A stretch of 64,000 nucleotides of DNA from Spirochaetaceae bacterium (lineage in GTDB: Bacteria > Spirochaetota > Spirochaetia > Treponematales > Breznakiellaceae). The notes under the pieces are model-generated. The model saw nothing but the letters and a program-made list of their open reading frames with translations. It searched no databases and was not told the origin of the DNA. Positions 1-64,000 of this stretch are shown one piece after another (within the stretch, counting starts at the first letter, position 1; each line of letters opens with the position of its first letter). The position numbers and the translations under genes were made by a program. The stretch lies in the NCBI GenBank assembly GCA_031275945.1, contig JAISOA010000004.1, positions 1 to 64,000 of the forward strand, read 5' to 3'.

Positions 1-1467
1 CCGGCATTGGGCAAAACCCTGGGGATGGCTGCGAACTATGGTAATGGAGTCCATATCGGCCCGCTGGTCCGCAATAAGGCAGTGGACGATGCGGAGTTTT
101 ACTTCACCGGCAATGACAATATCGGGATAGCGAAGAAAGAGGTCGTAATTTTCATGGATACTCCCCGCAAGGCTGTTTTCTACCGGTACTATCCCCGTTT
201 CGGCCGAACCGTCCAGGACGGCGTCAAAGATTTCTTTAAATGACTGAACCTTAATCCGGGGGGCTTCTTCGCCAAAGACCCGCATAAGGGCCTGTTCCGC
301 AAAGGCGCCGCTTTCCCCATTATAGGCCGTAAGCTGTTTCTGCCCGGGCTCCGAAATTTTCGGAGAAGACTCCCCGGACCCGGATGTACCCGGGGGCCCT
401 GACGGACCCAGAACCCCGGTTCCCGCTTTGGGCCGGGGGGTCCGGAGCAGTTCCTTCCCTACCACCGGGGCCAGGGCTTCAATATCCCGCATCAGCTTTT
501 CAAACTGTTCTGGGTACAGGGACTGGGGCCCGTCGGAGAGCGCGTCGTCGGGCCGGGGGTGGACCTCTACGGTAAGTCCGTCTGCTCCGGCGGCTATGGC
601 CGCCAGGGCTGCGGAGGCCACCTTGGCCCGGATACCCACCGCATGGCTGGGATCCACAATCACCGGAAGATGGGAAAGGGCTTTTACCACGGGAATTGCG
701 GAAATATCCAGGGTATTACGGGTATAGGTTTCAAAGGTACGGATACCCCGTTCGCAGAGGACCACGTCCTTAGTTCCCGCGGCTAAAAGATATTCCGCCG
801 AAAGAAGCCATTCTTCTATGGTAGCCGAGGGGCCCCGTTTTAAAAGCACGGGCTTTCCCAGGGAACCTACTTTTTTTAACAGTTCAAAGTTCTGCATATT
901 TCTGGCGCCGATCTGGAACATGTCGGTTAGGTCCTTCATATCCATGGCCAATTCGGGGGATACCACCTCGGTTACGATGGGCATGCCGCAGGCTTCTCCC
1001 GCTTCCTTCATATACTCAAGGCCCTTAAGTCCCAGGCCCTGGAACGCATAGGGGCTGGTTCTGGGCTTGTAGGCGCCGCCCCTAAGCAGCACCGCTCCGG
1101 ATTCCCGTACGGTCTCTGCGGTTTCCCGGATCTGCTCCCGGCTTTCTACCGCGCAGGGCCCGGCAATTACGGTAATCCGGGAACCGCCTATCTTTACATT
1201 TCCCTCCGGTCCGCCGACGCTTACAATGGTATCCTCGGCTTTGGTTTCCCGGGACACCAATTCATAGGGTTTGCTCGTCGCGGCAACCCGTTCCACCCCC
1301 GGTAGTAAGCCCAGTTCCCGCAGATCCACCACCCCTTTACCGGTGGCGCCGATAAGTTCGTCTTCGCCGAATTGCTGATCCCGGACCGTAAAGCCCCTGT
1401 CCCGAAGATAGATGCGTACCAGTTCTTTATCGTGGGAAGTAACGTGTTTAGAAAGCACTACAATCAT
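1..1467 (-). CDS. DAHP synthase fused to prephenate dehydratase (C-terminus cut by window edge)
   Basis: Reading the minus strand from ATG at 1467 gives an open frame that runs off the window after 489 codons. Residues 1-70 look like the ferredoxin-like N-terminal domain of the type I-beta/KDPS-like DAHP synthases. Residues about 95-340 are the catalytic barrel, with GPCAVES, KPRTSPYAFQG, QIGARNMQN, LLKRG and VDPSHAVG. A Gly/Pro/Ser-rich linker at about 346-372 leads into a prephenate dehydratase domain (YNGESGAFAEQAL, GIVPVENSLAGSI, VRSHPQGFAQC). DAHP synthase is the first step of the shikimate pathway and prephenate dehydratase makes phenylpyruvate, so the protein joins entry and a phenylalanine exit of aromatic synthesis. 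Any ACT regulatory domain would lie outside the window. The start has no Shine-Dalgarno, and a promoter -10 lies 7 nt upstream. Confidence 0.9.
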   Translation of the reverse strand, partial: MIVVLSKHVTSHDKELVRIYLRDRGFTVRDQQFGEDELIGATGKGVVDLRELGLLPGVERVAATSKPYELVSRETKAEDTIVSVGGPEGNVKIGGSRITVIAGPCAVESREQIRETAETVRESGAVLLRGGAYKPRTSPYAFQGLGLKGLEYMKEAGEACGMPIVTEVVSPELAMDMKDLTDMFQIGARNMQNFELLKKVGSLGKPVLLKRGPSATIEEWLLSAEYLLAAGTKDVVLCERGIRTFETYTRNTLDISAIPVVKALSHLPVIVDPSHAVGIRAKVASAALAAIAAGADGLTVEVHPRPDDALSDGPQSLYPEQFEKLMRDIEALAPVVGKELLRTPRPKAGTGVLGPSGPPGTSGSGESSPKISEPGQKQLTAYNGESGAFAEQALMRVFGEEAPRIKVQSFKEIFDAVLDGSAETGIVPVENSLAGSIHENYDLFLRYPDIVIAGEVKLRIVHCLIADQRADMDSITIVRSHPQGFAQCR

Positions 1468-1474
1468 GGTTTGT

Positions 1475-1503
1475 ATGCTAACAAAACAAAAAAAAATGGA
1501 CAA
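1475..1503 (-). promoter_or_regulatory. sigma70-type promoter for the DAHP synthase fusion
   Basis: On the minus strand TTGTCC (1503-1498), a 17-nt T-rich spacer and TAGCAT (1480-1475) lie 7 nt before the ATG at 1467. The expected transcription start falls almost on the start codon. Each hexamer matches consensus at 4 of 6 positions. Confidence 0.5.
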
Positions 1504-1588
1504 GTTCTTGCCCGGCCTTTTATACAAACAAAGGCGCCCGGAATCGCCGTAGGAAAGTCGCCGGGATTTTGCAGGTCCGCGAAAAACC

Positions 1589-1616
1589 TTGACAAGCCCC
1601 TTTTACCGGGTATAAT
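1589..1616 (+). promoter_or_regulatory. strong sigma70-type promoter for the HAD phosphatase
   Basis: TTGACA (1589-1594), a 16-nt spacer and TATAAT (1611-1616) are both perfect hexamers. The -10 overlaps a possible ATG at 1615, so translation more likely begins at ATG 1627. That leaves an expected leader of only a few nucleotides. Confidence 0.8.
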
Positions 1617-1626
1617 GGTACCATCA

Positions 1627-2415
1627 ATGGAAAAAAATCTTTCCTGTATTCGTTCAAAAGGCGCCTTTATTATTGATATGGACGGAGTTATCTACCACGG
1701 TAACCAGCTTCTAAAAGGGGCCCTGGAATTTGTACATTGGATGGAAGTCAATAATAAGGCGTTCCTTTTTCTTACAAATTCCAGCGAACGCTCCCCCCTG
1801 GAGCTTTCCCAAAAGCTTGCCCGGCTGGGTATAGAAGTGGATCCGGAACATTTTTATACCAGCGCTCTGGCTACGGCAAGTTTCCTGGCGATTCAACATC
1901 CCGGCGGTTCGGTGTATGTTATCGGCGAGCCGGGGCTTATCCAGGCCCTCTACGATCAGGGGTTTACCATGAATAACGTGAACCCCGATTATGTGGTGGT
2001 GGGGGAGGGCCGGGGCTACAGCCTGGAGGCCCTGGAACGGGCGGTCCGGCTGGTAAAGGCGGGGGCCCGGCTTATTGGGACCAACCCGGATATGAGCGGC
2101 CCCATCGAGGGGGGAATTATCGTCCCTGCCTGCGGAGCCCTGGTGTCCCCCATTGAACTGGCCACGGGAAGAAAAGCGTATTTTGTGGGAAAGCCAAATC
2201 CTCTTATGATGCGCCATGGTCTTAGGCGGCTTAATGCCAGCCGGGAAGAGACCGTCATAATTGGAGATCGAATGGATACGGACATACAGGCCGGGGTAGA
2301 ATCGGAAATCGAAACGGTTTTGGTTCTTTCGGGGGTTACCAAATTAGATGAGGTTCCCCACTATCCTTACCAGCCCCGGCATGTTTTGGAGGGCGTGTAT
2401 GAAATTCCTGAATAA
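1627..2415 (+). CDS. HAD-superfamily IIA phosphatase (NagD/4-nitrophenylphosphatase type)
   Basis: A cytoplasmic HAD hydrolase of 262 residues. Motif I is DMDGVIYHG near residue 16, motif II is LFLTNSSER, a C2 cap lies in the middle, and motif III/IV are VGKPNPLM and IGDRMDTDIQAG. The subfamily dephosphorylates small sugar phosphates, nucleotides or phosphoglycolate; the substrate cannot be told from sequence. The frame is open from 1372, but the promoter -10 at 1611-1616 makes starts at or before 1615 unlikely, so ATG 1627 (MEKNLSC) is chosen. No Shine-Dalgarno precedes it. The 3' end overlaps the start of the next gene by 17 nt. Confidence 0.85.
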   Translation: MEKNLSCIRSKGAFIIDMDGVIYHGNQLLKGALEFVHWMEVNNKAFLFLTNSSERSPLELSQKLARLGIEVDPEHFYTSALATASFLAIQHPGGSVYVIGEPGLIQALYDQGFTMNNVNPDYVVVGEGRGYSLEALERAVRLVKAGARLIGTNPDMSGPIEGGIIVPACGALVSPIELATGRKAYFVGKPNPLMMRHGLRRLNASREETVIIGDRMDTDIQAGVESEIETVLVLSGVTKLDEVPHYPYQPRHVLEGVYEIPE

Positions 2416-5400
2416 AACCCTCAACAGGAGTTGTACTGCGTTCTGTATGGCGGCCATGTTGATCCTGGGCGGATGCGGTTCCAGGGCCCCCGGCGAATCT
2501 TCTTCCACGGAAGAGCTTAGTATCAACGGCGGAAAGGTCGATCCGGGACTTAAATATGCGTCCCAGGAACTTATCGATGCGGGGTTTGCCCTGGATTTTA
2601 GGCCCCTGCTTCCCGAACCGGAATCGGAGGCGGAACGGCTTCCGCCGGATTCCCTTCCCAGCACGGCGGGGGGGCAGGTTGCCGGCGGCGGGCTGCGGAA
2701 ACAGCTTGCGGATTATAAAACTCCGTACTTTGACCGTGAAAAAGAGGCGGCCCGGATTGCCGCCATACAGGAGGCCCAGATAAAGGCCCTTTCCTCCGTG
2801 GCCCCCGTATCGGCGGATCCTCTGACGGTGATAGACTGGGGACCCCGGGGCTTTTTCTCTTCCACCATCCAGCGTCCCTCTGTGTATGTGGTCTTTTCCG
2901 AACCCATGATTCCCCTGGCGGCCCTAGGCGCCCCCTCCGGCAGTTCTGCCATGGTCCGCATAGATCCGCCCCTTAAAGGAAACTTTCGCTGGTACGGAAC
3001 CGGCTTTTTAAGCTTCGAAGCGGAGGAACCCTGCCAGGCCCAGCAGACCTACCGGATCACCGTAGATCCCGGGACCGTTTCCCTTTCGGGAAAAAAAATA
3101 AGCGGTGAAACATCCTTTAGTTTTTTTACCGAAGCCCTTGCGGTTACCCGCATGGAACCGGGGGAAGAATACAGAAATCGCGGCATGAGTTTTTCCCACA
3201 ACGGAGTTCCCCCGGAGGCGGCAAAGACGGTAAACCTGTACTTTAATTATCCTGTGACGGTTCAGGATATCCGGCCCTACCTGGCCCTGCAGGTGCAACC
3301 CCGTTCCAAAGCCTCCGTGGACGGAACTTTTACCTTGGTTCAGGAAAACGAAAAGAAGATCGTTCTTCACATTAATGACGAGGTGGGGTTTGAAACCACC
3401 CTAAAGATCACCCTTAAACAGGGCGCCAAATCCGCCAACTCCACCCTGGGGACTCCGGAGGACGCGGTTTTTTCGTTCAACACCCCGGGACCCTTTCAGG
3501 TTCTTCGGATGGAAACCGTTCCCGCCGGGGGGGCGGACCGTAATATACTAAACCTCTACTTTAGTGAGCGCCTAAAAGTAGCAAGTATTCAGAACCGGAT
3601 CCGCACCGAACCGGCCATGACCATAGGTACAGAGAACCTTAAAATATTTGACACTCACATTCAGATATACAAACTTCCGGTTAACTACGGGGACCGCTAC
3701 CGGATCACCGTGGATGCGGGGGTAGAGGATATTTACGGGCGAAAACTGGAAAAACCTTATACGGCGGAAGTACGGGTGCCCGATGCGCCCCCGCCCCGGG
3801 GGAATGTGGCGTTTTCACACTCCGGGTATTATTACGGTGGGGAGCGAATGCTGGAATCCCAGTTTGATCCCCGCTACCTTTTTGAATATACCAATGTCAC
3901 TGATAAATCCTGGTACCGTCTTTCCACGGTAAAAAACCCGTACCGCCCGGCCTTTGAAAATACCCGGCGTTTTACCTTAAACACCGAACCCAACCGCCGC
4001 TGGTTTGCCGATATGGACCTAAAACCCTTCCTTAACCAGAAGGGCCAGGGTTTTGTACACTTCGACGCCAACGTGGAATATCTTAGCTATTCGTATAATT
4101 CCAACGGTACCTATACCCCAAGAACGGAAATTTCCAAGAACGAGCTTGTCCTCCAGGTAACGGATCTGGGCCTTACGGTTCGGGCGGGGTTTAACAAAAC
4201 CATCGTACTGGTTACAAGCCTTTCAACGGGAAAGCCCCTGGAAAATGCGGTGGTACGGCTCCTGTCCCGCAATGATATAGAATCCAGCGGTGATATACGA
4301 ACGGTCCGGTTCTTTGCCGAGACCCGGACAAACCAGGAAGGACTGGCGCTGTTTAATTTTAACGCGGGGGTGTATAACGGCAGCATCAAGGATGGGGAGC
4401 TGTATGCCTACGCGGAAAAAGACGAGGATCAGGCAGTTTTTCGGGTCCGGGGTCATAATACCTGGGCCTTTAATGTATACACCGGCAGTTCACTGTCCGG
4501 CGAGGCGGTTAAGCCCGTTACCTTTATGTTTACCGACCGGGGGCTTTACAAACCCGGCGAGATCCTTAGTTTCCGGGGTATAGACCGGTCCCTGGCCGTG
4601 GGCAATTACCTGATTTACCGGGGAAAATACACCGTAACCTTGGAGGAGGATTCGTATGATGGGGGGGAAGCCATTGTGGTATTGGAAGGGGAAACCTCTG
4701 AATCCGGGGGCTTTTACGGAACCATTACCCTGCCGGACGATCTGAGTCCTCAACCCTACCGGCTGGTGTACCGCCGGGCCGGGGAGAAATCTAATGCAAG
4801 TGCCTTTATTCCGGTTACGGTGGCGTTCTTTGAACGGCTTAAATTTGAAGCGGCCATTACCGCCCCCGCCGGTCCCCTGTATGCGGGGGATACAATCGAT
4901 ATGGAACTTACGGCATCGTACCTTTCCGGGGGCGGCCTGGCCGGGGCAGCCTATGAGGAGGACTGGTACCGGTACATTACCAGGTATGCTCCCCCGGCCA
5001 GAGAAGCCAAGGGATACTACTTTGGTCCCCGGGATGTGTGGGATGGGGGAAAAAACTTGTCCTCCGATACCGGAGTCCTGGGTCCCGGAGGCAGCGCCGC
5101 CTTGAGCCGGCGGACCGTTCAAGATTCCGTTACCGGTGCGGCCTATTCGTACACCGTGGAAGCCAGGGTAACGGATCTGTCCAACCAGGTAATCTCTGCA
5201 TCTCAAACTGCAGTGGTCCACCCCGCCCGGTTCTACCTTGGAGTGGCCCCCTTGTGGAAGGGGGGATTCCCAAGAACGGGGCAAAACTTGTCCTTTGATT
5301 TTCTGACCCTGCGCCCCTCCGGGGAACGATCTGTTCCGGCGGACTGGCCTGCAGCGGGGCAGAATAACCTGACGGTGGAGATCCTCCGGGATGAATGGCA

Positions 5401-8400
5401 CTTGGTCCAACAGGAGGGGGTCGCAGGTTATGTATACGATCAGTACCTTAAAAAGACAATCACCGAAAAAAACCAAACCCTTCGCCTGCAGGATGCCGGA
5501 TCCTTTACCTTTACTCCCTCTAAACCGGGGTACCATACGGTACGGCTCTCTGCCCAGGACGCGGAAGGCAGAAAGGCCCTAACGGAATACAGTTTTTATG
5601 TTACCGGCGGCGGAGCTGGGTACTGGAACATGAATGCCAGCAGCGAGATCCGTCTTACGCCGGATCAGGCGGTGTATAATCCCGGAGATAAGGCTCAGGT
5701 CCTGTTGCAGAGCGCCCTGCCCGGGGGCTATTACCTTATTACGGTGGAACGGGAAGGGATCTTCAGCGAAGAGGTAAAGTACCTGGACGAGGGAACCACG
5801 GTTTTGGAGATCCCCATTGCCCGGAACTATGTGCCGGTGGTATATGTTTCGGTGGCCTCGTATTCGGTCCGAAAAGGGCCGCCGGCCCACGAATACGGCA
5901 GCCCCGACCTGGACAAACCCTGGGGCTACTACGGCGTTACCGCCCTTAACGTGGATCCCCGGGTAAAGGCCTTTACCATCCGGATAGAAGATGCGGGGAA
6001 CCGGGTCTTTAAACCCGGCGAAACCGTTACCCTTACCCTTAAGGCGGAACGAAACGGCCGGCCCTTGCGGGATGCGGAACTTACCCTTATGGCGGTAGAC
6101 CGGGGGGTGTTGGATCTAATCAATTACCATGTTCCCGATCCGGTTACGTATTTTTATAACAAAGGTAATTTCCCGTTGTCGGTTACCGGGGGAGATTCCC
6201 GGTTCCGGCTTATAGATCCCGTAACCTACAGCATTAAAAACCTGGCGGGGGGGGATTCGGAGAATAAAAGCGAGGACCGGAGTGATTTTAATCCCACCGC
6301 CCTTTTTGAACCCATGCTTAAAACCGGTCCGGACGGCAGGGTAAAAGCCACCTTTAAGCTTCCCGACACCCTTACCACCTATCGTATTACCGTGGTGGGA
6401 GTTCAGGGAGATCTCTTTGCTCTTAAGGAAAGCGAAATTGCCGCCAGAAACCGGATCAATGTCCGGGAAGTGCTGCCCCGGCGTTTGCGGGAGCGGGATA
6501 CGGCGGAAGCGGGCGTCCTCATAACTAATCTGGATACCGTTCCCCACCGGGTACAGGTTTCCCTGGCCCTTAGTCCCGCCACAGGAACCACCAACAACGG
6601 GCTTATCAAAACCGGCGGCGGCGCCATCATAGACGGCGTAACGGAGCGGAGTATCGATTTGCGGGCCGGTGAAAACGGGGTCGTATATTTTGATCTTGCC
6701 GCGGTAAAAGAGGGGTATGTGAATCTGAATTTTACCGTCCGTTCCGATATATTAAACGAAAGACTAATCAACGAAATCTACATAGAAAAACCCTATGTGA
6801 TGGAAACGTTTACCACCCTGGGAACCGTGGGAGCCGGCGCCCCCTCCGCCCGGGAGGGTCTGGTGATCCCCGGCTGGGCCGATAATGGCGTAGGGAACCT
6901 TACCGTAAGCCTTGACGCCACCCGGCTGGGACTTCTTGATTCTGCCATAAGCTATTTGTTTCACTATCCCTACGGATGCCTGGAACAGCGGAGCGCCGCG
7001 ATACTGCCTCTGGTAATCTTTGGCGATTACATCGACGCGTTTAATCTGCGGACCACGGTACGTAATCCAAAACAGGTGGTGGAGGACGAGCTAAAATCCT
7101 GGGCCCGGGTACAAAATTCCGACGGCGGTTTTTGCTATTGGCCCAATTCATTTACCGGCTCGAATTTTTACGTTTCACTCCGGATCGCCCATGTGCTTGC
7201 CCTGGCGCAGAAAAAACAGTACTCCATTCCCAAGACTTTGAACGTGGAGAATCTTCTTTCGTTCCTTAACAGGCAGATCCGCACTGCCTATGGCCAAAAC
7301 CCCGGAAGCGAAAACAACAATTACCATTCTTACCTCCAAGCCTATGCTTTCTACATCTTTTCTTTCTTTGGTAAAGCCGGAGAACCCTCGCGGCTTGCGG
7401 AAATTGCCGCCCGGCAGGACGCCGATGCGGGGACCCTGGCCTTTGTGGGCATGACTTACCATAATTTAAACCGGAAAGACGATGCCGCCGCGATAGGAGA
7501 GAAGATCCGCAACCTGATCCGGTCCACCACCAGGGGAGTGGACTTAAGCGACCCCAGGGAAACCAATTCCCGGTTCTACTACTGGTACTACGGGAATAAG
7601 CTGGAACAGCTTGCCCTGGTGCTGGAATTCTTTGTTCAGCAGTACCCGGGGGACCAGATTAACGGCCGACTCCTCAATTCTCTGCTGGCTCAAAAGCGGG
7701 CCGGGGGCTATTGGGACAGTACCGCGGTAACCATACGGATCCTCAGCGCGGTGGATGCGCTGATTAGGGCGGATAACCTGGAACAGGTCGATGTGGAAGG
7801 GAGGATATCCCTTTCCGGTACGGAACTGTTCAGGGACCGGTACAAGGGGCTTGGGGCCAAACCGTCGGGCAAAAGCTTTAACTTTAAGGCCGAACCTCTT
7901 TTATCCCTCGGACGCGACGCCACCCTGCCCCTTACCATTACCCGGAGCGGCAAGGGGGCCTTGTACTATACCGCGGCCCTGCGGTACGCTATTCCTTCGG
8001 AACTGCAGTCCTTCCGGGATGAGGGACTGGGGCTCTTTGTCAGCTACTACGATGCCGGTACGGGCAAGGAAGCAGGGGGTAATCTTCAAAGCGGAAAGAC
8101 CTATCAGGCCAGGATACGCCTTTCTTCGGGCAGGGACAGAACCTACGTGGCCCTGCGGGTGCCGATCCCCTCGGGAGCGGAAATCCTTGATGCAACCTTT
8201 GTAACAACAAGCTCCCGGTACAATAAAGCCCTAGGTGAAACCATAATCGAACCTGACTACGACTATTACGGGGACTACTGGGAAGATCCCCGGGAGCCCA
8301 GCAATATGATGATCATGGACAACGAAGTGCGGTATTTCTGGGATAGTTTTGCCAAGGGAGAAGTGACGGTACAGTTCCTGTTTAGGGCTTCCCGAAGGGG

Positions 8401-8491
8401 GGTGTATCCCACTCCGCCGGTTCAGGCGGAATGTATGTATGAAGAGGAAATATTTGGCCGGACCGCGGGCCTTTTGTACACGATTGAATAA
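2399..8491 (+). CDS. bacterial alpha-2-macroglobulin lipoprotein with thioester
   Basis: A 2030-residue envelope protein. A signal peptide ends in the lipobox MLILGGC, so it should be lipid-anchored. Macroglobulin-like beta domains follow, then an A2M-family core (about 1210-1420, including TYRITVVGVQG and RRLRERDTAEAG) and the thioester site YGCLEQR with Cys near residue 1527, followed by the alpha-helical thioester domain. Bacterial alpha-2-macroglobulins trap proteases in the periplasm. Start 2399 has GGAGG at 2388-2392; an upstream in-frame ATG at 2348 lacks this and would spoil the signal peptide. The next gene is PBP1C, the usual partner, and the two reading frames overlap by 53 nt. The pairing suggests protection and repair of the cell envelope. 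Confidence 0.93.
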   Translation: MKFLNKTLNRSCTAFCMAAMLILGGCGSRAPGESSSTEELSINGGKVDPGLKYASQELIDAGFALDFRPLLPEPESEAERLPPDSLPSTAGGQVAGGGLRKQLADYKTPYFDREKEAARIAAIQEAQIKALSSVAPVSADPLTVIDWGPRGFFSSTIQRPSVYVVFSEPMIPLAALGAPSGSSAMVRIDPPLKGNFRWYGTGFLSFEAEEPCQAQQTYRITVDPGTVSLSGKKISGETSFSFFTEALAVTRMEPGEEYRNRGMSFSHNGVPPEAAKTVNLYFNYPVTVQDIRPYLALQVQPRSKASVDGTFTLVQENEKKIVLHINDEVGFETTLKITLKQGAKSANSTLGTPEDAVFSFNTPGPFQVLRMETVPAGGADRNILNLYFSERLKVASIQNRIRTEPAMTIGTENLKIFDTHIQIYKLPVNYGDRYRITVDAGVEDIYGRKLEKPYTAEVRVPDAPPPRGNVAFSHSGYYYGGERMLESQFDPRYLFEYTNVTDKSWYRLSTVKNPYRPAFENTRRFTLNTEPNRRWFADMDLKPFLNQKGQGFVHFDANVEYLSYSYNSNGTYTPRTEISKNELVLQVTDLGLTVRAGFNKTIVLVTSLSTGKPLENAVVRLLSRNDIESSGDIRTVRFFAETRTNQEGLALFNFNAGVYNGSIKDGELYAYAEKDEDQAVFRVRGHNTWAFNVYTGSSLSGEAVKPVTFMFTDRGLYKPGEILSFRGIDRSLAVGNYLIYRGKYTVTLEEDSYDGGEAIVVLEGETSESGGFYGTITLPDDLSPQPYRLVYRRAGEKSNASAFIPVTVAFFERLKFEAAITAPAGPLYAGDTIDMELTASYLSGGGLAGAAYEEDWYRYITRYAPPAREAKGYYFGPRDVWDGGKNLSSDTGVLGPGGSAALSRRTVQDSVTGAAYSYTVEARVTDLSNQVISASQTAVVHPARFYLGVAPLWKGGFPRTGQNLSFDFLTLRPSGERSVPADWPAAGQNNLTVEILRDEWHLVQQEGVAGYVYDQYLKKTITEKNQTLRLQDAGSFTFTPSKPGYHTVRLSAQDAEGRKALTEYSFYVTGGGAGYWNMNASSEIRLTPDQAVYNPGDKAQVLLQSALPGGYYLITVEREGIFSEEVKYLDEGTTVLEIPIARNYVPVVYVSVASYSVRKGPPAHEYGSPDLDKPWGYYGVTALNVDPRVKAFTIRIEDAGNRVFKPGETVTLTLKAERNGRPLRDAELTLMAVDRGVLDLINYHVPDPVTYFYNKGNFPLSVTGGDSRFRLIDPVTYSIKNLAGGDSENKSEDRSDFNPTALFEPMLKTGPDGRVKATFKLPDTLTTYRITVVGVQGDLFALKESEIAARNRINVREVLPRRLRERDTAEAGVLITNLDTVPHRVQVSLALSPATGTTNNGLIKTGGGAIIDGVTERSIDLRAGENGVVYFDLAAVKEGYVNLNFTVRSDILNERLINEIYIEKPYVMETFTTLGTVGAGAPSAREGLVIPGWADNGVGNLTVSLDATRLGLLDSAISYLFHYPYGCLEQRSAAILPLVIFGDYIDAFNLRTTVRNPKQVVEDELKSWARVQNSDGGFCYWPNSFTGSNFYVSLRIAHVLALAQKKQYSIPKTLNVENLLSFLNRQIRTAYGQNPGSENNNYHSYLQAYAFYIFSFFGKAGEPSRLAEIAARQDADAGTLAFVGMTYHNLNRKDDAAAIGEKIRNLIRSTTRGVDLSDPRETNSRFYYWYYGNKLEQLALVLEFFVQQYPGDQINGRLLNSLLAQKRAGGYWDSTAVTIRILSAVDALIRADNLEQVDVEGRISLSGTELFRDRYKGLGAKPSGKSFNFKAEPLLSLGRDATLPLTITRSGKGALYYTAALRYAIPSELQSFRDEGLGLFVSYYDAGTGKEAGGNLQSGKTYQARIRLSSGRDRTYVALRVPIPSGAEILDATFVTTSSRYNKALGETIIEPDYDYYGDYWEDPREPSNMMIMDNEVRYFWDSFAKGEVTVQFLFRASRRGVYPTPPVQAECMYEEEIFGRTAGLLYTIE

Positions 8492-10799
8492 ATTCCTTTT
8501 CCCCGGCCCGATTCGCAAGACGGTTCGCATGGCTGGGGAAAGGCCCCTGTATTTTTGGCCCCCGGTTTTTTCCCTGGCCTTTTTTCTTTTTTTGTACGGA
8601 TTTTGCCGGTTTTCTCCCTATGGGGCCCTAAATGCCTTTTTGGAACGGCCCTGGAGTACCCGGTACTACGATCGCCGGGGAAACCTGGTTCAGATCCTGC
8701 CGCTGGAAGAGGGGTTGCGCCGGGAATATGCCGGCCCCGATGCCATAGACCCCGGGATCGCGGCGGTATTTCTGAGCGCTGAAGACGAGCGCTTTTACTA
8801 CCATCCGGGGATCGATCCCCTTTCGGTACTGCGGGCCTTTTCCCAAAATATTAAAGAGCGCCGGCGGGTAAGCGGAGCCTCTACCATCACCATGCAACTG
8901 GCACGGATCATCACCGCTCGGCCCCAAGAGCCCCGGGACCTTTTTACCAAGATGGGTGAAACCCTTAATGCGTTTCGCCTTGAAGCCCGGTTTTCAAAAA
9001 AAGAGATACTTAATCTGTACCTTAACTCCCTGCCCTTCGGGTTTCAAACCGAAGGGCTTGCTTCGGCGGCCCGGAATTTTTTTGCTTTGGAAATTTCCCT
9101 TCTTTCTCCGGCGGAGCTTTTCTGCCTGGCGGTTATTCCCCGCCGGCCCGCGGCGTATAATCCCTTTACCGATCGGGAAGCCTGCATTGACGCGGCCCAA
9201 AGGCTGGCGGCGCGGTTTGCCCGGAGCCCCGGGGCCCGGGATTTCCCCTCCTATGCCGCCCTGGAAGCAGGGGACTGGGAGGCCCTTAGCCCCCGCCGTT
9301 TCCAATATCCCCAGTACATGCCCCATCTGGTCCGGCATGTAAACGGCATGCTTGCGGAGCTCCGGGCCGGAAACAAAAACGCTCCGCATTCGGATTATGT
9401 TCTTTCCGCGGATCTGGAACTTCAACGCTTTGCCGAGGACCTTATCGGGGGCCATATCCGCCGCCATTCCTTGTCCCGGCTTAACAACGGGGCCGCGCTG
9501 GTACTTGATAATAAAACCGGGGAGGTTTTAGCCTGGGTCGGCAGCGCCGATTACTATAACCAAAGAACCTTGGGCCAAATTGACGGTGTGCTGGCGGAAA
9601 ATCAGATGGGAAGCAGCATGAAACCCTTTCTCTATGCCCTGGCCCTGGAACGGGGCTTTAAGCCCTCGGACGTGCTGGCGGATATTCCTTCTAAATACGG
9701 AAGCCAGGAAGTGTATATCCCTCAAAATTTCAACAACCGTTTTAACGGCCCCGTTCTGTTCCGGACCGCCCTGGCTTCCAGCCTGAACATTCCGGCGGTG
9801 GATCTGTTGTACCGCCTGGGGGTAGAGGAGTACCTGCGGTTTCTTTCCACCCTGGGTTTTAACTTTAGTGCCGGGGTCGCGGAACATGCAGGTCTGGGCC
9901 TGGCGCTGGGGAATGCCCCGGTAAAGCTTGCGGAAATGGCCGCGGGGTTTAGTGTTTTTCCCCGGGACGGGATATTTCTTCCCCTGCGCTTTGAACGGGG
10001 GGAGGAACAGGAATATGCCGGTGACCGGGTAATGAACAGCGACACCGCCCGGCTTGTGTGTTCGATCCTCTCGGATCGCGGGGCACGGGTTTTGGCTTTT
10101 GGCAGGGGGACGAATTTTGAAACCCCCTTTCCCGCGATGTTTAAAACCGGTACGGCCAACCAATACCAGAATATAATTGCCCTGGGGGCCACCCCCCGCT
10201 TTACCGTGGCGGTTTGGATGGGAAATTTTACCGGCGAGACCGTGGTGGGCCGAACCGGCAGTTCCCTTCCGGCCGCGGTAGTACGGCAACTGCTTGTCCG
10301 GTTGCAGGGAAACCGGGGGGAATCCTTTCTTGAACCCCAGGGCTGGGTTAAAACCCCGGTGTGTGCCCTTTCGGGAATGGCCCCCACCGCCGCCTGCCCC
10401 TCGGTAATAGAAGAGTATCTGCCCCTGGACTGGGCCGGAGAAAGCTGCGGCTGGCATGCGATCCGGGGTTCTTCGGTGGAGGTAACATATCCCCCGGAGT
10501 ACCAAGGCTGGTTTTTTTCCCAACCCAGGGAAGGAACCATAAATTATTCGGCGTCTCCCCTGGAAATTATCAGCCCCCGGGATAACTATACGTTTTTCCC
10601 CTCCTCCGGGACGGGAATCCAGAGTATACCGGTAGAGGTTATCGGCGGCCTTAACGGCATAATTACCGTGGATTACGATGGCGAAACCTTTACCGTATCC
10701 CGGCCCTTTGTGTTTTTTCTTCCCTATACTCCGGGACGCCACAGTCTTAGGGTGCGTAACGGCGATGAGACCGCAGCGGTGCATTTTATTGCCGAATAG
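8439..10799 (+). CDS. pbpC: penicillin-binding protein 1C (bifunctional PBP)
   Basis: A 786-residue class A PBP. After a basic N-terminus and one membrane anchor (about residues 35-55) comes a glycosyltransferase domain with EDERFYYHPGID and GASTITMQLAR. The transpeptidase domain has all three motifs: SSMK (S392, K395), SLN in ALASSLNIPAVD, and KTGT near 569-572. A C-terminal beta domain (about 690-786) matches the PBP1C-specific extension. It polymerises and crosslinks peptidoglycan on the periplasmic side. The start lies inside the A2M gene, so the pair should be translationally linked; ATG 8529 (MAGERPLYF) is an alternative start that keeps the membrane segment. In several bacteria PBP1C is encoded next to an A2M, as here. 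Confidence 0.92.
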   Translation: MKRKYLAGPRAFCTRLNKFLFPGPIRKTVRMAGERPLYFWPPVFSLAFFLFLYGFCRFSPYGALNAFLERPWSTRYYDRRGNLVQILPLEEGLRREYAGPDAIDPGIAAVFLSAEDERFYYHPGIDPLSVLRAFSQNIKERRRVSGASTITMQLARIITARPQEPRDLFTKMGETLNAFRLEARFSKKEILNLYLNSLPFGFQTEGLASAARNFFALEISLLSPAELFCLAVIPRRPAAYNPFTDREACIDAAQRLAARFARSPGARDFPSYAALEAGDWEALSPRRFQYPQYMPHLVRHVNGMLAELRAGNKNAPHSDYVLSADLELQRFAEDLIGGHIRRHSLSRLNNGAALVLDNKTGEVLAWVGSADYYNQRTLGQIDGVLAENQMGSSMKPFLYALALERGFKPSDVLADIPSKYGSQEVYIPQNFNNRFNGPVLFRTALASSLNIPAVDLLYRLGVEEYLRFLSTLGFNFSAGVAEHAGLGLALGNAPVKLAEMAAGFSVFPRDGIFLPLRFERGEEQEYAGDRVMNSDTARLVCSILSDRGARVLAFGRGTNFETPFPAMFKTGTANQYQNIIALGATPRFTVAVWMGNFTGETVVGRTGSSLPAAVVRQLLVRLQGNRGESFLEPQGWVKTPVCALSGMAPTAACPSVIEEYLPLDWAGESCGWHAIRGSSVEVTYPPEYQGWFFSQPREGTINYSASPLEIISPRDNYTFFPSSGTGIQSIPVEVIGGLNGIITVDYDGETFTVSRPFVFFLPYTPGRHSLRVRNGDETAAVHFIAE

Positions 10800-10813
10800 A
10801 CTATGATTAGCCT

Positions 10814-12082
10814 ATGGGCATGAACGACACTCCCCTGGCCGGCAGGGTGCATATCGGCTTCTTTGGAAAAAGAAACGCCGGTAAGTCGAGCCTGGTAAAT
10901 GCCGTCACGGGCCAGGATCTGGCGGTGGTTTCCCCCGTTAAGGGCACCACCACGGACAGCGTTTCCAAAGCCATGGAACTTCTTCCCCTGGGGCCGGTTC
11001 TTATTATCGACACCCCCGGATTTGACGATACGGGAACCCTGGGGGAACTTCGGGTACGAAGGGCAAAGCAAACCCTCAATAAAACCGATGTGGCGGTGCT
11101 GGTGGTGGACGCCCAGGAGGGCGCCCTAGCCAAGGCGGACAGGGAACTTATTTCTATATTTCAGGCAAAAGAGGTCCCCTACATTATAGCCTGGAACAAA
11201 AGCGATGTAATCCGGAATAAGACCCCGCCCCTCCGGGCTGCTGCGGCGCCCCTGGAAGATTCCGCACCCCATTTTCCCGGCTCTGCGTTTCCGCAGGAAC
11301 TGTTTGTGTCGGCAAAGACCGGCGAAAATATTCCCCAACTAAAAGAGCGTATCGCCGCCCTGGCAAAGACCGGGGAGCCGAAATTGCAAATTGTGGGGGA
11401 TCTTATTCACCCCGGGGACTTTGTGGTGCTGGTAATCCCCATCGACAAAGCGGCCCCAAAGGGACGGCTGATCCTTCCCCAGCAGCAGACCATCCGGGAT
11501 CTGCTGGAGGCGGACGGAACCGCCGTTGTGGTTAAAGAATTTGAACTGCGGGAAACCCTGGAACAGCTGGGGAAAAAGCCCGCCTTGGTAATCACCGACA
11601 GCCAGGTCGTTGCCAAGGTTTCCGCCGACACTCCCCCGGACATACCTCTTACCTCTTTTTCCATACTCTTTGCCCGGCTTAAGGGCTTTCTTCTGCCCGC
11701 GGTCCGGGGAGTCCGGGTTCTCGACACGGTTGGGGACGAGGATCCGATCCTGGTCTGTGAGGGCTGTACCCATCACCGGCAGTGTGATGACATAGGAACG
11801 GTAAAGCTTCCCCGGTGGATTCGCCAGTATACGGGGAAAACCCCCCGCTTTGTTTTTACCTCCGGCGGGGATTTTCCCGAGGATCTTTCCGCCTACAAGC
11901 TGATCCTCCACTGCGGGGCCTGCATGCTTAACGAACGGGAAATGAAGTATCGCCGGGATTGCGCGGCGGATCAGGGCATACCCTTTACTAACTATGGAAT
12001 TACCATTGCCCATATTCAGGGCATACTCCGCCGGAGCCTTCAGGTGTTTCCCCACATACTTGCGGAGCTTGAAGAGCCCTAA
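10814..12082 (+). CDS. hydF: [FeFe]-hydrogenase H-cluster maturation GTPase HydF
   Basis: A 422-residue cytoplasmic GTPase that acts as scaffold for the 2Fe subcluster of [FeFe] hydrogenase. The N-terminal Era-like domain has GKRNAGKSS (P-loop), a TTT switch, DTPG and NKSD. The C-terminal cluster-binding domain has CTHHRQCDD and HCGACM, which supply the HydF-specific Cys/His ligands. It starts 14 nt after pbpC without a strong Shine-Dalgarno (ATG 10820 is an alternative) and may be read from the upstream operon. Its presence implies [FeFe] hydrogenase, hydE and hydG elsewhere in the genome, fitting an H2-producing or H2-using anaerobe. Confidence 0.95.
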   Translation: MGMNDTPLAGRVHIGFFGKRNAGKSSLVNAVTGQDLAVVSPVKGTTTDSVSKAMELLPLGPVLIIDTPGFDDTGTLGELRVRRAKQTLNKTDVAVLVVDAQEGALAKADRELISIFQAKEVPYIIAWNKSDVIRNKTPPLRAAAAPLEDSAPHFPGSAFPQELFVSAKTGENIPQLKERIAALAKTGEPKLQIVGDLIHPGDFVVLVIPIDKAAPKGRLILPQQQTIRDLLEADGTAVVVKEFELRETLEQLGKKPALVITDSQVVAKVSADTPPDIPLTSFSILFARLKGFLLPAVRGVRVLDTVGDEDPILVCEGCTHHRQCDDIGTVKLPRWIRQYTGKTPRFVFTSGGDFPEDLSAYKLILHCGACMLNEREMKYRRDCAADQGIPFTNYGITIAHIQGILRRSLQVFPHILAELEEP

Positions 12083-12083
12083 A

Positions 12084-12112
12084 CCGGGCCCCGTGTGCAG
12101 GGTGCGGCCCGG
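12084..12112 (+). terminator. hairpin after hydF, possible terminator
   Basis: CCGGGCC (12084-12090) pairs with GGCCCGG (12106-12112) just after the hydF stop. There is no T-run, so intrinsic termination is uncertain. The rest of the 281-nt gap to 12363 is AT-richer and holds only the AAGGGGG ribosome-binding site of the next gene. Confidence 0.35.
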
Positions 12113-12363
12113 AAAAGCCCTGCGGCGTATCTGTGCTCCCCCTCCCCGGGCTGTAATTTAGGGTGAAAGACGGGGGAATTTCGTTCAAAAAAAGCCGGTT
12201 TTTGACTCCCAATAGATTGAAACCCGGGATAAAAAAATCTTTTTTTCTTTATTTGGGTGTATTTTGTCCGAAAGAACGCCCCTAGGATGTACTATCAGCA
12301 GAAACGCCATTTTACAATGCGGTTTGAAATTGTAATGGCCATTAAAAAATTAAGGGGGCGCTT

Positions 12364-15219
12364 ATGACTGTCTCGATTCGCGCAAAAATTATATGTATCA
12401 TTTCGGCCATAATCGCGGCAATGACTGCGGCCAGCGTGATTATCGGAATAAGTTTAACCAGATACAACCTTAGGGCCACCATCGAGAACGACATGGCCGT
12501 ATCGGGAGCCATTGCCGAAGGGCTTATTTCCGAAAAAGCCGGCCGCTTACGGACGGATATACAGCTTATCGCAGAAAAATGCCGGGGCCTGGACGGCGAG
12601 GAAATGTCAAAGATTTTACGGGAAGAAGTTATTGCCCGGGATTATATCGGCGTATGGATTATCGGTCCGGAGGGCGACATACTGGCCCGGGGGGTTAAAA
12701 ACCAGGATTACAAGATCCTAAAAAACGAAAACCTCAACCGGGTTCAGATTGGTGACATAACCTTAAGCACTACCCAGTATAACGAGAATGGAGATTTTCT
12801 TATCCGTTTTTGGCTGCCCCTGGACGACGACAGGGTTATTATCGCGGCCCTGCCGGGAATGGTGATCAGCGACGTGCTTTCCGGTTTTAAGATCTGGGAT
12901 TCGGGAAACATTTTTGTCCTGGACCATGAAGGAACGCTTATTGCCGGCATGCAGCCCCATCTGGTTTACGGACGGGCCAATTACATCAAGACCGCAGAAA
13001 CCATCGAAAAATACCGCCCCATGGCGGAAGTTTTTTCCCACATGATCCGGGGAGAAACAGGGGTGGGGGAATATAACTTCGATGGAGTATCGTTGATCTG
13101 TGCATACCGGCCCATTGGCGGAGTTGACGGCTGGTCCCTGGGGATAGCATCTCCCATTGACGAAAGTCCCCTTTCCCATGTGACCCGCAGTTTTTTAATC
13201 TCCGGGGCAATATTCCTTGGTCTGGGGCTTTTGGCGGCCTTCCTTGTGGCGGGCACCATTGCCCGGCCTTTTGAAAAAATAAAGGAATTGATCCTGGTGG
13301 CCGAATCGGCCTCGGAGGCAAAAAGCCATTTTCTTGCAAACATGAGCCATGAGATGCGCACCCCCTTAAATGCGATTATTGGTTTTGCGGAACTGGAACT
13401 GGGAAAGGACAAAGAAGAAGATACCCCGCCGGCATATTCCGCGGAAACCAAAGAAAGCCTGGAAAAAATTTACAGTTCCGGCGTAACCCTTCTGGGGCTT
13501 ATTAACGATATTCTGGATATTTCCAAAATCGAATCGGGAAAATTTGAACTGGTTCCGGTGGATTATGATATGCCCAGCCTTATTAACGATACGGTGGTGC
13601 TTAATATTGTTCGCATCGGCAGTAAGCCAATCGTCTTTAAACTGGATATTACCGAAGATTTATTTGCCAGGCTTTTTGGGGACGAACTGCGGGTAAAACA
13701 GATCCTTAACAACCTGCTTTCCAATGCCTTTAAATACACCAAGGAAGGAACGGTGCTTCTGCGCATCCGCTGCGAAAGGGATAAGGCCGGCGTATGGCTA
13801 AGCTGTAGCGTTTCCGATACGGGCATAGGCATACGGAAGGAGGATATGGGCCGCCTCTTTGGCGAATACAACCAGGTAGATGCCGCGAGCAACCGCCACA
13901 TTGAAGGAACCGGTCTGGGGCTTGCCATTACCAAACGGATGGTTCAAATGATGAACGGAACCATTTCTGTGGAAAGCGAATATGGCAGGGGAACCACCTT
14001 TACCGTCCGGCTGCTCCAGGGTTTTGTCAGCGATACCCTTATCGGTCCTGAACTTGCGGAAAACCTTAAGGAGTTCCGGTATATCATGGCCCGCCAGGAC
14101 AGGAATAAGCAACTGGTACGGCCCCATATTCCCTATGCAACGGTATTGGTGGTTGACGACGTGGCTACCAACCTGGATCTTGCCCGGGGAATTATGAAAC
14201 CCTACGGCATGACCGTGGACTGCGTTACCGGTGGACAAGCGGCGATCGATCTTATCCGGAAGGGAGAGCCCCGGTATAATGCGATTTTTATGGATCACAT
14301 GATGCCGGGCCTGGACGGCATCGAGACCGTTCGCTTTATCCGCAACGAAATAGACAGCGACTACGCCAGGACCGTACCCATCATTGCCCTGACGGCCAAT
14401 GCGATTATCGGTAATGACAAACTGTTCTTTAACAACGGCTTTCAAGATTTTCTTACCAAACCCATCGATATTATAAAGATGGACGAATCCATAAACCGCT
14501 GGGTACGGGACAAAAAACTGGAAAAAGAACTGGGCCTTGATGCGGAAAGCAGGCTTGCGGAAGGAATCCAGGAAGCCCGGGCTGATAATCCGGAAAAGGA
14601 CGGGGAATGCCGGATAGCGGCCCTGATCAAAACCCTTCGGGTAGAGGGGCTTAATACGGAGAAGGGGTTGGATCGGTTTGGAGGCGACGGAAAATCCTAC
14701 ATGGATTCCCTGCGGTCCTATGTGATCCATACCCCGGAACTCCTTAAGGCAGCCCGGGCTGTGGAGGAGCTTCACGATTATGCCATTACCGTCCACGGCA
14801 TTAAGGGATCAAGCCGCGGTATATCCGCGGAGACAATCGGGCAAAGGGCGGAAAAGCTGGAACACGCCGCCAAGGCCGGGAACCTTGATCTTATAAAAAA
14901 AGAAAACGATGAATTTATAGAAGCCGTGGAAAAATTCATCGCGGATCTACGGGGGCTTTTGGACGTGCTGGAAGAAAGAATGCAAAGGCCCCGGAAGGAT
15001 TCTCCGGATCCTTCCCTGCTGGCCAAGATTAGAAGCGCCGCGGAAAATTATGACATGGGCGAACTGGACCAGGCCATGGAAGAACTGGAACGCTGTGTCT
15101 ATGAATCGGAGGCAGATCTGGTCCCCTGGCTGAGGGAACAGGTTGATAAATCCGAATTTGAAAAAATTATTGAACGGCTTATGCCGGATCAGGAAATGGT
15201 ACTGTTCTGTGAAGTCTAG
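12364..15219 (+). CDS. hybrid sensor histidine kinase (sensor-HisKA-HATPase-REC-HPt)
   Basis: A 951-residue membrane kinase. Two membrane segments (about 7-28 and 277-300) flank a periplasmic sensor of Cache-like appearance. HisKA follows with the phospho-accepting His at 329 in NMSHEMRTPLN, then the ATPase domain with DTGIGI and GTGLGL. The receiver domain has VLVVDD and FMDHMMPG (Asp 644). A histidine phosphotransfer domain carries His 811 in VHGIKGSSRG. The full phosphorelay except a final receiver is thus in one chain; the REC/HD-GYP protein encoded next is the obvious candidate target. The start is set by AAGGGGG upstream. The ligand is unknown. Confidence 0.92.
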   Translation: MTVSIRAKIICIISAIIAAMTAASVIIGISLTRYNLRATIENDMAVSGAIAEGLISEKAGRLRTDIQLIAEKCRGLDGEEMSKILREEVIARDYIGVWIIGPEGDILARGVKNQDYKILKNENLNRVQIGDITLSTTQYNENGDFLIRFWLPLDDDRVIIAALPGMVISDVLSGFKIWDSGNIFVLDHEGTLIAGMQPHLVYGRANYIKTAETIEKYRPMAEVFSHMIRGETGVGEYNFDGVSLICAYRPIGGVDGWSLGIASPIDESPLSHVTRSFLISGAIFLGLGLLAAFLVAGTIARPFEKIKELILVAESASEAKSHFLANMSHEMRTPLNAIIGFAELELGKDKEEDTPPAYSAETKESLEKIYSSGVTLLGLINDILDISKIESGKFELVPVDYDMPSLINDTVVLNIVRIGSKPIVFKLDITEDLFARLFGDELRVKQILNNLLSNAFKYTKEGTVLLRIRCERDKAGVWLSCSVSDTGIGIRKEDMGRLFGEYNQVDAASNRHIEGTGLGLAITKRMVQMMNGTISVESEYGRGTTFTVRLLQGFVSDTLIGPELAENLKEFRYIMARQDRNKQLVRPHIPYATVLVVDDVATNLDLARGIMKPYGMTVDCVTGGQAAIDLIRKGEPRYNAIFMDHMMPGLDGIETVRFIRNEIDSDYARTVPIIALTANAIIGNDKLFFNNGFQDFLTKPIDIIKMDESINRWVRDKKLEKELGLDAESRLAEGIQEARADNPEKDGECRIAALIKTLRVEGLNTEKGLDRFGGDGKSYMDSLRSYVIHTPELLKAARAVEELHDYAITVHGIKGSSRGISAETIGQRAEKLEHAAKAGNLDLIKKENDEFIEAVEKFIADLRGLLDVLEERMQRPRKDSPDPSLLAKIRSAAENYDMGELDQAMEELERCVYESEADLVPWLREQVDKSEFEKIIERLMPDQEMVLFCEV

Positions 15220-15302
15220 AAAGTTTTCCCGGCCTCCCCGGGATGAAGATACCGCCAAGGCCGGGAATATATGCGGGGATAAATTTTTAATAGGAGCATA
15301 AA

Positions 15303-16436
15303 ATGAAAAACGAACGGCAGATAATTTTTTTGGTGGACGACAATATGGCTAATCTTACGGCGGGAAAGGCCATGTTAAAGGATCACTACGATGTATTTTC
15401 CATGCCTTCGGGAGCCAAACTCTTTGAGATCCTGGAAAAGATAAGGCCCGATCTGATCCTTCTGGATATAGAGATGCCCGAAATGAACGGCTACGAAGCG
15501 ATAAAAAAGCTTAAGGCCCTGCCGAGGACCCGTGACATTCCGGTGGTTTTTCTTACATCCCGGAATGACGTGGGCAGTGAACTCGAAGGCCTAAACCTGG
15601 GGGCCATGGATTATATCTATAAGCCGTTTTCGCCCCCCCTGCTGCTAAAGCGAATCGAAAATCATCTCCTGGCGCGGAAACAGCAGCTGGCTCTGCAGGA
15701 CTACAACGATAATTTACAGAAAATGGTACAAAAGCGAACCCGGCAGGTGGTGGAACTTCAAAACTCGATATTAAATACCGTCACCGAGATGGTTGAATTC
15801 CGGGACGATATAACCGGCGGGCACATAGAACGGACCCAGAACTATTTAAAACTTTTGGTGGATAAACTTCTATCCGAAAAAATTTATTGGGAAGAGGTTT
15901 CTTGCTGGAATTTGGAATTTCTTATCCCCTCGGCCCAGCTTCATGATGTGGGTAAAATTGCCATCAGTGATACGATCCTTAATAAACCGGGAAGGCTTAC
16001 TCCCGAAGAATTTACGATCATGAAAAAACATGCCTCCATCGGGGAGGCGGCCATTGAGGGCATTATGAAGACCACCACCGAAAAAGATTTTCTTTACCAT
16101 GCGAAAATTTTTGCGGGGTCCCACCATGAAAAATGGGATGGTTCAGGGTACCCCAGAGGATTAAAAAATTCCCTAATTCCCCTCCAGGGCCGGCTTATGG
16201 CGATTGCCGATGTCTACGATGCCCTGATTGCCTTTAGGCCCTATAAGCAGCCCCTGCCTGCTCCGGAGGCGGAACGGATAATCCTCGACGGCAGGGAAAA
16301 GCATTTTGACCCTGTGTTGGTGGATCTGTTTCGGGAACTGGCGCCGCAATTTGCCCTGATCGCCGCCTCCGGCAATGCGATACTGCAGGACAAGGCAAAA
16401 TCTAATGCCGGCGAACCTTTGAAAGAGACGGCCTAG
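15303..16436 (+). CDS. response regulator with HD-GYP phosphodiesterase domain (RpfG-like)
   Basis: 377 residues. An N-terminal receiver (1-125) has LVDDN, the phospho-acceptor Asp in [11 protein letters not shown], and YKPF. A coiled linker (about 130-155) is followed by HD-GYP with the HD pair in [24 protein letters not shown] and ADVYDAL. HD-GYP proteins hydrolyse cyclic di-GMP, so phosphorylation is expected to change c-di-GMP level and hence motility or attachment. It has a ribosome site (TAGGAG) and follows the hybrid kinase by 83 nt on the same strand, which suggests a cognate pair. The key catalytic motifs look intact. Confidence 0.93.
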
Positions 16437-16597
16437 GGGACTGCCCGGCGGGGTGAAAGAACTTGCTCAGGCGGCCCCTTTAATGCGACGTTTACACCCC
16501 ATTTCAACAAAACGGGAACAAATGCGGGGCGCCCGGGAAGTACAGTGGAACTTTAGTCCGCGCTTCCCGGATATTCCCTCTGTATCTTATCTCAATA

Positions 16598-16625
16598 TTG
16601 ACTTTTCTTTATATTTATTTAGACT
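16598..16625 (+). promoter_or_regulatory. candidate promoter for the hemerythrin chemoreceptor
   Basis: TTGACT (16598-16603), a 16-nt AT-rich spacer and TAGACT (16620-16625). The position supports the ATG at 16663 rather than the GTG at 16453 as the start. Confidence 0.45.
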
Positions 16626-16662
16626 GGAGCTTAGCTTTCTTGCGGTACGGACGGTGGTAAAG

Positions 16663-18435
16663 ATGCATAGTCGCCTATTAACAAAATTCGTCACGCTGGT
16701 AATGTTGATTGTTGCTGCCGCCGTGGTCTTCCTGGTTTTTGGAGATATTCCGGCCGTAGGCGCTTTTGCCGAATCTTATCTTAGCCCTTCCACAATCTTC
16801 CTTACCGGAACATCCCTGCTTCTTATTATATTTGCGGTCTTGAATATCCTTGTGTTTAAAATCCTGGTAAGCACTCCCCTGGGCCGTTCCATCGGTGTGA
16901 TGAAAAAAATTGGGGAAGGGGATCTGTCCCAGTCCCTTGTCCTTAAACGGGCCGATGAACTGGGAGTAATGGCCCGGGCCTTTAACCGGACGGCGGAGCA
17001 GCTTAAACAGCTCGTAATAACCATAGAAAACGAAGGGGAAAACCTGGATGACGTGGGGTTTGAACTTTCTTCGCACATGGAAGAAACTGCCGGGGCCGTG
17101 GCGGAGATTAGATCCGCCATAGATGCAATTAAGGACCGCACCAGGATCCAGACCGAATCGGTGGCCCAGACCAATGAAGCCATGGAACAGATCACCGCCA
17201 ATATTGCAGAACTGAACGATCAGGTGGTGGTACAAAGCGACAGCGTTTCCCAATCATCCTCCGCCATTGAACAGATGCTTGCCAACATTAACTCCGTGGC
17301 CCGGATCTGCCAGCTGAACATGGAAAATGTTGAACGGCTGGCAGAGGCCTCCGCGGTGGGCCGTTCGGGGTTGAGAGAAGTGGCGGCGGACATTCAGGAG
17401 ATAGCCCTGGAATCCGCCGGACTGCTTGAAATTAACGGGGTGATCCAAAATATTGCAAGTCAGACCAACCTGCTTTCGATGAACGCGGCCATAGAGGCCG
17501 CCCATGCCGGAGAAGCGGGAAAAGGCTTTGCCGTGGTGGCCGATGAAATTCGCAAACTGGCGGAAAATGCCGCCAAGCAGACTAAAACCATCGGGACGGT
17601 GTTAAAAAAGATAGCGAATTCCATTGCGGTTATTCAGGACGCGGCCAACGGAGTTTTGGATAAATTTGGGGCCATTGATACGGGGGTGAATACCGTCCTG
17701 GACCAGGAAGAGCATATCCGCAACGCCATGGAAGAACAAACCATAGGGAGCAAGCAGATCCTGGAGGCGGTGGAACGGCTTAACGAGATTACCCGTAAGG
17801 TAAAGTCCAGTGCCGGGGACATGCAGAAGGGAAGCGGAGCGGTTATTCAGGAAGGAAAAAACCTTAGGACCGCGGTGGCGGAAATTGCCAGCGGTGTCAA
17901 CGAAATCGCCTCCAGGGCCGGTCAGGTAAACCATTCTGTGGAACGGCTCCGTGAAATTGGAGAAAAAAACAGGGAAAATCTGAATGTTCTGGGCGGGGCG
18001 GTTTCCAAATTTATGATCTCAACTAAATTTTACCGCTGGGATGATTCATTTGTAAGCGATGTCAGGATCATCGATGCCCGGCATAAACGGCTTTTCGAGG
18101 CGATTAACCGGCTTATTGACGCATGCGAACAGGGCCAGGGCCAGGAAGAACTGGCAAAGAGCCTTGCCTTTCTTGCCAATTATACCGTTAAGCATTTTTC
18201 CGAAGAAGAGGAACTCCAGCAAAAATACGGCTATCCCGAATACGCCGCCCACAAGCGGCTTCACGAAGATTTTAAGAAAACTGTCCGGAACTTTGCCGCC
18301 GAGCTGGATTCCAGGGGGCCCAGCGAGGAACTGGTGACTAGGCTAAAAAAAGAAGTGGGGGACTGGCTTGTAACCCATGTGAAGGTGGTGGATCTTAAAA
18401 TGGCGGAGATTATCAAGAACCATGGGGCAAGTTAG
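16663..18435 (+). CDS. methyl-accepting chemotaxis protein with C-terminal bacteriohemerythrin domain
   Basis: 590 residues from ATG 16663. Two membrane helices (about 5-25 and 40-65) are separated by a loop of only ~15-20 residues, so there is no periplasmic sensor. A HAMP-like segment and an MCP signalling domain follow, with the conserved tip [20 protein letters not shown]. The last ~140 residues are a bacteriohemerythrin with a full ligand set: His in IDARHKRLF, His and Glu in KHFSEEEE, two His in HKRLHEDF, and His/Asp in THVKVVD. Hemerythrin diiron sites bind O2, and DcrH of Desulfovibrio has the same order of parts, so this is probably a cytoplasmic O2 or redox taxis receptor. The frame is open back to GTG 16453, but the extra 70 residues are not MCP-like. 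Confidence 0.92.
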
Positions 18436-18450
18436 GGCCCCATGGTTCTT
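18415..18450 (+). terminator. 14-bp perfect hairpin straddling the chemoreceptor stop codon
   Basis: AAGAACCATGGGGC (18415-18428) pairs exactly with GCCCCATGGTTCTT (18437-18450), enclosing the TAG stop in the loop. The next bases are not T-rich, so it may act as an mRNA 3' stabiliser or a rho-assisted stop. Confidence 0.5.
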
Positions 18451-18499
18451 TGGTAGAACCATACCCACGGACAATTAAAAATATTGGACTTATTTCAAT

Positions 18500-18594
18500 A
18501 GAGTTGTTTAAAAACTTCAGTTTTTAAACAACAACCGCTTAAAAACAGCAAAATGCGGAGCATTTTGCCTAGACTTGTTCAATAACCCGGTTAC
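18500..18594 (-). repeat. three-palindrome repeat, copy B, truncated
   Basis: In reverse orientation this copy holds the GTTGTTTAAAAACT hairpin, the GCAAAATGC hairpin and one arm (GACTTGTTCAATAACC) of the terminal palindrome; the second arm is lost. The loop bases of the truncated palindrome are in the opposite orientation to those of copy D, so that arm seems rearranged. A stray arm-like piece (GGACTTATTTCAATA) precedes it at 18486-18500. It lies between the chemoreceptor and the convergent amidohydrolase gene. Confidence 0.85.
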
Positions 18595-18633
18595 TTATCT
18601 GCTAAGCTGTGCGTAACGTTCTTAGGGCGGCCT

Positions 18634-19494
18634 TTATCCTAAAATTTCCAGGGCGGTACCGGAAAGAATTCGTTCCTGTTCTGCGGAACTTAGCGAAAGA
18701 TCCCTGAATTCCGCCAGGCATTCGCCGGGATCCCAGATGGGATAATCGGATCCAAAGAGTATGCGGTCTGCGCCGTAAATGCATATTAGTTCTTCTGTCC
18801 GGCGGCGTCCGAGATAGGGAATAGAACTGGACAGATCAAAATAACAGTGCCGGTTCCGGAAATATTCCAGGCCCAGGTCAAAAAGGGACCAACCCCCAAA
18901 ATGGGCGGCAATAACGGTAAGCCGGGGAAACGCATCCAGTACCGGGGCAAGCCGGGAAGGGTGGCTGTATGTATACCGGTAATCCCCGGTATGGAAAACT
19001 ACCGGCAAGCGTCCCTCAAGAAGGGCGTAGATATTCATCATCCGTTCGTCGTCGATGCTAAATTTTTGCATGTCTGGGTGGAACTTAAGGCCCCGCAGGC
19101 CCAGACCGATGATCCGGTCAATCTCTGCGCCGGGGTTTTCCATCCCGGGGTGCAGGGTGCCGAAGCCGGTAAATATGGGTCCCGGCGTTTCCGGTAATGG
19201 CCGGACCGCGTCGCCACCCTTAGTCGCCGCTCCGTCTCCATGGGCTGGGCCACCGGCCTTTCTTTCCCCCGAGCAAACCAAGGCAATGTAGTCATTGATA
19301 CTTGTAACCTGGGCGGGAACCGCGGCGGCGGAGAATACCACAAAGCGGTCTATACCGGCCCGCCTTCCCGCGGCCCCCAGATCCTCCGGCGTCCCCCGGC
19401 CCCGGGCGGGAATGGTATAGAAGGCTTCGGTGCTGGCCACCGCCTTGGCGGCAATTTTTTCCGGGTAGATATGGGAGTGAAAGTCGATAATCAT
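18634..19494 (-). CDS. amidohydrolase-2 family metal-dependent hydrolase
   Basis: 286 residues from ATG 19494. The start IIDFHSHIYP gives the HxH metal pair. Further ligands of the TIM-barrel amidohydrolase fold follow in GLKFHPDMQ, VVFHTGD, VIAAHFGG and the C-terminal LFGSDYPIWD. The family (ACMSD/isatin-type and many uncharacterised members) includes decarboxylases and hydrolases of small ring acids or amides, and the substrate cannot be named. The frame extends upstream to 19584, but that part is not conserved-looking and the HxH motif normally sits at the very N-terminus. It is a single gene, convergent with the chemoreceptor and divergent from glyA. Confidence 0.8.
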   Translation of the reverse strand: MIIDFHSHIYPEKIAAKAVASTEAFYTIPARGRGTPEDLGAAGRRAGIDRFVVFSAAAVPAQVTSINDYIALVCSGERKAGGPAHGDGAATKGGDAVRPLPETPGPIFTGFGTLHPGMENPGAEIDRIIGLGLRGLKFHPDMQKFSIDDERMMNIYALLEGRLPVVFHTGDYRYTYSHPSRLAPVLDAFPRLTVIAAHFGGWSLFDLGLEYFRNRHCYFDLSSSIPYLGRRRTEELICIYGADRILFGSDYPIWDPGECLAEFRDLSLSSAEQERILSGTALEILG

Positions 19495-19636
19495 GGTGCG
19501 TCCGTGTGCCCGGGACCCCCGAAAAGGGGCATGTGGCCCTTCCGGATCGGCGAAGCCCCGGTTTAAGTGAAATCCCGGGTACATCCCGGTTATGCGTTTA
19601 GAGCCGCCGTTGCCGTAAAAAGTTGCACCCTATGCC

Positions 19637-19665
19637 TTGACATGGCCGCGCCGCGTATATATGGT
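19637..19665 (+). promoter_or_regulatory. sigma70-type promoter of glyA
   Basis: TTGACA (19637-19642), a 17-nt spacer and TATGGT (19660-19665). The leader is about 40 nt and carries GGAG just before the ATG, unlike the leaderless-looking promoters elsewhere in the window. Confidence 0.7.
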
Positions 19666-19710
19666 AATACCAGCGGGTTGTGCTGAACCATCCCATACCC
19701 TGGAGAACCC

Positions 19711-21333
19711 ATGAACGCCGTTGCCGCATATCTTTCATCCGTCCCATCCGGTAAGGTGAATACCGCCTTTCTTGCCTACCTGTGCAACCTTAGCGAAACC
19801 GCCGCGGTGGCCCCGGAAATTGCCGCCTCCATCGTGCGGGAGCTTGAAAACCAGCGCCGCCGGGTTAAGCTTATCGCCAGCGAAAATTACTGTTCCATGG
19901 CGGTACAGCTTGCCATGGGGAACCTGTTTACCGACAAATACGCCGAGGGCATGCCCGGACACCGTTTTTACGCGGGGAACGAAAATGTCGATGCGGTGGA
20001 ATCTTTGGCGGCAGAAGAGGCCCGGAAGCTTTTTGGCGCCGAATACGCCAATGTCCAGCCCCACTGCGGAGCCGACGCCAATGTGCTGGCCTACTGGGCT
20101 ATTCTTACTACCAGGATAGAGAACCCCATCCTGGAAAAATACGGCGAAACAAACCTGTATAAACTCGGCGATTCCCAGTGGAGGGAATTAAAACAGAAAT
20201 TGGGAACCCAAAAACTTTTTGGACTTGACTACTATTCCGGGGGACACCTTACCCACGGATACCGTTATAACCTTTCAAGCCGGATGTTCGATGTGTACGG
20301 CTATTCGGTATCCCCCGAAACAGGAACGCTGGATTACGATGCGATTGCCGTCCAGGCTGCGGATATACGGCCCCTTATTCTGCTGGCCGGCTATTCGGCC
20401 TATCCCCGAAAGATCAACTGCAGGCGCATGCGGGAAATAGCCGATTCTGTGGGGGCAGTGTTTATGGTGGATATGGCCCATTTTGCCGGACTTGTGGCGG
20501 GGAAGGTATTTACCGGCGACTATGATCCGGTGATCCATGCCCATGTGGTTACCAGCACCACCCACAAGACCCTGCGGGGACCCCGGGCAGGGCTTGTGCT
20601 TGCAAAGGCGGAATTTGCTGAGGCCCTGGACAAGGGCTGCCCCCTTACCATGGGGGGCCCCCTGCCCCATGTTATTGCCGCCAAGGCGGTGGCCTTTCGG
20701 GAAGCCCGCAGGCCCGAATTCCAGGCATACGCCGCAAAGATTGTGGAGAACTGCCGGGCCCTGGCGGAATCCTGCATTAAAAACGGCCTTTTGGTTCTTT
20801 CGGGGGGGACCGATAATCACCTGATCCTGGTAAATGTCTGCGGCTCCTCCGGCGCTTCGGCGGCAAAAGGCGGGCCGGGGGCCCTTACCGGCAGGCAGGC
20901 GGAAAGCGCTCTCCATGAATGCGGCATAACCTGTAACCGGAACAGCCTTCCTGCGGATCCCAACGGCCCCTGGTATACATCGGGCCTGCGAATCGGTACG
21001 GCGGCGGTTACAAGCCTGGGGATGGGCAAGCCGGAAATGGAAGAGCTTGGTTCGATTATCAGTCTGGTAATAAAAAACACCAGGGCCGCCTCGGTGCAAT
21101 CCGCCGGAACTTCGGGAGGCAAAACTTCTCCCCAGGAGCCGCAGGGTTCCGGTACATTCAGCAGAGCCAAGTACCTTATTGATCCGGGGGCCAAGGCGGA
21201 AGCCCTGAAGCGAGTTAAAAAACTCCTTGACCGCTTTCCGGTGTACCCGGAACTGGATCTGGATTTTCTTAAAAAAAATTTTGTAGAGGCGCCTCTGACA
21301 ATGGACTTGTTCAATAACCCGGTTGGTTATTGA
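19711..21333 (+). CDS. glyA: serine hydroxymethyltransferase, long form with repeat-derived C-terminus
   Basis: 540 residues; PLP enzyme interconverting serine and glycine with tetrahydrofolate, the main source of one-carbon units. Signature segments are KLIASENY, EGMPGHRFYAGN, FMVDMAHFAGLVAG and the PLP-lysine site TSTTHKTLRGPRAG. It is longer than the usual ~415-430 residues: there is an insertion around DSQWRELKQKLG and a C-terminal extension after residue ~470. The last residues DLFNNPVGY and the TGA stop are encoded by the first palindrome of repeat copy A, so the reading frame now ends inside the repeat. The start is supported by GGAG and a strong promoter. Confidence 0.95.
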   Translation: MNAVAAYLSSVPSGKVNTAFLAYLCNLSETAAVAPEIAASIVRELENQRRRVKLIASENYCSMAVQLAMGNLFTDKYAEGMPGHRFYAGNENVDAVESLAAEEARKLFGAEYANVQPHCGADANVLAYWAILTTRIENPILEKYGETNLYKLGDSQWRELKQKLGTQKLFGLDYYSGGHLTHGYRYNLSSRMFDVYGYSVSPETGTLDYDAIAVQAADIRPLILLAGYSAYPRKINCRRMREIADSVGAVFMVDMAHFAGLVAGKVFTGDYDPVIHAHVVTSTTHKTLRGPRAGLVLAKAEFAEALDKGCPLTMGGPLPHVIAAKAVAFREARRPEFQAYAAKIVENCRALAESCIKNGLLVLSGGTDNHLILVNVCGSSGASAAKGGPGALTGRQAESALHECGITCNRNSLPADPNGPWYTSGLRIGTAAVTSLGMGKPEMEELGSIISLVIKNTRAASVQSAGTSGGKTSPQEPQGSGTFSRAKYLIDPGAKAEALKRVKKLLDRFPVYPELDLDFLKKNFVEAPLTMDLFNNPVGY

Positions 21334-21412
21334 ACAAGTCTAGGCAAAATGCTCCGCATTTTGCTGTTTTTAAGCGGTTGTTGTTTAAAAACTGAAGTTT
21401 TTAAACAACTCT
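21304..21412 (+). repeat. three-palindrome repeat, copy A (overlaps the 3' end of glyA)
   Basis: Full-length 109-bp copy. Palindrome 1 is a 16-bp perfect stem (GACTTGTTCAATAACC with its complement), palindrome 2 is GCAAAATGC/GCATTTTGC around TCC, and palindrome 3 is GTTGTTTAAAAACT/AGTTTTTAAACAAC around GA. The outer ends (with flanking TG and A) form an imperfect inverted repeat: TGGACTTGTTCAA versus TAGAGTTGTTTAA, 10 of 13 matching. Confidence 0.95.
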
Positions 21413-21486
21413 AATTTAAAATTGCCGGGGAGTACCGCTTATACGTGCTTGCCAGGCAAGGAATTTGCCGATCCTTTGTCTGGTAA

Positions 21487-21533
21487 ACTCAAAGGAACCT
21501 CTAAAAACTTCGGTTTTAGAGATTCCCTTGAGT
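21487..21533. repeat. second-family palindrome upstream of the patatin gene
   Basis: Near-perfect 47-nt inverted repeat with arms beginning ACTCAA and ending TTGAGT, and a core CTCTAAAAACTTCGG...TTTTAGAG. It has the same GGAACCTCT...AGAG(G)TTCCC layout as the palindrome at 33658-33693. It may form a stem-loop in an untranslated leader. Confidence 0.6.
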
Positions 21534-21602
21534 CTGTGGGGTATAAAACCTTTGTACGGTGAAACTTCCGGGAAAAAACCTTTTCCGGTACAAAAACTTG
21601 CC

Positions 21603-22433
21603 ATGGGTCTTGTTCTTGAAGGCGGCGGTCTGCGGGGAAACTATACCGCCGGGGTTCTGGACGCCTTTCTGGACCGGGGAATATGGTTCCCCTACGTTAT
21701 CGGAGTTTCCGCCGGGGCGGGCATGGGCTGTTCCTACGTGTCGGGCCAGCGGGGCCGGAACCTTGAGATCCTGCGGCGTTTCCATGGGGATCCGCGGTAT
21801 CTTTCACTGCGGAACTTTATTACCACGGGCTCTCTTTTTGGCATGGATTTTGTATTTCACCGGATTCCCCACAATCTGATCCCCTTTGACTGGAAAAGTT
21901 TTATCGAGTCGTCCATGCGTTTCACCGCCGTCTGTACCGATTGCCATACCGGCCGGGCTGAGTATTTTGAAAAAATGCCGGGAATCGAAACTGACGATTT
22001 TCTTACGATTTTAGAAGCTTCTTCCTCTATGCCCTATGCGGCGCCCATGGTTGTGTATAACAAAAAAAAGTACCTTGACGGCGCCATTGCCGACGCCATA
22101 CCCGTACACAGGGCTGTTTTCGAAGGTTTTACCCGGAATGTGGTGGTGCTGACCAATCCTGCGGGGTACCGGAAAAAGCCGGAACCTTCGCCGCTGAGCT
22201 TTTTTTTGTACCGCCGGTGGCGGGAACTTACCGGGGCCCTTAGGACCAGAGTAGACCGTTACAACAGAACCCTGGAATGGGTGGAAGCAGAAGAAAAGGC
22301 CGGGAGGCTGATTATTATTCGTCCCAGCAAAGATTTCCATGTAAGCAGGATTGAAAAGGATACGAAAAAATTAGAACGTCTCTATGAACTTGGCTACGGG
22401 GACGCAAGACAGATGATAGAACACCTATGTTAA
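21603..22433 (+). CDS. patatin-like phospholipase (YjjU-type)
   Basis: 276 residues. It starts with LVLEGGGLRGNYTAGVLDAF (oxyanion-hole glycines), followed by the nucleophile elbow GVSAGAG and the catalytic Asp in YLDGAIAD. The Ser/Asp dyad indicates a lipid acyl hydrolase. There is no signal peptide from this start, so it is expected to be cytoplasmic or membrane-associated. The frame is open from 21465, but the extra 46 residues pass through the 21487-21533 palindrome and are not patatin-like. Start assignment is uncertain because no good Shine-Dalgarno is seen. Substrate unknown. Confidence 0.82.
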   Translation: MGLVLEGGGLRGNYTAGVLDAFLDRGIWFPYVIGVSAGAGMGCSYVSGQRGRNLEILRRFHGDPRYLSLRNFITTGSLFGMDFVFHRIPHNLIPFDWKSFIESSMRFTAVCTDCHTGRAEYFEKMPGIETDDFLTILEASSSMPYAAPMVVYNKKKYLDGAIADAIPVHRAVFEGFTRNVVVLTNPAGYRKKPEPSPLSFFLYRRWRELTGALRTRVDRYNRTLEWVEAEEKAGRLIIIRPSKDFHVSRIEKDTKKLERLYELGYGDARQMIEHLC

Positions 22434-22547
22434 CCGTAAAATATAAACCCTTGTATTGTTTTCTGCCTTTTAGTATTATATGTATAAGCCATATGTTGTA
22501 TGTTACTTGTCCGAAGTAGTATGCGGCCCTAAGAGCAGGGAGGTTAC

Positions 22548-24749
22548 ATGAAATTACGGGCGAAACTCTGTATTATAATTGTAGTAATTCTTCTGGCGGT
22601 GGTGGGGGGGCTTTCAACCCTGATTCTTACCCAGGCCTCTTCGACCATCTTAGGCTTTGCGGTGGAGAGCATTAGCCGTCTGGCCCAATCGCAGGCGGCA
22701 TACTGGCAGGGTCGTGAAGAAGGCTACCTTAGGGTTGCCCATGTGGCGGCGGGTTTTCTGGGGGCCTATGAACAGACCGATCCGGAGCGGCGCCGGGCCC
22801 GGTTTGATCAGTTTCTTGAAGCCACGCTGATATCAGAGCCGAATTTGGCAGGGATATTTGCGGTATTTAACCCCAATGTACTTGACGGTCTGGATTATCA
22901 GTACCAGGGGGTAAGGGGTTCCAGCGCCGAGGGAATTTATGCGCCCTGGTATTCAAGAAAATCGGGCAGGATCGAACATCTTACCTACGAAAATATTTCC
23001 AGGGCCCTAGAGATTATTAACGGGCCCGATAACCGGAAGCAAAGCGTAACAGATCCGGAACAGGATGTGGTAGATGGAAAAAATACCTATTCATTCCGTA
23101 TGGCTGTGCCTATTATCAGAAACGGTACCGACCAGGTGGTGGGTCTTGTGGGGGTTATTATTAAGGTTGATGCGGTACAAACCCTGGTGGAACACACTAT
23201 ACAAGAACATGCCGACATTAGCGCTATGGCGGTTTATTCCGATAATGGCACCATCTTGGGAAGCTACCAGGCGGACCGGGTGGGTAAAAACGTTAAAGAA
23301 GCGGATGCGACTCTTTACGAACCCCATATGGAACAGGTGGCAAATGATATTTTAGTAGGAAAAAAGGATAATCTGCAGGTATATTCTCCGGCCTTGCAAT
23401 CCAATTTGGAACTTGTACTGTATCCTTTTACCATCGGCGAAAGCGGCGCATCCTGGTCGATCATGATAGGCACCTCCGAGAAAGAAATGTTTAAAGAAAT
23501 TTACAATCTAACCTTTAGTGTAATCGTAATCGCGCTTATCGTGGCGGCCATTGTGACGGTGGTGATTTTCTTTGTGGCCACATCCATTACCAAGCCCGTG
23601 GTAAACGTCGTTAAGACCCTTAAGGATATTTCTGAGGGGGAGGGAGATTTAACCAAGTCTATAAACATCAAAGCAAAGGACGAAACCGGGGATCTGGCCC
23701 ATTATTTTAATCTTACCCTGGAAAAAATAAAGAACCTGGTAATAACAATAAAAAAACAGGCCATTGCCTTGTTTGACATTGGGAATGAACTTGCTTCCAA
23801 CATGACCGAAACCGCCGCGGCGATTAACGAAATTACCGCCAATATTCAGAGCATTAAAGGCAGGGTTATTAACCAGAGCGCCAGCGTTACCCAGACTAAC
23901 GCCACTATGGAACAGATCACCTCTAATATAGACAGGCTAAACAGCCAGGTGGAAAAACAAAGTTCCAGCGTTTCAAAAAGTTCCAGCGCCATAGAGCAGA
24001 TGATAGCCAATATCCAATCGGTTACCGCGACCCTGGCTAAGAATACAGAAAACGTTAAAGATTTGATGGAGGCCAGCGACGTGGGCCGGAACGGCCTGCA
24101 GGAGGTTTCCACGGACATACAGGAAATTGCCCGGGAATCCGAAGGCTTGCTGGAGATTAATGCGGTAATGGAAAACATTGCCAGCCAGACAAACCTTCTT
24201 TCGATGAACGCCGCCATAGAGGCGGCCCACGCCGGAGAAGCCGGAAAGGGCTTTGCGGTGGTGGCCGACGAAATCAGAAAATTGGCGGAATCTTCCGGGG
24301 AGCAGTCTAAAACAATCAGTGCGGTGCTTAAGAAAATTAAGGACTCTATCGACAAGATTACCCGTTCCACCGACGAAGTGTTGAACAGATTTGAAGCCAT
24401 AGACAACGGTGTTAAGACCGTATCGGAGCAGGCCGAGAACATCCGGAACGCCATGGACGAGCAAAGCGTAGGGAGCCAGCAAATTCTGGAGGTGATTGGG
24501 CAGCTTAACGACATAACCCATGATGTTAAAAGCGGATCCGACGAGATGCTGGAGGGCAGCAAAGAGGTTATCCAGGAGAGTAAAAATCTGGAGCGGGTAA
24601 CCCAGGAAATCACCGACGGGATGAACGAAATGGCCACCGGGGCGGATCAGATCAATGTGGCGGTTAACCGGGTAAACGAGATTAGCGGGCAAAATAAAGA
24701 AAATATTGATGTGCTGGTAAAAGAAGTGTCCCGGTTTAAGGTAGAATAA
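22548..24749 (+). CDS. methyl-accepting chemotaxis protein with periplasmic Cache sensor
   Basis: 733 residues. Membrane helix 1 (about 7-29), a large periplasmic domain of dCache type (about 40-315; note [16 protein letters not shown] and [13 protein letters not shown]), membrane helix 2 (about 322-347), HAMP, then the signalling domain with tip [20 protein letters not shown]. Its signalling half is clearly paralogous to that of the 16663-18435 receptor, down to the [13 protein letters not shown] and [12 protein letters not shown] segments. dCache receptors usually bind small organic ligands directly; the ligand is unknown. GGGAGG upstream fixes the start. It forms a single-gene unit. Confidence 0.93.
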
Positions 24750-24785
24750 GGGCCCTGCGGGTGCCGGATTCGGCTCCCTGCGGGA

Positions 24786-24814
24786 TTGACAGTATACTTT
24801 TTCTCCGCTAAAGT
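24786..24814 (+). promoter_or_regulatory. promoter of the M23 peptidase-bactofilin operon
   Basis: TTGACA (24786-24791), a 17-nt spacer and TAAAGT (24809-24814). It is followed by GGAGAAGGAG before the ATG at 24832. Confidence 0.7.
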
Positions 24815-24831
24815 TACACCGGAGAAGGAGT

Positions 24832-25851
24832 ATGGCTCAGGTACACTATTACAAACGGTTTGAAAATAATCTGGTTCAGCGGGTAAAAAACGGTGCCGCC
24901 TGGCTTGTGTCCAAGGCGGGGAGTTTTTTTCAGGCTATTTTTAGATTTTTGGCCCGCCGCTATACCATAGTGTTGGTTCCCCATTCAGAAAAACGGGTTT
25001 ATAATTTTCATATCTCTGTGGCTGCGATGTTTTTGTTCTTTCTGGTTTTTATCGGAATTGCAGGGATCTTTTTCTGGTATAGCGCAGTTACCGGCAGTTC
25101 CCGGGGGGGCATTGCTGGTAAGGATTCCCAGCTTAGGGATACCCAGATTAACCTGGAACAGCTTAAAAACGAAATAAACCAGCTTTCCCGCAGCGCCCGG
25201 AGCTTTGAGGCGGTCCTTTCCAGTACCCTGCTTACCCTGGGGGCCGATCCCGGTACTATGGGGATTGTTTCCGCCGCCGGGGGATCTTCGCTGTTTAACC
25301 TCCAGGGCAATGACGATGTTCTAAAAGAAGTGGACGATATTAGGCATTTGGCGGTGTACCTTTCTTCCGCGGTGGAGCCGGTAAAGGAAATCGGCGCGAT
25401 CCTGGACTCCCAGGGGGCTATTCTGTCGGAGATCCCCAGTATTTGGCCCATCCGGGGCGGCATAGGGAGCTATACCGATTTCTTCGGTATCAATCCCGAT
25501 CCTTTTACCGGTGCCCCCCGGATGCATACGGGTATTGATATTTCCACACACCGGCAGGGGGATCCCATAGTGGCAACCGCCGACGGTCAGGTGGCCTATA
25601 CGGGCTATGAGCCCAGCGGATTTGGTAATTATATTATTATCCGGCACCAGCATGGATTCTATACCCGTTATGCCCACCTGCTTTCATCCGCGGTTGAGAT
25701 AGGGCAGGAAGTAAAACAGGGGGAGACCATCGGCTATTTGGGCAACACGGGCCGTTCCACGGGGCCCCATCTGCACTATGAAGTCCATATCGGGTCGGAT
25801 GTGGTGGATCCAATAAAATATCTTAAAATCTACCGGATTGGGACCCGTTAG
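24832..25851 (+). CDS. membrane-anchored M23 family peptidoglycan endopeptidase
   Basis: 339 residues. One membrane helix (about 62-83), a short coiled coil (about 95-125), then an M23/LytM domain (about 220-330) with Zn-binding HTGID and HLHYE plus the upstream H in RYAHL. All catalytic residues appear present, so it should cut peptidoglycan crosslinks. The bactofilin gene starts 9 nt downstream; M23 peptidase plus bactofilin is the known helical-shape pair (Csd1/CcmA in Helicobacter), which fits a spirochaete. The operon continues with the YaaR-like and RicT-like genes. Confidence 0.93.
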   Translation: MAQVHYYKRFENNLVQRVKNGAAWLVSKAGSFFQAIFRFLARRYTIVLVPHSEKRVYNFHISVAAMFLFFLVFIGIAGIFFWYSAVTGSSRGGIAGKDSQLRDTQINLEQLKNEINQLSRSARSFEAVLSSTLLTLGADPGTMGIVSAAGGSSLFNLQGNDDVLKEVDDIRHLAVYLSSAVEPVKEIGAILDSQGAILSEIPSIWPIRGGIGSYTDFFGINPDPFTGAPRMHTGIDISTHRQGDPIVATADGQVAYTGYEPSGFGNYIIIRHQHGFYTRYAHLLSSAVEIGQEVKQGETIGYLGNTGRSTGPHLHYEVHIGSDVVDPIKYLKIYRIGTR

Positions 25852-25860
25852 GATCCGGGT

Positions 25861-26304
25861 ATGGCGTATGTAAACGGGGGGAAAATTCCCCGGGAACGAA
25901 AGCAGACCGAATTTGCCCTCAATACAATCATAGGCCCCGGTAGTTTTATCCAGGGGGATATTGAAACCGGAGGCTTTACCCGGATAGACGGCAGTTTAAA
26001 GGGTAACCTCCATGCCAAAGGCAGGGTCGTGGTAGGTGAAAAAGCCCGGATGCGGAGCAGCATTACCGGTACCAATATTACCATAGGTGGCGTGGTGGAT
26101 GGGAATATACTGGCCAGTGAACGGCTGATTATTCTGCCTTCGGCGATGATTATCGGTGATATTACAACCCGGCGTATCGAAGCCAATGAAGGATGCCTTA
26201 TCCACGGTAAAGTGCGGATCTGCCAAAGCGAGGAAAGCTGGGAACGGGCCCGGTCCCAATACCGGGATAAGCGTCATACTGTTCCCCGGATCGACCATGG
26301 CTAA
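25861..26304 (+). CDS. bactofilin
   Basis: 147 residues. The central part has the right-handed beta-helix spacing of bactofilins: GSFIQGDIETGGFTRIDG, followed by repeated GN/VxG turns (GNLHAKGRVVVG, TNITIGG, VDGNILAS, IIGDI). The N- and C-terminal tails are charged and short. Bactofilins polymerise without nucleotide and position cell-wall enzymes; the adjacent M23 peptidase is the natural partner. Its stop overlaps the ATG of the next gene by 8 nt. Confidence 0.92.
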   Translation: MAYVNGGKIPRERKQTEFALNTIIGPGSFIQGDIETGGFTRIDGSLKGNLHAKGRVVVGEKARMRSSITGTNITIGGVVDGNILASERLIILPSAMIIGDITTRRIEANEGCLIHGKVRICQSEESWERARSQYRDKRHTVPRIDHG

Positions 26305-26812
26305 TGTTGTGTTCCCCGATGGTTCAAGCCCCTTTTTTAATCCCGCGGCCTACGGCGAAGCCGCCGCGGAGGGGCGAAAGCTTAAATCAACCGGGACCGA
26401 AAAAAGCGATAAAACCGGCAGGGCGCGAAAAAAAGGTTTTGCCGTTTTTTTTGAAAAAGCCGCGCTGGATGTTAAAGAACTTCCCCGGTCGGAAGAATCC
26501 TTCCATGAACTTTTGGATCAGGTCCATATTGCGGGGGATGCCCTTTCCAAGCGGCCCTTCCCCCCGGAAATTAAGGCCTATAAAGAGGCGGTACGGGACT
26601 TTGTTCATTATGTGGTGGAAAACAGTTTTGATACGGAAGAGCAAATGAGCGGAATTAATATCCGCCGACGAAAGAAATTTACCATGGTGCAGGTTATTGA
26701 CAAGAAACTGGAAGAAATGGCCGTTGCCATACTGCAGGGTCAGGCCGATAAACTGGGTATTCTGGCCCGGATAGAAGAAATTAACGGTCTTTTGGTCGAT
26801 CTGCTGCAGTGA
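26297..26812 (+). CDS. YaaR family (DUF327) protein
   Basis: 171 residues from ATG 26297 (MANVVFPDG), overlapping the bactofilin stop. The middle and C-terminus match the DUF327/YaaR pattern: FHELLDQVHIAGDAL, YKEAVRDFVHYVVENSF, RRKKFTMVQVIDKKLEEMA. It is mostly helical, with no membrane segment. The function is not established. In Bacillus yaaR lies near yaaT, and here too the PSP1/YaaT-like gene follows directly. Confidence 0.8.
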   Translation: MANVVFPDGSSPFFNPAAYGEAAAEGRKLKSTGTEKSDKTGRARKKGFAVFFEKAALDVKELPRSEESFHELLDQVHIAGDALSKRPFPPEIKAYKEAVRDFVHYVVENSFDTEEQMSGINIRRRKKFTMVQVIDKKLEEMAVAILQGQADKLGILARIEEINGLLVDLLQ

Positions 26813-26852
26813 CGGGGACTTGTACAGTAGGTCCGGCCGTATAGGGAAGATT

Positions 26853-27788
26853 ATGGCTGATTACGACGGCTCGATGGAAGAAGATGATATTTCCGCCCTG
26901 GAAGATAAGCCCGGGGAAGAAACCCTGGATGCAGGTCTTATAGTTGAAAGTACCGGAGCGGGACTGGAGCCGGGGACCCCGGTATACCGGCTTCGGCTTT
27001 CCTATTCCAACGACACCTTTCTTGCCGCCTACAAGGGCGCAGCCCTGGAAACGGGAAGCAAGGTCCTGGTTCCCACCCGTTACGGTAAGGACCTTGCCCA
27101 GATCATAGGACCCGCCCGCTGCCTTTCTCCGGAAATTGTCTATATAGAGCGGCCCGCCACCGAGAATGATTTGGCCCGGGCGGAGGAGCACAGAAGAGAA
27201 GAAGTGGAGGCCATGGCAATTTGCCGGCAGAAGATAGAAGATCATCGCCTGGAGATGAAACTTGTAACGGTCCATTATCTTTTAGAGGAACCGAAAATTT
27301 TATTCTTTTTTACCGCCGAAAGCCGGGTTGATTTTCGGGATCTGGTGAAGGATCTGGTTTCGGTATTTAGGACCCGGATTGAACTGCGGCAGATTGGGGT
27401 TCGAGACGAGTCCCGGGTTGTGGGCGGCCTGGGAGTCTGCGGCCGCTGTTATTGCTGCAATTCGGTGTCGGATAAACTTAAGCCGGTTTCCATTAAAATG
27501 GCCAAGGATCAAAATCTTTCCCTTAATTCCATGAAGATCTCCGGCCCCTGTGGCCGTCTGTTATGCTGTCTGGCCTACGAACATGCGTTTTATAGCGAGC
27601 AGCGCAAGCTGGTTCCCCAGGAGGGGGCCAGGCTTAACTACGAGGGAACAAACTGGAAAGTTACGGAGCTTAATGTGGCATCCGGCAAGCTTACCTTGAG
27701 CGCGGAAGACGGCCGGGTACTCCTGCTTCCCTTCTGCCGGTTTATGAAAGAGGGCGGAGCCTGGTGTATTTGTAAAGAGAAACCCTAA
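26853..27788 (+). CDS. ricT: PSP1 domain protein, RicT/YaaT-like
   Basis: 311 residues from ATG 26853, with AGGGAAG just upstream (the TTG at 26820 is a poorer start). The acidic N-terminal tail (about 50 residues) is unusual. The PSP1 core includes the conserved cysteines GRCYCCNS and GPCGRLLCC. RicT is one subunit of the Ric complex that in Bacillus binds Fe-S clusters and helps RNase Y process mRNA. The symbol is assigned by family resemblance; RicA and RicF partners are not in the window. It is the last gene of the M23 operon. Confidence 0.85.
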   Translation: MADYDGSMEEDDISALEDKPGEETLDAGLIVESTGAGLEPGTPVYRLRLSYSNDTFLAAYKGAALETGSKVLVPTRYGKDLAQIIGPARCLSPEIVYIERPATENDLARAEEHRREEVEAMAICRQKIEDHRLEMKLVTVHYLLEEPKILFFFTAESRVDFRDLVKDLVSVFRTRIELRQIGVRDESRVVGGLGVCGRCYCCNSVSDKLKPVSIKMAKDQNLSLNSMKISGPCGRLLCCLAYEHAFYSEQRKLVPQEGARLNYEGTNWKVTELNVASGKLTLSAEDGRVLLLPFCRFMKEGGAWCICKEKP

Positions 27789-27864
27789 AACTCCGGAATT
27801 TTACCGGTCCCTTCCGGGGCGGATGGTACACACCGCCGAATTCGCGCCGGAAAAAACGCGGGCC

Positions 27865-29016
27865 TTACCGTTCGGTCTTGGCTATGTCGCAGATCCGCCT
27901 GCCCATTTGCTGCAGGGACACCTGTTCCATCACATGGCCCAGTTCCCAGGCCACCCGGGGCATGCCGTAAACTATGGCGGTTTTTTCATCCTGCCCCAGA
28001 GTAATGCCCCCTTCCTTGTAAATGGTGCCAAGCTGCTGGGCGCCGTCCCGGCCCATGCCGGTCATGATTACCCCAAGAACATGGTTGGTATAGGCCATGG
28101 CCACCGATGCAAACAACACGTCCGCCGAAGGGCGGTGACCGTTGACGGGAGGATCATCCGACAGATGAAGCAGCGCGCTTCCTCCCTTCCGTTCTACTTC
28201 AATATGCTTGTTTCCCGGGGCTATGTAGGCCCAGCCGGGGGTTAAAATGTCCCCCTCTTCCCCTTCTTTAACCTTCAGGGGGCAAATCCGGTCCAGGCTT
28301 TTGGCAAATTCCAGGGTAAAGCCCGCGGGCATATGCTGAACCACCAAGATAGGCTGGGTAAGGTCCGGGGCCAGATCCGCAAAGACCACCCGCAGAGCGT
28401 CGGGGCCCCCGGTGGATATGCCTATGGCGATAATTTCGGTTTTGCCGGGTCTGCGGATCTGGGCGGGCGACGGCGCCGGTTCCGTCTTGGCAACGGGGCC
28501 CCCAAAGAGGCCAAAGGTGGTGGAAATGGCGGTCTTTTTTCCCTGTTCCGGTCCCGTTTTTTTTATGTACTCTTCCGGAGGCAGAACCTTTTTCCCCTTG
28601 GCTTTGCGGTACCGGCCTCCATAGGCAATAAGCAGGCTGGTAAGGTGATCCGCCACGGTATGGATGTCTTCGGATATGGAACCGGAAGGTTTTTGAATAA
28701 AATCGCAGGCCCCCAGGGAAAGGGCCTCTATTGTAATGGCAGCTCCCTTCTCCGCAACGGAAGAAAGAATAATTACCGGAATATCTATAGCCCGGTTTTT
28801 TCGTTCCTTAAGAAATTCAATACCGTTCATCTCGGGCATTTCCAGATCAAGGCAGATCACGTCGGGGTTAACCCGGGGAATTTTCTGCAGGGCAAAAACG
28901 CCATTCATAGCTTTTTCCGCGACCTGTAAGCCCGGGGTTGCCTCGATCATTTTACCGATAAGATTCCGCATCAGGGCGGAATCGTCTACAATAAGAACGG
29001 ATATTTCATCTGCCAC
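27865..29016 (-). CDS. cheB: chemotaxis protein-glutamate methylesterase CheB
   Basis: 383 residues. Receiver domain (VLIVDDS, the Asp in CLDLEMPEMNG, QKPSG) followed by a methylesterase domain with the catalytic Ser in GISTGGP, the His in VVQHMP, and MTGMGRDGA. It demethylates or deamidates chemoreceptors after phosphorylation by CheA. The start codon is GTG at 29016; AGGGG for it overlaps the cheR stop, so the two are translated together. The chemoreceptor substrates include the two MCPs in this window. Confidence 0.96.
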   Translation of the reverse strand: MADEISVLIVDDSALMRNLIGKMIEATPGLQVAEKAMNGVFALQKIPRVNPDVICLDLEMPEMNGIEFLKERKNRAIDIPVIILSSVAEKGAAITIEALSLGACDFIQKPSGSISEDIHTVADHLTSLLIAYGGRYRKAKGKKVLPPEEYIKKTGPEQGKKTAISTTFGLFGGPVAKTEPAPSPAQIRRPGKTEIIAIGISTGGPDALRVVFADLAPDLTQPILVVQHMPAGFTLEFAKSLDRICPLKVKEGEEGDILTPGWAYIAPGNKHIEVERKGGSALLHLSDDPPVNGHRPSADVLFASVAMAYTNHVLGVIMTGMGRDGAQQLGTIYKEGGITLGQDEKTAIVYGMPRVAWELGHVMEQVSLQQMGRRICDIAKTER

Positions 29017-29026
29017 GGTAATGCCC

Positions 29027-29845
29027 CTAAATATATTTTCGGTACAAGGTAGCCCATTGCGTTTTTACAAATTCAAATTTGGTGTTCATACCAAAAAGGG
29101 ATTCGGAGTGTCCTATGAATAAAAAGGATTTATTAGCCATGGCGTCCCAAAACCGGCTGATCACCGCATTCTGGGCGGTTTCGTCAAAGTAGATAATGAC
29201 ATTCCGGCAAAAGACTATGTCCAGGTTCCTTTGGCCTGAATCGTTTTTTAAATTGTGGTAGTCAAAGCGTATTTTGGACATTAGATCCTGGTGAACCTTA
29301 TAGCCTCCCTCTACCTTGTCAAAATACTTGGCCAGGTACGCATTGGGAATGCCCACAATGCGGGAATCGGAATAAAAGCCCTCTTTACCCATCATAAGGC
29401 ATTTAAGGCTGATGTCGCTGGCGGTAATTTCAAATTTCCATGGAGGGGGCAGGATCTCGCTTAGCAGCATGGCAATGGTAAAGGGTTCTTCTCCGGTGGA
29501 ACAGCCGGCGCTCCACACTTTAATAAGGGTACTTCCCAGGGCCTTTTTTATCTTCATTAATTCGGGAATAACATGGTGTTCCAGCGCATCAAAATGGGCC
29601 TGGTTACGGAAAAACCGGGTTAGGTTGGTGGTGATTGAATCCAGGAAGGATTTTAGTTCCTCCTTGTCGGTGGAGATAAGATTAAAATAGTCTTTCACCG
29701 TGGGGATCGACTTGGTTCGCAGCTGCTCCTTAAGCCGGCTTTCAAGAATTGCCCGGTTTGTGGCGGTAAAGTGGATGCCGCTTTCATTATAAATAAGGGT
29801 CTTATACGCGTTAAAATCGCCGTCCGTAAGGAACACGCCGTCCAT
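29027..29845 (-). CDS. cheR: chemotaxis protein methyltransferase CheR
   Basis: 272 residues. The N-terminal helical domain has TTNLTRFFRN, and the SAM-binding domain has WSAGCSTGEEPF, EITASDIS and FCRNVIIYF. It methylates receptor glutamates with S-adenosylmethionine, the counterpart of CheB encoded 10 nt downstream. No pentapeptide-binding extension is obvious. A good promoter on the minus strand puts the likely transcript start at the ATG itself, with no Shine-Dalgarno. Confidence 0.95.
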   Translation of the reverse strand: MDGVFLTDGDFNAYKTLIYNESGIHFTATNRAILESRLKEQLRTKSIPTVKDYFNLISTDKEELKSFLDSITTNLTRFFRNQAHFDALEHHVIPELMKIKKALGSTLIKVWSAGCSTGEEPFTIAMLLSEILPPPWKFEITASDISLKCLMMGKEGFYSDSRIVGIPNAYLAKYFDKVEGGYKVHQDLMSKIRFDYHNLKNDSGQRNLDIVFCRNVIIYFDETAQNAVISRFWDAMANKSFLFIGHSESLFGMNTKFEFVKTQWATLYRKYI

Positions 29846-29851
29846 AGTTTA

Positions 29852-29881
29852 AGTGTAAAGGACTGGATTGTTTCGTGTCAA
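29852..29881 (-). promoter_or_regulatory. promoter of cheR-cheB, next to the ATG
   Basis: On the minus strand TTGACA (29881-29876), an 18-nt spacer, TACACT (29857-29852), then six bases to the ATG at 29845. The layout is the same as at the aldo/keto reductase promoter. Confidence 0.65.
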
Positions 29882-29887
29882 TTGGCA

Positions 29888-29893
29888 TATAAT
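29888..29893 (+). promoter_or_regulatory. -10 box of pyrG
   Basis: A perfect TATAAT ends 8 nt before the pyrG ATG at 29902, followed only by T-rich sequence. No convincing -35 at 16-18 nt is seen. It is arranged back to back with the cheR promoter. Confidence 0.55.
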
Positions 29894-29901
29894 TTTTTTA
29901 C

Positions 29902-31533
29902 ATGAATAAGTATATCTTTGTCTCCGGCGGTGTTTGTTCCAGCCTGGGAAAGGGCGTGGCAGCTTCTTCCCTGGGGGCCCTTTTGGAGGGCCGGGGGCTT
30001 AATGTCCGTCTGGTTAAATGCGATCCTTATATCAATGTTGATGCGGGAACCATGAGCCCCTATCAGCACGGGGAGGTGTATGTAACCGATGACGGGGCCG
30101 AGACCGACCTGGATCTGGGGAACTATGCCCGGTTTACCAAGGGGCCCCTTTCCAGGGCCAATTCGATTACCACCGGCCAGGTATACGATGCGGTGATCCG
30201 CAAAGAACGGGAGGGCCGTTATCTGGGCAGGACGGTACAGGTAATTCCCCATATCACCGACGAGATAAAGAGTCGCATTACTGCGGTGGCTAAGGAAGAT
30301 CCCGATACGGACGTGGTGATTGTAGAAATCGGGGGAACCGTAGGGGATATTGAGTCCATCCCCTTCCTGGAAGCGGCCCGGCAGATGATCCACGAATGTG
30401 GAAAAAGTAATGCTATTTCCGTCCATTTAACCCTGATCCCCGAAGTGGCGGGGGCGGAACTAAAGACCAAACCCACCCAGCATTCGGTAAAGGCCATGCA
30501 GGAAACGGGGATACAGCCGGATCTGCTTATTTGCCGGGCCCCGGCCATGCTGGACGAGGCAACCCGCCGTAAGATTGCCCAGTTTTGTAACGTGGAAAGC
30601 GATGCGGTATTTACATCCTATAATATTACCACCACAATTTACGAAATTCCCCTTATTTTTTACCGTCAAAAGCTTGATCAGGTGGTGCTAAGAAAAATGG
30701 GGGTAGAAAGCCGCCATGCGGACCTGGAGGCCTGGCATTCCATGATGGAACGTTTTAAGGCCCAGACGGGTACGGTCCGGATAGGCATAGTGGGAAAATA
30801 CATGGAGCTCCACGACGCGTACAAATCGGTATACGAGGCCCTGTTTCACGCGGGGCTTGCCAATGCCGTTAAGGTGGAACTGGTTAAGGTGGATTCCACT
30901 CCCCTGGAGGATGCCTCCAAGGTTGACGGTATTCTGGGTTCCGGGGGCTGCAGGGTAGACGGGATCCTGGTTCCCGGAGGATTCGGTCAAAGGGGTATAA
31001 ACGGCATGGTTAACGCCGCCGCGTGGGCCAGGGAACACAAGGTTCCGTATTTTGGAATATGCCTGGGAATGCAGGTAATGGTTATAGAGTGGGCCCGGAA
31101 TCTGCTGGGTTGGGAAGATGCGGATTCTACCGAATTTAACCAGGATACCAAGCATCCCGTGATAAGCCTTATGGAAGAGCAGGAAACAATGGTAAACTAC
31201 GGGGCTACCATGCGGCTGGGAAAAAGCGAGTCCCTGGCGGAACCTCAAACCCGGATCCTGGCAGCCTACGGGGACCGGCATATCTTTGAACGCCACCGGC
31301 ACCGCTACGAATTTTCCAACACCTACCGGAGCGAGATTAGCGGCTCGGGACTTAAACTGGCGGCTTTTACCCCCGACGGGGCTCTGGTGGAATGTGTGGA
31401 ATGGCCGGATCATCCCTGGGGGCTGGGGGTTCAGTTTCATCCGGAATTTAAATCCAAGCCCACCGCCGCCCATCCTTTGTTTCGGGATTTTATTGCCGCG
31501 GCAAGGAAACCTGCAGCCGGTAACAGCGAATGA
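29902..31533 (+). CDS. pyrG: CTP synthase
   Basis: 543 residues, the usual length. The N-terminal synthetase domain has SGGVCSSLGKGV, NVDAGTMSPYQHGEV and EIGGTVGDIES. The C-terminal glutaminase domain has PGGFGQRG, the catalytic Cys in FGICLGMQ, and the His/Glu pair in VQFHPEFKS. It makes CTP from UTP with ATP and glutamine. The stop overlaps the start of lptC (ATGA), so it leads a four-gene operon ending in the LptB ATPase. There is no Shine-Dalgarno before its ATG. Confidence 0.97.
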   Translation: MNKYIFVSGGVCSSLGKGVAASSLGALLEGRGLNVRLVKCDPYINVDAGTMSPYQHGEVYVTDDGAETDLDLGNYARFTKGPLSRANSITTGQVYDAVIRKEREGRYLGRTVQVIPHITDEIKSRITAVAKEDPDTDVVIVEIGGTVGDIESIPFLEAARQMIHECGKSNAISVHLTLIPEVAGAELKTKPTQHSVKAMQETGIQPDLLICRAPAMLDEATRRKIAQFCNVESDAVFTSYNITTTIYEIPLIFYRQKLDQVVLRKMGVESRHADLEAWHSMMERFKAQTGTVRIGIVGKYMELHDAYKSVYEALFHAGLANAVKVELVKVDSTPLEDASKVDGILGSGGCRVDGILVPGGFGQRGINGMVNAAAWAREHKVPYFGICLGMQVMVIEWARNLLGWEDADSTEFNQDTKHPVISLMEEQETMVNYGATMRLGKSESLAEPQTRILAAYGDRHIFERHRHRYEFSNTYRSEISGSGLKLAAFTPDGALVECVEWPDHPWGLGVQFHPEFKSKPTAAHPLFRDFIAAARKPAAGNSE

Positions 31534-32156
31534 AACGCACCGGTTTTTGTATATACCGTTTTTTCCCCCTCGGGGCCCTTACGGCCTGGCTTATGGTAAG
31601 CGCCTGTTCCTTTGACTATGATCTTCCGGCCGAAGAGGGCGAAGACCTTACCCTGCTTCTTCGGGAAGTTGAGTATGTCCGGATAAGCCAGGGTAACCCG
31701 GAAGTACAGCTTAAGGCGGAAGAAATACGGCGGTACGAAAAAAAACATACCATGGAACTGGATAATTTGTCTTTTGAACAATTCAATGCCGCTCCGGAAG
31801 GGTACGAAGAAATACCCGGCGTAAATGCCCGGGGCACCGCAGCCTTTGTCCGCTTGGAAACGGACACCCATAATTTTTCCATGGAAGGAACTGTTTTTAT
31901 CGAAGTCCGTTCCGAGGATATGACTATGGAAGCCGCCGCATTATCCTGGAAAGATACGGACCGGATCCTCACGGTGCCGGGAAAACTCCGCATTACCCGT
32001 TCCGGCGGGACTACCCTTGAAGGAACGGGATTTTCCGCGGACATACGAAGAAGAACCTGGGAATTCGATTCTTTTGTAGAGGGGACGGTGGTGGATGAAG
32101 CAGAAAACTCTGGAGAAAAGGCCTCCGAAGACGGAGCGGGGGGAACGGGCGCATGA
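31530..32156 (+). CDS. lptC: LptC-like lipoprotein of the Lpt export bridge
   Basis: 208 residues. The signal peptide ends in a loose lipobox (LMVSAC). The body is mostly beta (VQLKAEEIRRYEKKHTMEL, NFSMEGTVFIEVRS, LEGTGFSADIRR), as in LptC/OstA-like domains, with a low-complexity acidic tail. LptC links the inner-membrane LptBFG pump to periplasmic LptA. The call rests on fold pattern plus position: the next genes are LptA-like and LptB-like, all overlapping by a few bases. In a spirochaete without typical LPS the cargo may be another glycolipid. Confidence 0.75.
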   Translation: MKRTGFCIYRFFPLGALTAWLMVSACSFDYDLPAEEGEDLTLLLREVEYVRISQGNPEVQLKAEEIRRYEKKHTMELDNLSFEQFNAAPEGYEEIPGVNARGTAAFVRLETDTHNFSMEGTVFIEVRSEDMTMEAAALSWKDTDRILTVPGKLRITRSGGTTLEGTGFSADIRRRTWEFDSFVEGTVVDEAENSGEKASEDGAGGTGA

Positions 32157-32764
32157 ATACCAGGGTTCTGCTTCCTTTGCTTTTCCTTGCCCCGGGCCTC
32201 TACGCCGATACCTTTACCTTTAGGGCGGATCACATGAGCGGCAGCCGGGCCGCCGGAAAAGAACTGCTGGTGCTTACCGGCAATGCGGAGGTCCATTCGG
32301 ATACCATACGGCTGCGGGCGGATCGTATCGAGATCCAGGGCAAGGATAACGACTTTATCGATTGTTCCGGCAACGTCTGGGGATTTGAAGAAGAAAAAAA
32401 TATTCTGTTCCAAAGCGACCGGCTGCGGTATGACCGGACCCTTAAAATTGCCCGGCTTGAGGGGAATTCAACGCTGGAAGACAGGCAGAACGAGGTGGTG
32501 GCCAAGGGCCGCTTTATTGAATATAACGATAAAACGGAAGTTGCGGTTTTGCAGGCCGCGGTCCGGCTTTTTAAAGAAAATATCGTATGCCGTTCCGAAT
32601 ATGCGCTGTACCGCCGGAAAGAGCAACTGCTGGATCTTTCCGGTTTTCCGGTGGTGTTTAAAGAAAACGATGAATTCCGGGCCAACCGGATTCGGGTTGA
32701 TCTGGATACGGAAGATGTAACCATGGAAGGGTCCGTTTCCGGTTCCTTTAGAAGCGAAGAATAA
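32153..32764 (+). CDS. lptA: LptA/OstA-like periplasmic protein
   Basis: 203 residues with a signal peptide (cleavage probably after LYA). OstA-domain repeats are visible: [35 protein letters not shown] and [17 protein letters not shown]. Such proteins form a beta-jellyroll filament carrying lipid across the periplasm. It is coupled by ATGA overlap to lptC and TAATG overlap to lptB. Confidence 0.8.
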
Positions 32765-33489
32765 TGTACAGCCTGTCAGTGACGGAATTACACAAAACCT
32801 TTGATCGCCGGGAGGTAGTCCGGGGCGTTGAATTTTCCATGCACAACGGCGAAGTAGTGGGTCTTTTGGGTCCCAACGGGGCGGGCAAAACGACCATATT
32901 TTATATCATCGTAGGTTTTCACCGGCCCACCCTGGGACAGGTGCTGCTTAACGGTCAGGACATTACCCGGGAGCCCATGTACCGGCGGGCCCGGCTGGGA
33001 ATAAGCTACCTGCCCCAGGAGGCATCGGTATTCCGCCGGCTTACGGTGGAAAAAAACCTTTGGGCGATTCTGGAAACCCGGACGGATCTGGACAGGACCG
33101 GCAAAAAAGAACAACTGGAAAGACTATTGGAAGAATTTGGCATCGCCAAGATTCGCCGTCAATACGGGGACACCCTTTCCGGGGGCGAACGGCGCCGCAC
33201 CGAAATTGCCCGGGCCTTGGCCACGGACCCAAAGTTTTTACTGTTGGACGAACCCTTTGCGGGGATAGATCCTAAAACCGTGTTTGAACTTAAGGAAATA
33301 ATACGGCATCTGGTAAACCACGGAATAGGCATTCTGATTACCGATCATAATGTGCGGGATACCCTGGAGATAACCACCGAAGCGTTTATTATTAACGAAG
33401 GCATTATCGTTGCCCGGGGCAATAAGGATGATATCCTGGCCAACACCACCGTACGGGAGATCTACCTTGGTAGTGAATTTAAAATGTAA
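32764..33489 (+). CDS. lptB: LptB-type ABC transporter ATPase
   Basis: 241 residues. Walker [11 protein letters not shown]-loop [18 protein letters not shown], signature LSGGERRR, Walker [14 protein letters not shown] and H-loop [10 protein letters not shown]. The SVFRRLTV and DHNVRDTL segments are typical of LptB rather than other ABC ATPases. It powers lipid extraction from the inner membrane together with LptFG, which are not in the window. Last gene of the pyrG operon. Confidence 0.93.
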
Positions 33490-33557
33490 ATTTCAACCCT
33501 GGGTTTAGCGCGGGGCCTTACCATACGGGAACCGCTAAAAACTTCAGTTTTTAAAAA

Positions 33558-33579
33558 CAGCTTTAGCTGCCGTTTTTTT
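33558..33579 (+). terminator. short intrinsic terminator after lptB
   Basis: CAGCT-TT-AGCTG (33558-33569) is followed by CCG and seven T. It lies beside a second-family repeat remnant (CTAAAAACTTCAGTTTTTA) at 33536-33554. Confidence 0.5.
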
Positions 33580-33581
33580 AA

Positions 33582-33647
33582 CCCCCGGAGAAAATTGCAT
33601 TTGCGTAATTCGTTATACAATAAAGAATTAGCAATTTTCTCCGGGGG
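33582..33647. repeat. long inverted repeat with 17-bp perfect arms
   Basis: CCCCCGGAGAAAATTGC (33582-33598) pairs exactly with its complement at 33631-33647. The 32-nt loop itself contains TAATTC (33606-33611) pairing with GAATTA (33625-33630), extending the stem to 23 bp with one bulge. Only one copy is seen in the window. Confidence 0.7.
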
Positions 33648-33657
33648 CTTTTGCCGA

Positions 33658-33693
33658 AACCTCTGGAAACCCCGCCCGGGGTTTCCAGAGGTT
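33658..33693. repeat. perfect 36-nt palindrome of the AACCTCT...AGAGGTT family
   Basis: AACCTCTGGAAACCCCG, a CC loop and the exact complement. Its ends match those of the palindrome at 21487-21533, suggesting a second dispersed palindrome family. It sits immediately upstream of the aminotransferase promoter. Confidence 0.7.
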
Positions 33694-33720
33694 CCCATAA
33701 TTTTATTCCGGTACTATACT
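33692..33720 (+). promoter_or_regulatory. candidate promoter of the D-glutamate/5-oxoproline gene cluster
   Basis: TTCCCA (33692-33697), a 17-nt spacer and TATACT (33715-33720). The -35 overlaps the end of the palindrome at 33658-33693. The first gene then has a clear GGAGGTGA ribosome site. Confidence 0.45.
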
Positions 33721-33749
33721 GGCAGCATAGGACGATGGAGGTGAAGCCA

Positions 33750-34598
33750 ATGGACGCATTGGGGTATTATAACGGAACGTGGGGCCCGCTGGATAAAATG
33801 ACGGTGCCCATGAATGATCGCGGGTGTTACTTTGGAGACGGCGTGTACGACGCCGCAATCTGCTATAAAAAGACGATTTACCTGCTGGACAATCATGTAC
33901 AAAGATTTTTTAATAGTGCCGGACTTTTGGAAATTACCCTGGATTTTACCCGGGAAGAGCTAAAATCGATCCTGGGCGATCTGGTGGCCAAGGTTGATCC
34001 GGAAGAGGTACTGGTTTATTGGCAGGCAACCCGGGGGACCGGCAGGCGCAACCATGCGTTTCCCGGGGGCAGATCCAACCTGTGGGTAATGATTAAAGCG
34101 GCCTCTGTGGCCGATTTACGCAAAAAGGTTAAACTTATTACCCGGGAAGACACGCGTTTTCTGCACTGCAACATTAAGACCCTTAACCTTATCCCCAATG
34201 TTGTTGCGGCCCAAAGGGCCCTGGAAGCGGGGGCCCACGAAACGGTATTTCACCGGGGCAATATTGTAACCGAATGCGCCCACAGCAATGTACATATTAT
34301 CAAAGACGGGAAATTTATTACCCACCCTGCGGATAAATATATACTGCCGGGAATTGCCCGAAGCCGTCTTGTCCAGGTTTGCGGAAAGCTTGGGGTTCCG
34401 GTGGAAGAACGGGAATTTACGGTGGATGAACTTTTTAACGCCGGCGAAGTGCTTATCTCAAGTACCAGTACCTTTGGCCTGGGGGTGGATTGTATTGACG
34501 GTAAACCCGTGGGCGGCAAAGCGCCGGAACTGCTTAAAAAAATTCAGGATCAGCTGATGCGGGATTTTTCCGAAGCCACCGGTTACCCCGGGGCATAA
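33750..34598 (+). CDS. class IV aminotransferase, probably D-amino-acid transaminase
   Basis: 282 residues from ATG 33750, fixed by GGAGGTGA. Fold-type IV PLP enzyme: NDRGCYFGDGVYDA at the N-terminus, the PLP lysine in CNIKTLNLIPNV, the Glu in NIVTECAHSNV, and LPGIARSRL. The pattern resembles D-alanine/D-glutamate transaminase (Dat) more than branched-chain transaminase, though the family is hard to split by eye. It would move amino groups between D-amino acids and 2-oxoglutarate, giving D-glutamate. It leads the cluster with the D-glutamate cyclase halves and 5-oxoprolinase, which favours the D-specific reading. Confidence 0.82.
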   Translation: MDALGYYNGTWGPLDKMTVPMNDRGCYFGDGVYDAAICYKKTIYLLDNHVQRFFNSAGLLEITLDFTREELKSILGDLVAKVDPEEVLVYWQATRGTGRRNHAFPGGRSNLWVMIKAASVADLRKKVKLITREDTRFLHCNIKTLNLIPNVVAAQRALEAGAHETVFHRGNIVTECAHSNVHIIKDGKFITHPADKYILPGIARSRLVQVCGKLGVPVEEREFTVDELFNAGEVLISSTSTFGLGVDCIDGKPVGGKAPELLKKIQDQLMRDFSEATGYPGA

Positions 34599-34599
34599 C

Positions 34600-35718
34600 A
34601 TGACCCAGATGGAATTAACCCGGTACAGCCTGGGAAAAACTTTTGACAATCTTATGAACATTGATCCCCGGGGCTACGGCGTATGCGCTATTCTTTACGA
34701 CGGAGCCCTGGAGCTTAGCGGCGGGGACCCCCTGACGATGCATGCCGCAGACAGGCTGCTTTCGGTCCTTAAAGAAGGGGACAGGGTTTGTATTATCACC
34801 GGCTTTGTCCTGCATCCCTTTAACAAGCAGGAAACCGACGGCCCCGTCGGAGCCGCGGCCCTGGCCCGTACTCTGGTGCGCGCCCGCGGCGTAAAACCCG
34901 TATTCATTGTGCCGGAAGAAGCCGGGCCCGCCATGGAACGGCTTTCGGCCCTGATGGAATTTTCCGCGGAAACCCTGGTATTTACCAAAGATGCCGTCAA
35001 GGCTTCCCAAGAAGCGGACCGTATAGCCCGGGGAAAGTCTCCCGCCTTCTGTATTGCCATTGAAGCGGCGGGGGCAAACAGCAGGGGGGTATACCACAAT
35101 GCCCTGGGAATTGACGTAAGCGCCCTGGAGGCAAAAAGCGATGTACTTTTTAACCGGCTTCAAAAAGAAGGGGTTCCCACCCTGGCCATAGGGGATCTGG
35201 GAAACGAATGCGGCATGGGCGCCCTGGGTTCCCATGCGGCCCGGTATATTCCCTATGCGGCGGAATGTTCCTGCGGCTGCGGCGGCGGGGCCGCGGCCCT
35301 TTCCCGTGCAGATACGGTGCTTACCGCTACGGTCTCGAATTGGGGGGCCTGGGGAATTGCCTCCGCCATTGCATGGCTTACCCGGGACCTCCGGGCCTTG
35401 TATTCCCCGGAACTGGAAGAACGGGCCCTGGGGGCGGCCAACGAATGCGGCCTTATCGACATGTACGGTAAGGCAATTCCCGCGGTGGACGGCATGGATA
35501 TTGAAAAAAACAAGGCTATTATTACCTTAATGAACGGATCTGTCCAATCCGCACTGGAACTTGAAGGAACCTGCAGGGTCTGGTTTGAGAAAACTATTGC
35601 CGGGGGTTTTTTTACGTTTTTGCCCCGGGATAGGTCCGGCAAAAAGGGCGGGGGGGGCTTTGAAACCCCGGCGTTTCCTTCCGCCGGAACACCGGCCGCC
35701 GCCGCTTTCGGGATCTGA
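34600..35718 (+). CDS. DUF4392 protein, C-terminal half of D-glutamate cyclase
   Basis: 372 residues, no signal or membrane segment. Segments typical of DUF4392 are ITGFVLHPFNKQETDGPVGA, CIAIEAAGANSRGVYHNALG and IGDLGNECGMGAL, with the Cys-rich CSCGCGGG. In animals DUF4392 is fused behind DUF1445 in D-glutamate cyclase (DGLUCY), which turns D-glutamate into 5-oxo-D-proline. Here the DUF1445 half is encoded three genes downstream. It starts 1 nt after the aminotransferase stop. The last ~25 residues (GKKGGGGFETPAFPSAGT) are low complexity and encoded around a run of eight G, so the tail could vary. Confidence 0.82.
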   Translation: MTQMELTRYSLGKTFDNLMNIDPRGYGVCAILYDGALELSGGDPLTMHAADRLLSVLKEGDRVCIITGFVLHPFNKQETDGPVGAAALARTLVRARGVKPVFIVPEEAGPAMERLSALMEFSAETLVFTKDAVKASQEADRIARGKSPAFCIAIEAAGANSRGVYHNALGIDVSALEAKSDVLFNRLQKEGVPTLAIGDLGNECGMGALGSHAARYIPYAAECSCGCGGGAAALSRADTVLTATVSNWGAWGIASAIAWLTRDLRALYSPELEERALGAANECGLIDMYGKAIPAVDGMDIEKNKAIITLMNGSVQSALELEGTCRVWFEKTIAGGFFTFLPRDRSGKKGGGGFETPAFPSAGTPAAAAFGI

Positions 35719-35721
35719 TCC

Positions 35722-36486
35722 ATGGACATATATCCCGCAGGGGACGGTGCCCTTTGTGTGGAATTCGGGCGGACAATTTCTGCGGAACTGAATGACCGGG
35801 TTCATGCCCTGGCGGGGCTTCTGCAGGATAGGCCCCTTCCGGGGGTGCTGGATCTTGTTCCTGCGTACGCGTCCCTCCTGGTGTGCTTTGATCCCCTGTG
35901 TATTTCCTCCCGGTCCCTTCGGGCGGCCCTTTGGCGGCGGGTAAAAGAAGCCGGGAATACCGGCTTTGGATCCCGCGAAACGGTTTATATTCCGGTCTGT
36001 TACGACGAACCCTTTTCTCCGGATATGGAAAAGGTTGCGGCCCATACGGGCCTTTCCCCCTGGGACATAATCAGCCGTCATACAAAGCCGGTGTACCGGA
36101 TCTATATGCTGGGATTTTTGCCGGGCTTTCCCTACCTGGGGGGCCTGGACCCCGTCCTGGAAACACCCCGGCTTGCAAAGCCCCGGATAAAGATCCCCGC
36201 CGGTGCGGTGGGCATCGGCGGGGCCCAGACGGGGATCTATCCCCTGGAATCTCCCGGGGGCTGGAACTTAATCGGTCAAACCCCGGTTAGGCCCTACGAT
36301 CCCCGGCGGGAAAATCCGTTTTTATACCGCCCAGGGGATTGTATCGTATTTTATCCGGTAAGTCCCGGGGAATACGGTGATATTGCCGGGGCCGTAGAAA
36401 ACGGAAGCTTTTTCTGTCCCCGCAAAGCCGTTGTACCGGCGGGCCCGGCGGCGGAAGCCTCCCGAAGGAGCCGCCTGTGGGCATGA
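35722..36486 (+). CDS. pxpB: 5-oxoprolinase subunit B (PxpB/KipI)
   Basis: 254 residues. Family signatures: YMLGFLPGFPYLGGLD, IKIPAGAVGIGGAQTGIYP and SPGGWNLIGQTP. PxpB and PxpC together with PxpA form the prokaryotic ATP-dependent 5-oxoprolinase, converting 5-oxoproline to glutamate. In Bacillus the homologue KipI also inhibits a sporulation kinase; that role is not expected here. It starts 3 nt after the DUF4392 gene and overlaps pxpC. Confidence 0.93.
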   Translation: MDIYPAGDGALCVEFGRTISAELNDRVHALAGLLQDRPLPGVLDLVPAYASLLVCFDPLCISSRSLRAALWRRVKEAGNTGFGSRETVYIPVCYDEPFSPDMEKVAAHTGLSPWDIISRHTKPVYRIYMLGFLPGFPYLGGLDPVLETPRLAKPRIKIPAGAVGIGGAQTGIYPLESPGGWNLIGQTPVRPYDPRRENPFLYRPGDCIVFYPVSPGEYGDIAGAVENGSFFCPRKAVVPAGPAAEASRRSRLWA

Positions 36487-37457
36487 CCGTGATCGATCCG
36501 GGCTTTCTTACCACCGTTCAGGACCAGGGGCGAAGGGGATATATGGACAGGGGCTTTTCCCCCGCCGGCGCCCTGGACGGCTTTTCCTTTAGGCTTGCAA
36601 ACTTTCTTGTGGGAAATCCCCTGGAGGAGGCGGCGCTGGAAATTACCCTCCGGGGCCCTTCTATGATGTTTGACGGCGCCGGATTTATCGCCCTTACAGG
36701 AGCGGATATACAGCCCCTGCTTAACGGAAAACCCCTGGCCATGAACCGTTCCGCGGCGGTTGCACCGGGGGACATCCTCTATACCTCCTTTGCGCTCTGC
36801 GGCCTGCGGAGTTACCTTGCCGTCGCAGGGGGCTTGGATATTGCCAAGGTCTTGGGGAGCCGTTCCACAAACCTTAAAGCCCGCCTGGGGGGCTTTAAGG
36901 GAAGAAAACTTGAATCGCAGGACCATATTAAATTTCCCCGGATTCCCCCGGGGGAACATGGCATTCAGAGCTGTGAAGGCAGATCCTTTGTGCCCCCCCG
37001 GCGGGGAATTTTGAAGGGCCTTGGACTAATCCGCCCGTACACCCCAGCGGAGCCCCTGCTCCTTCATGTAGCGGAAGGCAGGCAGGCGCGGCTTTTTAGC
37101 CTCCGGGGGCTTCGTACTTTTTACGGATCTCTGTATACGGTGGAAAACGACAGCGACCGTATGGGGATACGCCTGGAGGGTCCCGCAGTGGCTGCCGCGG
37201 GAGATGCCGGCATTGTGTCCGACGGCATAGCCCTGGGGGCAGTCCAGGTTCCCGGATCGGGAAAGCCGATTGTCCTTTTACACGACCGGCAAACCACCGG
37301 GGGCTATGCAAAGATAGGAGCCGTTATTACCCGGGATCTGTGGCTTTTGGCCCAGGCCCCGGGGGGATCGGCGGTCCGTTTTAAGCGAATAGATCCCCGG
37401 CGGGCAGAAAGGATCTATATCAAAACCGAAAAAACAATTAAACTTCTTATGAGCTAA
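36477..37457 (+). CDS. pxpC: 5-oxoprolinase subunit C (PxpC/KipA)
   Basis: 326 residues. Biotin-carboxylase-like PxpC pattern: FLTTVQDQGRRGYMDRGFSP, ALTGADIQPLLNG and YLAVAGGLD. The usual C-terminal TTGGYAKIGAVI is intact. GTG 36477 is 6 nt from AAGGAG; ATG 36483, overlapping the pxpB stop as ATGA, is the alternative. Acts as a complex with PxpB. There is a 56-nt gap to the DUF1445 gene. Confidence 0.92.
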   Translation: MGMTVIDPGFLTTVQDQGRRGYMDRGFSPAGALDGFSFRLANFLVGNPLEEAALEITLRGPSMMFDGAGFIALTGADIQPLLNGKPLAMNRSAAVAPGDILYTSFALCGLRSYLAVAGGLDIAKVLGSRSTNLKARLGGFKGRKLESQDHIKFPRIPPGEHGIQSCEGRSFVPPRRGILKGLGLIRPYTPAEPLLLHVAEGRQARLFSLRGLRTFYGSLYTVENDSDRMGIRLEGPAVAAAGDAGIVSDGIALGAVQVPGSGKPIVLLHDRQTTGGYAKIGAVITRDLWLLAQAPGGSAVRFKRIDPRRAERIYIKTEKTIKLLMS

Positions 37458-37513
37458 TTCTACCTGCTTGGGTTATGATCTTGAGGGGGTCGATCCGGTT
37501 ATAAGGACAAACT

Positions 37514-38296
37514 ATGGACTATGCAAAATCAGCTCCCCGTGAAGTCCGGGCCCTTATCAGGGCAGAGAAAATTACCGGCCATACATCGGGGATGTGTGAT
37601 GGATACGCCCAGGCAAATCTGGCGGTTCTTCCTGCGGAATATGCCTACGATTTTCTTCTTTTTACCCAGCGGAATCCCAAAAGTTGCCCGGTGCTGGAAG
37701 TAAGCGACAGGGGAAGCCGCAGCCTAAAAAAAATTGCCCCCGGCGCGGATATTGCCCGGGATATTCCCAGGTACCGGATCTATAAAAACGGCGTTCCGGA
37801 GGGGGAATATACGGATGTGTCAAAATTTTGGCGCGAAGACTTTGTAAGTTTTCTTATCGGATGCAGTTTTTCCTTTGAATCGGAGCTCATCGCCGGCGAT
37901 ATTCCCGTGCGCCACATTGAAGAGGGTAAAAACGTTCCCATGTACATAACAAACATTGACTGCGAAAGCGCCGGGATCTTCCACGGAAAAATGGTGGTAA
38001 GCATGCGGCCCCTTTTGCCGGAATTGGCGGTTAGGGCGGTAACCCTTACCGCCGCCATGCCCCGGGTTCACGGCGCCCCCGTTCATATCGGAGATCCGGA
38101 GAGCATTGGAATCGGCGATATTGCCAGGCCTGATTTTGGCGATCCGGTAACGATAAAGCAGGGAGAAACCCCTGTGTTTTGGGCCTGCGGCGTCACCCCC
38201 CAGTCGGTGATCATGAGCGCAAAACCCTCAATCGCTATCACCCATGCGCCGGGGCATATGCTTATTACGGATATAAAAAACGTGCTTTTAAAGTAG
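37514..38296 (+). CDS. DUF1445 (YcsI) protein, N-terminal half of D-glutamate cyclase
   Basis: 260 residues, the normal length for stand-alone DUF1445. Conserved stretches: RALIRAEKITGHTSGMCDGY, FLLFTQRNPKSCP, FLIGCSFSFESEL, MYITNIDCESAG and ITHAPGHMLITD. Bacterial members are usually annotated as putative hydro-lyases; the animal fusion with DUF4392 is a D-glutamate cyclase. Bacillus ycsI lies in the kip/pxp operon, the same linkage as here. AAGGA precedes the ATG. Expected to be cytoplasmic. Confidence 0.88.
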   Translation: MDYAKSAPREVRALIRAEKITGHTSGMCDGYAQANLAVLPAEYAYDFLLFTQRNPKSCPVLEVSDRGSRSLKKIAPGADIARDIPRYRIYKNGVPEGEYTDVSKFWREDFVSFLIGCSFSFESELIAGDIPVRHIEEGKNVPMYITNIDCESAGIFHGKMVVSMRPLLPELAVRAVTLTAAMPRVHGAPVHIGDPESIGIGDIARPDFGDPVTIKQGETPVFWACGVTPQSVIMSAKPSIAITHAPGHMLITDIKNVLLK

Positions 38297-38435
38297 CGTT
38301 GTTTAAAAATTAGAATTGTTCGGAAGCTTCAGTTTTCCGGACAAATTCCGCTAAAAATTGCAATTTTGCAGCCCTAGGGCGAGAAATTGCAAGACCAGTG
38401 AGACAAGCAACCGGGTTGTTGAAATACATCCAATA
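38297..38435 (-). repeat. degraded three-palindrome repeat before pxpA
   Basis: It keeps the order of the reverse-oriented element (GTTGTTTAAAAA, then CTTCAGTTTT, CCGCTAAAAATTGCA, then CAACCGGGTTGTTGAAA), but each palindrome has changed or gained inserts. TTGCAATTT...AAATTGCAA with GCCC/GGGC inside is a new compensating stem. Old or divergent copy; boundaries are approximate. Confidence 0.6.
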
Positions 38436-38447
38436 GAGGTTTAGGGT
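38419..38447 (+). promoter_or_regulatory. candidate promoter of pxpA inside the degraded repeat
   Basis: TTGAAA (38419-38424), a 17-nt spacer and TAGGGT (38442-38447), 10 nt before the ATG. The -35 is formed by the repeat's GGGTTGTTGAAA end. Confidence 0.4.
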
Positions 38448-38457
38448 TTGGAATTTC

Positions 38458-39231
38458 ATGACAAGGGTTGATGTAAACTGCGATCTGGGGGAAAGCTTTG
38501 GCCCCTGGAAAATGGGCCGGGATGAAGAAATTATTCCCCTGGTTTCTTCCGCCAATATTGCCTGCGGTTTCCATGGGGGGGATCCCCTGGTAATGCAGAG
38601 GACCGTTGCTCTGGTTAAAAAGCACGGTGTGGCGGCGGGAGCCCATCCCGGCTTTCCCGACTTGGCGGGGTTCGGAAGGCGATATATGGGCCTTTACCCC
38701 GAGGAAGTTAAAGCCGCGGTACAGTACCAGATCGGCGCCCTGGACGGGTTTTGCCGGGCCGCAGGCATTCCTCTGGTCCACGTAAAACCCCATGGGGCGC
38801 TTTACAATATGGCGGCCAAGGATATGAATTTGGCCCGGGCAATTGCAGAGGCGGTAAAAGAAATAAACCCCCGGCTTATCCTGCTTGTGCTGGCGGGAAG
38901 CTGCATGGCCGCCGCGGCAAAAGAGGCGGGGCTTGCCGCTGCCCAGGAAGTTTTCGCGGACCGCGCGTATGAAGAAGACGGATCCCTTTCTCCGCGCACC
39001 AAGCCCGGTTCAATGATCACCTGCGAAGATGAAGCTCTAAGCCGGGTGGTGGGTATGATACAGACCGGAAAGGTCCGCGCCATCACCGGCAAAGAAATCT
39101 CCGTTACGGCAGATTCGGTCTGTATCCATGGCGACAATGAAAAGGCCCTGGTGTTTGCGCAGAAACTTACCGGGGCATTTGCCCGGGAGGGAATTTCCGT
39201 GGTTCCCCTTTCGCAGATCTGCGGGGTTTAA
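38458..39231 (+). CDS. pxpA: 5-oxoprolinase subunit A (PxpA/LamB-YcsF family)
   Basis: 257 residues. Strong family pattern: VDVNCDLGESFGPW, ANIACGFHGGDP, GAHPGFPDLAGFGRR, HVKPHGALYN and EVFADRAYEEDGSL. PxpA binds 5-oxoproline and opens the ring with PxpBC and ATP. It is separated from the DUF1445 gene by 161 nt of repeat with its own likely promoter, so it may be expressed partly on its own. Its stop overlaps the stop of the convergent deacetylase gene. Confidence 0.95.
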   Translation: MTRVDVNCDLGESFGPWKMGRDEEIIPLVSSANIACGFHGGDPLVMQRTVALVKKHGVAAGAHPGFPDLAGFGRRYMGLYPEEVKAAVQYQIGALDGFCRAAGIPLVHVKPHGALYNMAAKDMNLARAIAEAVKEINPRLILLVLAGSCMAAAAKEAGLAAAQEVFADRAYEEDGSLSPRTKPGSMITCEDEALSRVVGMIQTGKVRAITGKEISVTADSVCIHGDNEKALVFAQKLTGAFAREGISVVPLSQICGV

Positions 39232-40505
39232 AAATCTGCCGGTCCTTCGCCGGATCCGGCCTGTCGAAGGCTCCTAAGAAAATGCCCGGCGGGTTCCCAG
39301 GCCCGTTCTCCATAACCCCCGGCCTGGATCCATGCGGAGGGAATGCCCCGGTCCACGGCATACCGGTATACCAGACGGTCCCGCCGCAGGCACTGGTTTA
39401 AGGTAAGTTTAAGAAGGGCACTTGAAGGAAGACCGTCGTGTTCATACGGGTCCGCCCCGTCCACCACCAGTATAAGATCCGGATTCTGCCCCCGCCGTTC
39501 CGCGGAGATGCGTTCCAGGCGGCCGATGCCCTCCTTAAGCCGGGGGATATACTCCGCCTCTTCCCCTCTGGCTATGCCGATGTCCACGTCCGAAGGCGCC
39601 AGGGGCGCCCGGCCCGGAACCGCCCCTGTGAGGGTTTCTTCGTCCAGGGGCCAGCCCCGGGCCATGTGAATTGACAGGGTAAGGATCCGGGGCTTGCAGC
39701 TTTCCCTGTTTCCCGCACCGGCTCCGCCTTGTTCATGGACCATGCGGATTAGTTCGGCGGTTCCGTCCCCCTTGTGGGCGTCCAGATCTATGATCCATAT
39801 AAGGCGCACCGGGTTTTTTTTTCCAAGCAGTTCAGGTGGATCCCGTAAGATCTTTACCGCGGCGATGGACACATCGTTGATCAGGCAGAAACCCGATCCC
39901 GATTCATACCGGGCATGGTGCATACCCCCCCCCAGGTAGTAGCAAAAACCCGGTCCCGGAGACAGGGCAAGCCGGCAGGCAAGGTACGTACCGGCCGTCT
40001 GGGCCAGAAGAAGTTTAAACAGTTCCGCCAGGGGTTTTACGGCCTTCTCAGGCTCGTAGCGGTGGGGCCTTCCCTGGGGATCAAGAAGTTCGTATGCCCG
40101 GAGCAGTTCCCGTTCCAAAGGCCCCTGTACCGTATGCGCCCCCGGTGTACCGGCTTCCCCCGCATCTGCTGCGGAATTTTTCCGGTGATTTCCCCCAGGG
40201 TTTCCGTAGAGGGCGGCGATAAAGTCCCTGTGGTGAACCCGTTCCAGATCCTGCCGGGAAATCACCGCCGCCTGTTCCCCCTCCGGTTCCGGAATACCGG
40301 CCCCTAAGCCCGCGGCTTCCAGGTACTGTATGGCGCCGGTGATGGTAAAAACCGGTCCGGGATAGGGCAGGGTGTTTCCCCGGGTGCCGGGGAAAAAATG
40401 CTTTTCCAGAAATTCCAGAACCCGCTCCGCCCGGTTTGGCGCGATGGGGAGCATGATGCCGTAATCCCGAAAGCGGATAGCAAGGGATGGATCGCTGAGT
40501 ATCAC
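39228..40505 (-). CDS. histone-deacetylase-fold (AcuC/APAH-like) hydrolase
   Basis: 425 residues; starts at GTG 40505 with GGAGG 8 nt upstream. Arginase/HDAC fold: HHRDF, the active-site YYLGGGMHHARY, GFCLINDVSIAA, the Zn ligands in IIDLDAHKGDGT, and VVDGADPYEHDGL. Bacterial members deacetylate acetylated proteins, polyamines or other small amides. It is longer than AcuC-type (~380) because of inserts near residues 100-150 and 240. Convergent with pxpA (stops overlap), so it is not in that operon. Substrate unknown. Confidence 0.85.
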   Translation of the reverse strand: MILSDPSLAIRFRDYGIMLPIAPNRAERVLEFLEKHFFPGTRGNTLPYPGPVFTITGAIQYLEAAGLGAGIPEPEGEQAAVISRQDLERVHHRDFIAALYGNPGGNHRKNSAADAGEAGTPGAHTVQGPLERELLRAYELLDPQGRPHRYEPEKAVKPLAELFKLLLAQTAGTYLACRLALSPGPGFCYYLGGGMHHARYESGSGFCLINDVSIAAVKILRDPPELLGKKNPVRLIWIIDLDAHKGDGTAELIRMVHEQGGAGAGNRESCKPRILTLSIHMARGWPLDEETLTGAVPGRAPLAPSDVDIGIARGEEAEYIPRLKEGIGRLERISAERRGQNPDLILVVDGADPYEHDGLPSSALLKLTLNQCLRRDRLVYRYAVDRGIPSAWIQAGGYGERAWEPAGHFLRSLRQAGSGEGPADF

Positions 40506-40608
40506 CTAAAAAACCTCCGTTGTCTGTTTTATCCTTGAATGGATCCCGTACAACAAGTGGACCGGCGCGCCTATGGAAGTATATAAAGTTTTTGGGGTAA
40601 AATAAACT

Positions 40609-41379
40609 ATGGCGGACATAGTTAGCCTTATTCCCTATAATTTAGATATCCGGCAATTGGCGGCGCTTATGGCGGGCTGTATTTGTTTTGGCATCTCAAA
40701 GACGGGGCTTAACGGTATCTCTATTATCGCAGTTCCTCTGTTTGCCCTGGTATTCGGCGCCAAGGAATCCACCGGTTTGGTGCTGCCCCTAATCTGTTTT
40801 GCCGATCTATTTGCGGTGATCTACTACCGCCGTCATGCGGAATGGAATTATATATGGCCCCTTATTCCCTGGGCTTTAGCAGGCTTTGCCTTGGCCCTGG
40901 GGGCGGATCATTTTATCCATACAAACCGGGGTTTTAAAATTCTTATCGGTATCTGTGTCATTGCCGGTCTTATCGTAATGGTGTGGAACGAACTGCGGAA
41001 CCGGGAGGGCGCAAAACTTTCCGGAGGATTGGGAATTGCGGCATTCTTTGGCATCATGGGGGGCTTTTCTACTATGATAGGCAACGCCGCAGGTCCCATC
41101 ATGTCGGTGTTTCTCCTTTCGGTCCGGCTGCCCAAGGAAAGTTTTGTGGGAACCGCGGCCTGGTTTTTCCTTATCGTTAATTATCTTAAAATCCCCCTGC
41201 AAACCCTGGTGTGGCACAATATCTCTCTACGGACCCTGTGGTTCGATCTGTATATGGTGCCCTTTATCCTCTTAGGAATGGGTTTGGGCATTCTTTTTGT
41301 GAAGGGAGTGAATAATAACCAGTACCGCATCATTACATGTGCCCTGACGTTTGTCTCGGCGGTGCTGTTGTTCCTGTAG
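40609..41379 (+). CDS. TauE/SafE-family membrane exporter
   Basis: 256 residues with about eight hydrophobic helices in two repeats, each containing the family-like G(I/F)SKTGLNG (residues ~27-35) and GNAAGPIMSVFLL segments. The family moves sulfite, sulfonates or other organic anions. TAAAAT (40598-40603) ends 5 nt before the ATG with no Shine-Dalgarno and no clear -35, another leaderless-looking start. The shikimate kinase gene follows directly. Substrate unknown. Confidence 0.82.
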   Translation: MADIVSLIPYNLDIRQLAALMAGCICFGISKTGLNGISIIAVPLFALVFGAKESTGLVLPLICFADLFAVIYYRRHAEWNYIWPLIPWALAGFALALGADHFIHTNRGFKILIGICVIAGLIVMVWNELRNREGAKLSGGLGIAAFFGIMGGFSTMIGNAAGPIMSVFLLSVRLPKESFVGTAAWFFLIVNYLKIPLQTLVWHNISLRTLWFDLYMVPFILLGMGLGILFVKGVNNNQYRIITCALTFVSAVLLFL

Positions 41380-41387
41380 GAATTTCC

Positions 41388-41918
41388 GTGGCATTTATCG
41401 TACTCCTGGGGCCGAAACATTCGGGAAAAACCAGCGCCGGCGCCGCGTTGGCCCGGCGGCTGACCCTGCAGTTTTATGATCTGGATATGCTTATCGAGGA
41501 AAGGACCGGCAAAAGCCCCCGGACCCTTTACCGCGCCGGGCCGGAAATATTCCGCCGCGAGGAAGTTGGGGCCCTGACCGCCCTTTTGGACAAAACCGGC
41601 GGCGGCATTTTAGCCGGTGGAGGGGGTATCATCGATAATCCCCCCGCCCTGAGCCGCTTGCAGGATCATGTTACCGTGGCCCTGGAAGTTTCGGCGGAAA
41701 CAGCCTGGGCTCGCATAGCCGGAGGGGGAAAGGAACTTCCCCCCTTCCTCCGGGGGGAAAGTATGGAAGCTTCCAAAGAAAAGCACCGGATCCTCCACGA
41801 GGAGCGCAGCGGCGCGTACCGGATCTTTGCCCGGTACCGGATCTGCGCCGAAGGGAAATCATCGGAAGAGCTGGCCGCTGAACTTTGCCGCCTGGTGCAA
41901 GGAGCGGCGGGCCTGTAA
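41388..41918 (+). CDS. aroK: shikimate kinase
   Basis: 176 residues from GTG 41388, which has TAGGA just upstream. P-loop GPKHSGKTSAG, shikimate-binding DLDMLIEERTGKS and FRREEVGAL, and GGGGIIDNP. It phosphorylates shikimate in the same pathway that begins with the DAHP synthase at the window start. An ATG at 41337 would need a 43-nt overlap with the exporter gene and adds 17 odd residues. The lid region (GGGKELPPFLRGE) is somewhat altered but keeps the Arg. Confidence 0.88.
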   Translation: MAFIVLLGPKHSGKTSAGAALARRLTLQFYDLDMLIEERTGKSPRTLYRAGPEIFRREEVGALTALLDKTGGGILAGGGGIIDNPPALSRLQDHVTVALEVSAETAWARIAGGGKELPPFLRGESMEASKEKHRILHEERSGAYRIFARYRICAEGKSSEELAAELCRLVQGAAGL

Positions 41919-42032
41919 ATTTCCGAACCGCCCGGGACAGGATCTGCATACCCCGCAGCGATGGAGCTCCGTGAAACCCCTCGTAACATCTAAGCGGGTC
42001 CATTGTCCTTACATCCGGTTTTATGTATACTG

Positions 42033-42141
42033 GACTTGTTCAATAACCCGGTTGGTTATTGAACAAGTCTAGGCAAAATGCTCTGCATTTTGCTGTTTTC
42101 AAGCGGTTGTTGTTTAAAAACTGAAGTTATTAAACAACTCT
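42033..42141 (+). repeat. three-palindrome repeat, copy C
   Basis: Full-length copy differing from copy A at only three positions (CTCTGC, TTTTCAAG and GTTATT). It fills the aroK to PstS-like gap, preceded by TG and followed by A as in the other copies. Two of the three changes fall in stems: one leaves a G-T pair, the other an unpaired position. Confidence 0.95.
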
Positions 42142-42189
42142 ACTATATCGTCGCTATTTCTATAGATGGGATTTTTAAGGAAGGTGTCT

Positions 42190-43176
42190 ATGTATAAATC
42201 CGTGGCCGTTGCAGTTCTACTGGTGTGTACCGGCGTTTTTTTGTACCCCCAGGAAGACAGAAGGCTGGAGCAGGAGAAGAGCGTCGCCGGTTTAAACCGG
42301 CAGCTTACCGAAAGTTTGCATCCCCTGGATTATGCCCCCTTTGTTAGCGGTACAAAAGTAACGATTTTAAATGAGCCGGTGGATATTAATTTTACCGGCG
42401 AGTTGCCCCGGTTGAACGGCGCCACCGCCGCCTTTCCCGTGTACGCCGCCTTTGTCCAGGCCCTGTATCCCCCGGATACTTATTACGCCCGGCGTAAGAT
42501 ACTGGACTGTTCTACCACCAGGTATGCATACGAGGCCCTGGTAGAGGGAAGGGCCGATATTATTTTCTGTTACGCCCCCTCGAAAGAACAAAAGCAAATG
42601 GCCGCGGAAAAGGGGTTGCAGTATCACATGGTTCCCATTTGCAAGGACGCCTTTGTGTTTTTTGTCAATAAAAACAATCCCGTCCAGGATATGTCACTGC
42701 GGCAGATCAGGGATATTTATACGGGACGCATTAGCAACTGGAAAGACCTGGGGGGTAACGAGGAAGAGATCATGGCCTATCAGCGGAACAACGGAAGCGG
42801 CAGTCAGACGGCTTTTCTTGCCCTTATGGGGGATGAAACCGCCATACGGGAGCCCCCAAGTGAGCAGGTGATTGAGGGCATGGGAATGATGATCCAACGG
42901 GTGGCGGATTACAGAAACGGTATGGGGGCCCTGGGGTATTCATTCCGGTTTTTTACCCAGGAAATGGCGGGGAATAATTTGATCCGGCTTATGTCTATAG
43001 ACGGGACTAGTCCCACGGTGGCAAATATACGAAACGGGCAGTATCCCTTTACGGAAACCCTTTATGCCATTACCACCGGCAATGAAAGCCCCGATGTCCA
43101 AAAATTTCTGGATTGGGTGGTGTCCGATCAGGGGCAGCGTTTAATTGAAAAAGTAGGGTACGTTCCGGTTAGGTAA
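42190..43176 (+). CDS. PstS-like phosphate-type periplasmic binding protein
   Basis: 328 residues from ATG 42190, set by AAGGAAGGTG. An N-terminal signal segment (VAVAVLLVCTGVFLYPQ) is followed by a PstS-like fold: LPRLNGATAAFPVYAAF, LVEGRADIIFCYAPS, IRDIYTGRISNWKDLGG and NNGSGSQTAF. The last two are the usual phosphate-loop region. No pst transporter genes are adjacent, so it may serve as a sensor or an orphan receptor. The lipobox would be LLVC, unusual but possible in spirochaetes. It precedes leuB by 12 nt on the same strand. Confidence 0.85.
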   Translation: MYKSVAVAVLLVCTGVFLYPQEDRRLEQEKSVAGLNRQLTESLHPLDYAPFVSGTKVTILNEPVDINFTGELPRLNGATAAFPVYAAFVQALYPPDTYYARRKILDCSTTRYAYEALVEGRADIIFCYAPSKEQKQMAAEKGLQYHMVPICKDAFVFFVNKNNPVQDMSLRQIRDIYTGRISNWKDLGGNEEEIMAYQRNNGSGSQTAFLALMGDETAIREPPSEQVIEGMGMMIQRVADYRNGMGALGYSFRFFTQEMAGNNLIRLMSIDGTSPTVANIRNGQYPFTETLYAITTGNESPDVQKFLDWVVSDQGQRLIEKVGYVPVR

Positions 43177-43188
43177 GGAAGACGGTCT

Positions 43189-44340
43189 ATGGGTAATTAT
43201 AAAATAGCGCTGATCCCCGGAGACGGCATAGGGCCTGAAGTGATCTCCCCCGCCGTGGATGTTCTTGTTGCCCTGGCAGACAAATTCGGCCACAGCTTTA
43301 CCTATATCCCCCTTGAGGCGGGGGGCTGCGCCGTGGACCGCTATGGCAAACCCCTGCCGGAGGGGGTGCTGGAAACGGTTCGGGAATGTCATGCCCTGCT
43401 TCTGGGGGCGGTGGGCGGGCCAAAGTGGGATACGCTCCCCGGCAACCGGCGTCCCGAACAGGCCTTGCTTGCCCTGCGGAAGGGGCTGGGGGTTTTTGCC
43501 AACCTTAGGCCCGCGATCCTTCTTCCCCAGCTGCGGGATGCCTGTCCGCTTAAAGAAGCAATTCTTGCCGGCCCCCCTGCGGACAATTCGCCTAAGGGTA
43601 GAACGGGAACAGCGGCGGGCTTTGACCTCCTTATTGTGCGGGAACTTACCGGGGGCTTGTACTTCGGCCGGCGGGGACGTTCCGCCGGCGGCAATTCCGC
43701 GTTTGATACCGAAACTTATTCCCGCAAGGAAATAGACCGGGTCCTGCGGGTGGGCTTTGACGCGGCCCGGCGGCGGCGGCGCAAAGTTACCGTGGTGGAC
43801 AAGGCCAATGTACTTGAAAGCTCCCGGCTCTGGCGGGAGGTGGCTAAAGATGTGATGCAAGAATACCCGGACATTACGACGGATTTTCTTTATGTCGATA
43901 ACGCCGCAATGCAGCTTATATCTTCCCCCGGACAGTTCGATGTCATCATCACCTCCAATCTTTTTGGAGACATACTATCCGACGAAGCGTCGGTGCTTAC
44001 CGGATCAATCGGCATGCTCCCTTCGGCAAGCCTGGGTCCCGGTGGAGAGGCAGGGTCAAGGTTTGGCATCTACGAACCGATCCACGGTTCCGCCCCTGAC
44101 ATTGCGAACAAGGATATGGCCAATCCTCTGGGAACCATACTGTCCGCGGCCATGATGCTCCGCTATTCCTTGGGCCTGGAACAGGAAGCCCTGACCGTGG
44201 AGAGGGCGGTGAACGCCGTGCTGGACTCAGGACTCCGTACCGCCGACATTGCCCGGCGTGACAAAACAACCGGCGGACAAAACGAACGGCTTGTGGGGAC
44301 CGGAGAAATGGGCGCGGCGGTGATTCGGGCCTTGAACTAA
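43189..44340 (+). CDS. leuB: 3-isopropylmalate dehydrogenase
   Basis: 383 residues, slightly longer than the usual ~360 owing to an insert around PADNSPKGRTGTAAG. Key segments: IPGDGIGPEV, the substrate Args in the LRPAI region and in RELTGGLYFG, Tyr in FDTETYSRKEI, Lys in VDKANVLESSRLW, and NLFGDILSDEAS and GSAPDIANKDMANP. It oxidises 3-isopropylmalate with NAD in leucine synthesis. AAGGAAG precedes the ATG. Sharing a transcript with a PstS-like gene is odd; no other leu genes are in the window. Confidence 0.93.
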   Translation: MGNYKIALIPGDGIGPEVISPAVDVLVALADKFGHSFTYIPLEAGGCAVDRYGKPLPEGVLETVRECHALLLGAVGGPKWDTLPGNRRPEQALLALRKGLGVFANLRPAILLPQLRDACPLKEAILAGPPADNSPKGRTGTAAGFDLLIVRELTGGLYFGRRGRSAGGNSAFDTETYSRKEIDRVLRVGFDAARRRRRKVTVVDKANVLESSRLWREVAKDVMQEYPDITTDFLYVDNAAMQLISSPGQFDVIITSNLFGDILSDEASVLTGSIGMLPSASLGPGGEAGSRFGIYEPIHGSAPDIANKDMANPLGTILSAAMMLRYSLGLEQEALTVERAVNAVLDSGLRTADIARRDKTTGGQNERLVGTGEMGAAVIRALN

Positions 44341-44392
44341 GGCAGAGCGCTGTTTTGTGCAGGTATCCGCCTGAATCCGGGGGAAAATACTG

Positions 44393-44445
44393 GGGTTGTT
44401 CAGAAACCGCAGCTTAGCGGATACCCGCCGGGTTATTGAAATAAG
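44393..44445 (-). repeat. fragment of the three-palindrome repeat
   Basis: GTTGTTCAGAAACCG at one end and CGGGTTATTGAAATAAG at the other resemble the two ends of the element, with the middle missing. The TTATTGAAATAAG variant also occurs beside copy B at 18486-18500. Confidence 0.45.
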
Positions 44446-44480
44446 CCCGCTGATTTCCGGAAGATCCGGGCCATGCCGTG

Positions 44481-46340
44481 TCAGCGGATTTGTTTTTCCC
44501 GGGGCAGCCATTTCCGGATTACCTTATCCACATCGGAAATATTAATAGGCTTTGAAAGGTAATCGCTAAATCCCTTGGACAGGAACATTTCCTTCATCCC
44601 CGCCAGGGCGTTGGCGGTTAGGGCAATGATGGGCAGGTCTTTGCGTATTTTTTCCGACGATCGAATTCTTGCGGTGGTTTCTATGCCGTCCATGCCGGGC
44701 ATAATATGATCCATAAAAACAAAATCATAGGGATGCTCTTCCGCCAGGCGTATGGCTTCTTTTCCGCTGGAACAGCAGTCAATTTTCATTTTATAGGGGG
44801 ACAAAAGGCCTTCGGCCACCATAAGGTTGATTGAAATATCATCCACAATTAGCACCCGGGCATCCGGGGCGGTAAATTGTACCATCGTGCCGTTGCGCGA
44901 GGAATAGTCCGTATCAACAGGACCGGCGTACTTCATGGGTGTGGCATCGAGAATCTTCTGGGGCAGCGTAACGGTAAAGGTGCTACCGGATCCATAAACC
45001 GACGAAGCCGAGACAGAGCCCCCCATAAGGCGGCACAGGGTATAGGTAATTGCAAGCCCCAGGCCGGTTCCTTCAATGTCCTTGTTTTGATCCAGATCAA
45101 GCCGGACAAAGGAACGAAAGAGTTTATCCAGGTCCTCTTTTTTAATACCAATGCCCGTATCGGTAATTCCAAATTGCATAATAACCGTGTCATTCTTTGT
45201 CTCGCCGGAGATGGCAAATTCAATATATCCGTCCTGGGTGTATTTTACTGCGTTGGTAAGCAGGTTAAGCAGTATCTGCCGTATCCGTATTTCATCGCCC
45301 CAGAGCGTTCCCGGCAAAGAATCGGCCACGGTAACCCGGAAATCCAGGGGTTTTTCGTGGAGCCAGATACCGATAATTGTAACCACATCGTTTACAAGCG
45401 ACGCCAGATCATAGCGGCCGGGGTTTATTTCCATCTTCCCCGCCTCGATCTTGGAAAGATCCAGAATATCGTTGATAATAGCCAAAAGGCTGGTCCCTGC
45501 CTGTTTAATCGTCGTGATATACTGTATTATCCGGGGACTTATATCCTGCTCTCTAAGGGCAAGTTCGCTGATGCCGATAACGGCGTTCATGGGCGTTCGG
45601 ATCTCGTGGCTCATGGTAGAAAGGAACTGACTTTTTGCGATATTGGCGCTTTCGCTTTGAAGGGCTTTTTTCCGGTAGAACCGTATGCCCGCTCCCCCCG
45701 CCAGCAGCGAAAGCAGCAGGGAAACCACCAGCAGGACCCTAAAAACAATGATATTCCGGTGCTGGGCAATAATAACCGCATCGCTTAGATCCACCCCCGC
45801 GGCACAGTACACCGATCCGTCATGGTTAAATACCGGTACTACCGCCGAAATAAGGCCGTCCCAGCTTTTCGTATAACTGCCCAGATCGGATATATAGATA
45901 TTCCCCCCCAGGATATGGGGTACCGCGGCCGAAGTAATCGGATCCTCCGGGTTATTAATGTTAAAAAATATTTCGGGGGTCGCCCGGGTTTGCGGATCCG
46001 GATCGTTATCAATAATGTACTGTATTCGCCCGTCCCCGTAGTCCCGCCAGTAATACACATACAGAACATGGTATTGTTCCGCAAATGCAATAAGCCGCCG
46101 GTGAATGGTCTCCCATTCGCTTCTTTGCATATCCTCCGCCGTATGGAACAGATCCAGTTCTTCCACCGTAAGGAGGCTTGCGGCCGCCCTGGCCGAAGCC
46201 GCAAGATGGTTTTGGGTGGCCTTTTCCACTATTTTTGCCGCATTATTCATGGTAATGGCAACGGCAATGCAGATCACAAGAAATAGAAATGTGGAAACCA
46301 AAAAGAGGGATGATACGATATTAAGCCTTGGAGATTTCAT
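44481..46340 (-). CDS. hybrid sensor histidine kinase (sensor-HisKA-HATPase-REC)
   Basis: 619 residues. Two membrane helices (about 8-30 and 200-222) flank a ~165-residue periplasmic domain of Cache-like look (YVYYWRDYGDGRIQYIID, AVVPVFNHDGSVYCAAGVDLS). HisKA has TMSHEIRTPMNAVIG, the ATPase domain has DTGIGI and GTGLGL, and a C-terminal receiver has VLIVDDIS and FMDHIMPGMDG. No HPt domain, so phosphate must leave through a separate protein. It stands alone, transcribed from its own promoter. Confidence 0.92.
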   Translation of the reverse strand: MKSPRLNIVSSLFLVSTFLFLVICIAVAITMNNAAKIVEKATQNHLAASARAAASLLTVEELDLFHTAEDMQRSEWETIHRRLIAFAEQYHVLYVYYWRDYGDGRIQYIIDNDPDPQTRATPEIFFNINNPEDPITSAAVPHILGGNIYISDLGSYTKSWDGLISAVVPVFNHDGSVYCAAGVDLSDAVIIAQHRNIIVFRVLLVVSLLLSLLAGGAGIRFYRKKALQSESANIAKSQFLSTMSHEIRTPMNAVIGISELALREQDISPRIIQYITTIKQAGTSLLAIINDILDLSKIEAGKMEINPGRYDLASLVNDVVTIIGIWLHEKPLDFRVTVADSLPGTLWGDEIRIRQILLNLLTNAVKYTQDGYIEFAISGETKNDTVIMQFGITDTGIGIKKEDLDKLFRSFVRLDLDQNKDIEGTGLGLAITYTLCRLMGGSVSASSVYGSGSTFTVTLPQKILDATPMKYAGPVDTDYSSRNGTMVQFTAPDARVLIVDDISINLMVAEGLLSPYKMKIDCCSSGKEAIRLAEEHPYDFVFMDHIMPGMDGIETTARIRSSEKIRKDLPIIALTANALAGMKEMFLSKGFSDYLSKPINISDVDKVIRKWLPREKQIR

Positions 46341-46356
46341 GGGCTCCTGTTAGGCC

Positions 46357-46385
46357 ATTATATAGCATAGTCGTGGATTTGTCAT
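46357..46385 (-). promoter_or_regulatory. promoter of the hybrid kinase at 44481-46340
   Basis: On the minus strand ATGACA (46385-46380), a 17-nt spacer and TATAAT (46362-46357). AGGAG is 5 nt before the ATG, so this transcript has a normal short leader. Confidence 0.7.
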
Positions 46386-46407
46386 GTCGAAAAAACACCC
46401 CGTAGAC

Positions 46408-46436
46408 TTGAGGTAATTATGGGTTCATGGTATGAT
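46408..46436 (+). promoter_or_regulatory. promoter of the phenylacetate-CoA ligase gene
   Basis: TTGAGG (46408-46413), a 17-nt spacer and TATGAT (46431-46436). The -10 covers the ATG at 46432, which argues for ATG 46474 as the start. Confidence 0.6.
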
Positions 46437-46473
46437 AGGGCTTTCATGTGAACTTAAAAACAAGGCAGGCGCC

Positions 46474-47775
46474 ATGATTTACAATGTTGAATATGAATGT
46501 ATGGAAGCCGGAGAGCGAAAAAAGCTTCAGCTTGCGAATCTTAAAAACCTGGTAGAAATACTGTACAACCGGGTGCCCTTTTACCGGAAAAAAATGGCCG
46601 CCCTGGGCGTCAGTTCCCGGGACATCCATTCCCTGGGGGACATCGAAAAGCTTCCCTTTACCACCAAGGACGATCTGCGGGAACTGTATCCCCACGGGCT
46701 TTTGGCCTGTCCCAAGGACCGGATTGTGGAAGTCCACATGAGCTCCGGAACCACCGGCAAGCCCGTGGTGGACGAATACACCCAGAACGACATCAACATC
46801 TGGCGGGAATCCATGGCCAGGACCATGGCCGCCGCGGGCTGTACCAGGGACGACATTGTCCAGAACTGTTACGGCTACGGCCTTTTTACCGGCGGTCCGG
46901 GGGCCCACTACGGCGCCATGACCCTGGGGGCCGAGGTACTCCCCATGTCCAGCGGCAATACCGCCCGGCAGCTCATGGTCATGCAGGACTTCGGTTCCAC
47001 CATGCTTACCTGTACCCCCAGTTATGCCCTCTATATGGCCGAAGAGGCCGCCGATGCGGGACTGGACCTGCATAAGCTCCCCATTTCCAAGGGCTGTTTC
47101 GGCGCCGAGCCCTGGAGCGAAAACATGCGGAAGGAAATCGAAGGCCGCTATGGAATGAAGGCCTACGATATTTACGGCCTTACGGAAATTATCGGTCCCG
47201 GAGTTTCCTTTGAATGCGAAGCCCAAAACGGCCTCCACATCAACGAGGATCTGTTTTACCCGGAAATTATCGACCCCGAATCGGGAAAGATCCTGCCCAG
47301 GGGCGAAAAAGGAGAGCTGGTGTTTACCACCCTAACCAAGGAAGGCACCCCCCTGCTCCGGTACAGGACCAGGGACATTACCTACTTCATCGACGAACCC
47401 TGCCCCTGCGGCCGGACCACGGCCCGGATGCACCGTCTTTTTGGGCGTACCGACGATATGCTGATCATCCGGGGGGTGAATGTCTTCCCCAGCCAGATCG
47501 AGCATGCACTTTTTGAAATAGAGGGCACCGAACCGGCATATCTGATTGTGGTTAGCCGGGGGGTCACGCACCTTGACGAGGTGGAACTTCAGGTGGAGGT
47601 AAAAAAAGATCTGTTTAGCGATGAAACCAAGGGACTTGAAGCGCTTCGTGCCAAGATCGAGAATGTAATGAAGAGTAAATTGCAGATAGCGGTGAAGGTT
47701 AAACTCGTGGAACCCAAAACCATAGAGCGCTCCATAGGCAAGGCAAAAAGGGTTATTGACAACAGGCAGATTTAG
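46474..47775 (+). CDS. paaK: phenylacetate-CoA ligase
   Basis: 433 residues from ATG 46474 (AAGGCAGG upstream). Adenylate-forming enzyme: the P-loop-like MSSGTTGKPVV, YGLTEIIGPGV, RYRTRDITYF, and a C-terminal domain with GRTDDMLIIRGVNVFPSQIE and the late Lys in SIGKAKR. It activates phenylacetate or related aryl acids to CoA thioesters. In anaerobes paaK often accompanies indolepyruvate oxidoreductase and an ACT protein; the ACT gene follows here. The two are separated by a 211-nt gap holding repeat copy D. Confidence 0.9.
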   Translation: MIYNVEYECMEAGERKKLQLANLKNLVEILYNRVPFYRKKMAALGVSSRDIHSLGDIEKLPFTTKDDLRELYPHGLLACPKDRIVEVHMSSGTTGKPVVDEYTQNDINIWRESMARTMAAAGCTRDDIVQNCYGYGLFTGGPGAHYGAMTLGAEVLPMSSGNTARQLMVMQDFGSTMLTCTPSYALYMAEEAADAGLDLHKLPISKGCFGAEPWSENMRKEIEGRYGMKAYDIYGLTEIIGPGVSFECEAQNGLHINEDLFYPEIIDPESGKILPRGEKGELVFTTLTKEGTPLLRYRTRDITYFIDEPCPCGRTTARMHRLFGRTDDMLIIRGVNVFPSQIEHALFEIEGTEPAYLIVVSRGVTHLDEVELQVEVKKDLFSDETKGLEALRAKIENVMKSKLQIAVKVKLVEPKTIERSIGKAKRVIDNRQI

Positions 47776-47783
47776 CTTTGGAC

Positions 47784-47802
47784 CGGCGGTACTGTACCGC
47801 CG
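47784..47802 (+). terminator. hairpin after paaK
   Basis: CGGCGGTA-CTG-TACCGCCG is a perfect 8-bp stem 8 nt after the stop. There is no T-run, and the repeat copy D follows within 10 nt. Confidence 0.45.
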
Positions 47803-47810
47803 TAATTAGT

Positions 47811-47919
47811 AGAGTTGTTTAAAAACTTCAGTTTTTAAACAACAACCGCTTAAAAACAGCAAAATGCGGAGCATTTTGCCTAGACTTGTTCAATAATCAA
47901 CCGGGTTATTGAACAAGTC
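47811..47919 (-). repeat. three-palindrome repeat, copy D
   Basis: Full-length copy in reverse orientation, differing from copy A at about one base (AATAATCAACC in the terminal palindrome). It separates paaK from the ACT-protein gene. Confidence 0.95.
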
Positions 47920-47986
47920 CAGTGTCCGTCCATAATGAAGACACATTACGGACAGACTTCCTTAAAAAATATAGGAGGGGTGAACA

Positions 47987-48403
47987 ATGGAAATAAAACA
48001 GATTTCTGTTTTTCTTGAAAATAACGCCGGACGCCTGGGGGAGGTAACCAGGGTGCTGGCCGATGCGGGGATTAACCTTAGAGCCATATCCATTGCCGAT
48101 ACCGCCGATTTCGGGATCCTCCGGCTTATTGTGAATAATTACGAAAAGGCGGTGATGGCTCTGAACGACGCGGGTTTTACCACCCGGATTACAAATGTGG
48201 CGGCGGTGGAAATAGAGGATACTCCGGGAAGCCTTGCCAAGGTAATGGAGCTTTTCCGCCGGTCTAATGTGAACATTGAATACCTTTATGCATCCTTGGA
48301 GGGTAATGCGGGAAAAGCGGTGGTGATCTTTAAGCTGGAAAACCACAGCCAGGGCTTAAAAATAATAGAAGAAAACGGCCTTTCCGTGGTTGAGACATTC
48401 TAA
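47987..48403 (+). CDS. tandem ACT-domain regulatory protein
   Basis: 138 residues made of two ACT domains. The first starts QISVFLENNAGRLGEVTRVLADAGIN and the second repeats the pattern from VEIEDTPGSLAKVMELFRRSNVNIEYLY. ACT domains bind amino acids; stand-alone tandem ACT proteins often sit beside paaK and are thought to sense aromatic amino acids. A very strong AGGAGGGGTG precedes the ATG. Its stop overlaps the glgA start by one base. Confidence 0.88.
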   Translation: MEIKQISVFLENNAGRLGEVTRVLADAGINLRAISIADTADFGILRLIVNNYEKAVMALNDAGFTTRITNVAAVEIEDTPGSLAKVMELFRRSNVNIEYLYASLEGNAGKAVVIFKLENHSQGLKIIEENGLSVVETF

Positions 48404-49932
48404 TGGTCCCCTCTACATCCCGGTTGAAGATTTTAATGTGTACCAGCGAAGCGGTACCCTATGCGAAGACCGGGGGCTTGGCCGATGCGGTTTCGGCCCT
48501 GGCCCTGGCCCTGGTAAAACTTGGCCACGAAGTCCGCATAGTTATGCCCCGGTACTACGGCATTAACCGGGAACGGCTTGAAAAACTGGAAGGGGCCCTG
48601 GGGGTTCCCATGGGCGGGGGAGAGCAGTGGAGCGCGGTTTACACCGCCGAAATGCCTGCAAAATCCGGTAGTTCCACACGGGGGACAAAAAAAACCGTTA
48701 CGGTATACTTTATTGATCATGAAGGTTTCTTTGGCCGGGATGGTATTTACGGCAATGCCTTTGAGCCCGATTTTTTGGACAATTCCCGGCGCTTTGCCTT
48801 TTTTTGCCGATCCTGCTTTCAGCTTTGCCGTAAGATAGACTGGTATCCCGACGTCATGCATGCCCACGATTGGCCCGGGGCCCTGGTTCCGGTTTTTCTT
48901 AAATACGGCGAACGGCGCGGCATTTCCAGTGAAACCGGCTCCTTTGTCGATACCGTGTCGGTCTTAACCATCCACAATCTGGGCTACCAAGGGATATATG
49001 GTAAAGATAACTTTTCTTTTACCAACCTGGGCTGGGATGTATTTTACCAGGCGGGTCTTGACGACTGGAACATGATGAATCTGCTAAAAGGTGGAATTAA
49101 CTGCGCCGACAGGATCAATACCGTGTCCCCCAACTATGCCCGGGAAACCCTAAGCCCCGGCCACGGATTCCGCCTGGATGGAACCCTCCGTTACCGGGGA
49201 AGCGATTATTCGGGGATCCTTAACGGGATAGACACCGCCATATGGAATCCCCGGCGGGATCCCTACCTTCCCGCGCCGTATTCCGCCGATGACATGACGG
49301 GTAAGGCCAAGGCCAAAAAAATGCTCCAGCGCAGATTCGGCCTCCGTGAAGATCCGGAAGTTCCGGTGATCGGTATGGTATGCCGCCTAACGGAACAAAA
49401 GGGGATCGGCGAGCTTTTTGGACCCGCCTATGGTTCCGCCTGGTCTATGTGCCGGGATATGAATGTGCAGTTTGTGTTCCTTGGATCGGGAGAAGCCTGG
49501 GCGGAACATGAGATCCGCAGCCTTTCTTCCCGGCTGTCAAATTTCAAGGCCCATATCGGGTATAGTGAAGAACTTTCCCACCTTATCGAGGGGGGGGCGG
49601 ATTTTTTTCTTATGCCCAGCCGTTATGAACCCTGTGGACTTAACCAGATGTACTCCCTGGCCTACGGAACCCTCCCCATAGTCCGCAACACCGGGGGCCT
49701 GGCCGATACGGTGCAGAATTACAACCAGGATACGGGAGAGGGGACGGGCTTTCTCTTCGACGATCTTAGTCCCGTTTCTATTTACAATACCGTGGGCTGG
49801 GCGGTATGGGCCTGGTATAACCGGAAAAGCGATATAGAAGCCATGCGGATCCGGGGAATGAAAAAGAACTTTTCCTGGAATAAGTCGGCTTTGGAATACC
49901 AGAGCCTTTACAAAAGCGCCCTTAGCCTTTAG
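48403..49932 (+). CDS. glgA: glycogen synthase (ADP-glucose type)
   Basis: 509 residues. GT5 family: the N-terminal KILMCTSEAVPYAKTGGLAD (KTGGL binds ADP-glucose), HAHDWPGALVP, TIHNLGYQGIYG, NGIDTAIWNP, and the C-terminal RLTEQKGIG and PSRYEPCGLNQMYSLAYGT. It extends alpha-1,4-glucan from ADP-glucose. It is translationally coupled to the ACT protein (TAATG). No other glg genes are nearby, and its link with paaK/ACT is probably transcriptional only. Confidence 0.95.
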   Translation: MVPSTSRLKILMCTSEAVPYAKTGGLADAVSALALALVKLGHEVRIVMPRYYGINRERLEKLEGALGVPMGGGEQWSAVYTAEMPAKSGSSTRGTKKTVTVYFIDHEGFFGRDGIYGNAFEPDFLDNSRRFAFFCRSCFQLCRKIDWYPDVMHAHDWPGALVPVFLKYGERRGISSETGSFVDTVSVLTIHNLGYQGIYGKDNFSFTNLGWDVFYQAGLDDWNMMNLLKGGINCADRINTVSPNYARETLSPGHGFRLDGTLRYRGSDYSGILNGIDTAIWNPRRDPYLPAPYSADDMTGKAKAKKMLQRRFGLREDPEVPVIGMVCRLTEQKGIGELFGPAYGSAWSMCRDMNVQFVFLGSGEAWAEHEIRSLSSRLSNFKAHIGYSEELSHLIEGGADFFLMPSRYEPCGLNQMYSLAYGTLPIVRNTGGLADTVQNYNQDTGEGTGFLFDDLSPVSIYNTVGWAVWAWYNRKSDIEAMRIRGMKKNFSWNKSALEYQSLYKSALSL

Positions 49933-50022
49933 CTGTCAATGCCGGCGCGCCCGGGCGAAAACTGGACCTGAACTGTCCGACCGGTTTCTGACTGACGCAG
50001 GGATCCCTGACTAAGCGCCGGA

Positions 50023-50074
50023 GTTCAGGCGTTGAGCCCGAAGTCGGCCCTGGGGGCGAAGGCGGCGCCTGAAC
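50023..50074. terminator. possible shared terminator between glgA and the SH3 lipoprotein gene
   Basis: GTTCAGGCG (50023-50031) pairs with CGCCTGAAC (50066-50074) in the 166-nt gap between two convergent genes. The loop is long and there is no T-run, so this is weak. The rest of the gap shows no other clear feature. Confidence 0.25.
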
Positions 50075-50098
50075 CTGCCGCGGCACAATGGGGGTTTA

Positions 50099-51100
50099 CT
50101 ACTGCATGGGATTGGGAACCGTATATGCGCTGAAGATCCAGCCGTTTTCAGCCCTGTACCAAACACCCTTGGGTTTTTCTTCCCCCTCCGGGGCTTCCAA
50201 GGTTATTTCCTGCTTGGTTTTTGCGGTGATCCAGAACGTATCCCCCTGGCGTAAGGCTCCCTTTACATTACCCGACAGGGAGGGTACATCCCGTATATTT
50301 ACCGTGTCTGCGGTGACCATATAACTGGCCCCGTTGGCAAGCCGTTCCAGGTTGTTTGTTACCTCCAGTTCAAAAAAAACCGGATCAGATTCGGCCCCCT
50401 GGGCGGTCTGACTAAAGTACCTGCTTTGGCGGGCGATACCCAGGGCGTTTTTAAGGAGTTCCCCCTTTACCAGGGGATTTCCCGTAAGGGAGGCCATACG
50501 GGCAAGTTTTATACAGCCGATATCGTTGGGATCCGTTGAGATATTCTGGATCTTGATATACCGTTCGGACACCGGCGGATTGGCGGTGCCCTCCAGCCGG
50601 GCGCTTATTTTTATAAATTCATCCGCCGGATTATCGTCGGGAAATACCGCCACCAGGGTATACTGGGGAAGGGTAATGTTTCCGGTTCGAACTACGGATG
50701 TAATTTCCGGCCTTGTGTATAATATCGTATCGGCGGTGACGATTACCCCCGGTTCGGCGGGACCGGCTATGGCATAATCCTGAACCCAGTAATCCCCTTC
50801 GGCGTTTACCCGGTAAAAGGTTCGCTGGGCATTATCGTAGTTGCGCCGGTAATCCTGCTGTTCTCCTGTCCAGATTACCGTATCCCCCGCGTTAAGCTGG
50901 GATTTCCAGTATATCTTTCCGTCGGCCCGGACTTCCCAAAGCCCTGCATCGGTAAGCAGTACTCCGTGAAGAACAGTTTCCGCCGGTTCTTCCGGAACCG
51001 TTTCTTCTAATTGAAGGGCTTCGGCATCCGGTTTAGGTTTAGAACAGGAAGGAACCAGGACAATCACCGTGGACAATAGAAAAATCACCATCTTTTTCAT
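50099..51100 (-). CDS. lipoprotein with C-terminal SH3-like domain
   Basis: 333 residues. Signal peptide with lipobox LVPSC, then an acidic linker. Mid-protein segments repeat a WEV/DYW beta pattern (GLWEVRADGKIYWKSQL, YRVNAEGDYWVQDY), suggesting further SH3-like units. The C-terminal domain (about 255-330) has YMVTADTVNIRDVPSLSG and GDTFWITAK, a bacterial SH3 signature. Such domains often bind peptidoglycan, so it is probably an envelope protein facing the periplasm. GAGGGT fixes the start. It follows the aldo/keto reductase by 14 nt. Exact role unknown. Confidence 0.75.
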   Translation of the reverse strand: MKKMVIFLLSTVIVLVPSCSKPKPDAEALQLEETVPEEPAETVLHGVLLTDAGLWEVRADGKIYWKSQLNAGDTVIWTGEQQDYRRNYDNAQRTFYRVNAEGDYWVQDYAIAGPAEPGVIVTADTILYTRPEITSVVRTGNITLPQYTLVAVFPDDNPADEFIKISARLEGTANPPVSERYIKIQNISTDPNDIGCIKLARMASLTGNPLVKGELLKNALGIARQSRYFSQTAQGAESDPVFFELEVTNNLERLANGASYMVTADTVNIRDVPSLSGNVKGALRQGDTFWITAKTKQEITLEAPEGEEKPKGVWYRAENGWIFSAYTVPNPMQ

Positions 51101-51114
51101 GCTGTTTACCCTCG

Positions 51115-52029
51115 TTATGGAAGTATATTACCTGCGGCCAGATAAATCGCGTACCACTCGTCGCGGGTAAGCGTAATTTCCGCCGCCTTAACACAATCGG
51201 AAAGCCGCTGGGGATTCATGGTCCCTGTTACCGGCTGCATCCCCGCCGGATGCCGGAGTATCCAGGCCATGGCAATAGTGGTGCTGTTTACATGGTACTT
51301 TTTGGCAATTTCATCAATCTTGGCGTTTAATTCGGGGTACTTGGGACTGCCCAGAAAAACCCCTTCAAAAAAACCATATTGAAAAGGCGACCAGGGCTGG
51401 ATGGTTATGTCATGAAGGCGGCAGTAATCCAATATACCTCCACTCCTGTTTACCGCCGCATTGTCCAGCATATTAACATGAAGGCCCTCGCTCAGCATCC
51501 CCGCATGGGCAATGCTAAATTGCAGTTGATTTGCCACCAGGGGCTGTTTTACATATTTTTTGAGCAATTCAATTTGACCGGGATTCTGGTTGGATACCCC
51601 AAAATACCGTACCTTGCCCGAGGCCTGAAGCATCCCAAAGGCTTCGGCTACTTCTTCGGGTTCCATAAGAAGATCCGGCCGGTGCAAAAGAAGTACGTCC
51701 ATATAATCGGTCCGTAGCCTTTTAAGGCTGTTTTCCGCGGACCTAACAATATGATCCCGGGAAAAATCAAATGCCGCGTCTTTGCGGATGCCGCACTTGG
51801 TTTGGATAAAGATATTTTCTCTTTTTGTACGGCCCAAGGCAGCGGCAAAGATTTCTTCACAACTTCCATCGCCATACACATCGGCATTGTCAAAAAAAAC
51901 CGCCCCCAGGTCCAAGGCGGTTTTAACAAATGCATCTGCCGCCGCCCTGTCGATGGTGTTGATCCGCATGCAACCTACGGCTATAACCGGAACTACGAGG
52001 CCCGAGGCTCCGAGATTAAGGGTCTTCAT
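51115..52029 (-). CDS. aldo/keto reductase
   Basis: 304 residues. The TIM-barrel oxidoreductase tetrad is visible: Asp and Tyr in FFDNADVYGDG, Lys in FIQTKCGI, His in VLLLHRPD. The NADPH site has GVSNQNPGQI and a late ARR/NPQRL-like segment, and the family TGTMNPQRL is present. It resembles the YdhF/oxidoreductase subgroup; the substrate is unknown. Translation from ATG 52029 is favoured by the promoter; the frame is open for 12 more codons upstream. It leads a two-gene unit with the SH3 lipoprotein. Confidence 0.88.
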   Translation of the reverse strand: MKTLNLGASGLVVPVIAVGCMRINTIDRAAADAFVKTALDLGAVFFDNADVYGDGSCEEIFAAALGRTKRENIFIQTKCGIRKDAAFDFSRDHIVRSAENSLKRLRTDYMDVLLLHRPDLLMEPEEVAEAFGMLQASGKVRYFGVSNQNPGQIELLKKYVKQPLVANQLQFSIAHAGMLSEGLHVNMLDNAAVNRSGGILDYCRLHDITIQPWSPFQYGFFEGVFLGSPKYPELNAKIDEIAKKYHVNSTTIAMAWILRHPAGMQPVTGTMNPQRLSDCVKAAEITLTRDEWYAIYLAAGNILP

Positions 52030-52035
52030 GTTCCC

Positions 52036-52065
52036 ACTGTACCATTGCGGAATAGGGCGTGTCAA
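52036..52065 (-). promoter_or_regulatory. promoter of the aldo/keto reductase, next to the ATG
   Basis: On the minus strand TTGACA (52065-52060), an 18-nt spacer, TACAGT (52041-52036), then six bases to the ATG. Geometry identical to the cheR promoter. Confidence 0.65.
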
Positions 52066-52158
52066 GAAAACGACCCGTCTTACGCCGTCCGGGGATCGCT
52101 GCGGGTTTTTGGTATCCGGCTCCGGGGCCTATAAAAATCCGTAGCTGCTTTGCGGGGA

Positions 52159-53559
52159 TTAGAGGAGCCTGCCGTTACTGTCCAAGGAAGTTCCAAACCC
52201 GTGGCCGTCCACATTAAAATACCGGTAATAGGTTGTAAGCTGCAGGGTGGATCCAAAAATAACCGGCACCACGCCCCCGGTGGGGTATCCATTGGTCGTC
52301 ACCACCGCGATGCCGGCGGCATAATTGCCCGTAAAATCCCCTATGGTTATCATTTTATTAACCCCGTAAAGATAAACCGGATTAGCCGGCTCCAGCGCCC
52401 GGGCGTTTAGGCTCATTTTAAAGGTTCCGGCATCTTCTACCACAATTCCCTGCCCCGCGGTGGCGATATTTCCTGTAACTGTTCCACCCCGCATGTCCAA
52501 TGTTCCATTGACGATGCGGATACCCCCGCCCATGCTGGAGCCGTTATTGTTCAGGACCGTTCCGTGGTAGAAGATCGTCTGGCTTCCGTCGTTAATCACT
52601 ATGCCGCCCCCGCTGCCGGAACTTACATTGTATTGTATCCGGGGATAGGGATTATTGCCGCCGGAGGATCCTAGTTCCAGGATGCCCGAAGGACCCATGT
52701 AAATGCCCGCCCCATGATTGGCCGTGTTTCCCTCTCCGGGGGATCCGATGTCGCCCTGCCGGATATAGGCATTGCCGCTGATATAGATCCCGCCGCCGCT
52801 ATTATGTGCCCCGTTATTTTTGACGGCGCCGTTTTCCATGGTAAAGCTGCCATTGAGCCCCACATAGACGCCGCCGCCCTGCCCGGAACCGGCAGTAAGC
52901 GCCTTGTTGCCGGATATGATCCCGCCGCTCATGGTAATCTGGGAGCCCACACCATCCACATAGAGGCCCCCTCCCAGGGTATTTGTTTCGTTATAACTAA
53001 TAATTACCCCGTCCTGTATAATAAGTTTGCTGCTGTTGATATAGATACCTCCGCCCGGGCTGCCCCTTCCCCCGGTAATAGTAAGGTTTTGCAATGTTAT
53101 GATTTTTCCGGGAATATTAATATACAAAACCGAACGGTTTGCAGCGGCCCCATTGGTTACGGTCTTGCCGCTTCCCGATCCGGTAAGGGTTACCTCGATA
53201 ATGCCGGGCCTGGTACTTAATAACGCGGAAAAATCAAGTAAGCCGCTGGCCGTGGCCTCGGCATAACTTTGCAGTATATCCTCCAAAAGCATAATGTTGG
53301 CGCTGGCGGACGATTCGGCGGCCCATATATCCAGGGCTCTGCCAAGGGTTTTTACCGGAGTTTTTTGGCTCCGGCCTGAATTGGCGTCATCCCCGGAACT
53401 AGCTGCCACATATACGTAGGCAGAAGGGGAATAATCCGTATCATCCTGTAAATAGTCCACCAAGGATATCTGAAACAGGTCGCATCCCCCAAGAAGTGTC
53501 AGGAACGGTATCAAAAGCGGCGGCGCAGAAAACCGGTGAATCTTGAAAACGGTATTCAT
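52159..53559 (-). CDS. beta-helix (polymorphic-repeat) surface lipoprotein
   Basis: 466 residues from ATG 53559. Lipobox FLTLLGGC, then a short linker and a repeat-rich body. Units like GGGIYINSSKLIIQDG, GGGLYVDGVG, GGGVYVGLNGSFTMENG and GGGIRIVNGTLDMRGG recur at 20-30 residue spacing, the pattern of a right-handed parallel beta-helix. The first part has VYVAASSGDDANSG and TPVKTLGRALD, common at the start of pectate-lyase-like repeat proteins. Probably exposed in the periplasm or on the surface for adhesion or polysaccharide contact; no catalytic residues can be named. It has its own promoter. Confidence 0.78.
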   Translation of the reverse strand: MNTVFKIHRFSAPPLLIPFLTLLGGCDLFQISLVDYLQDDTDYSPSAYVYVAASSGDDANSGRSQKTPVKTLGRALDIWAAESSASANIMLLEDILQSYAEATASGLLDFSALLSTRPGIIEVTLTGSGSGKTVTNGAAANRSVLYINIPGKIITLQNLTITGGRGSPGGGIYINSSKLIIQDGVIISYNETNTLGGGLYVDGVGSQITMSGGIISGNKALTAGSGQGGGVYVGLNGSFTMENGAVKNNGAHNSGGGIYISGNAYIRQGDIGSPGEGNTANHGAGIYMGPSGILELGSSGGNNPYPRIQYNVSSGSGGGIVINDGSQTIFYHGTVLNNNGSSMGGGIRIVNGTLDMRGGTVTGNIATAGQGIVVEDAGTFKMSLNARALEPANPVYLYGVNKMITIGDFTGNYAAGIAVVTTNGYPTGGVVPVIFGSTLQLTTYYRYFNVDGHGFGTSLDSNGRLL

Positions 53560-53569
53560 CCTGTGTATA

Positions 53570-53598
53570 AGTATATGCAAACCGGGGAAAATTGACAA
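53570..53598 (-). promoter_or_regulatory. promoter of the beta-helix lipoprotein
   Basis: On the minus strand TTGTCA (53598-53593), a 17-nt spacer and TATACT (53575-53570), ending 10 nt before the ATG. The AGG next to the ATG is too close to act as a normal ribosome site. Confidence 0.6.
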
Positions 53599-53678
53599 AT
53601 TTTCAGGCACCGGAAGGACAAAACCCTTCGATTCCCGCCGGAGGAAGCTCACGGACAGTTTTGCAATGCAAAATTGTG

Positions 53679-53714
53679 GCACAAAAAAAGCCCCCATGGG
53701 GGCTTTTTTTGTGC
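53679..53714 (-). terminator. 36-nt perfect palindromic terminator of the tRNA gene
   Basis: GCACAAAAAAAGCCCCCA and its exact complement. With A-run and T-run on both sides it can stop transcription in either direction. It begins right after the discriminator base of the tRNA. Confidence 0.9.
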
Positions 53715-53786
53715 AGGCGCCGGGCGGAATCGAACCGTCGCATAAAGGTTTTGCAGACCTCTCCCTTACCGCTTGGGTACGGCGCC
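53715..53786 (-). tRNA. tRNA-Cys (GCA)
   Basis: On the minus strand a 72-nt cloverleaf: acceptor GGCGCCG/CGGCGCC, D-stem CCC/GGG around AAGCGGTAA, anticodon loop with GCA (GGTCTGCAAAACC), T-loop TTCGATT. The discriminator is U, as expected for tRNA-Cys. CCA is not encoded. The T-stem has one A-C mismatch. Confidence 0.92.
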
Positions 53787-53885
53787 ACACGGTTAACTAG
53801 TGCTTGCCCATAATGTAGGCACAGTATGGACAATATTAATTATACTAATACAAGGGCCGGAATGTCCATATCCGGCCGCAGAGCC

Positions 53886-54524
53886 TTAAGTTTCCCCTGT
53901 TTCCTCCTCGCAGGCTTCAAAATCACAGCGGCAGTAGGCGGCGTCGCAGCTTGGCAGGGGCAAGGCAGGAGGATCGTCGATCGAGTAAATTTCCGTATGG
54001 TCCTTAATTTCCTCGCAGTCAAGATCGCCCCCCATGCTGACTATTTTTATTTTCGTAACCCCTCGGGCCCGCAGTTCCATTAGCTTGTACTTTCTGCTGA
54101 TATTGAACAGGTTCATATAATAAATGATCGGGATAATATGCCGGGGGTCCTTTTCGGCCAGACCTTTTTCGGTCATGCAGTCCGCCATTTCTCTGGAAAT
54201 TTTGAATTCGGGATTTATATTACGAGCCGTTTTTTCTTCATCCGAGAGGCAGTCGTTGTATGAAAAGGGATCGGTAAAATAGCCGCCGATTTTGGGGATA
54301 ATCTTTTCCATGTGCGAAAATTTTTCGGGTTTAAAATAGCCGGATTCTTTAATATCCTCCATCATCCCCGCCAGGATCTCTTTTCTTAGTATGCCCTTTC
54401 GCTCGTTGGGGGGCAGTACTACATAGTTGGCGGCAGCTACCAAGGCCCTAACGTCCTCGCCGGTATGTCGAGTTGCAAGGACTTCACGGACTTTTTTTGC
54501 CAGTTCTAAAAAATCGGCTGCCAT
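53886..54524 (-). CDS. unknown protein with C-terminal cysteine cluster
   Basis: 212 residues, no signal or membrane helix, AAGGGAAG before the ATG. The body is charged and helical. The tail reads PPALPLPSCDAAYCRC followed by DFEACEE, giving a C-x4-C-x-C-x4-C pattern that looks like a small metal-binding knuckle. I do not recognise the family. It is a single gene between the tRNA and carA, on the opposite strand to carA. Confidence 0.65.
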   Translation of the reverse strand: MAADFLELAKKVREVLATRHTGEDVRALVAAANYVVLPPNERKGILRKEILAGMMEDIKESGYFKPEKFSHMEKIIPKIGGYFTDPFSYNDCLSDEEKTARNINPEFKISREMADCMTEKGLAEKDPRHIIPIIYYMNLFNISRKYKLMELRARGVTKIKIVSMGGDLDCEEIKDHTEIYSIDDPPALPLPSCDAAYCRCDFEACEEETGET

Positions 54525-54728
54525 ATCTTCCCTTTGTAAGTACTTTATAGGATACCATAGTGTTTTAGATATGTATAGCGGGTATTACCGGCCCACGTGG
54601 GATGCCCGCATATTTTCTGTGCGCCTGCGGTTTTTTGGAATACAATGTGCTTATTTTGCGTGATTTTGGCAGGTTTGGACGTCAAAATTCTAAAAAATAT
54701 CAAAATTCATTCCTAGATTTTAGTAATC

Positions 54729-54758
54729 TTGATATGCTTTTTGTTTTTACGATATACT
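54729..54758 (+). promoter_or_regulatory. candidate promoter of carAB
   Basis: TTGATA (54729-54734), an 18-nt T-rich spacer and TATACT (54753-54758). The short leader carries a GGCGG-AAAAA-CCGCC hairpin (54764-54778) just before the ATG. This may influence translation, but no attenuator is evident. Confidence 0.5.
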
Positions 54759-54787
54759 GCAAAGGCGGAAAAACCGCCGGGGGTTCT

Positions 54788-55996
54788 ATGGCAGAAAAAC
54801 ATGCGGGGCAGGCAGCGCCCGCCGGGCAGACACAGGTGGTTCACCAGGCCAAATCTGCCCCACGGGCAAAACGTGTCCGGCAGGCAAAGCTTGTCTTAGA
54901 GGACGGTTCCGAATATACGGGATGGTCCTTTGGCCAGGCCCGGTCCCAGGCGGGGGAAGTGGTGTTTACCACCGGTATGACCGGCTATCTTCAATCCCTC
55001 ACGGACCCCAGTTTCCGGGGCCAGATCCTTGTTTCCACCTATCCCCTGGTGGGGAACTACGGGGTTCCCCTGACCAAAAAGGGGGAGCCCCATATGGACC
55101 CGGCGGGGGTTCCCGTGTACTTTGAATCCCCCCGTATACAGGTGTCGGGTTTTGTGGTATCCGAGGCCTGTGAAAGGCCAAGCCATTTTGCCAGCTCCGT
55201 TTCTCTTTCCCTGTGGCTCGAAAAAAACAACATCCCCGGCATTTGGGGCATCGATACCCGGTCTTTAACCATGAGGCTCCGGGAGCGGGGGGTTATGATG
55301 GGGAAAATACTGGTGGAAGGCTGCAGGGACCTAACCCTGGATTCGGGGATCCTGCCCCATCCGGTGGCGGATGTTTCCCCCGAGGCGTCCTCGGTGATTC
55401 TGCCGCCGGAAGCCGGCTGGCCCCGGCACGGCAAGCTGCCTACGGTGGCGCTGGTTGACTGCGGAGCCAAGGCCAACATTATCCGCTGTCTTCTGGCCCG
55501 GGGGATTAGGATTATCCGCCTTCCCTGGAACCACGATCTTTCGGGTATCGATTTTGACGGAATCTTTCTTTCCAACGGTCCCGGGGATCCTAAGGACTGC
55601 GGTAAAACCATCGCCATGGTTCGTAGGGCCTTTTCCCTTGGAAAACCCGTATTCGGTATATGCCTGGGGAACCAGATCATGGCCCTGGCCGCGGGGGCGG
55701 ATACGTACAAGCTGCCCTACGGACACCGGGGGCAAAATCAACCCTGTTTGGAACTGGGGGGAGAGGGGCGCTGTTATATCACCAGCCAAAACCACGGCTA
55801 TGCGGTGCGAAAAGAAACCCTTCCCGCAGGATGGGTTCCGTGGTTTATCAACGGCAACGACGGCACCATCGAAGGGATCCGTTCCCTTACGGGTCCCTTT
55901 TCCGCGGTCCAGTTCCATCCCGAAGGCTGTCCTGGACCCAGAGATACGGAATTTTTAATCGATCAATTTGTCAACGGCCTAAGGGGCGCAACATGA
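54788..55996 (+). CDS. carA: carbamoyl-phosphate synthase small (glutaminase) subunit
   Basis: 402 residues from ATG 54788. N-terminal CarA domain (VLEDGSEYTGWSFG, EVVFTTGMTGY, GIDTRSLTMRLR) and a class I glutaminase domain with SNGPGDP, the catalytic Cys in VFGICLGNQ, SQNHGYAV and VQFHPEGCPGP. It passes ammonia from glutamine to CarB. A Lys/Ala/Gln-rich leader of ~35 residues precedes the conserved start. The frame is open from 54602, but that part is AT-rich and precedes the promoter. ATGA overlap with carB. Confidence 0.93.
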   Translation: MAEKHAGQAAPAGQTQVVHQAKSAPRAKRVRQAKLVLEDGSEYTGWSFGQARSQAGEVVFTTGMTGYLQSLTDPSFRGQILVSTYPLVGNYGVPLTKKGEPHMDPAGVPVYFESPRIQVSGFVVSEACERPSHFASSVSLSLWLEKNNIPGIWGIDTRSLTMRLRERGVMMGKILVEGCRDLTLDSGILPHPVADVSPEASSVILPPEAGWPRHGKLPTVALVDCGAKANIIRCLLARGIRIIRLPWNHDLSGIDFDGIFLSNGPGDPKDCGKTIAMVRRAFSLGKPVFGICLGNQIMALAAGADTYKLPYGHRGQNQPCLELGGEGRCYITSQNHGYAVRKETLPAGWVPWFINGNDGTIEGIRSLTGPFSAVQFHPEGCPGPRDTEFLIDQFVNGLRGAT

Positions 55997-58900
55997 TACA
56001 AGAATCCATACAGAAAGTCCTGGTCCTGGGTTCCGGGGGGCTTAAGATCGGCCAGGCGGGAGAATTCGACTATTCCGGTTCCCAGGCCCTTAAGGCCCTG
56101 CGGGAAGAGGGAATCAAAACGATCCTTATCAATCCCAACATAGCTACGATTCAAACCAGCGCGGGCATGGCGGATGCCACATACTTCTTGCCCGTAACGC
56201 CGGAGTTTATCAAGGAAGTGATCGAAAAGGAACGGCCCGACGGGCTCTTTCTTGCCTTTGGGGGACAAACGGCCTTAAACGCCGGGGTTGCGCTGGATCG
56301 GGACGGAACCCTGTACAAATACGGGGTTAAGGTTCTGGGAACTCCCGTACCGGCCATTGAAGATACCGAAGACCGGAAACGTTTTGTGCAGCGGCTGGAC
56401 GAAATCGGCGTAAAAACTCCCCGGAGCATCGCCGTCGGTGCCGCCGACGGGGGCCTTGACGGAGCCGCGGCGGCGGCAAAACAGATTGGCTATCCGGTGA
56501 TGATCCGTATCGCCTATGCCCTGGGAGGCATGGGTTCGGGGATATGCCGTACCGAAGGGGAACTCCGCCGCCGCTGTGACCGGGCCTTTGCCAAAATGAG
56601 CGGAGAGACCGCCCAGGTTTTGGTAGAAGAGTGGCTTGGGGGCTGGAAAGAGATTGAATACGAAGTGGTTCGGGATTCAAAGGACAACTGTGTAACGGTA
56701 TGCAATATGGAAAATTTTGATCCCCTGGGGATCCATACCGGGGAAAGCATAGTTGTGGCCCCGTCCCAAACCCTTACGGATTCGGAATACCACAAGCTCC
56801 GCCGCATTGCCATTGAGGTGATACGCCATCTGGGGATAGTGGGGGAATGTAATATCCAATACGCCCTGGATCCGGACAGCGAAGATTACCGGGTTATAGA
56901 GGTAAACGCCCGGCTTTCCCGTTCCTCTGCCCTGGCATCCAAGGCTACCGGCTACCCCCTGGCATTTGTGGCGGCTAAGCTTGCCCTGGGCTATTCATTG
57001 ACGGAGATCGAAAACCGCATCACCAGGGCAACCAAGTCATGTTTTGAGCCGGCCCTGGATTATATCGTGGTTAAAATTCCCCGGTGGGATCTGACCAAAT
57101 TCAAAAACGTGGACCTTCGCATTGGAAGTGAGATGAAGAGTGTCGGGGAGGTAATGTCCATAGGCCGGAGTTTTGAAGAGGCCCTGCAAAAGGCCCTGCG
57201 GATGACCGGCATAGGCGCTCCGGGATTAGCCGGAGACGACAGCCTCTGCGGCGGAGCGTTTATACCGTCGCCGGCCGCCGTTGCCGGGAACGCCGCCGCG
57301 GTCCTGCGGGCCGCCATCAGGCATACCCTGGCAAAGCCTACGGATCGGCGGATCTTTGTTATCTACCGGGCCCTTATGGAGGGCTGGACCGTGGAGAAGA
57401 TACACAGGCTTACCCGCATTGATCCATGGTACCTGTATAAAATTGCCAATGTGGCGGAAATGGAAAAAGAACTCCGTACCCTGGGGACCGGCGAGGGGCT
57501 TGACCGGGATCTGCTGGCCCGGGCTAAGCACCTGGGTTTTTCCGACGGGCGCATAGGTGAATGTACGGGGCTGGAAGAGATGGACATACGCCGGCTCCGG
57601 GAAGGGTACCGTATTGTTCCCCGGGTTAAGCAGATAGACACCCTGGCGGCGGAATACCCCGCAAAAACCAATTATCTGTATATGAGTTACGGTCCGGGCC
57701 CTTCCGGTTCCCTTTCCGGCGACGACGTGGCCCCCGCCGGCCGGGGGGTGATGGTGCTGGGTTCCGGCGCGTACCGTATCGGGAGCAGCGTCGAATTCGA
57801 CTGGTGCTGTGTCAATGCGGCGGAAACCGCCCGGACCCTGGGCCGGTATTCGATCATGGTAAACTGCAACCCGGAAACGGTTTCCACCGATTACGATATG
57901 TGCGACAGGCTTTATTTTGAGGAACTTACCCTGGAACGGATCCTGGATATTTATGAGCGGGAACGGCCCGACGGACTTATACTTTCCATGGGGGGACAGA
58001 TCCCCAATAACCTGGCCACGAAGCTCTACGACGCCGGAGCGCTGATATACGGTACTACCCCCCAATCCATAGACATGGCCGAGGATCGGAATAAATTTTC
58101 CGCCCTGCTGGACAAGCTGGGCATTGAACAGCCCCAGTGGCGGGAATTAACGGATCTTGCGTCGGCTAAAGCCTTCGCCGCCGAGGCCGGGTATCCGGTG
58201 CTGATACGGCCCAGCTATGTACTTTCCGGGGCTGCGATGAACGTGGCCTGGGATGACGGAACCCTGGAGCGATTTCTAGGTTTGGCGGTGGATGTCTCGG
58301 CGGAACATCCCGTGGTGATCTCCAAGTTTATCGAAAATTCCAAGGAAATTGAAATTGATGCCGTGGCAAAGCGGGGAGAAATGCTCTTCCACGCCATTAC
58401 GGAGCATATAGAAAATGCCGGGATCCATTCCGGAGACGCCACGGTGGTGCTTCCCGCCCAACGGCTTTACATTGAAACGATCCGGAAGATCCGCCGGATT
58501 GCCGAAAAAATTGCCGGGGCCCTAATGATTACCGGACCCTTTAATATCCAGTTTCTGGCCCAGGATAACCGGGTGCGGGTTATTGAATGTAACCTCCGGG
58601 CAAGCCGGAGTTTTCCGTTTTGCTCCAAAGTAAGCAGGGTAAATATGATAGAGTTGGCCGTCAAGGCCATGCTTGACGAACCCGTCGGAAAGGTTCCCGT
58701 TTCCGCCCTGGACCTGGACTGGGTGGGGGTCAAGGCCGCCCAGTTCAGCTTTTCCCGGCTCCACGGAGCGGACCCGGTGAGCGGGGTGGAAATGGCCAGC
58801 ACGGGAGAAGTGGCCTGTATCGGGCCAAACCTGAACGACGCGTTCCTTAAGGCCCTGCTTTCCGTGGGCTACCGGATTCCCCCGGACTTTAGCGATTCTA

Positions 58901-59310
58901 AGCGGGTTCTTCTTTCCACCGGGCCTATGGAAGATAAACTTGAATTCTTAAACTCGGCAAAAAAACTTGTGGCCCTGGGTTACGGGATCTTTGCTTCCCG
59001 GGGTTCGGCAAAATTTCTGGCCGCCAACGGGATTCCCGTGACGGCCCTTAACTGGCCCCTGGAATCGAAGGAGCCGAATATCGCGTCCTTCATTAAAAAA
59101 CGGGAGGTAGATATTATTATCAACATCCCAAAAAACAACCGGGAAACGGAATTGAAGAACGATTACCTGATCCGTCGCCTGGCGGTTGATTTTGACATAC
59201 CCCTCTTTACCAACATTAAGGTGGCCCGGCAGTTTATCGATGCCCTGGAATCCCGGCATAAAAAAGAAAAGAAGGCGCTGGAAATAAAGGCCTGGGAAGA
59301 GTACCTGTAA
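55993..59310 (+). CDS. carB: carbamoyl-phosphate synthase large subunit
   Basis: 1105 residues, normal length. Two ATP-grasp halves: N-terminal VLVLGSGGLKIGQAGEFDYSG and GGQTALN, C-terminal VMVLGSGAYRIGSSVEFDWC and MGGQIPNNLA, then a C-terminal regulatory domain (about 960-1105). It makes carbamoyl phosphate from bicarbonate, ammonia and two ATP for pyrimidine and arginine synthesis. With pyrG in the same window both ends of CTP formation are represented, though not linked. The C-terminal half has a few substitutions, such as AYRIGSS for the usual PNRIGQG, as expected of a diverged lineage. Confidence 0.96.
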   Translation: MIQESIQKVLVLGSGGLKIGQAGEFDYSGSQALKALREEGIKTILINPNIATIQTSAGMADATYFLPVTPEFIKEVIEKERPDGLFLAFGGQTALNAGVALDRDGTLYKYGVKVLGTPVPAIEDTEDRKRFVQRLDEIGVKTPRSIAVGAADGGLDGAAAAAKQIGYPVMIRIAYALGGMGSGICRTEGELRRRCDRAFAKMSGETAQVLVEEWLGGWKEIEYEVVRDSKDNCVTVCNMENFDPLGIHTGESIVVAPSQTLTDSEYHKLRRIAIEVIRHLGIVGECNIQYALDPDSEDYRVIEVNARLSRSSALASKATGYPLAFVAAKLALGYSLTEIENRITRATKSCFEPALDYIVVKIPRWDLTKFKNVDLRIGSEMKSVGEVMSIGRSFEEALQKALRMTGIGAPGLAGDDSLCGGAFIPSPAAVAGNAAAVLRAAIRHTLAKPTDRRIFVIYRALMEGWTVEKIHRLTRIDPWYLYKIANVAEMEKELRTLGTGEGLDRDLLARAKHLGFSDGRIGECTGLEEMDIRRLREGYRIVPRVKQIDTLAAEYPAKTNYLYMSYGPGPSGSLSGDDVAPAGRGVMVLGSGAYRIGSSVEFDWCCVNAAETARTLGRYSIMVNCNPETVSTDYDMCDRLYFEELTLERILDIYERERPDGLILSMGGQIPNNLATKLYDAGALIYGTTPQSIDMAEDRNKFSALLDKLGIEQPQWRELTDLASAKAFAAEAGYPVLIRPSYVLSGAAMNVAWDDGTLERFLGLAVDVSAEHPVVISKFIENSKEIEIDAVAKRGEMLFHAITEHIENAGIHSGDATVVLPAQRLYIETIRKIRRIAEKIAGALMITGPFNIQFLAQDNRVRVIECNLRASRSFPFCSKVSRVNMIELAVKAMLDEPVGKVPVSALDLDWVGVKAAQFSFSRLHGADPVSGVEMASTGEVACIGPNLNDAFLKALLSVGYRIPPDFSDSKRVLLSTGPMEDKLEFLNSAKKLVALGYGIFASRGSAKFLAANGIPVTALNWPLESKEPNIASFIKKREVDIIINIPKNNRETELKNDYLIRRLAVDFDIPLFTNIKVARQFIDALESRHKKEKKALEIKAWEEYL

Positions 59311-59354
59311 ACCGCAAACCACGTTTTCTTTGCCGGACAGCGCGCCGTGCCGGT

Positions 59355-60368
59355 TCACAGGGCTTTTTCCTCGGGGATACGTTTGCAGTATTCGCGTATA
59401 ACCCGGCCCATGCCCTCCAGAGTTTCTTCCCGGTTGATCTTGTTTCGTACATATTCCGCCCAGGTAAAATTATCGCAGTAATACCGGAAAAAGCGCCGGG
59501 CCCGGCTTAGGTGAAATTCCGGGGGCTGGTACAACGTCAAAAGGTCCAGAAATACCAGGGCCGTTTCTTCCAGGAAATTCCGGTCCCGCTGCAGAGGGCG
59601 GTCATGTATCCGGCCAAATATCCAGGGTTCCTTTACCGCCAGCCGGCCAATCATTACCGGACCTTTCCGGGCCCGCTCTTCCATGACTCCGGGGCCATCT
59701 ATATCTCCGTTCCCCGCAATGGGTATGGAAAGTTCCTTTCGCAGGGCCTCCACATAATTCCAGCGGGCCCGGCGCTTTAGTTTCTCGCCGGCAAACCGGG
59801 GATGAAGGATGATAAGATCCGCCCCCTGGCTTTCAAGACGGCGGCAGAATTTTAGCAGATACTCAAACCCGTCGCCGGGGGCTTTTGTACCGGGATCCGC
59901 CGAATACGGCCTTTGGCGGTCCGGGGACGGACCCAGCCGCAGTTTGGCGCTGAGCCGCTTTTTTGTTACCCGGCGTAAGGCTGCAATAATGCGCCCGGCC
60001 TTGTCAATGTCGTTCATAAGCCGGACTCCGGCGCCTGTTCTGGTAATGGCCGGGGCTGCGCAGCCCATGTTGACGTCAATGCCCAGACAATCCCGGCGGT
60101 CCAAAAGAGCCGCCGCCGCGGCCAGGGAACTGTCATGGGCCCCTAAAAGTTGGTATACAAGCCTACCGGGGCAAGGCCCTCCGTCCAGGTACCACGTTTC
60201 AAAGGGTCCTCCGCTTAGAAGGGCCGGAGCACTGATCATTTCGCTATAGTATTCCGGCCCTGTTTCCCCTGGGGTCCGGCGGGGGATAAATCTCTCTATT
60301 AGTTCCCGCAGGGCCCGGTGGCTTAATTCAGCCATGGGGGCCAGCATATAGGGGCCGGGAGGATGCAT
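59355..60368 (-). CDS. dus: tRNA-dihydrouridine synthase
   Basis: 337 residues. FMN barrel with APMAELSHRALREL at the start, VYQLLGAHDSSLAAAAALL, IDVNMGCAAPAITRTGAG (catalytic Cys), KLRLGPSPD, LHPRFAGE and IAGNGDIDGP, followed by the helical tRNA-binding C-terminus. Reduces uridines in tRNA D-loops. Which Dus subfamily is unclear. It is a single gene between convergent carB and divergent cheY. Confidence 0.9.
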   Translation of the reverse strand: MHPPGPYMLAPMAELSHRALRELIERFIPRRTPGETGPEYYSEMISAPALLSGGPFETWYLDGGPCPGRLVYQLLGAHDSSLAAAAALLDRRDCLGIDVNMGCAAPAITRTGAGVRLMNDIDKAGRIIAALRRVTKKRLSAKLRLGPSPDRQRPYSADPGTKAPGDGFEYLLKFCRRLESQGADLIILHPRFAGEKLKRRARWNYVEALRKELSIPIAGNGDIDGPGVMEERARKGPVMIGRLAVKEPWIFGRIHDRPLQRDRNFLEETALVFLDLLTLYQPPEFHLSRARRFFRYYCDNFTWAEYVRNKINREETLEGMGRVIREYCKRIPEEKAL

Positions 60369-60428
60369 GGATCCATTGTTACGGGTTTACATAAAAAAAG
60401 GAATTGGGGGATTTTATGGCTTAGGCAC

Positions 60429-60457
60429 TTGACTTGTTCTATCGATTGCAATACGCT
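60429..60457 (+). promoter_or_regulatory. candidate promoter of cheY and the flavodiiron gene
   Basis: TTGACT (60429-60434), a 17-nt spacer and TACGCT (60452-60457). The TTGACTTGTTC stretch recalls the arm of the three-palindrome repeat and may be a remnant. AGAGGAG follows before the ATG. Confidence 0.45.
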
Positions 60458-60481
60458 ATAGTAGAAAGAGGAGCGTACCGC

Positions 60482-60919
60482 ATGATAGCAAAGAGTGATA
60501 TGCCCAGTCTCAACGAGAAACCCCCGGAGGGTCAAAAGCCAGAGGGCGGATCATACCGGGTTCTTGTGGTGGATGATTCCATGTTTATTGCTAAGCAGCT
60601 TGGTCAAATCTTTACTTCCGAAGGCTTTGAAGTTGTAGCTACTGCCGGGGATGGCGCCCAGGGCGTCGAGAAATACAAAGAACTATACCCAAATGTAGAT
60701 TTAGTAACCATGGACATAACCATGCCCGTGATGGACGGGGTTTCCGCCTTGGAAAAGATACTGGAATTTGACAAGGAAGCCAATATTATCATGGTAAGCG
60801 CCTTGGGAAAGGAAGATGTGGTTAAAAAGTCCCTTTTAATGGGGGCAAAAAGTTACATCGTTAAACCCCTGGACCGAAAAAAGGTTTTGGAAAGGGTTGT
60901 TTCCGTTCTCAAGCGGTAA
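60482..60919 (+). CDS. cheY: CheY-type response regulator
   Basis: 145 residues from ATG 60482 (AGAGGAG). A single receiver domain preceded by a ~22-residue polar tail: VLVVDDS, the phospho-Asp in VTMDITMPVMDG, MVSALG, and KPLDRKK. No output domain. It may be the flagellar-motor CheY or another single-domain regulator; MPVMDGVSALE and VSALGKED fit CheY well. The flavodiiron gene starts 26 nt after its stop. Confidence 0.85.
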   Translation: MIAKSDMPSLNEKPPEGQKPEGGSYRVLVVDDSMFIAKQLGQIFTSEGFEVVATAGDGAQGVEKYKELYPNVDLVTMDITMPVMDGVSALEKILEFDKEANIIMVSALGKEDVVKKSLLMGAKSYIVKPLDRKKVLERVVSVLKR

Positions 60920-60945
60920 AAGGACCTCTACAATCATATTCTCCT

Positions 60946-62154
60946 ATGAAAGTGCATAAAATAGCCGATTCAATTGTTTGTATCTATGCCAACATTGAAA
61001 GTACCGATCTATTTGAGGGAATTTGGCCCATCCCCCAGGGGGTTTCCCTTAATTGCTACCTGGTACAGGGTAAAAAAACCGCTCTGATTGACCTTATCCG
61101 GGATTGGTCCGAAGCTCCCAGGCAGTTGGAAGAAGCCATGGCTTCTGCGGGGACCGGTTTTGACAACGTCGACTACCTTATTTTAAACCACCTGGAACCG
61201 GATCATACCGGCTGGCTTCGGGAATTCCGCAGGATCAATCCCCGGGCGGAAATTATTTCTACCGCCAAGGGCATTAACCTGGTAAAAACTTTTTATAAGG
61301 AAAATCAGGGACTTAGGGCGGTTAAAGACGGAGAAAAACTAGACCTGGGGGGGCTGGAACTTGTTTTTTGGGAGACCCCGAATATCCACTGGCCCGAGAC
61401 CATGATGACCTGGGAGCCTCAGTCGGGAACCCTTTTTTCCTGTGATGCCTTCGGTTCTTTTGGGACCCTGGGAGACAGGGTGTTTGACGACGAATTCAGC
61501 CCCGAAGAACATGCCTTTTACGAAGCCGAAAGCCTTCGGTACTATGCCAGTATTGTTTCATCCTTCTCTGCGTTTGTAGAACGGGGTATTAGCAAAATTT
61601 CCCCCCTGGGCGTTGCGTGCGTAGCCCCAAGCCATGGAATTGTCTGGCGGAAGCATCCTGAAACCATCATAGACCGGTACCGTACCTATGCGGGATATTC
61701 CAAGGGTTCCGCCGAAAAGGAAATTACTGTTATCTGGGGTTCCATGTACGGTAATACCTGGCTGGGCGTAGAAGCGGTTATCCGGGGCATACAGGCCGAA
61801 GGGGTGCCCTGTCATATTCACCGGATCCCCGACGAGGATGTGTCCTATTCCCTGGCAGATGCCTTTAAATCTTCCGCCCTGGTACTGGCCATGCCCACCT
61901 ACGAATACGCCATGTTTCCCCCCATGGCATACGTGCTGGATATCTTCCGGCGCAAGCACATCTTTGGCAAAACCGTATTCCGCATTGGATCCTGGGGGTG
62001 GGCCGGGGGGGCCAAGAAAGAATACGAAGCCGCCATCGAGGCCCTGCAATGGGAAAGCGTTCCCCCCATGGAATGGGCCGGAGCGCCCACGGAACAGGAA
62101 CTGGCCGTACTGGAAGAGCGGGGCCGTGAGCTTGCCCGGGTGGTAAAGACATGA
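60946..62154 (+). CDS. flavodiiron protein (O2/NO reductase)
   Basis: 402 residues. The N-terminal beta-lactamase-like diiron domain has NHLEPDHTG (three iron ligands), a His in TPNIHWPETM, the Asp in FSCDAFGSFG, and PSHGIVWR. The C-terminal flavodoxin domain (about 260-402) binds FMN (IWGSMYGNT, MPTYEYAMFPPM, GSWGWAGGA). It has no rubredoxin extension. Reduces O2 to water (or NO to N2O) and protects anaerobes. It has no strong Shine-Dalgarno of its own and is probably co-transcribed with cheY. Confidence 0.93.
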   Translation: MKVHKIADSIVCIYANIESTDLFEGIWPIPQGVSLNCYLVQGKKTALIDLIRDWSEAPRQLEEAMASAGTGFDNVDYLILNHLEPDHTGWLREFRRINPRAEIISTAKGINLVKTFYKENQGLRAVKDGEKLDLGGLELVFWETPNIHWPETMMTWEPQSGTLFSCDAFGSFGTLGDRVFDDEFSPEEHAFYEAESLRYYASIVSSFSAFVERGISKISPLGVACVAPSHGIVWRKHPETIIDRYRTYAGYSKGSAEKEITVIWGSMYGNTWLGVEAVIRGIQAEGVPCHIHRIPDEDVSYSLADAFKSSALVLAMPTYEYAMFPPMAYVLDIFRRKHIFGKTVFRIGSWGWAGGAKKEYEAAIEALQWESVPPMEWAGAPTEQELAVLEERGRELARVVKT

Positions 62155-62295
62155 TTTGGGGCCCACGCCGTGTTACGACCGCGGTCTACAGGCTCACCGG
62201 TTCGCCTGCGGGTTCCGGGCGGGCCGCGAGCCGGGCAATCCATTACCTGGCAAACTCGAGTCTATGGTGTATTGTTTCAGTAGGATAATAAGTTT

Positions 62296-63825
62296 ATGGG
62301 TTTCTTGGATAGCATAATCGCCGTATTCTCCGGGGGAAGTGATCCCGGGGCCGCCAAAAAAAAGCGCATCCGGCAAATTGTTAAAGATCTATCCCAGAAT
62401 AAATACGGCAAATTCTACAAAGCCAAAAACGAAGAGTTGGAACCGGCCTGCGCAAAGTTTTTTTACGACATTTATAAAATCATTTCTCCTGCCCAGGTTT
62501 TTCTTCAGAATGCCGCTAAATCGGATCAGCTTAGACAGATAGTTGTAGATTCCTTTTTGGACAAGGATCTTAAGGCTCTGCAAGGAGGCTTAAATGCCCA
62601 GGTGATTCAGGAAAAGGCAAAGACCACGCCGGTGAAGGAACTGTCTGCGGCGGTTAAACGGGATCTTTCCGCCTTTGTGGCGGCCTTTGACAGCGCCAGG
62701 GTCAGCGGCATTGATAATTGCTATAACACTATCATGGCCTTTGTTGGCTTTGTCAGCTTTGATTTTTTCTTTCTTATAAAAAAATTTGATCCCAATGTGA
62801 ATGAACGGAATTTTAGCTACCAGCCCCGGTTTCAGCCGGTGCGGGCGGCGGAACTTAGTGAAGAGCTCAAAGACTTTATGGAATATTCCGCCGCGGTGGA
62901 AATGGATCGGGACTGGAAAACCGCCCTGGGGGTGCTTAAACTTTATAAAGAAGGAATGGACGTGGTTAACCCCGACCATTGGACAAAGGTGATCCGGATC
63001 TTAAAAGATGTAAGCCGTGCCCGGATATTTGAACTTATTATTCAGCATACCATTCAGGACCCCCTGTGGCAGCCCATACCCCGGTTTTCCGATGAACGGA
63101 TCGCCGACATGGTGCTGGATGCCAAAAAGGCAGAAATAGAGGGGATCCTTAACAGGATTCAAAACGACAAGCGGTCCGCCCAGATCGAGCAGCTGGCAAA
63201 GGGAATATTTGGATCCGCCGATATAGAAAGGCTTGCCAACTATACCAACAAGGGAAACGAAATTTTTCTTAAGAAAAATTTCGACGGCTTTACCAAGGTG
63301 GCCGCCATAAACTACCTAAAGGCGTTTTTGCTGGATTTTTTTAAAAAGGAAATTCGGGAACTCTGCGATTTACTTTTAATCCGGGGTCAGTGGACCACCA
63401 AGGTGCTGTCCCAGCCGGTATCCGATGCCTTTCATGAACTTATGGGGCTTTCGGAACAGCTTGTGGTTTTTGACGATTCCCTGGCGGACAAGGGGGAACA
63501 CGGATCCCGGCTTAAGCAGGCTCTGCTTAAGGTAGACAGGGACAAGGGTCAGGGCAAGTACATTCGGATTATCCTTAAGACGGTAAACAACACCGCCCAG
63601 CGGATGATCAACACCGCCTCTTCAAACCTTATTGCCATAGGCCGTAATTTTAAAACCCTGTTGGAGGATATACAGAAAAAACCTCCGGAGCTTATTATGA
63701 ACTGGAGGGAACTGGAATCGGCCTCTGAAGAGTCCCTGGGAAAACGCATTACCGAAGATTATAAACGGATATACTATTTTGTTCAACTTTTGCAGTTCTT
63801 TACCGGACCGGTGGAAGACGAATGA
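62296..63825 (+). CDS. large conserved spirochaete-type protein of unknown function (DUF5312-like)
   Basis: 509 residues, soluble, helix-rich, ending just before repeat copy E. It starts MGFLDSIIAVFSGG and has many Lys/Asp-rich amphipathic helices, no signal peptide and no catalytic motif I can name. I believe it matches a family seen mainly in spirochaetes, but that is memory, not a search. TAGGAT lies 9 nt before the ATG and GATAAT (62284-62289) 6 nt before it. It stands alone. Confidence 0.7.
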   Translation: MGFLDSIIAVFSGGSDPGAAKKKRIRQIVKDLSQNKYGKFYKAKNEELEPACAKFFYDIYKIISPAQVFLQNAAKSDQLRQIVVDSFLDKDLKALQGGLNAQVIQEKAKTTPVKELSAAVKRDLSAFVAAFDSARVSGIDNCYNTIMAFVGFVSFDFFFLIKKFDPNVNERNFSYQPRFQPVRAAELSEELKDFMEYSAAVEMDRDWKTALGVLKLYKEGMDVVNPDHWTKVIRILKDVSRARIFELIIQHTIQDPLWQPIPRFSDERIADMVLDAKKAEIEGILNRIQNDKRSAQIEQLAKGIFGSADIERLANYTNKGNEIFLKKNFDGFTKVAAINYLKAFLLDFFKKEIRELCDLLLIRGQWTTKVLSQPVSDAFHELMGLSEQLVVFDDSLADKGEHGSRLKQALLKVDRDKGQGKYIRIILKTVNNTAQRMINTASSNLIAIGRNFKTLLEDIQKKPPELIMNWRELESASEESLGKRITEDYKRIYYFVQLLQFFTGPVEDE

Positions 63826-63883
63826 ACGCGGGAATTACCGGCTGCAATTATTTGCCGGGCTTATGTCGCGGTGGAGTATAATG

Positions 63884-63991
63884 GACTTGTTCAATAACCC
63901 GGTTGGTTATTTCACAAGTCTTGCAAAATGCTCCGTATTTTGCTGTTTTTAAGCGGTTGTTGTTTAAAAACTGAAGTTTTTAAACAACTCT
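63884..63991 (+). repeat. three-palindrome repeat, copy E
   Basis: 108-bp copy, one base shorter than A (TCTTGC for TCTAGGC) and with an altered arm (GGTTATTTCACAAGTC). It follows the last gene, again preceded by TG and followed by A. Confidence 0.95.
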
Positions 63992-64000
63992 AATAAGCAT

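Follow-up and report, generated by a model that had tools for sequence, protein, structure and literature searches.

A conserved six-gene operon combining a D-amino-acid transaminase-type gene, DUF4392, DUF1445 and pxpABC as a candidate D-glutamate module in spirochaete genomes with no detectable MurI

D-glutamate is required in peptidoglycan, where MurD needs it as a substrate, and in some bacteria a D-amino-acid transaminase (DAAT) replaces the glutamate racemase MurI as its source. In the Bacillus kip operon, the gene order is pxpA-ycsG-ycsI-kipI-kipA, with YcsI as the DUF1445 member. The kip operon and the prokaryotic 5-oxoprolinase PxpABC are described in PMC10448178. A murI dat double mutant is described as a D-glutamate auxotroph (PMC9963018), and the active-site triad of DAAT is set out in PMC10003956. 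Recombinant mouse DGLUCY (9030617O03Rik / C14orf159), a fusion of DUF1445 and DUF4392 and the one measured relative, is reported to convert D-glutamate to 5-oxo-D-proline (PMC5339696). The archaeal DUF4392 protein TON_0340 of Thermococcus onnurineus (4dwz, 4fc5, 5gkx, 5gl2-5gl4) is reported to have weak Mn-dependent phosphatase activity, not cyclase activity, in a paper that also describes DUF1445 relatives as absent from archaea (PMC5132392). For GLUCM_HUMAN, homologues in gut bacteria have been tabulated as 0 full-length and 6 split, the latter encoded by adjacent genes (PMC11580864).

Within the window (the whole 64,000-nucleotide stretch analysed here, from a Spirochaetaceae genome), six co-oriented genes follow a gene for LptB, and a recount of their spacing reproduced exactly the gaps of 1, 3, -10, 56 and 161 nt given in the initial annotation. 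They encode a class IV aminotransferase of the DAAT type (33750..34598, + strand; PF01063 (Aminotran_4), E 1.2e-40; best NCBIfam model TIGR01121), a DUF4392 / GLUCM-like_C protein of the long CxCxC form (34600..35718, +; PF14336, E 1.2e-77; matched by no NCBIfam model), the 5-oxoprolinase subunit PxpB of the KipI family (35722..36486, +; PF02682 (CT_C_D), over the cut-off of TIGR00370), a PxpC-like 5-oxoprolinase subunit of the KipA family (36477..37457, +; PF02626 (CT_A_B)), a DUF1445 / UPF0317 protein of the Bacillus YcsI family, which Pfam names D-Glu_cyclase (37514..38296, +; PF07286), and the 5-oxoprolinase subunit PxpA (38458..39231, +; PF03746 (LamB_YcsF), over the subfamily cut-off of NF003814). 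Pfam E-values for the six proteins range from 1.2e-40 to 6.8e-103. The PxpC-like protein passes the cut-off of the 5-oxoprolinase/urea-amidolyase domain model TIGR00724 and reaches 222.9 of the 500 bits of the PxpC equivalog NF045499, and the DUF1445 protein is a 'putative hydro-lyase' by NF003969, over cut-off. The aminotransferase start was placed at the ATG at 33750, preceded by GGAGG, within a longest open reading frame that opens at a TTG at 33651; the start of pxpC overlaps pxpB by 10 nt. Searches with Rfam around the operon in the window and in loci L016, L022, L031 and L113 returned three tRNAs only and no riboswitch, promoter-like and terminator-like sites were about as common as in shuffled sequence, and a 38-base piece from the 161-nt gap before PxpA occurs once in the window.

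The locus shares with the kip operon the grouping of PxpA, PxpB, PxpC and DUF1445, and differs from it in having DAAT and DUF4392 in the absence of an NRAMP transporter or biotin carboxylase. A Pfam scan of the six genes, LptB before them and the three genes after them found no NRAMP (YcsG/MntG) gene. The family to which the window belongs holds both kinds of operon; in its other pxp operons, an NRAMP-type gene stands in place of DUF4392 and the transaminase. The two domain families fused in DGLUCY are here encoded as separate proteins by the second (DUF4392) and fifth (DUF1445) genes of one operon, and the genes for PxpB and PxpC separate the two. The reading of these two genes as the halves of the animal D-glutamate cyclase thus stood in part: both domain families are present, but the DUF4392 protein is of the long CxCxC form, and DUF1445 also accompanies PxpABC in the absence of DUF4392, in two genomes of the family and on plasmids. 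The split gut homologues are likewise separate adjacent genes, and the passages on them in PMC11580864 name no transaminase, pxp neighbours or link to MurI.

Counted from the ATG, residues Y33, R100, H102, K143 and E175 of the aminotransferase match those of bsDAAT, in which the canonical carboxylate trap is formed by Y31, R98* and H100*; Y33, R100 and H102 are the equivalents of the trap and K143 is the catalytic lysine. The triad is found in 11 of 12 rows of the transaminase alignment, the exception being the row of genome G185. Of 19 models, the D-amino-acid transaminase model TIGR01121 scored best at 236 bits, below its cut-off of 277.45, and the transaminases of G550, L011 and L127 likewise fall under this cut-off. 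A branched-chain aminotransferase was ruled out, as the carboxylate trap is present and the best branched-chain model reached 126 bits vs 236 for the D-type model. The trap supports the proposal, which came with the initial annotation, that the enzyme handles D-amino acids. As in some other bacteria, a DAAT-type enzyme would serve here as the D-glutamate source in place of or beside MurI; the differences are that the transaminase heads an operon with 5-oxoproline genes and that the pattern spans a spirochaete family.

The DUF4392 protein retains intact the six acidic ligands of the TON_0340 metal site (E78, D80, E155, D199, E203 and D297), which are invariant in 30/30 rows of the DUF4392 alignment. 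In structure alignment, its model matches TON_0340 with Z 36.8 and 1.9 A over 268 residues at 26-28% identity, followed by RecJ and RecJ-like DHH proteins at Z 10 to 11. It thus shares fold and ligands with TON_0340, which is distinguished by its archaeal origin, its reported phosphatase activity (PMC5132392) and the lack of the CxCxC segment (C223, C225 and C227 here). The DUF1445 protein shares 52% identity with each of two solved members of its family, 2pif and 3db9, at Z 34.3 and 30.5; beyond these, the best fold match is MJ0159 (3nek; Z 9.7, 165 residues, 12% identity), which resembles a nitrogen repressor, followed by the PII-like SbtB (Z 6.4). NrpR-type proteins sense 2-oxoglutarate. 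These matches hint that DUF1445 may bind a glutamate-like ligand, a likeness of fold and not a proof of activity.

A survey of co-occurrence bore out the expectation that DUF4392 would be linked to pxp genes in other genomes: 36 Bacillota loci encode the nearest relatives of the protein, and a pxp gene adjoins DUF4392 in 33 of them, with all six genes in the order of the window in 19. Among the 145 genomes examined from the window's family, 11 have DUF4392, and the order was kept in 7 of these 11 loci, the window counted, with contig ends interrupting several others. The six-gene linkage is a conserved operon and not a chance arrangement, because the order recurs in both sets of loci. In G185, DUF4392, DUF1445, the Pxp genes, a class IV aminotransferase and an alanine racemase stand together in a different order, and DUF1445, DUF4392 and Pxp genes are also grouped in G444. 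Alanine racemase lies beside the operon genes in 11/36 Bacillota loci as well as in the rearranged G185 operon. Genes for a Liv-type amino-acid ABC importer lie upstream in 10/36 Bacillota loci and an Lrp/AsnC-type regulator in 5/36 (one member typed); a search for the Liv type found no binding protein or permease in G185 or at any of the 11 loci of the spirochaete family. The spirochaete operons form a single clade in the DUF4392 tree. A separate clade for a D-specific kind of PxpABC was unsupported: in a PxpA tree made by a quick method, most operon copies group together with weak support, and the PxpA from the NRAMP/biotin-carboxylase operon of Lactiplantibacillus falls among them. L145, labelled in that tree with the other pxp operons, belongs in fact to the six-gene kind, of which its contig holds a fragment. 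Among the matches listed in the open-licence part of PubMed Central, none describes the six-gene operon, which is weak evidence of absence.

When we examined MurI across the family, none of the 11 genomes with DUF4392 had a match, compared with 97 of the 134 others (Fisher 2e-6); counted by genus, matches were found in 0/6 vs 44/50 (p 2.8e-5). MurD was over the cut-off in 10 of the 11, with weaker matches only in G626 (59% complete). One of the 11, G550, is closed and 99% complete, and the remaining 10 are drafts of 59-92% completeness, including the window's own genome, G000 (82.6% complete), which has DAAT, MurD at 325 bits and no match to TIGR00067 (MurI). These observations upheld the connection of the cluster with D-glutamate metabolism made in the initial annotation, as did the tendency of DAAT and MurI to exclude each other: under a strict MurI definition, which omits G557, G571, G601, G603, G641 and G657 (best E worse than 1e-5), MurI was present in 8/41 genomes with DAAT vs 83/104 without it. 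The DAAT set omits G194, G617 and G638 (33-34% identity), and with these added the counts were 11/44 vs 80/101 (p 1e-9). Among the 31 transaminase-bearing family genomes without DUF4392, of which 20 had their neighbourhood inspected, G528 and G577 (one genus) keep DAAT in the absence of DUF4392, PxpA and a MurI match. Neither DAAT nor strict MurI was found in 21/145 genomes, and therefore other D-glutamate sources or gaps exist. Given the single spirochaete clade of DUF4392, a single gain of the operon and a single loss of MurI may lie behind all 11 genomes.

In Bacillota, 20 of the 36 genomes picked by similarity had no MurI over the cut-off, and a class sample of 291 genomes had 48 such cases; many of the 36 are MAGs, and 10 of the 20 MurI-less ones have weaker, partial matches to the racemase model. 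An enrichment of MurI loss was rejected on the class sample alone, which shows no excess: DUF4392 was over the cut-off in 11 genomes, of which 2 were without MurI over the cut-off, one being the chosen centre, and the window's kind of operon was present in only 4 of the 11 (G212, G401, G406 and G476), both MurI-less ones included. Among the 36 loci, MurI was kept in 8/10 with adjacent Liv-type genes vs 8/26 of the others (p 0.011), and in 2/10 with adjacent alanine racemase vs 14/26 (p 0.13), or 3/11 vs 13/25 with L042, which has MurI. The tree offers too few independent pairs for a test of either adjacency as a predictor of MurI. G185 carries both the rearranged operon and MurI, and in the MurI-less Bacillota loci L021 and L039, DUF4392 is paired with alanine racemase with no nearby pxp genes. 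The role of the operon is not uniform across taxa, because Bacillota operons with the Liv-type transporter mostly keep MurI.

The explanation that we favour, at about even confidence, is that the six genes form a D-glutamate module in which DAAT replaces MurI and the other five adjust the D-glutamate pool. With alanine racemase as a source of D-alanine, DAAT would convert D-alanine and 2-oxoglutarate to D-glutamate and pyruvate, and the D-glutamate would feed MurD for peptidoglycan. That DAAT makes D-glutamate from D-alanine in MurI's place is well supported, with the reaction presumed to run in this direction. DUF4392, perhaps with DUF1445, may cyclise surplus D-glutamate to 5-oxo-D-proline, and PxpABC, encoded together in the operon, would reopen 5-oxoproline to glutamate at the expense of ATP; passage from the D ring to L-glutamate would call for a lax PxpABC or a racemisation. 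Closing the ring and then spending ATP to reopen it achieves nothing without a change in stereochemistry, which counts against this explanation.

That difficulty disappears if the arm runs in reverse, with PxpABC and ATP opening L-5-oxoproline, a DUF4392/DUF1445 hydrolase opening the D form, and DAAT shuttling nitrogen between D-glutamate and D-alanine, so that racemisation is unneeded. We consider this unlikely but still worth weighing, since the metal site of DUF4392 could activate water (PMC5132392), amino-acid importer genes lie upstream in some Bacillota loci, and G541 (91% complete) has the other five genes behind lptB, its transaminase gone from its place and no MurI match. A search of G541 at E 1e-10 found no relative of the transaminase in the window, and its single class IV aminotransferase (PF01063) is of a longer kind that most relatives have as a second copy. 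However, mouse DGLUCY works in the cyclising direction (PMC5339696), and the other pxp operons of the family pair with an NRAMP-type gene, not with DUF4392 and a transaminase. G541, together with L021 and L039, is also what a further reading leans on, in which DUF4392-PxpB-PxpC-DUF1445-PxpA itself supplies D-glutamate by making or opening 5-oxo-D-proline with neither racemase nor transaminase; we regard this as distinctly improbable.

The initial annotation had described a salvage pathway. On this reading, D-amino nitrogen would pass through D-glutamate and the ring to L-glutamate as a source of nitrogen or carbon. The link to D-glutamate stood, and the Liv-type and Lrp/AsnC-type genes upstream in Bacillota, with MurI kept in 8 of the 10 Liv-type loci, would suit it; yet Liv-type components were not found in the family loci or G185, and the MurI-less G528 and G577 retain DAAT alone. 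Salvage is probably not the main role here, and D-glutamate supply is, because in this family the operon sits only in genomes without detectable MurI; as the full explanation we consider salvage quite unlikely. It is less likely again that the link to D-glutamate is indirect, with PxpABC and DUF1445 repairing spontaneous 5-oxo-L-proline and DUF4392 acting on some other phosphorylated small molecule. The phosphatase activity of TON_0340 (PMC5132392), the RecJ-like folds and the occurrence of PxpABC with DUF1445 but not DUF4392 all point that way, but the regrouping of the same genes with alanine racemase in G185, and of three of the kinds in G444, argues against it, and the MurI pattern would be left without explanation.

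For the D-glutamate module stand the recurring operon, the MurI pattern, MurD, the exclusion of DAAT and MurI, G528 and G577, alanine racemase and the intact metal site. Against it stand the single clade, the draft genomes, the Liv-type loci that keep MurI, G185, the class sample, G541, the 21 genomes with neither DAAT nor strict MurI, the shortfall on TIGR01121 and the phosphatase activity of TON_0340.

Under the D-glutamate module, the six genes probably supply and balance D-glutamate for the cell wall where MurI is undetectable. The bacterial, separately expressible DUF1445 and DUF4392 make their individual roles directly testable, and the operon does the same for the question of which enantiomer, D or L, 5-oxoprolinase accepts. 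MurI has been studied as an antibacterial target, and this widespread operon, found in one spirochaete family where MurI is absent, provides candidate genes for the supply and control of D-glutamate without it.

The initial annotation described six co-oriented genes with short gaps, and ORF listing and gap computation bore out both the reading frames and their spacing, while the family names were backed by Pfam and NCBIfam. On the plus strand these are a class IV transaminase (33750..34598), DUF4392 (34600..35718; PF14336), PxpB (35722..36486), PxpC (36477..37457), DUF1445 (37514..38296), and PxpA (38458..39231), with a GGAGG motif preceding the transaminase start ATG at 33750. TIGR01121 was the top NCBIfam model for the transaminase, but at 236 bits against a cut-off of 277.45; PxpC likewise fell short of NF045499 (222.9 bits, cut-off 500) and passed the cut-off of TIGR00724. 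The operon is followed by genes for a histone-deacetylase-family protein (39228-40505, minus strand) and a TauE/SafE permease (40609-41376, plus strand), a pair also found after the operon in G574, from the same genus, and in no other inspected family locus.

The linkage of DUF4392 with pxp genes expected in other genomes was also recovered. Named bacterial and archaeal genomes were scanned with a DUF4392 alignment, the best 80 of at least 551 loci were kept, and their ORFs were searched with the window's proteins, which split near from distant loci cleanly. A pxp gene adjoined DUF4392 in 33 of the 36 nearest Bacillota loci (L011-L046), 26 of these 33 also carrying the transaminase, and the complete set in the window's order was present in 19 of the 36, contig ends cutting some of the remainder. 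No pxp genes were in view in the 44 more distant loci (L047-L090), some of which are short, and DUF1445 lay near DUF4392 in four of them. The six-gene cluster is thus a real, conserved operon. Among the 36 nearest loci, alanine racemase adjoined operon genes in 11, and Liv-type amino-acid ABC transporter genes and an Lrp/AsnC-type regulator lay upstream in 10 and 5, respectively, one member of each of these two kinds having been typed. Two Bacillota loci without a MurI (glutamate racemase) match pair DUF4392 directly with alanine racemase (9001-10023 then 10033-11193 in L021; 8992-10065 then 10082-11224 in L039), with neither pxp genes nor transaminase in view. The contexts of DUF4392 on eight inspected proteobacterial plasmids differ, including aldehyde dehydrogenases, other aminotransferases, and TRAP or tricarboxylate transporters.

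A rearranged set was found in G185, a genome of the same bacterial class, in the order DUF1445-DUF4392-PxpB-PxpA-PxpC-class IV aminotransferase-alanine racemase. Its aminotransferase lacks the D-type carboxylate trap, described in the reference D-amino-acid transaminase bsDAAT as Y31, R98, and H100 (PMC10003956); its best model is the branched-chain type, below that model's cut-off, and MurI is present in this genome.

The predicted structure of the window's DUF4392 protein (pLDDT 90.7) matched TON_0340, the Thermococcus onnurineus DUF4392 structure, with Z 36.8, followed by RecJ and RecJ-like proteins at Z 10-11. Six acidic residues bind metal in TON_0340 (PMC5132392), and all six were invariant across the 30 sequences of a DUF4392 alignment. 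The window's protein additionally has C223, C225, and C227, a CxCxC motif of the long form that is absent from TON_0340 and from the short forms of G185 and G444. These cysteines were invariant in 24 of the same 30 rows and in all 21 rows of another alignment, their bearers being operon copies and certain distant relatives, archaeal and bacterial, that lack the operon; the motif is possibly a second metal or cluster site. For the DUF1445 model (37514-38296), the top listed structure outside its own family was MJ0159, which is nitrogen repressor-like (3nek, Z 9.7).

The glutamate racemase model TIGR00067 matched 189 genomes in a phylum-wide sample of 198 (150 of the 151 that are of high quality) but only 97 of 145 genomes of the window's family. 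PF14336 occurred in 2 of the 198, the window's genome included, and in 11 of the 145, over 6 of 56 genera. None of these 11 genomes had a MurI match, against 97 of the 134 other family genomes (Fisher p 2e-6); the count was 0/11 against 91/134 (p 9e-6) after dropping six matches with E worse than 1e-5 (strict MurI), and 0/6 against 44/50 by genus (p 2.8e-5), p-values that are inflated by kinship of the 11 carriers. Most genomes counted are incomplete, but if all 11 carried MurI, the probability that incompleteness alone hid it in every one would be about 3e-10, assuming independent gaps; one of the 11, G550, is a single contig of 99% completeness. MurD, which adds D-glutamate, was sought in the 11 carriers plus G528 and G577 and scored above cut-off in 12 of these 13 genomes, 10 of them carriers; the exception was G626, at 59% completeness.

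The transaminase showed the same opposition. Relatives at least 52% identical to the window's enzyme were present in 41 of the 145 family genomes, and strict MurI in 8 of these 41 versus 83 of the other 104 (p 2e-11), or 8/31 versus 83/103 with operon carriers set aside. Of the 31 genomes that have the transaminase and no DUF4392, 20 were inspected around this gene, and the neighbourhoods, several near a contig end, had no pxp, DUF1445, or DUF4392 gene in view. G528 and G577, from the genus of operon carrier G609, encode a transaminase that shares 76-80% identity with that of the window, and have no match to PF14336, PxpA, or MurI. G541 is the reverse case: five genes stand intact behind lptB, the transaminase is missing from between, and no MurI match was found; its sole class IV enzyme is of a longer kind, taken for IlvE, which 9 of 13 other genomes searched carry as a second copy. 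In the transaminase-bearing genome G535, one TGA interrupts the MurI match (C14:3414-4073), perhaps a racemase gene in decay. Since 21 of the 145 family genomes have neither transaminase nor strict MurI, other D-glutamate sources or assembly gaps must exist; a bifunctional DapF is described in Chlamydia (PMC5885031).

In the DUF4392 tree, the 11 spirochaete copies formed one clade beside one Bacillota clade, and MurI state changed at least seven times across the two, so that MurI appears to have been lost more than once over the entire gene tree; within the spirochaetes the loss was possibly single. MurI was under cut-off in 20 of the 36 nearest Bacillota genomes, 10 of which show weaker, partial matches. 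As MurI is kept in 8 of the 10 genomes with Liv-associated Bacillota operons, the module there is more likely catabolic.

PxpA also occurred without DUF4392 in seven family genomes, one of which (G604) belongs to the six-gene kind, on a fragmentary contig. G586 has the order biotin carboxylase-PxpA-NRAMP-PxpB-PxpC-DUF1445 (biotin carboxylase and NRAMP typed by Pfam); by eye from the sequences, G649 carries all of these genes and G591, G601, and G610 some of them, G610 without DUF1445, and G558 is distant. MurI was above cut-off in G586, G591, and G558 and not in G601, G610, and G649, so this kind shows no association with MurI, positive or negative. In four of eight plasmid or phage comparison records, NRAMP and biotin carboxylase genes accompanied PxpA and PxpBC (the latter fused or separate), and DUF1445 was present in three of the four; the remaining records differ or lack annotation there. 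The same kind, an NRAMP-type transporter with biotin carboxylase and PxpABC, often DUF1445, and sometimes a biotin-carrier gene, was seen in L146, L149, L153, L156, and L157. A 328-kb record labelled Acinetobacter phage MD-2021a (L159) has an NRAMP-PxpA-DUF1445-KipI-biotin carboxylase operon amid metabolic genes, and appears to be a bacterial contig under the wrong label. DUF1445 can therefore accompany PxpABC without DUF4392, and the window's kind is defined by DUF4392 and the transaminase.

PxpABC opens the ring of 5-oxoproline to glutamate (PMC13274462, PMC10448178). Closing and reopening the ring in one configuration would amount to a futile cycle, so either PxpABC takes the D ring with a differing product, a member changes the hand, or DUF4392 opens the ring. 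DUF1445, being the member without an assigned step, is a candidate for the hand-changing step. Mouse DGLUCY, which fuses both domains, converts D-glutamate to 5-oxo-D-proline, with no L-glutamate formed (PMC5339696), a result that makes racemase activity of the animal DUF1445 domain less likely. The activities assigned to the five-gene arm are putative. The main new point is the link between the operon and the missing glutamate racemase. The transaminase would draw D-glutamate from D-alanine, and the remaining five proteins would drain or recycle it via 5-oxoproline, a role that reversible MurI would otherwise fill.
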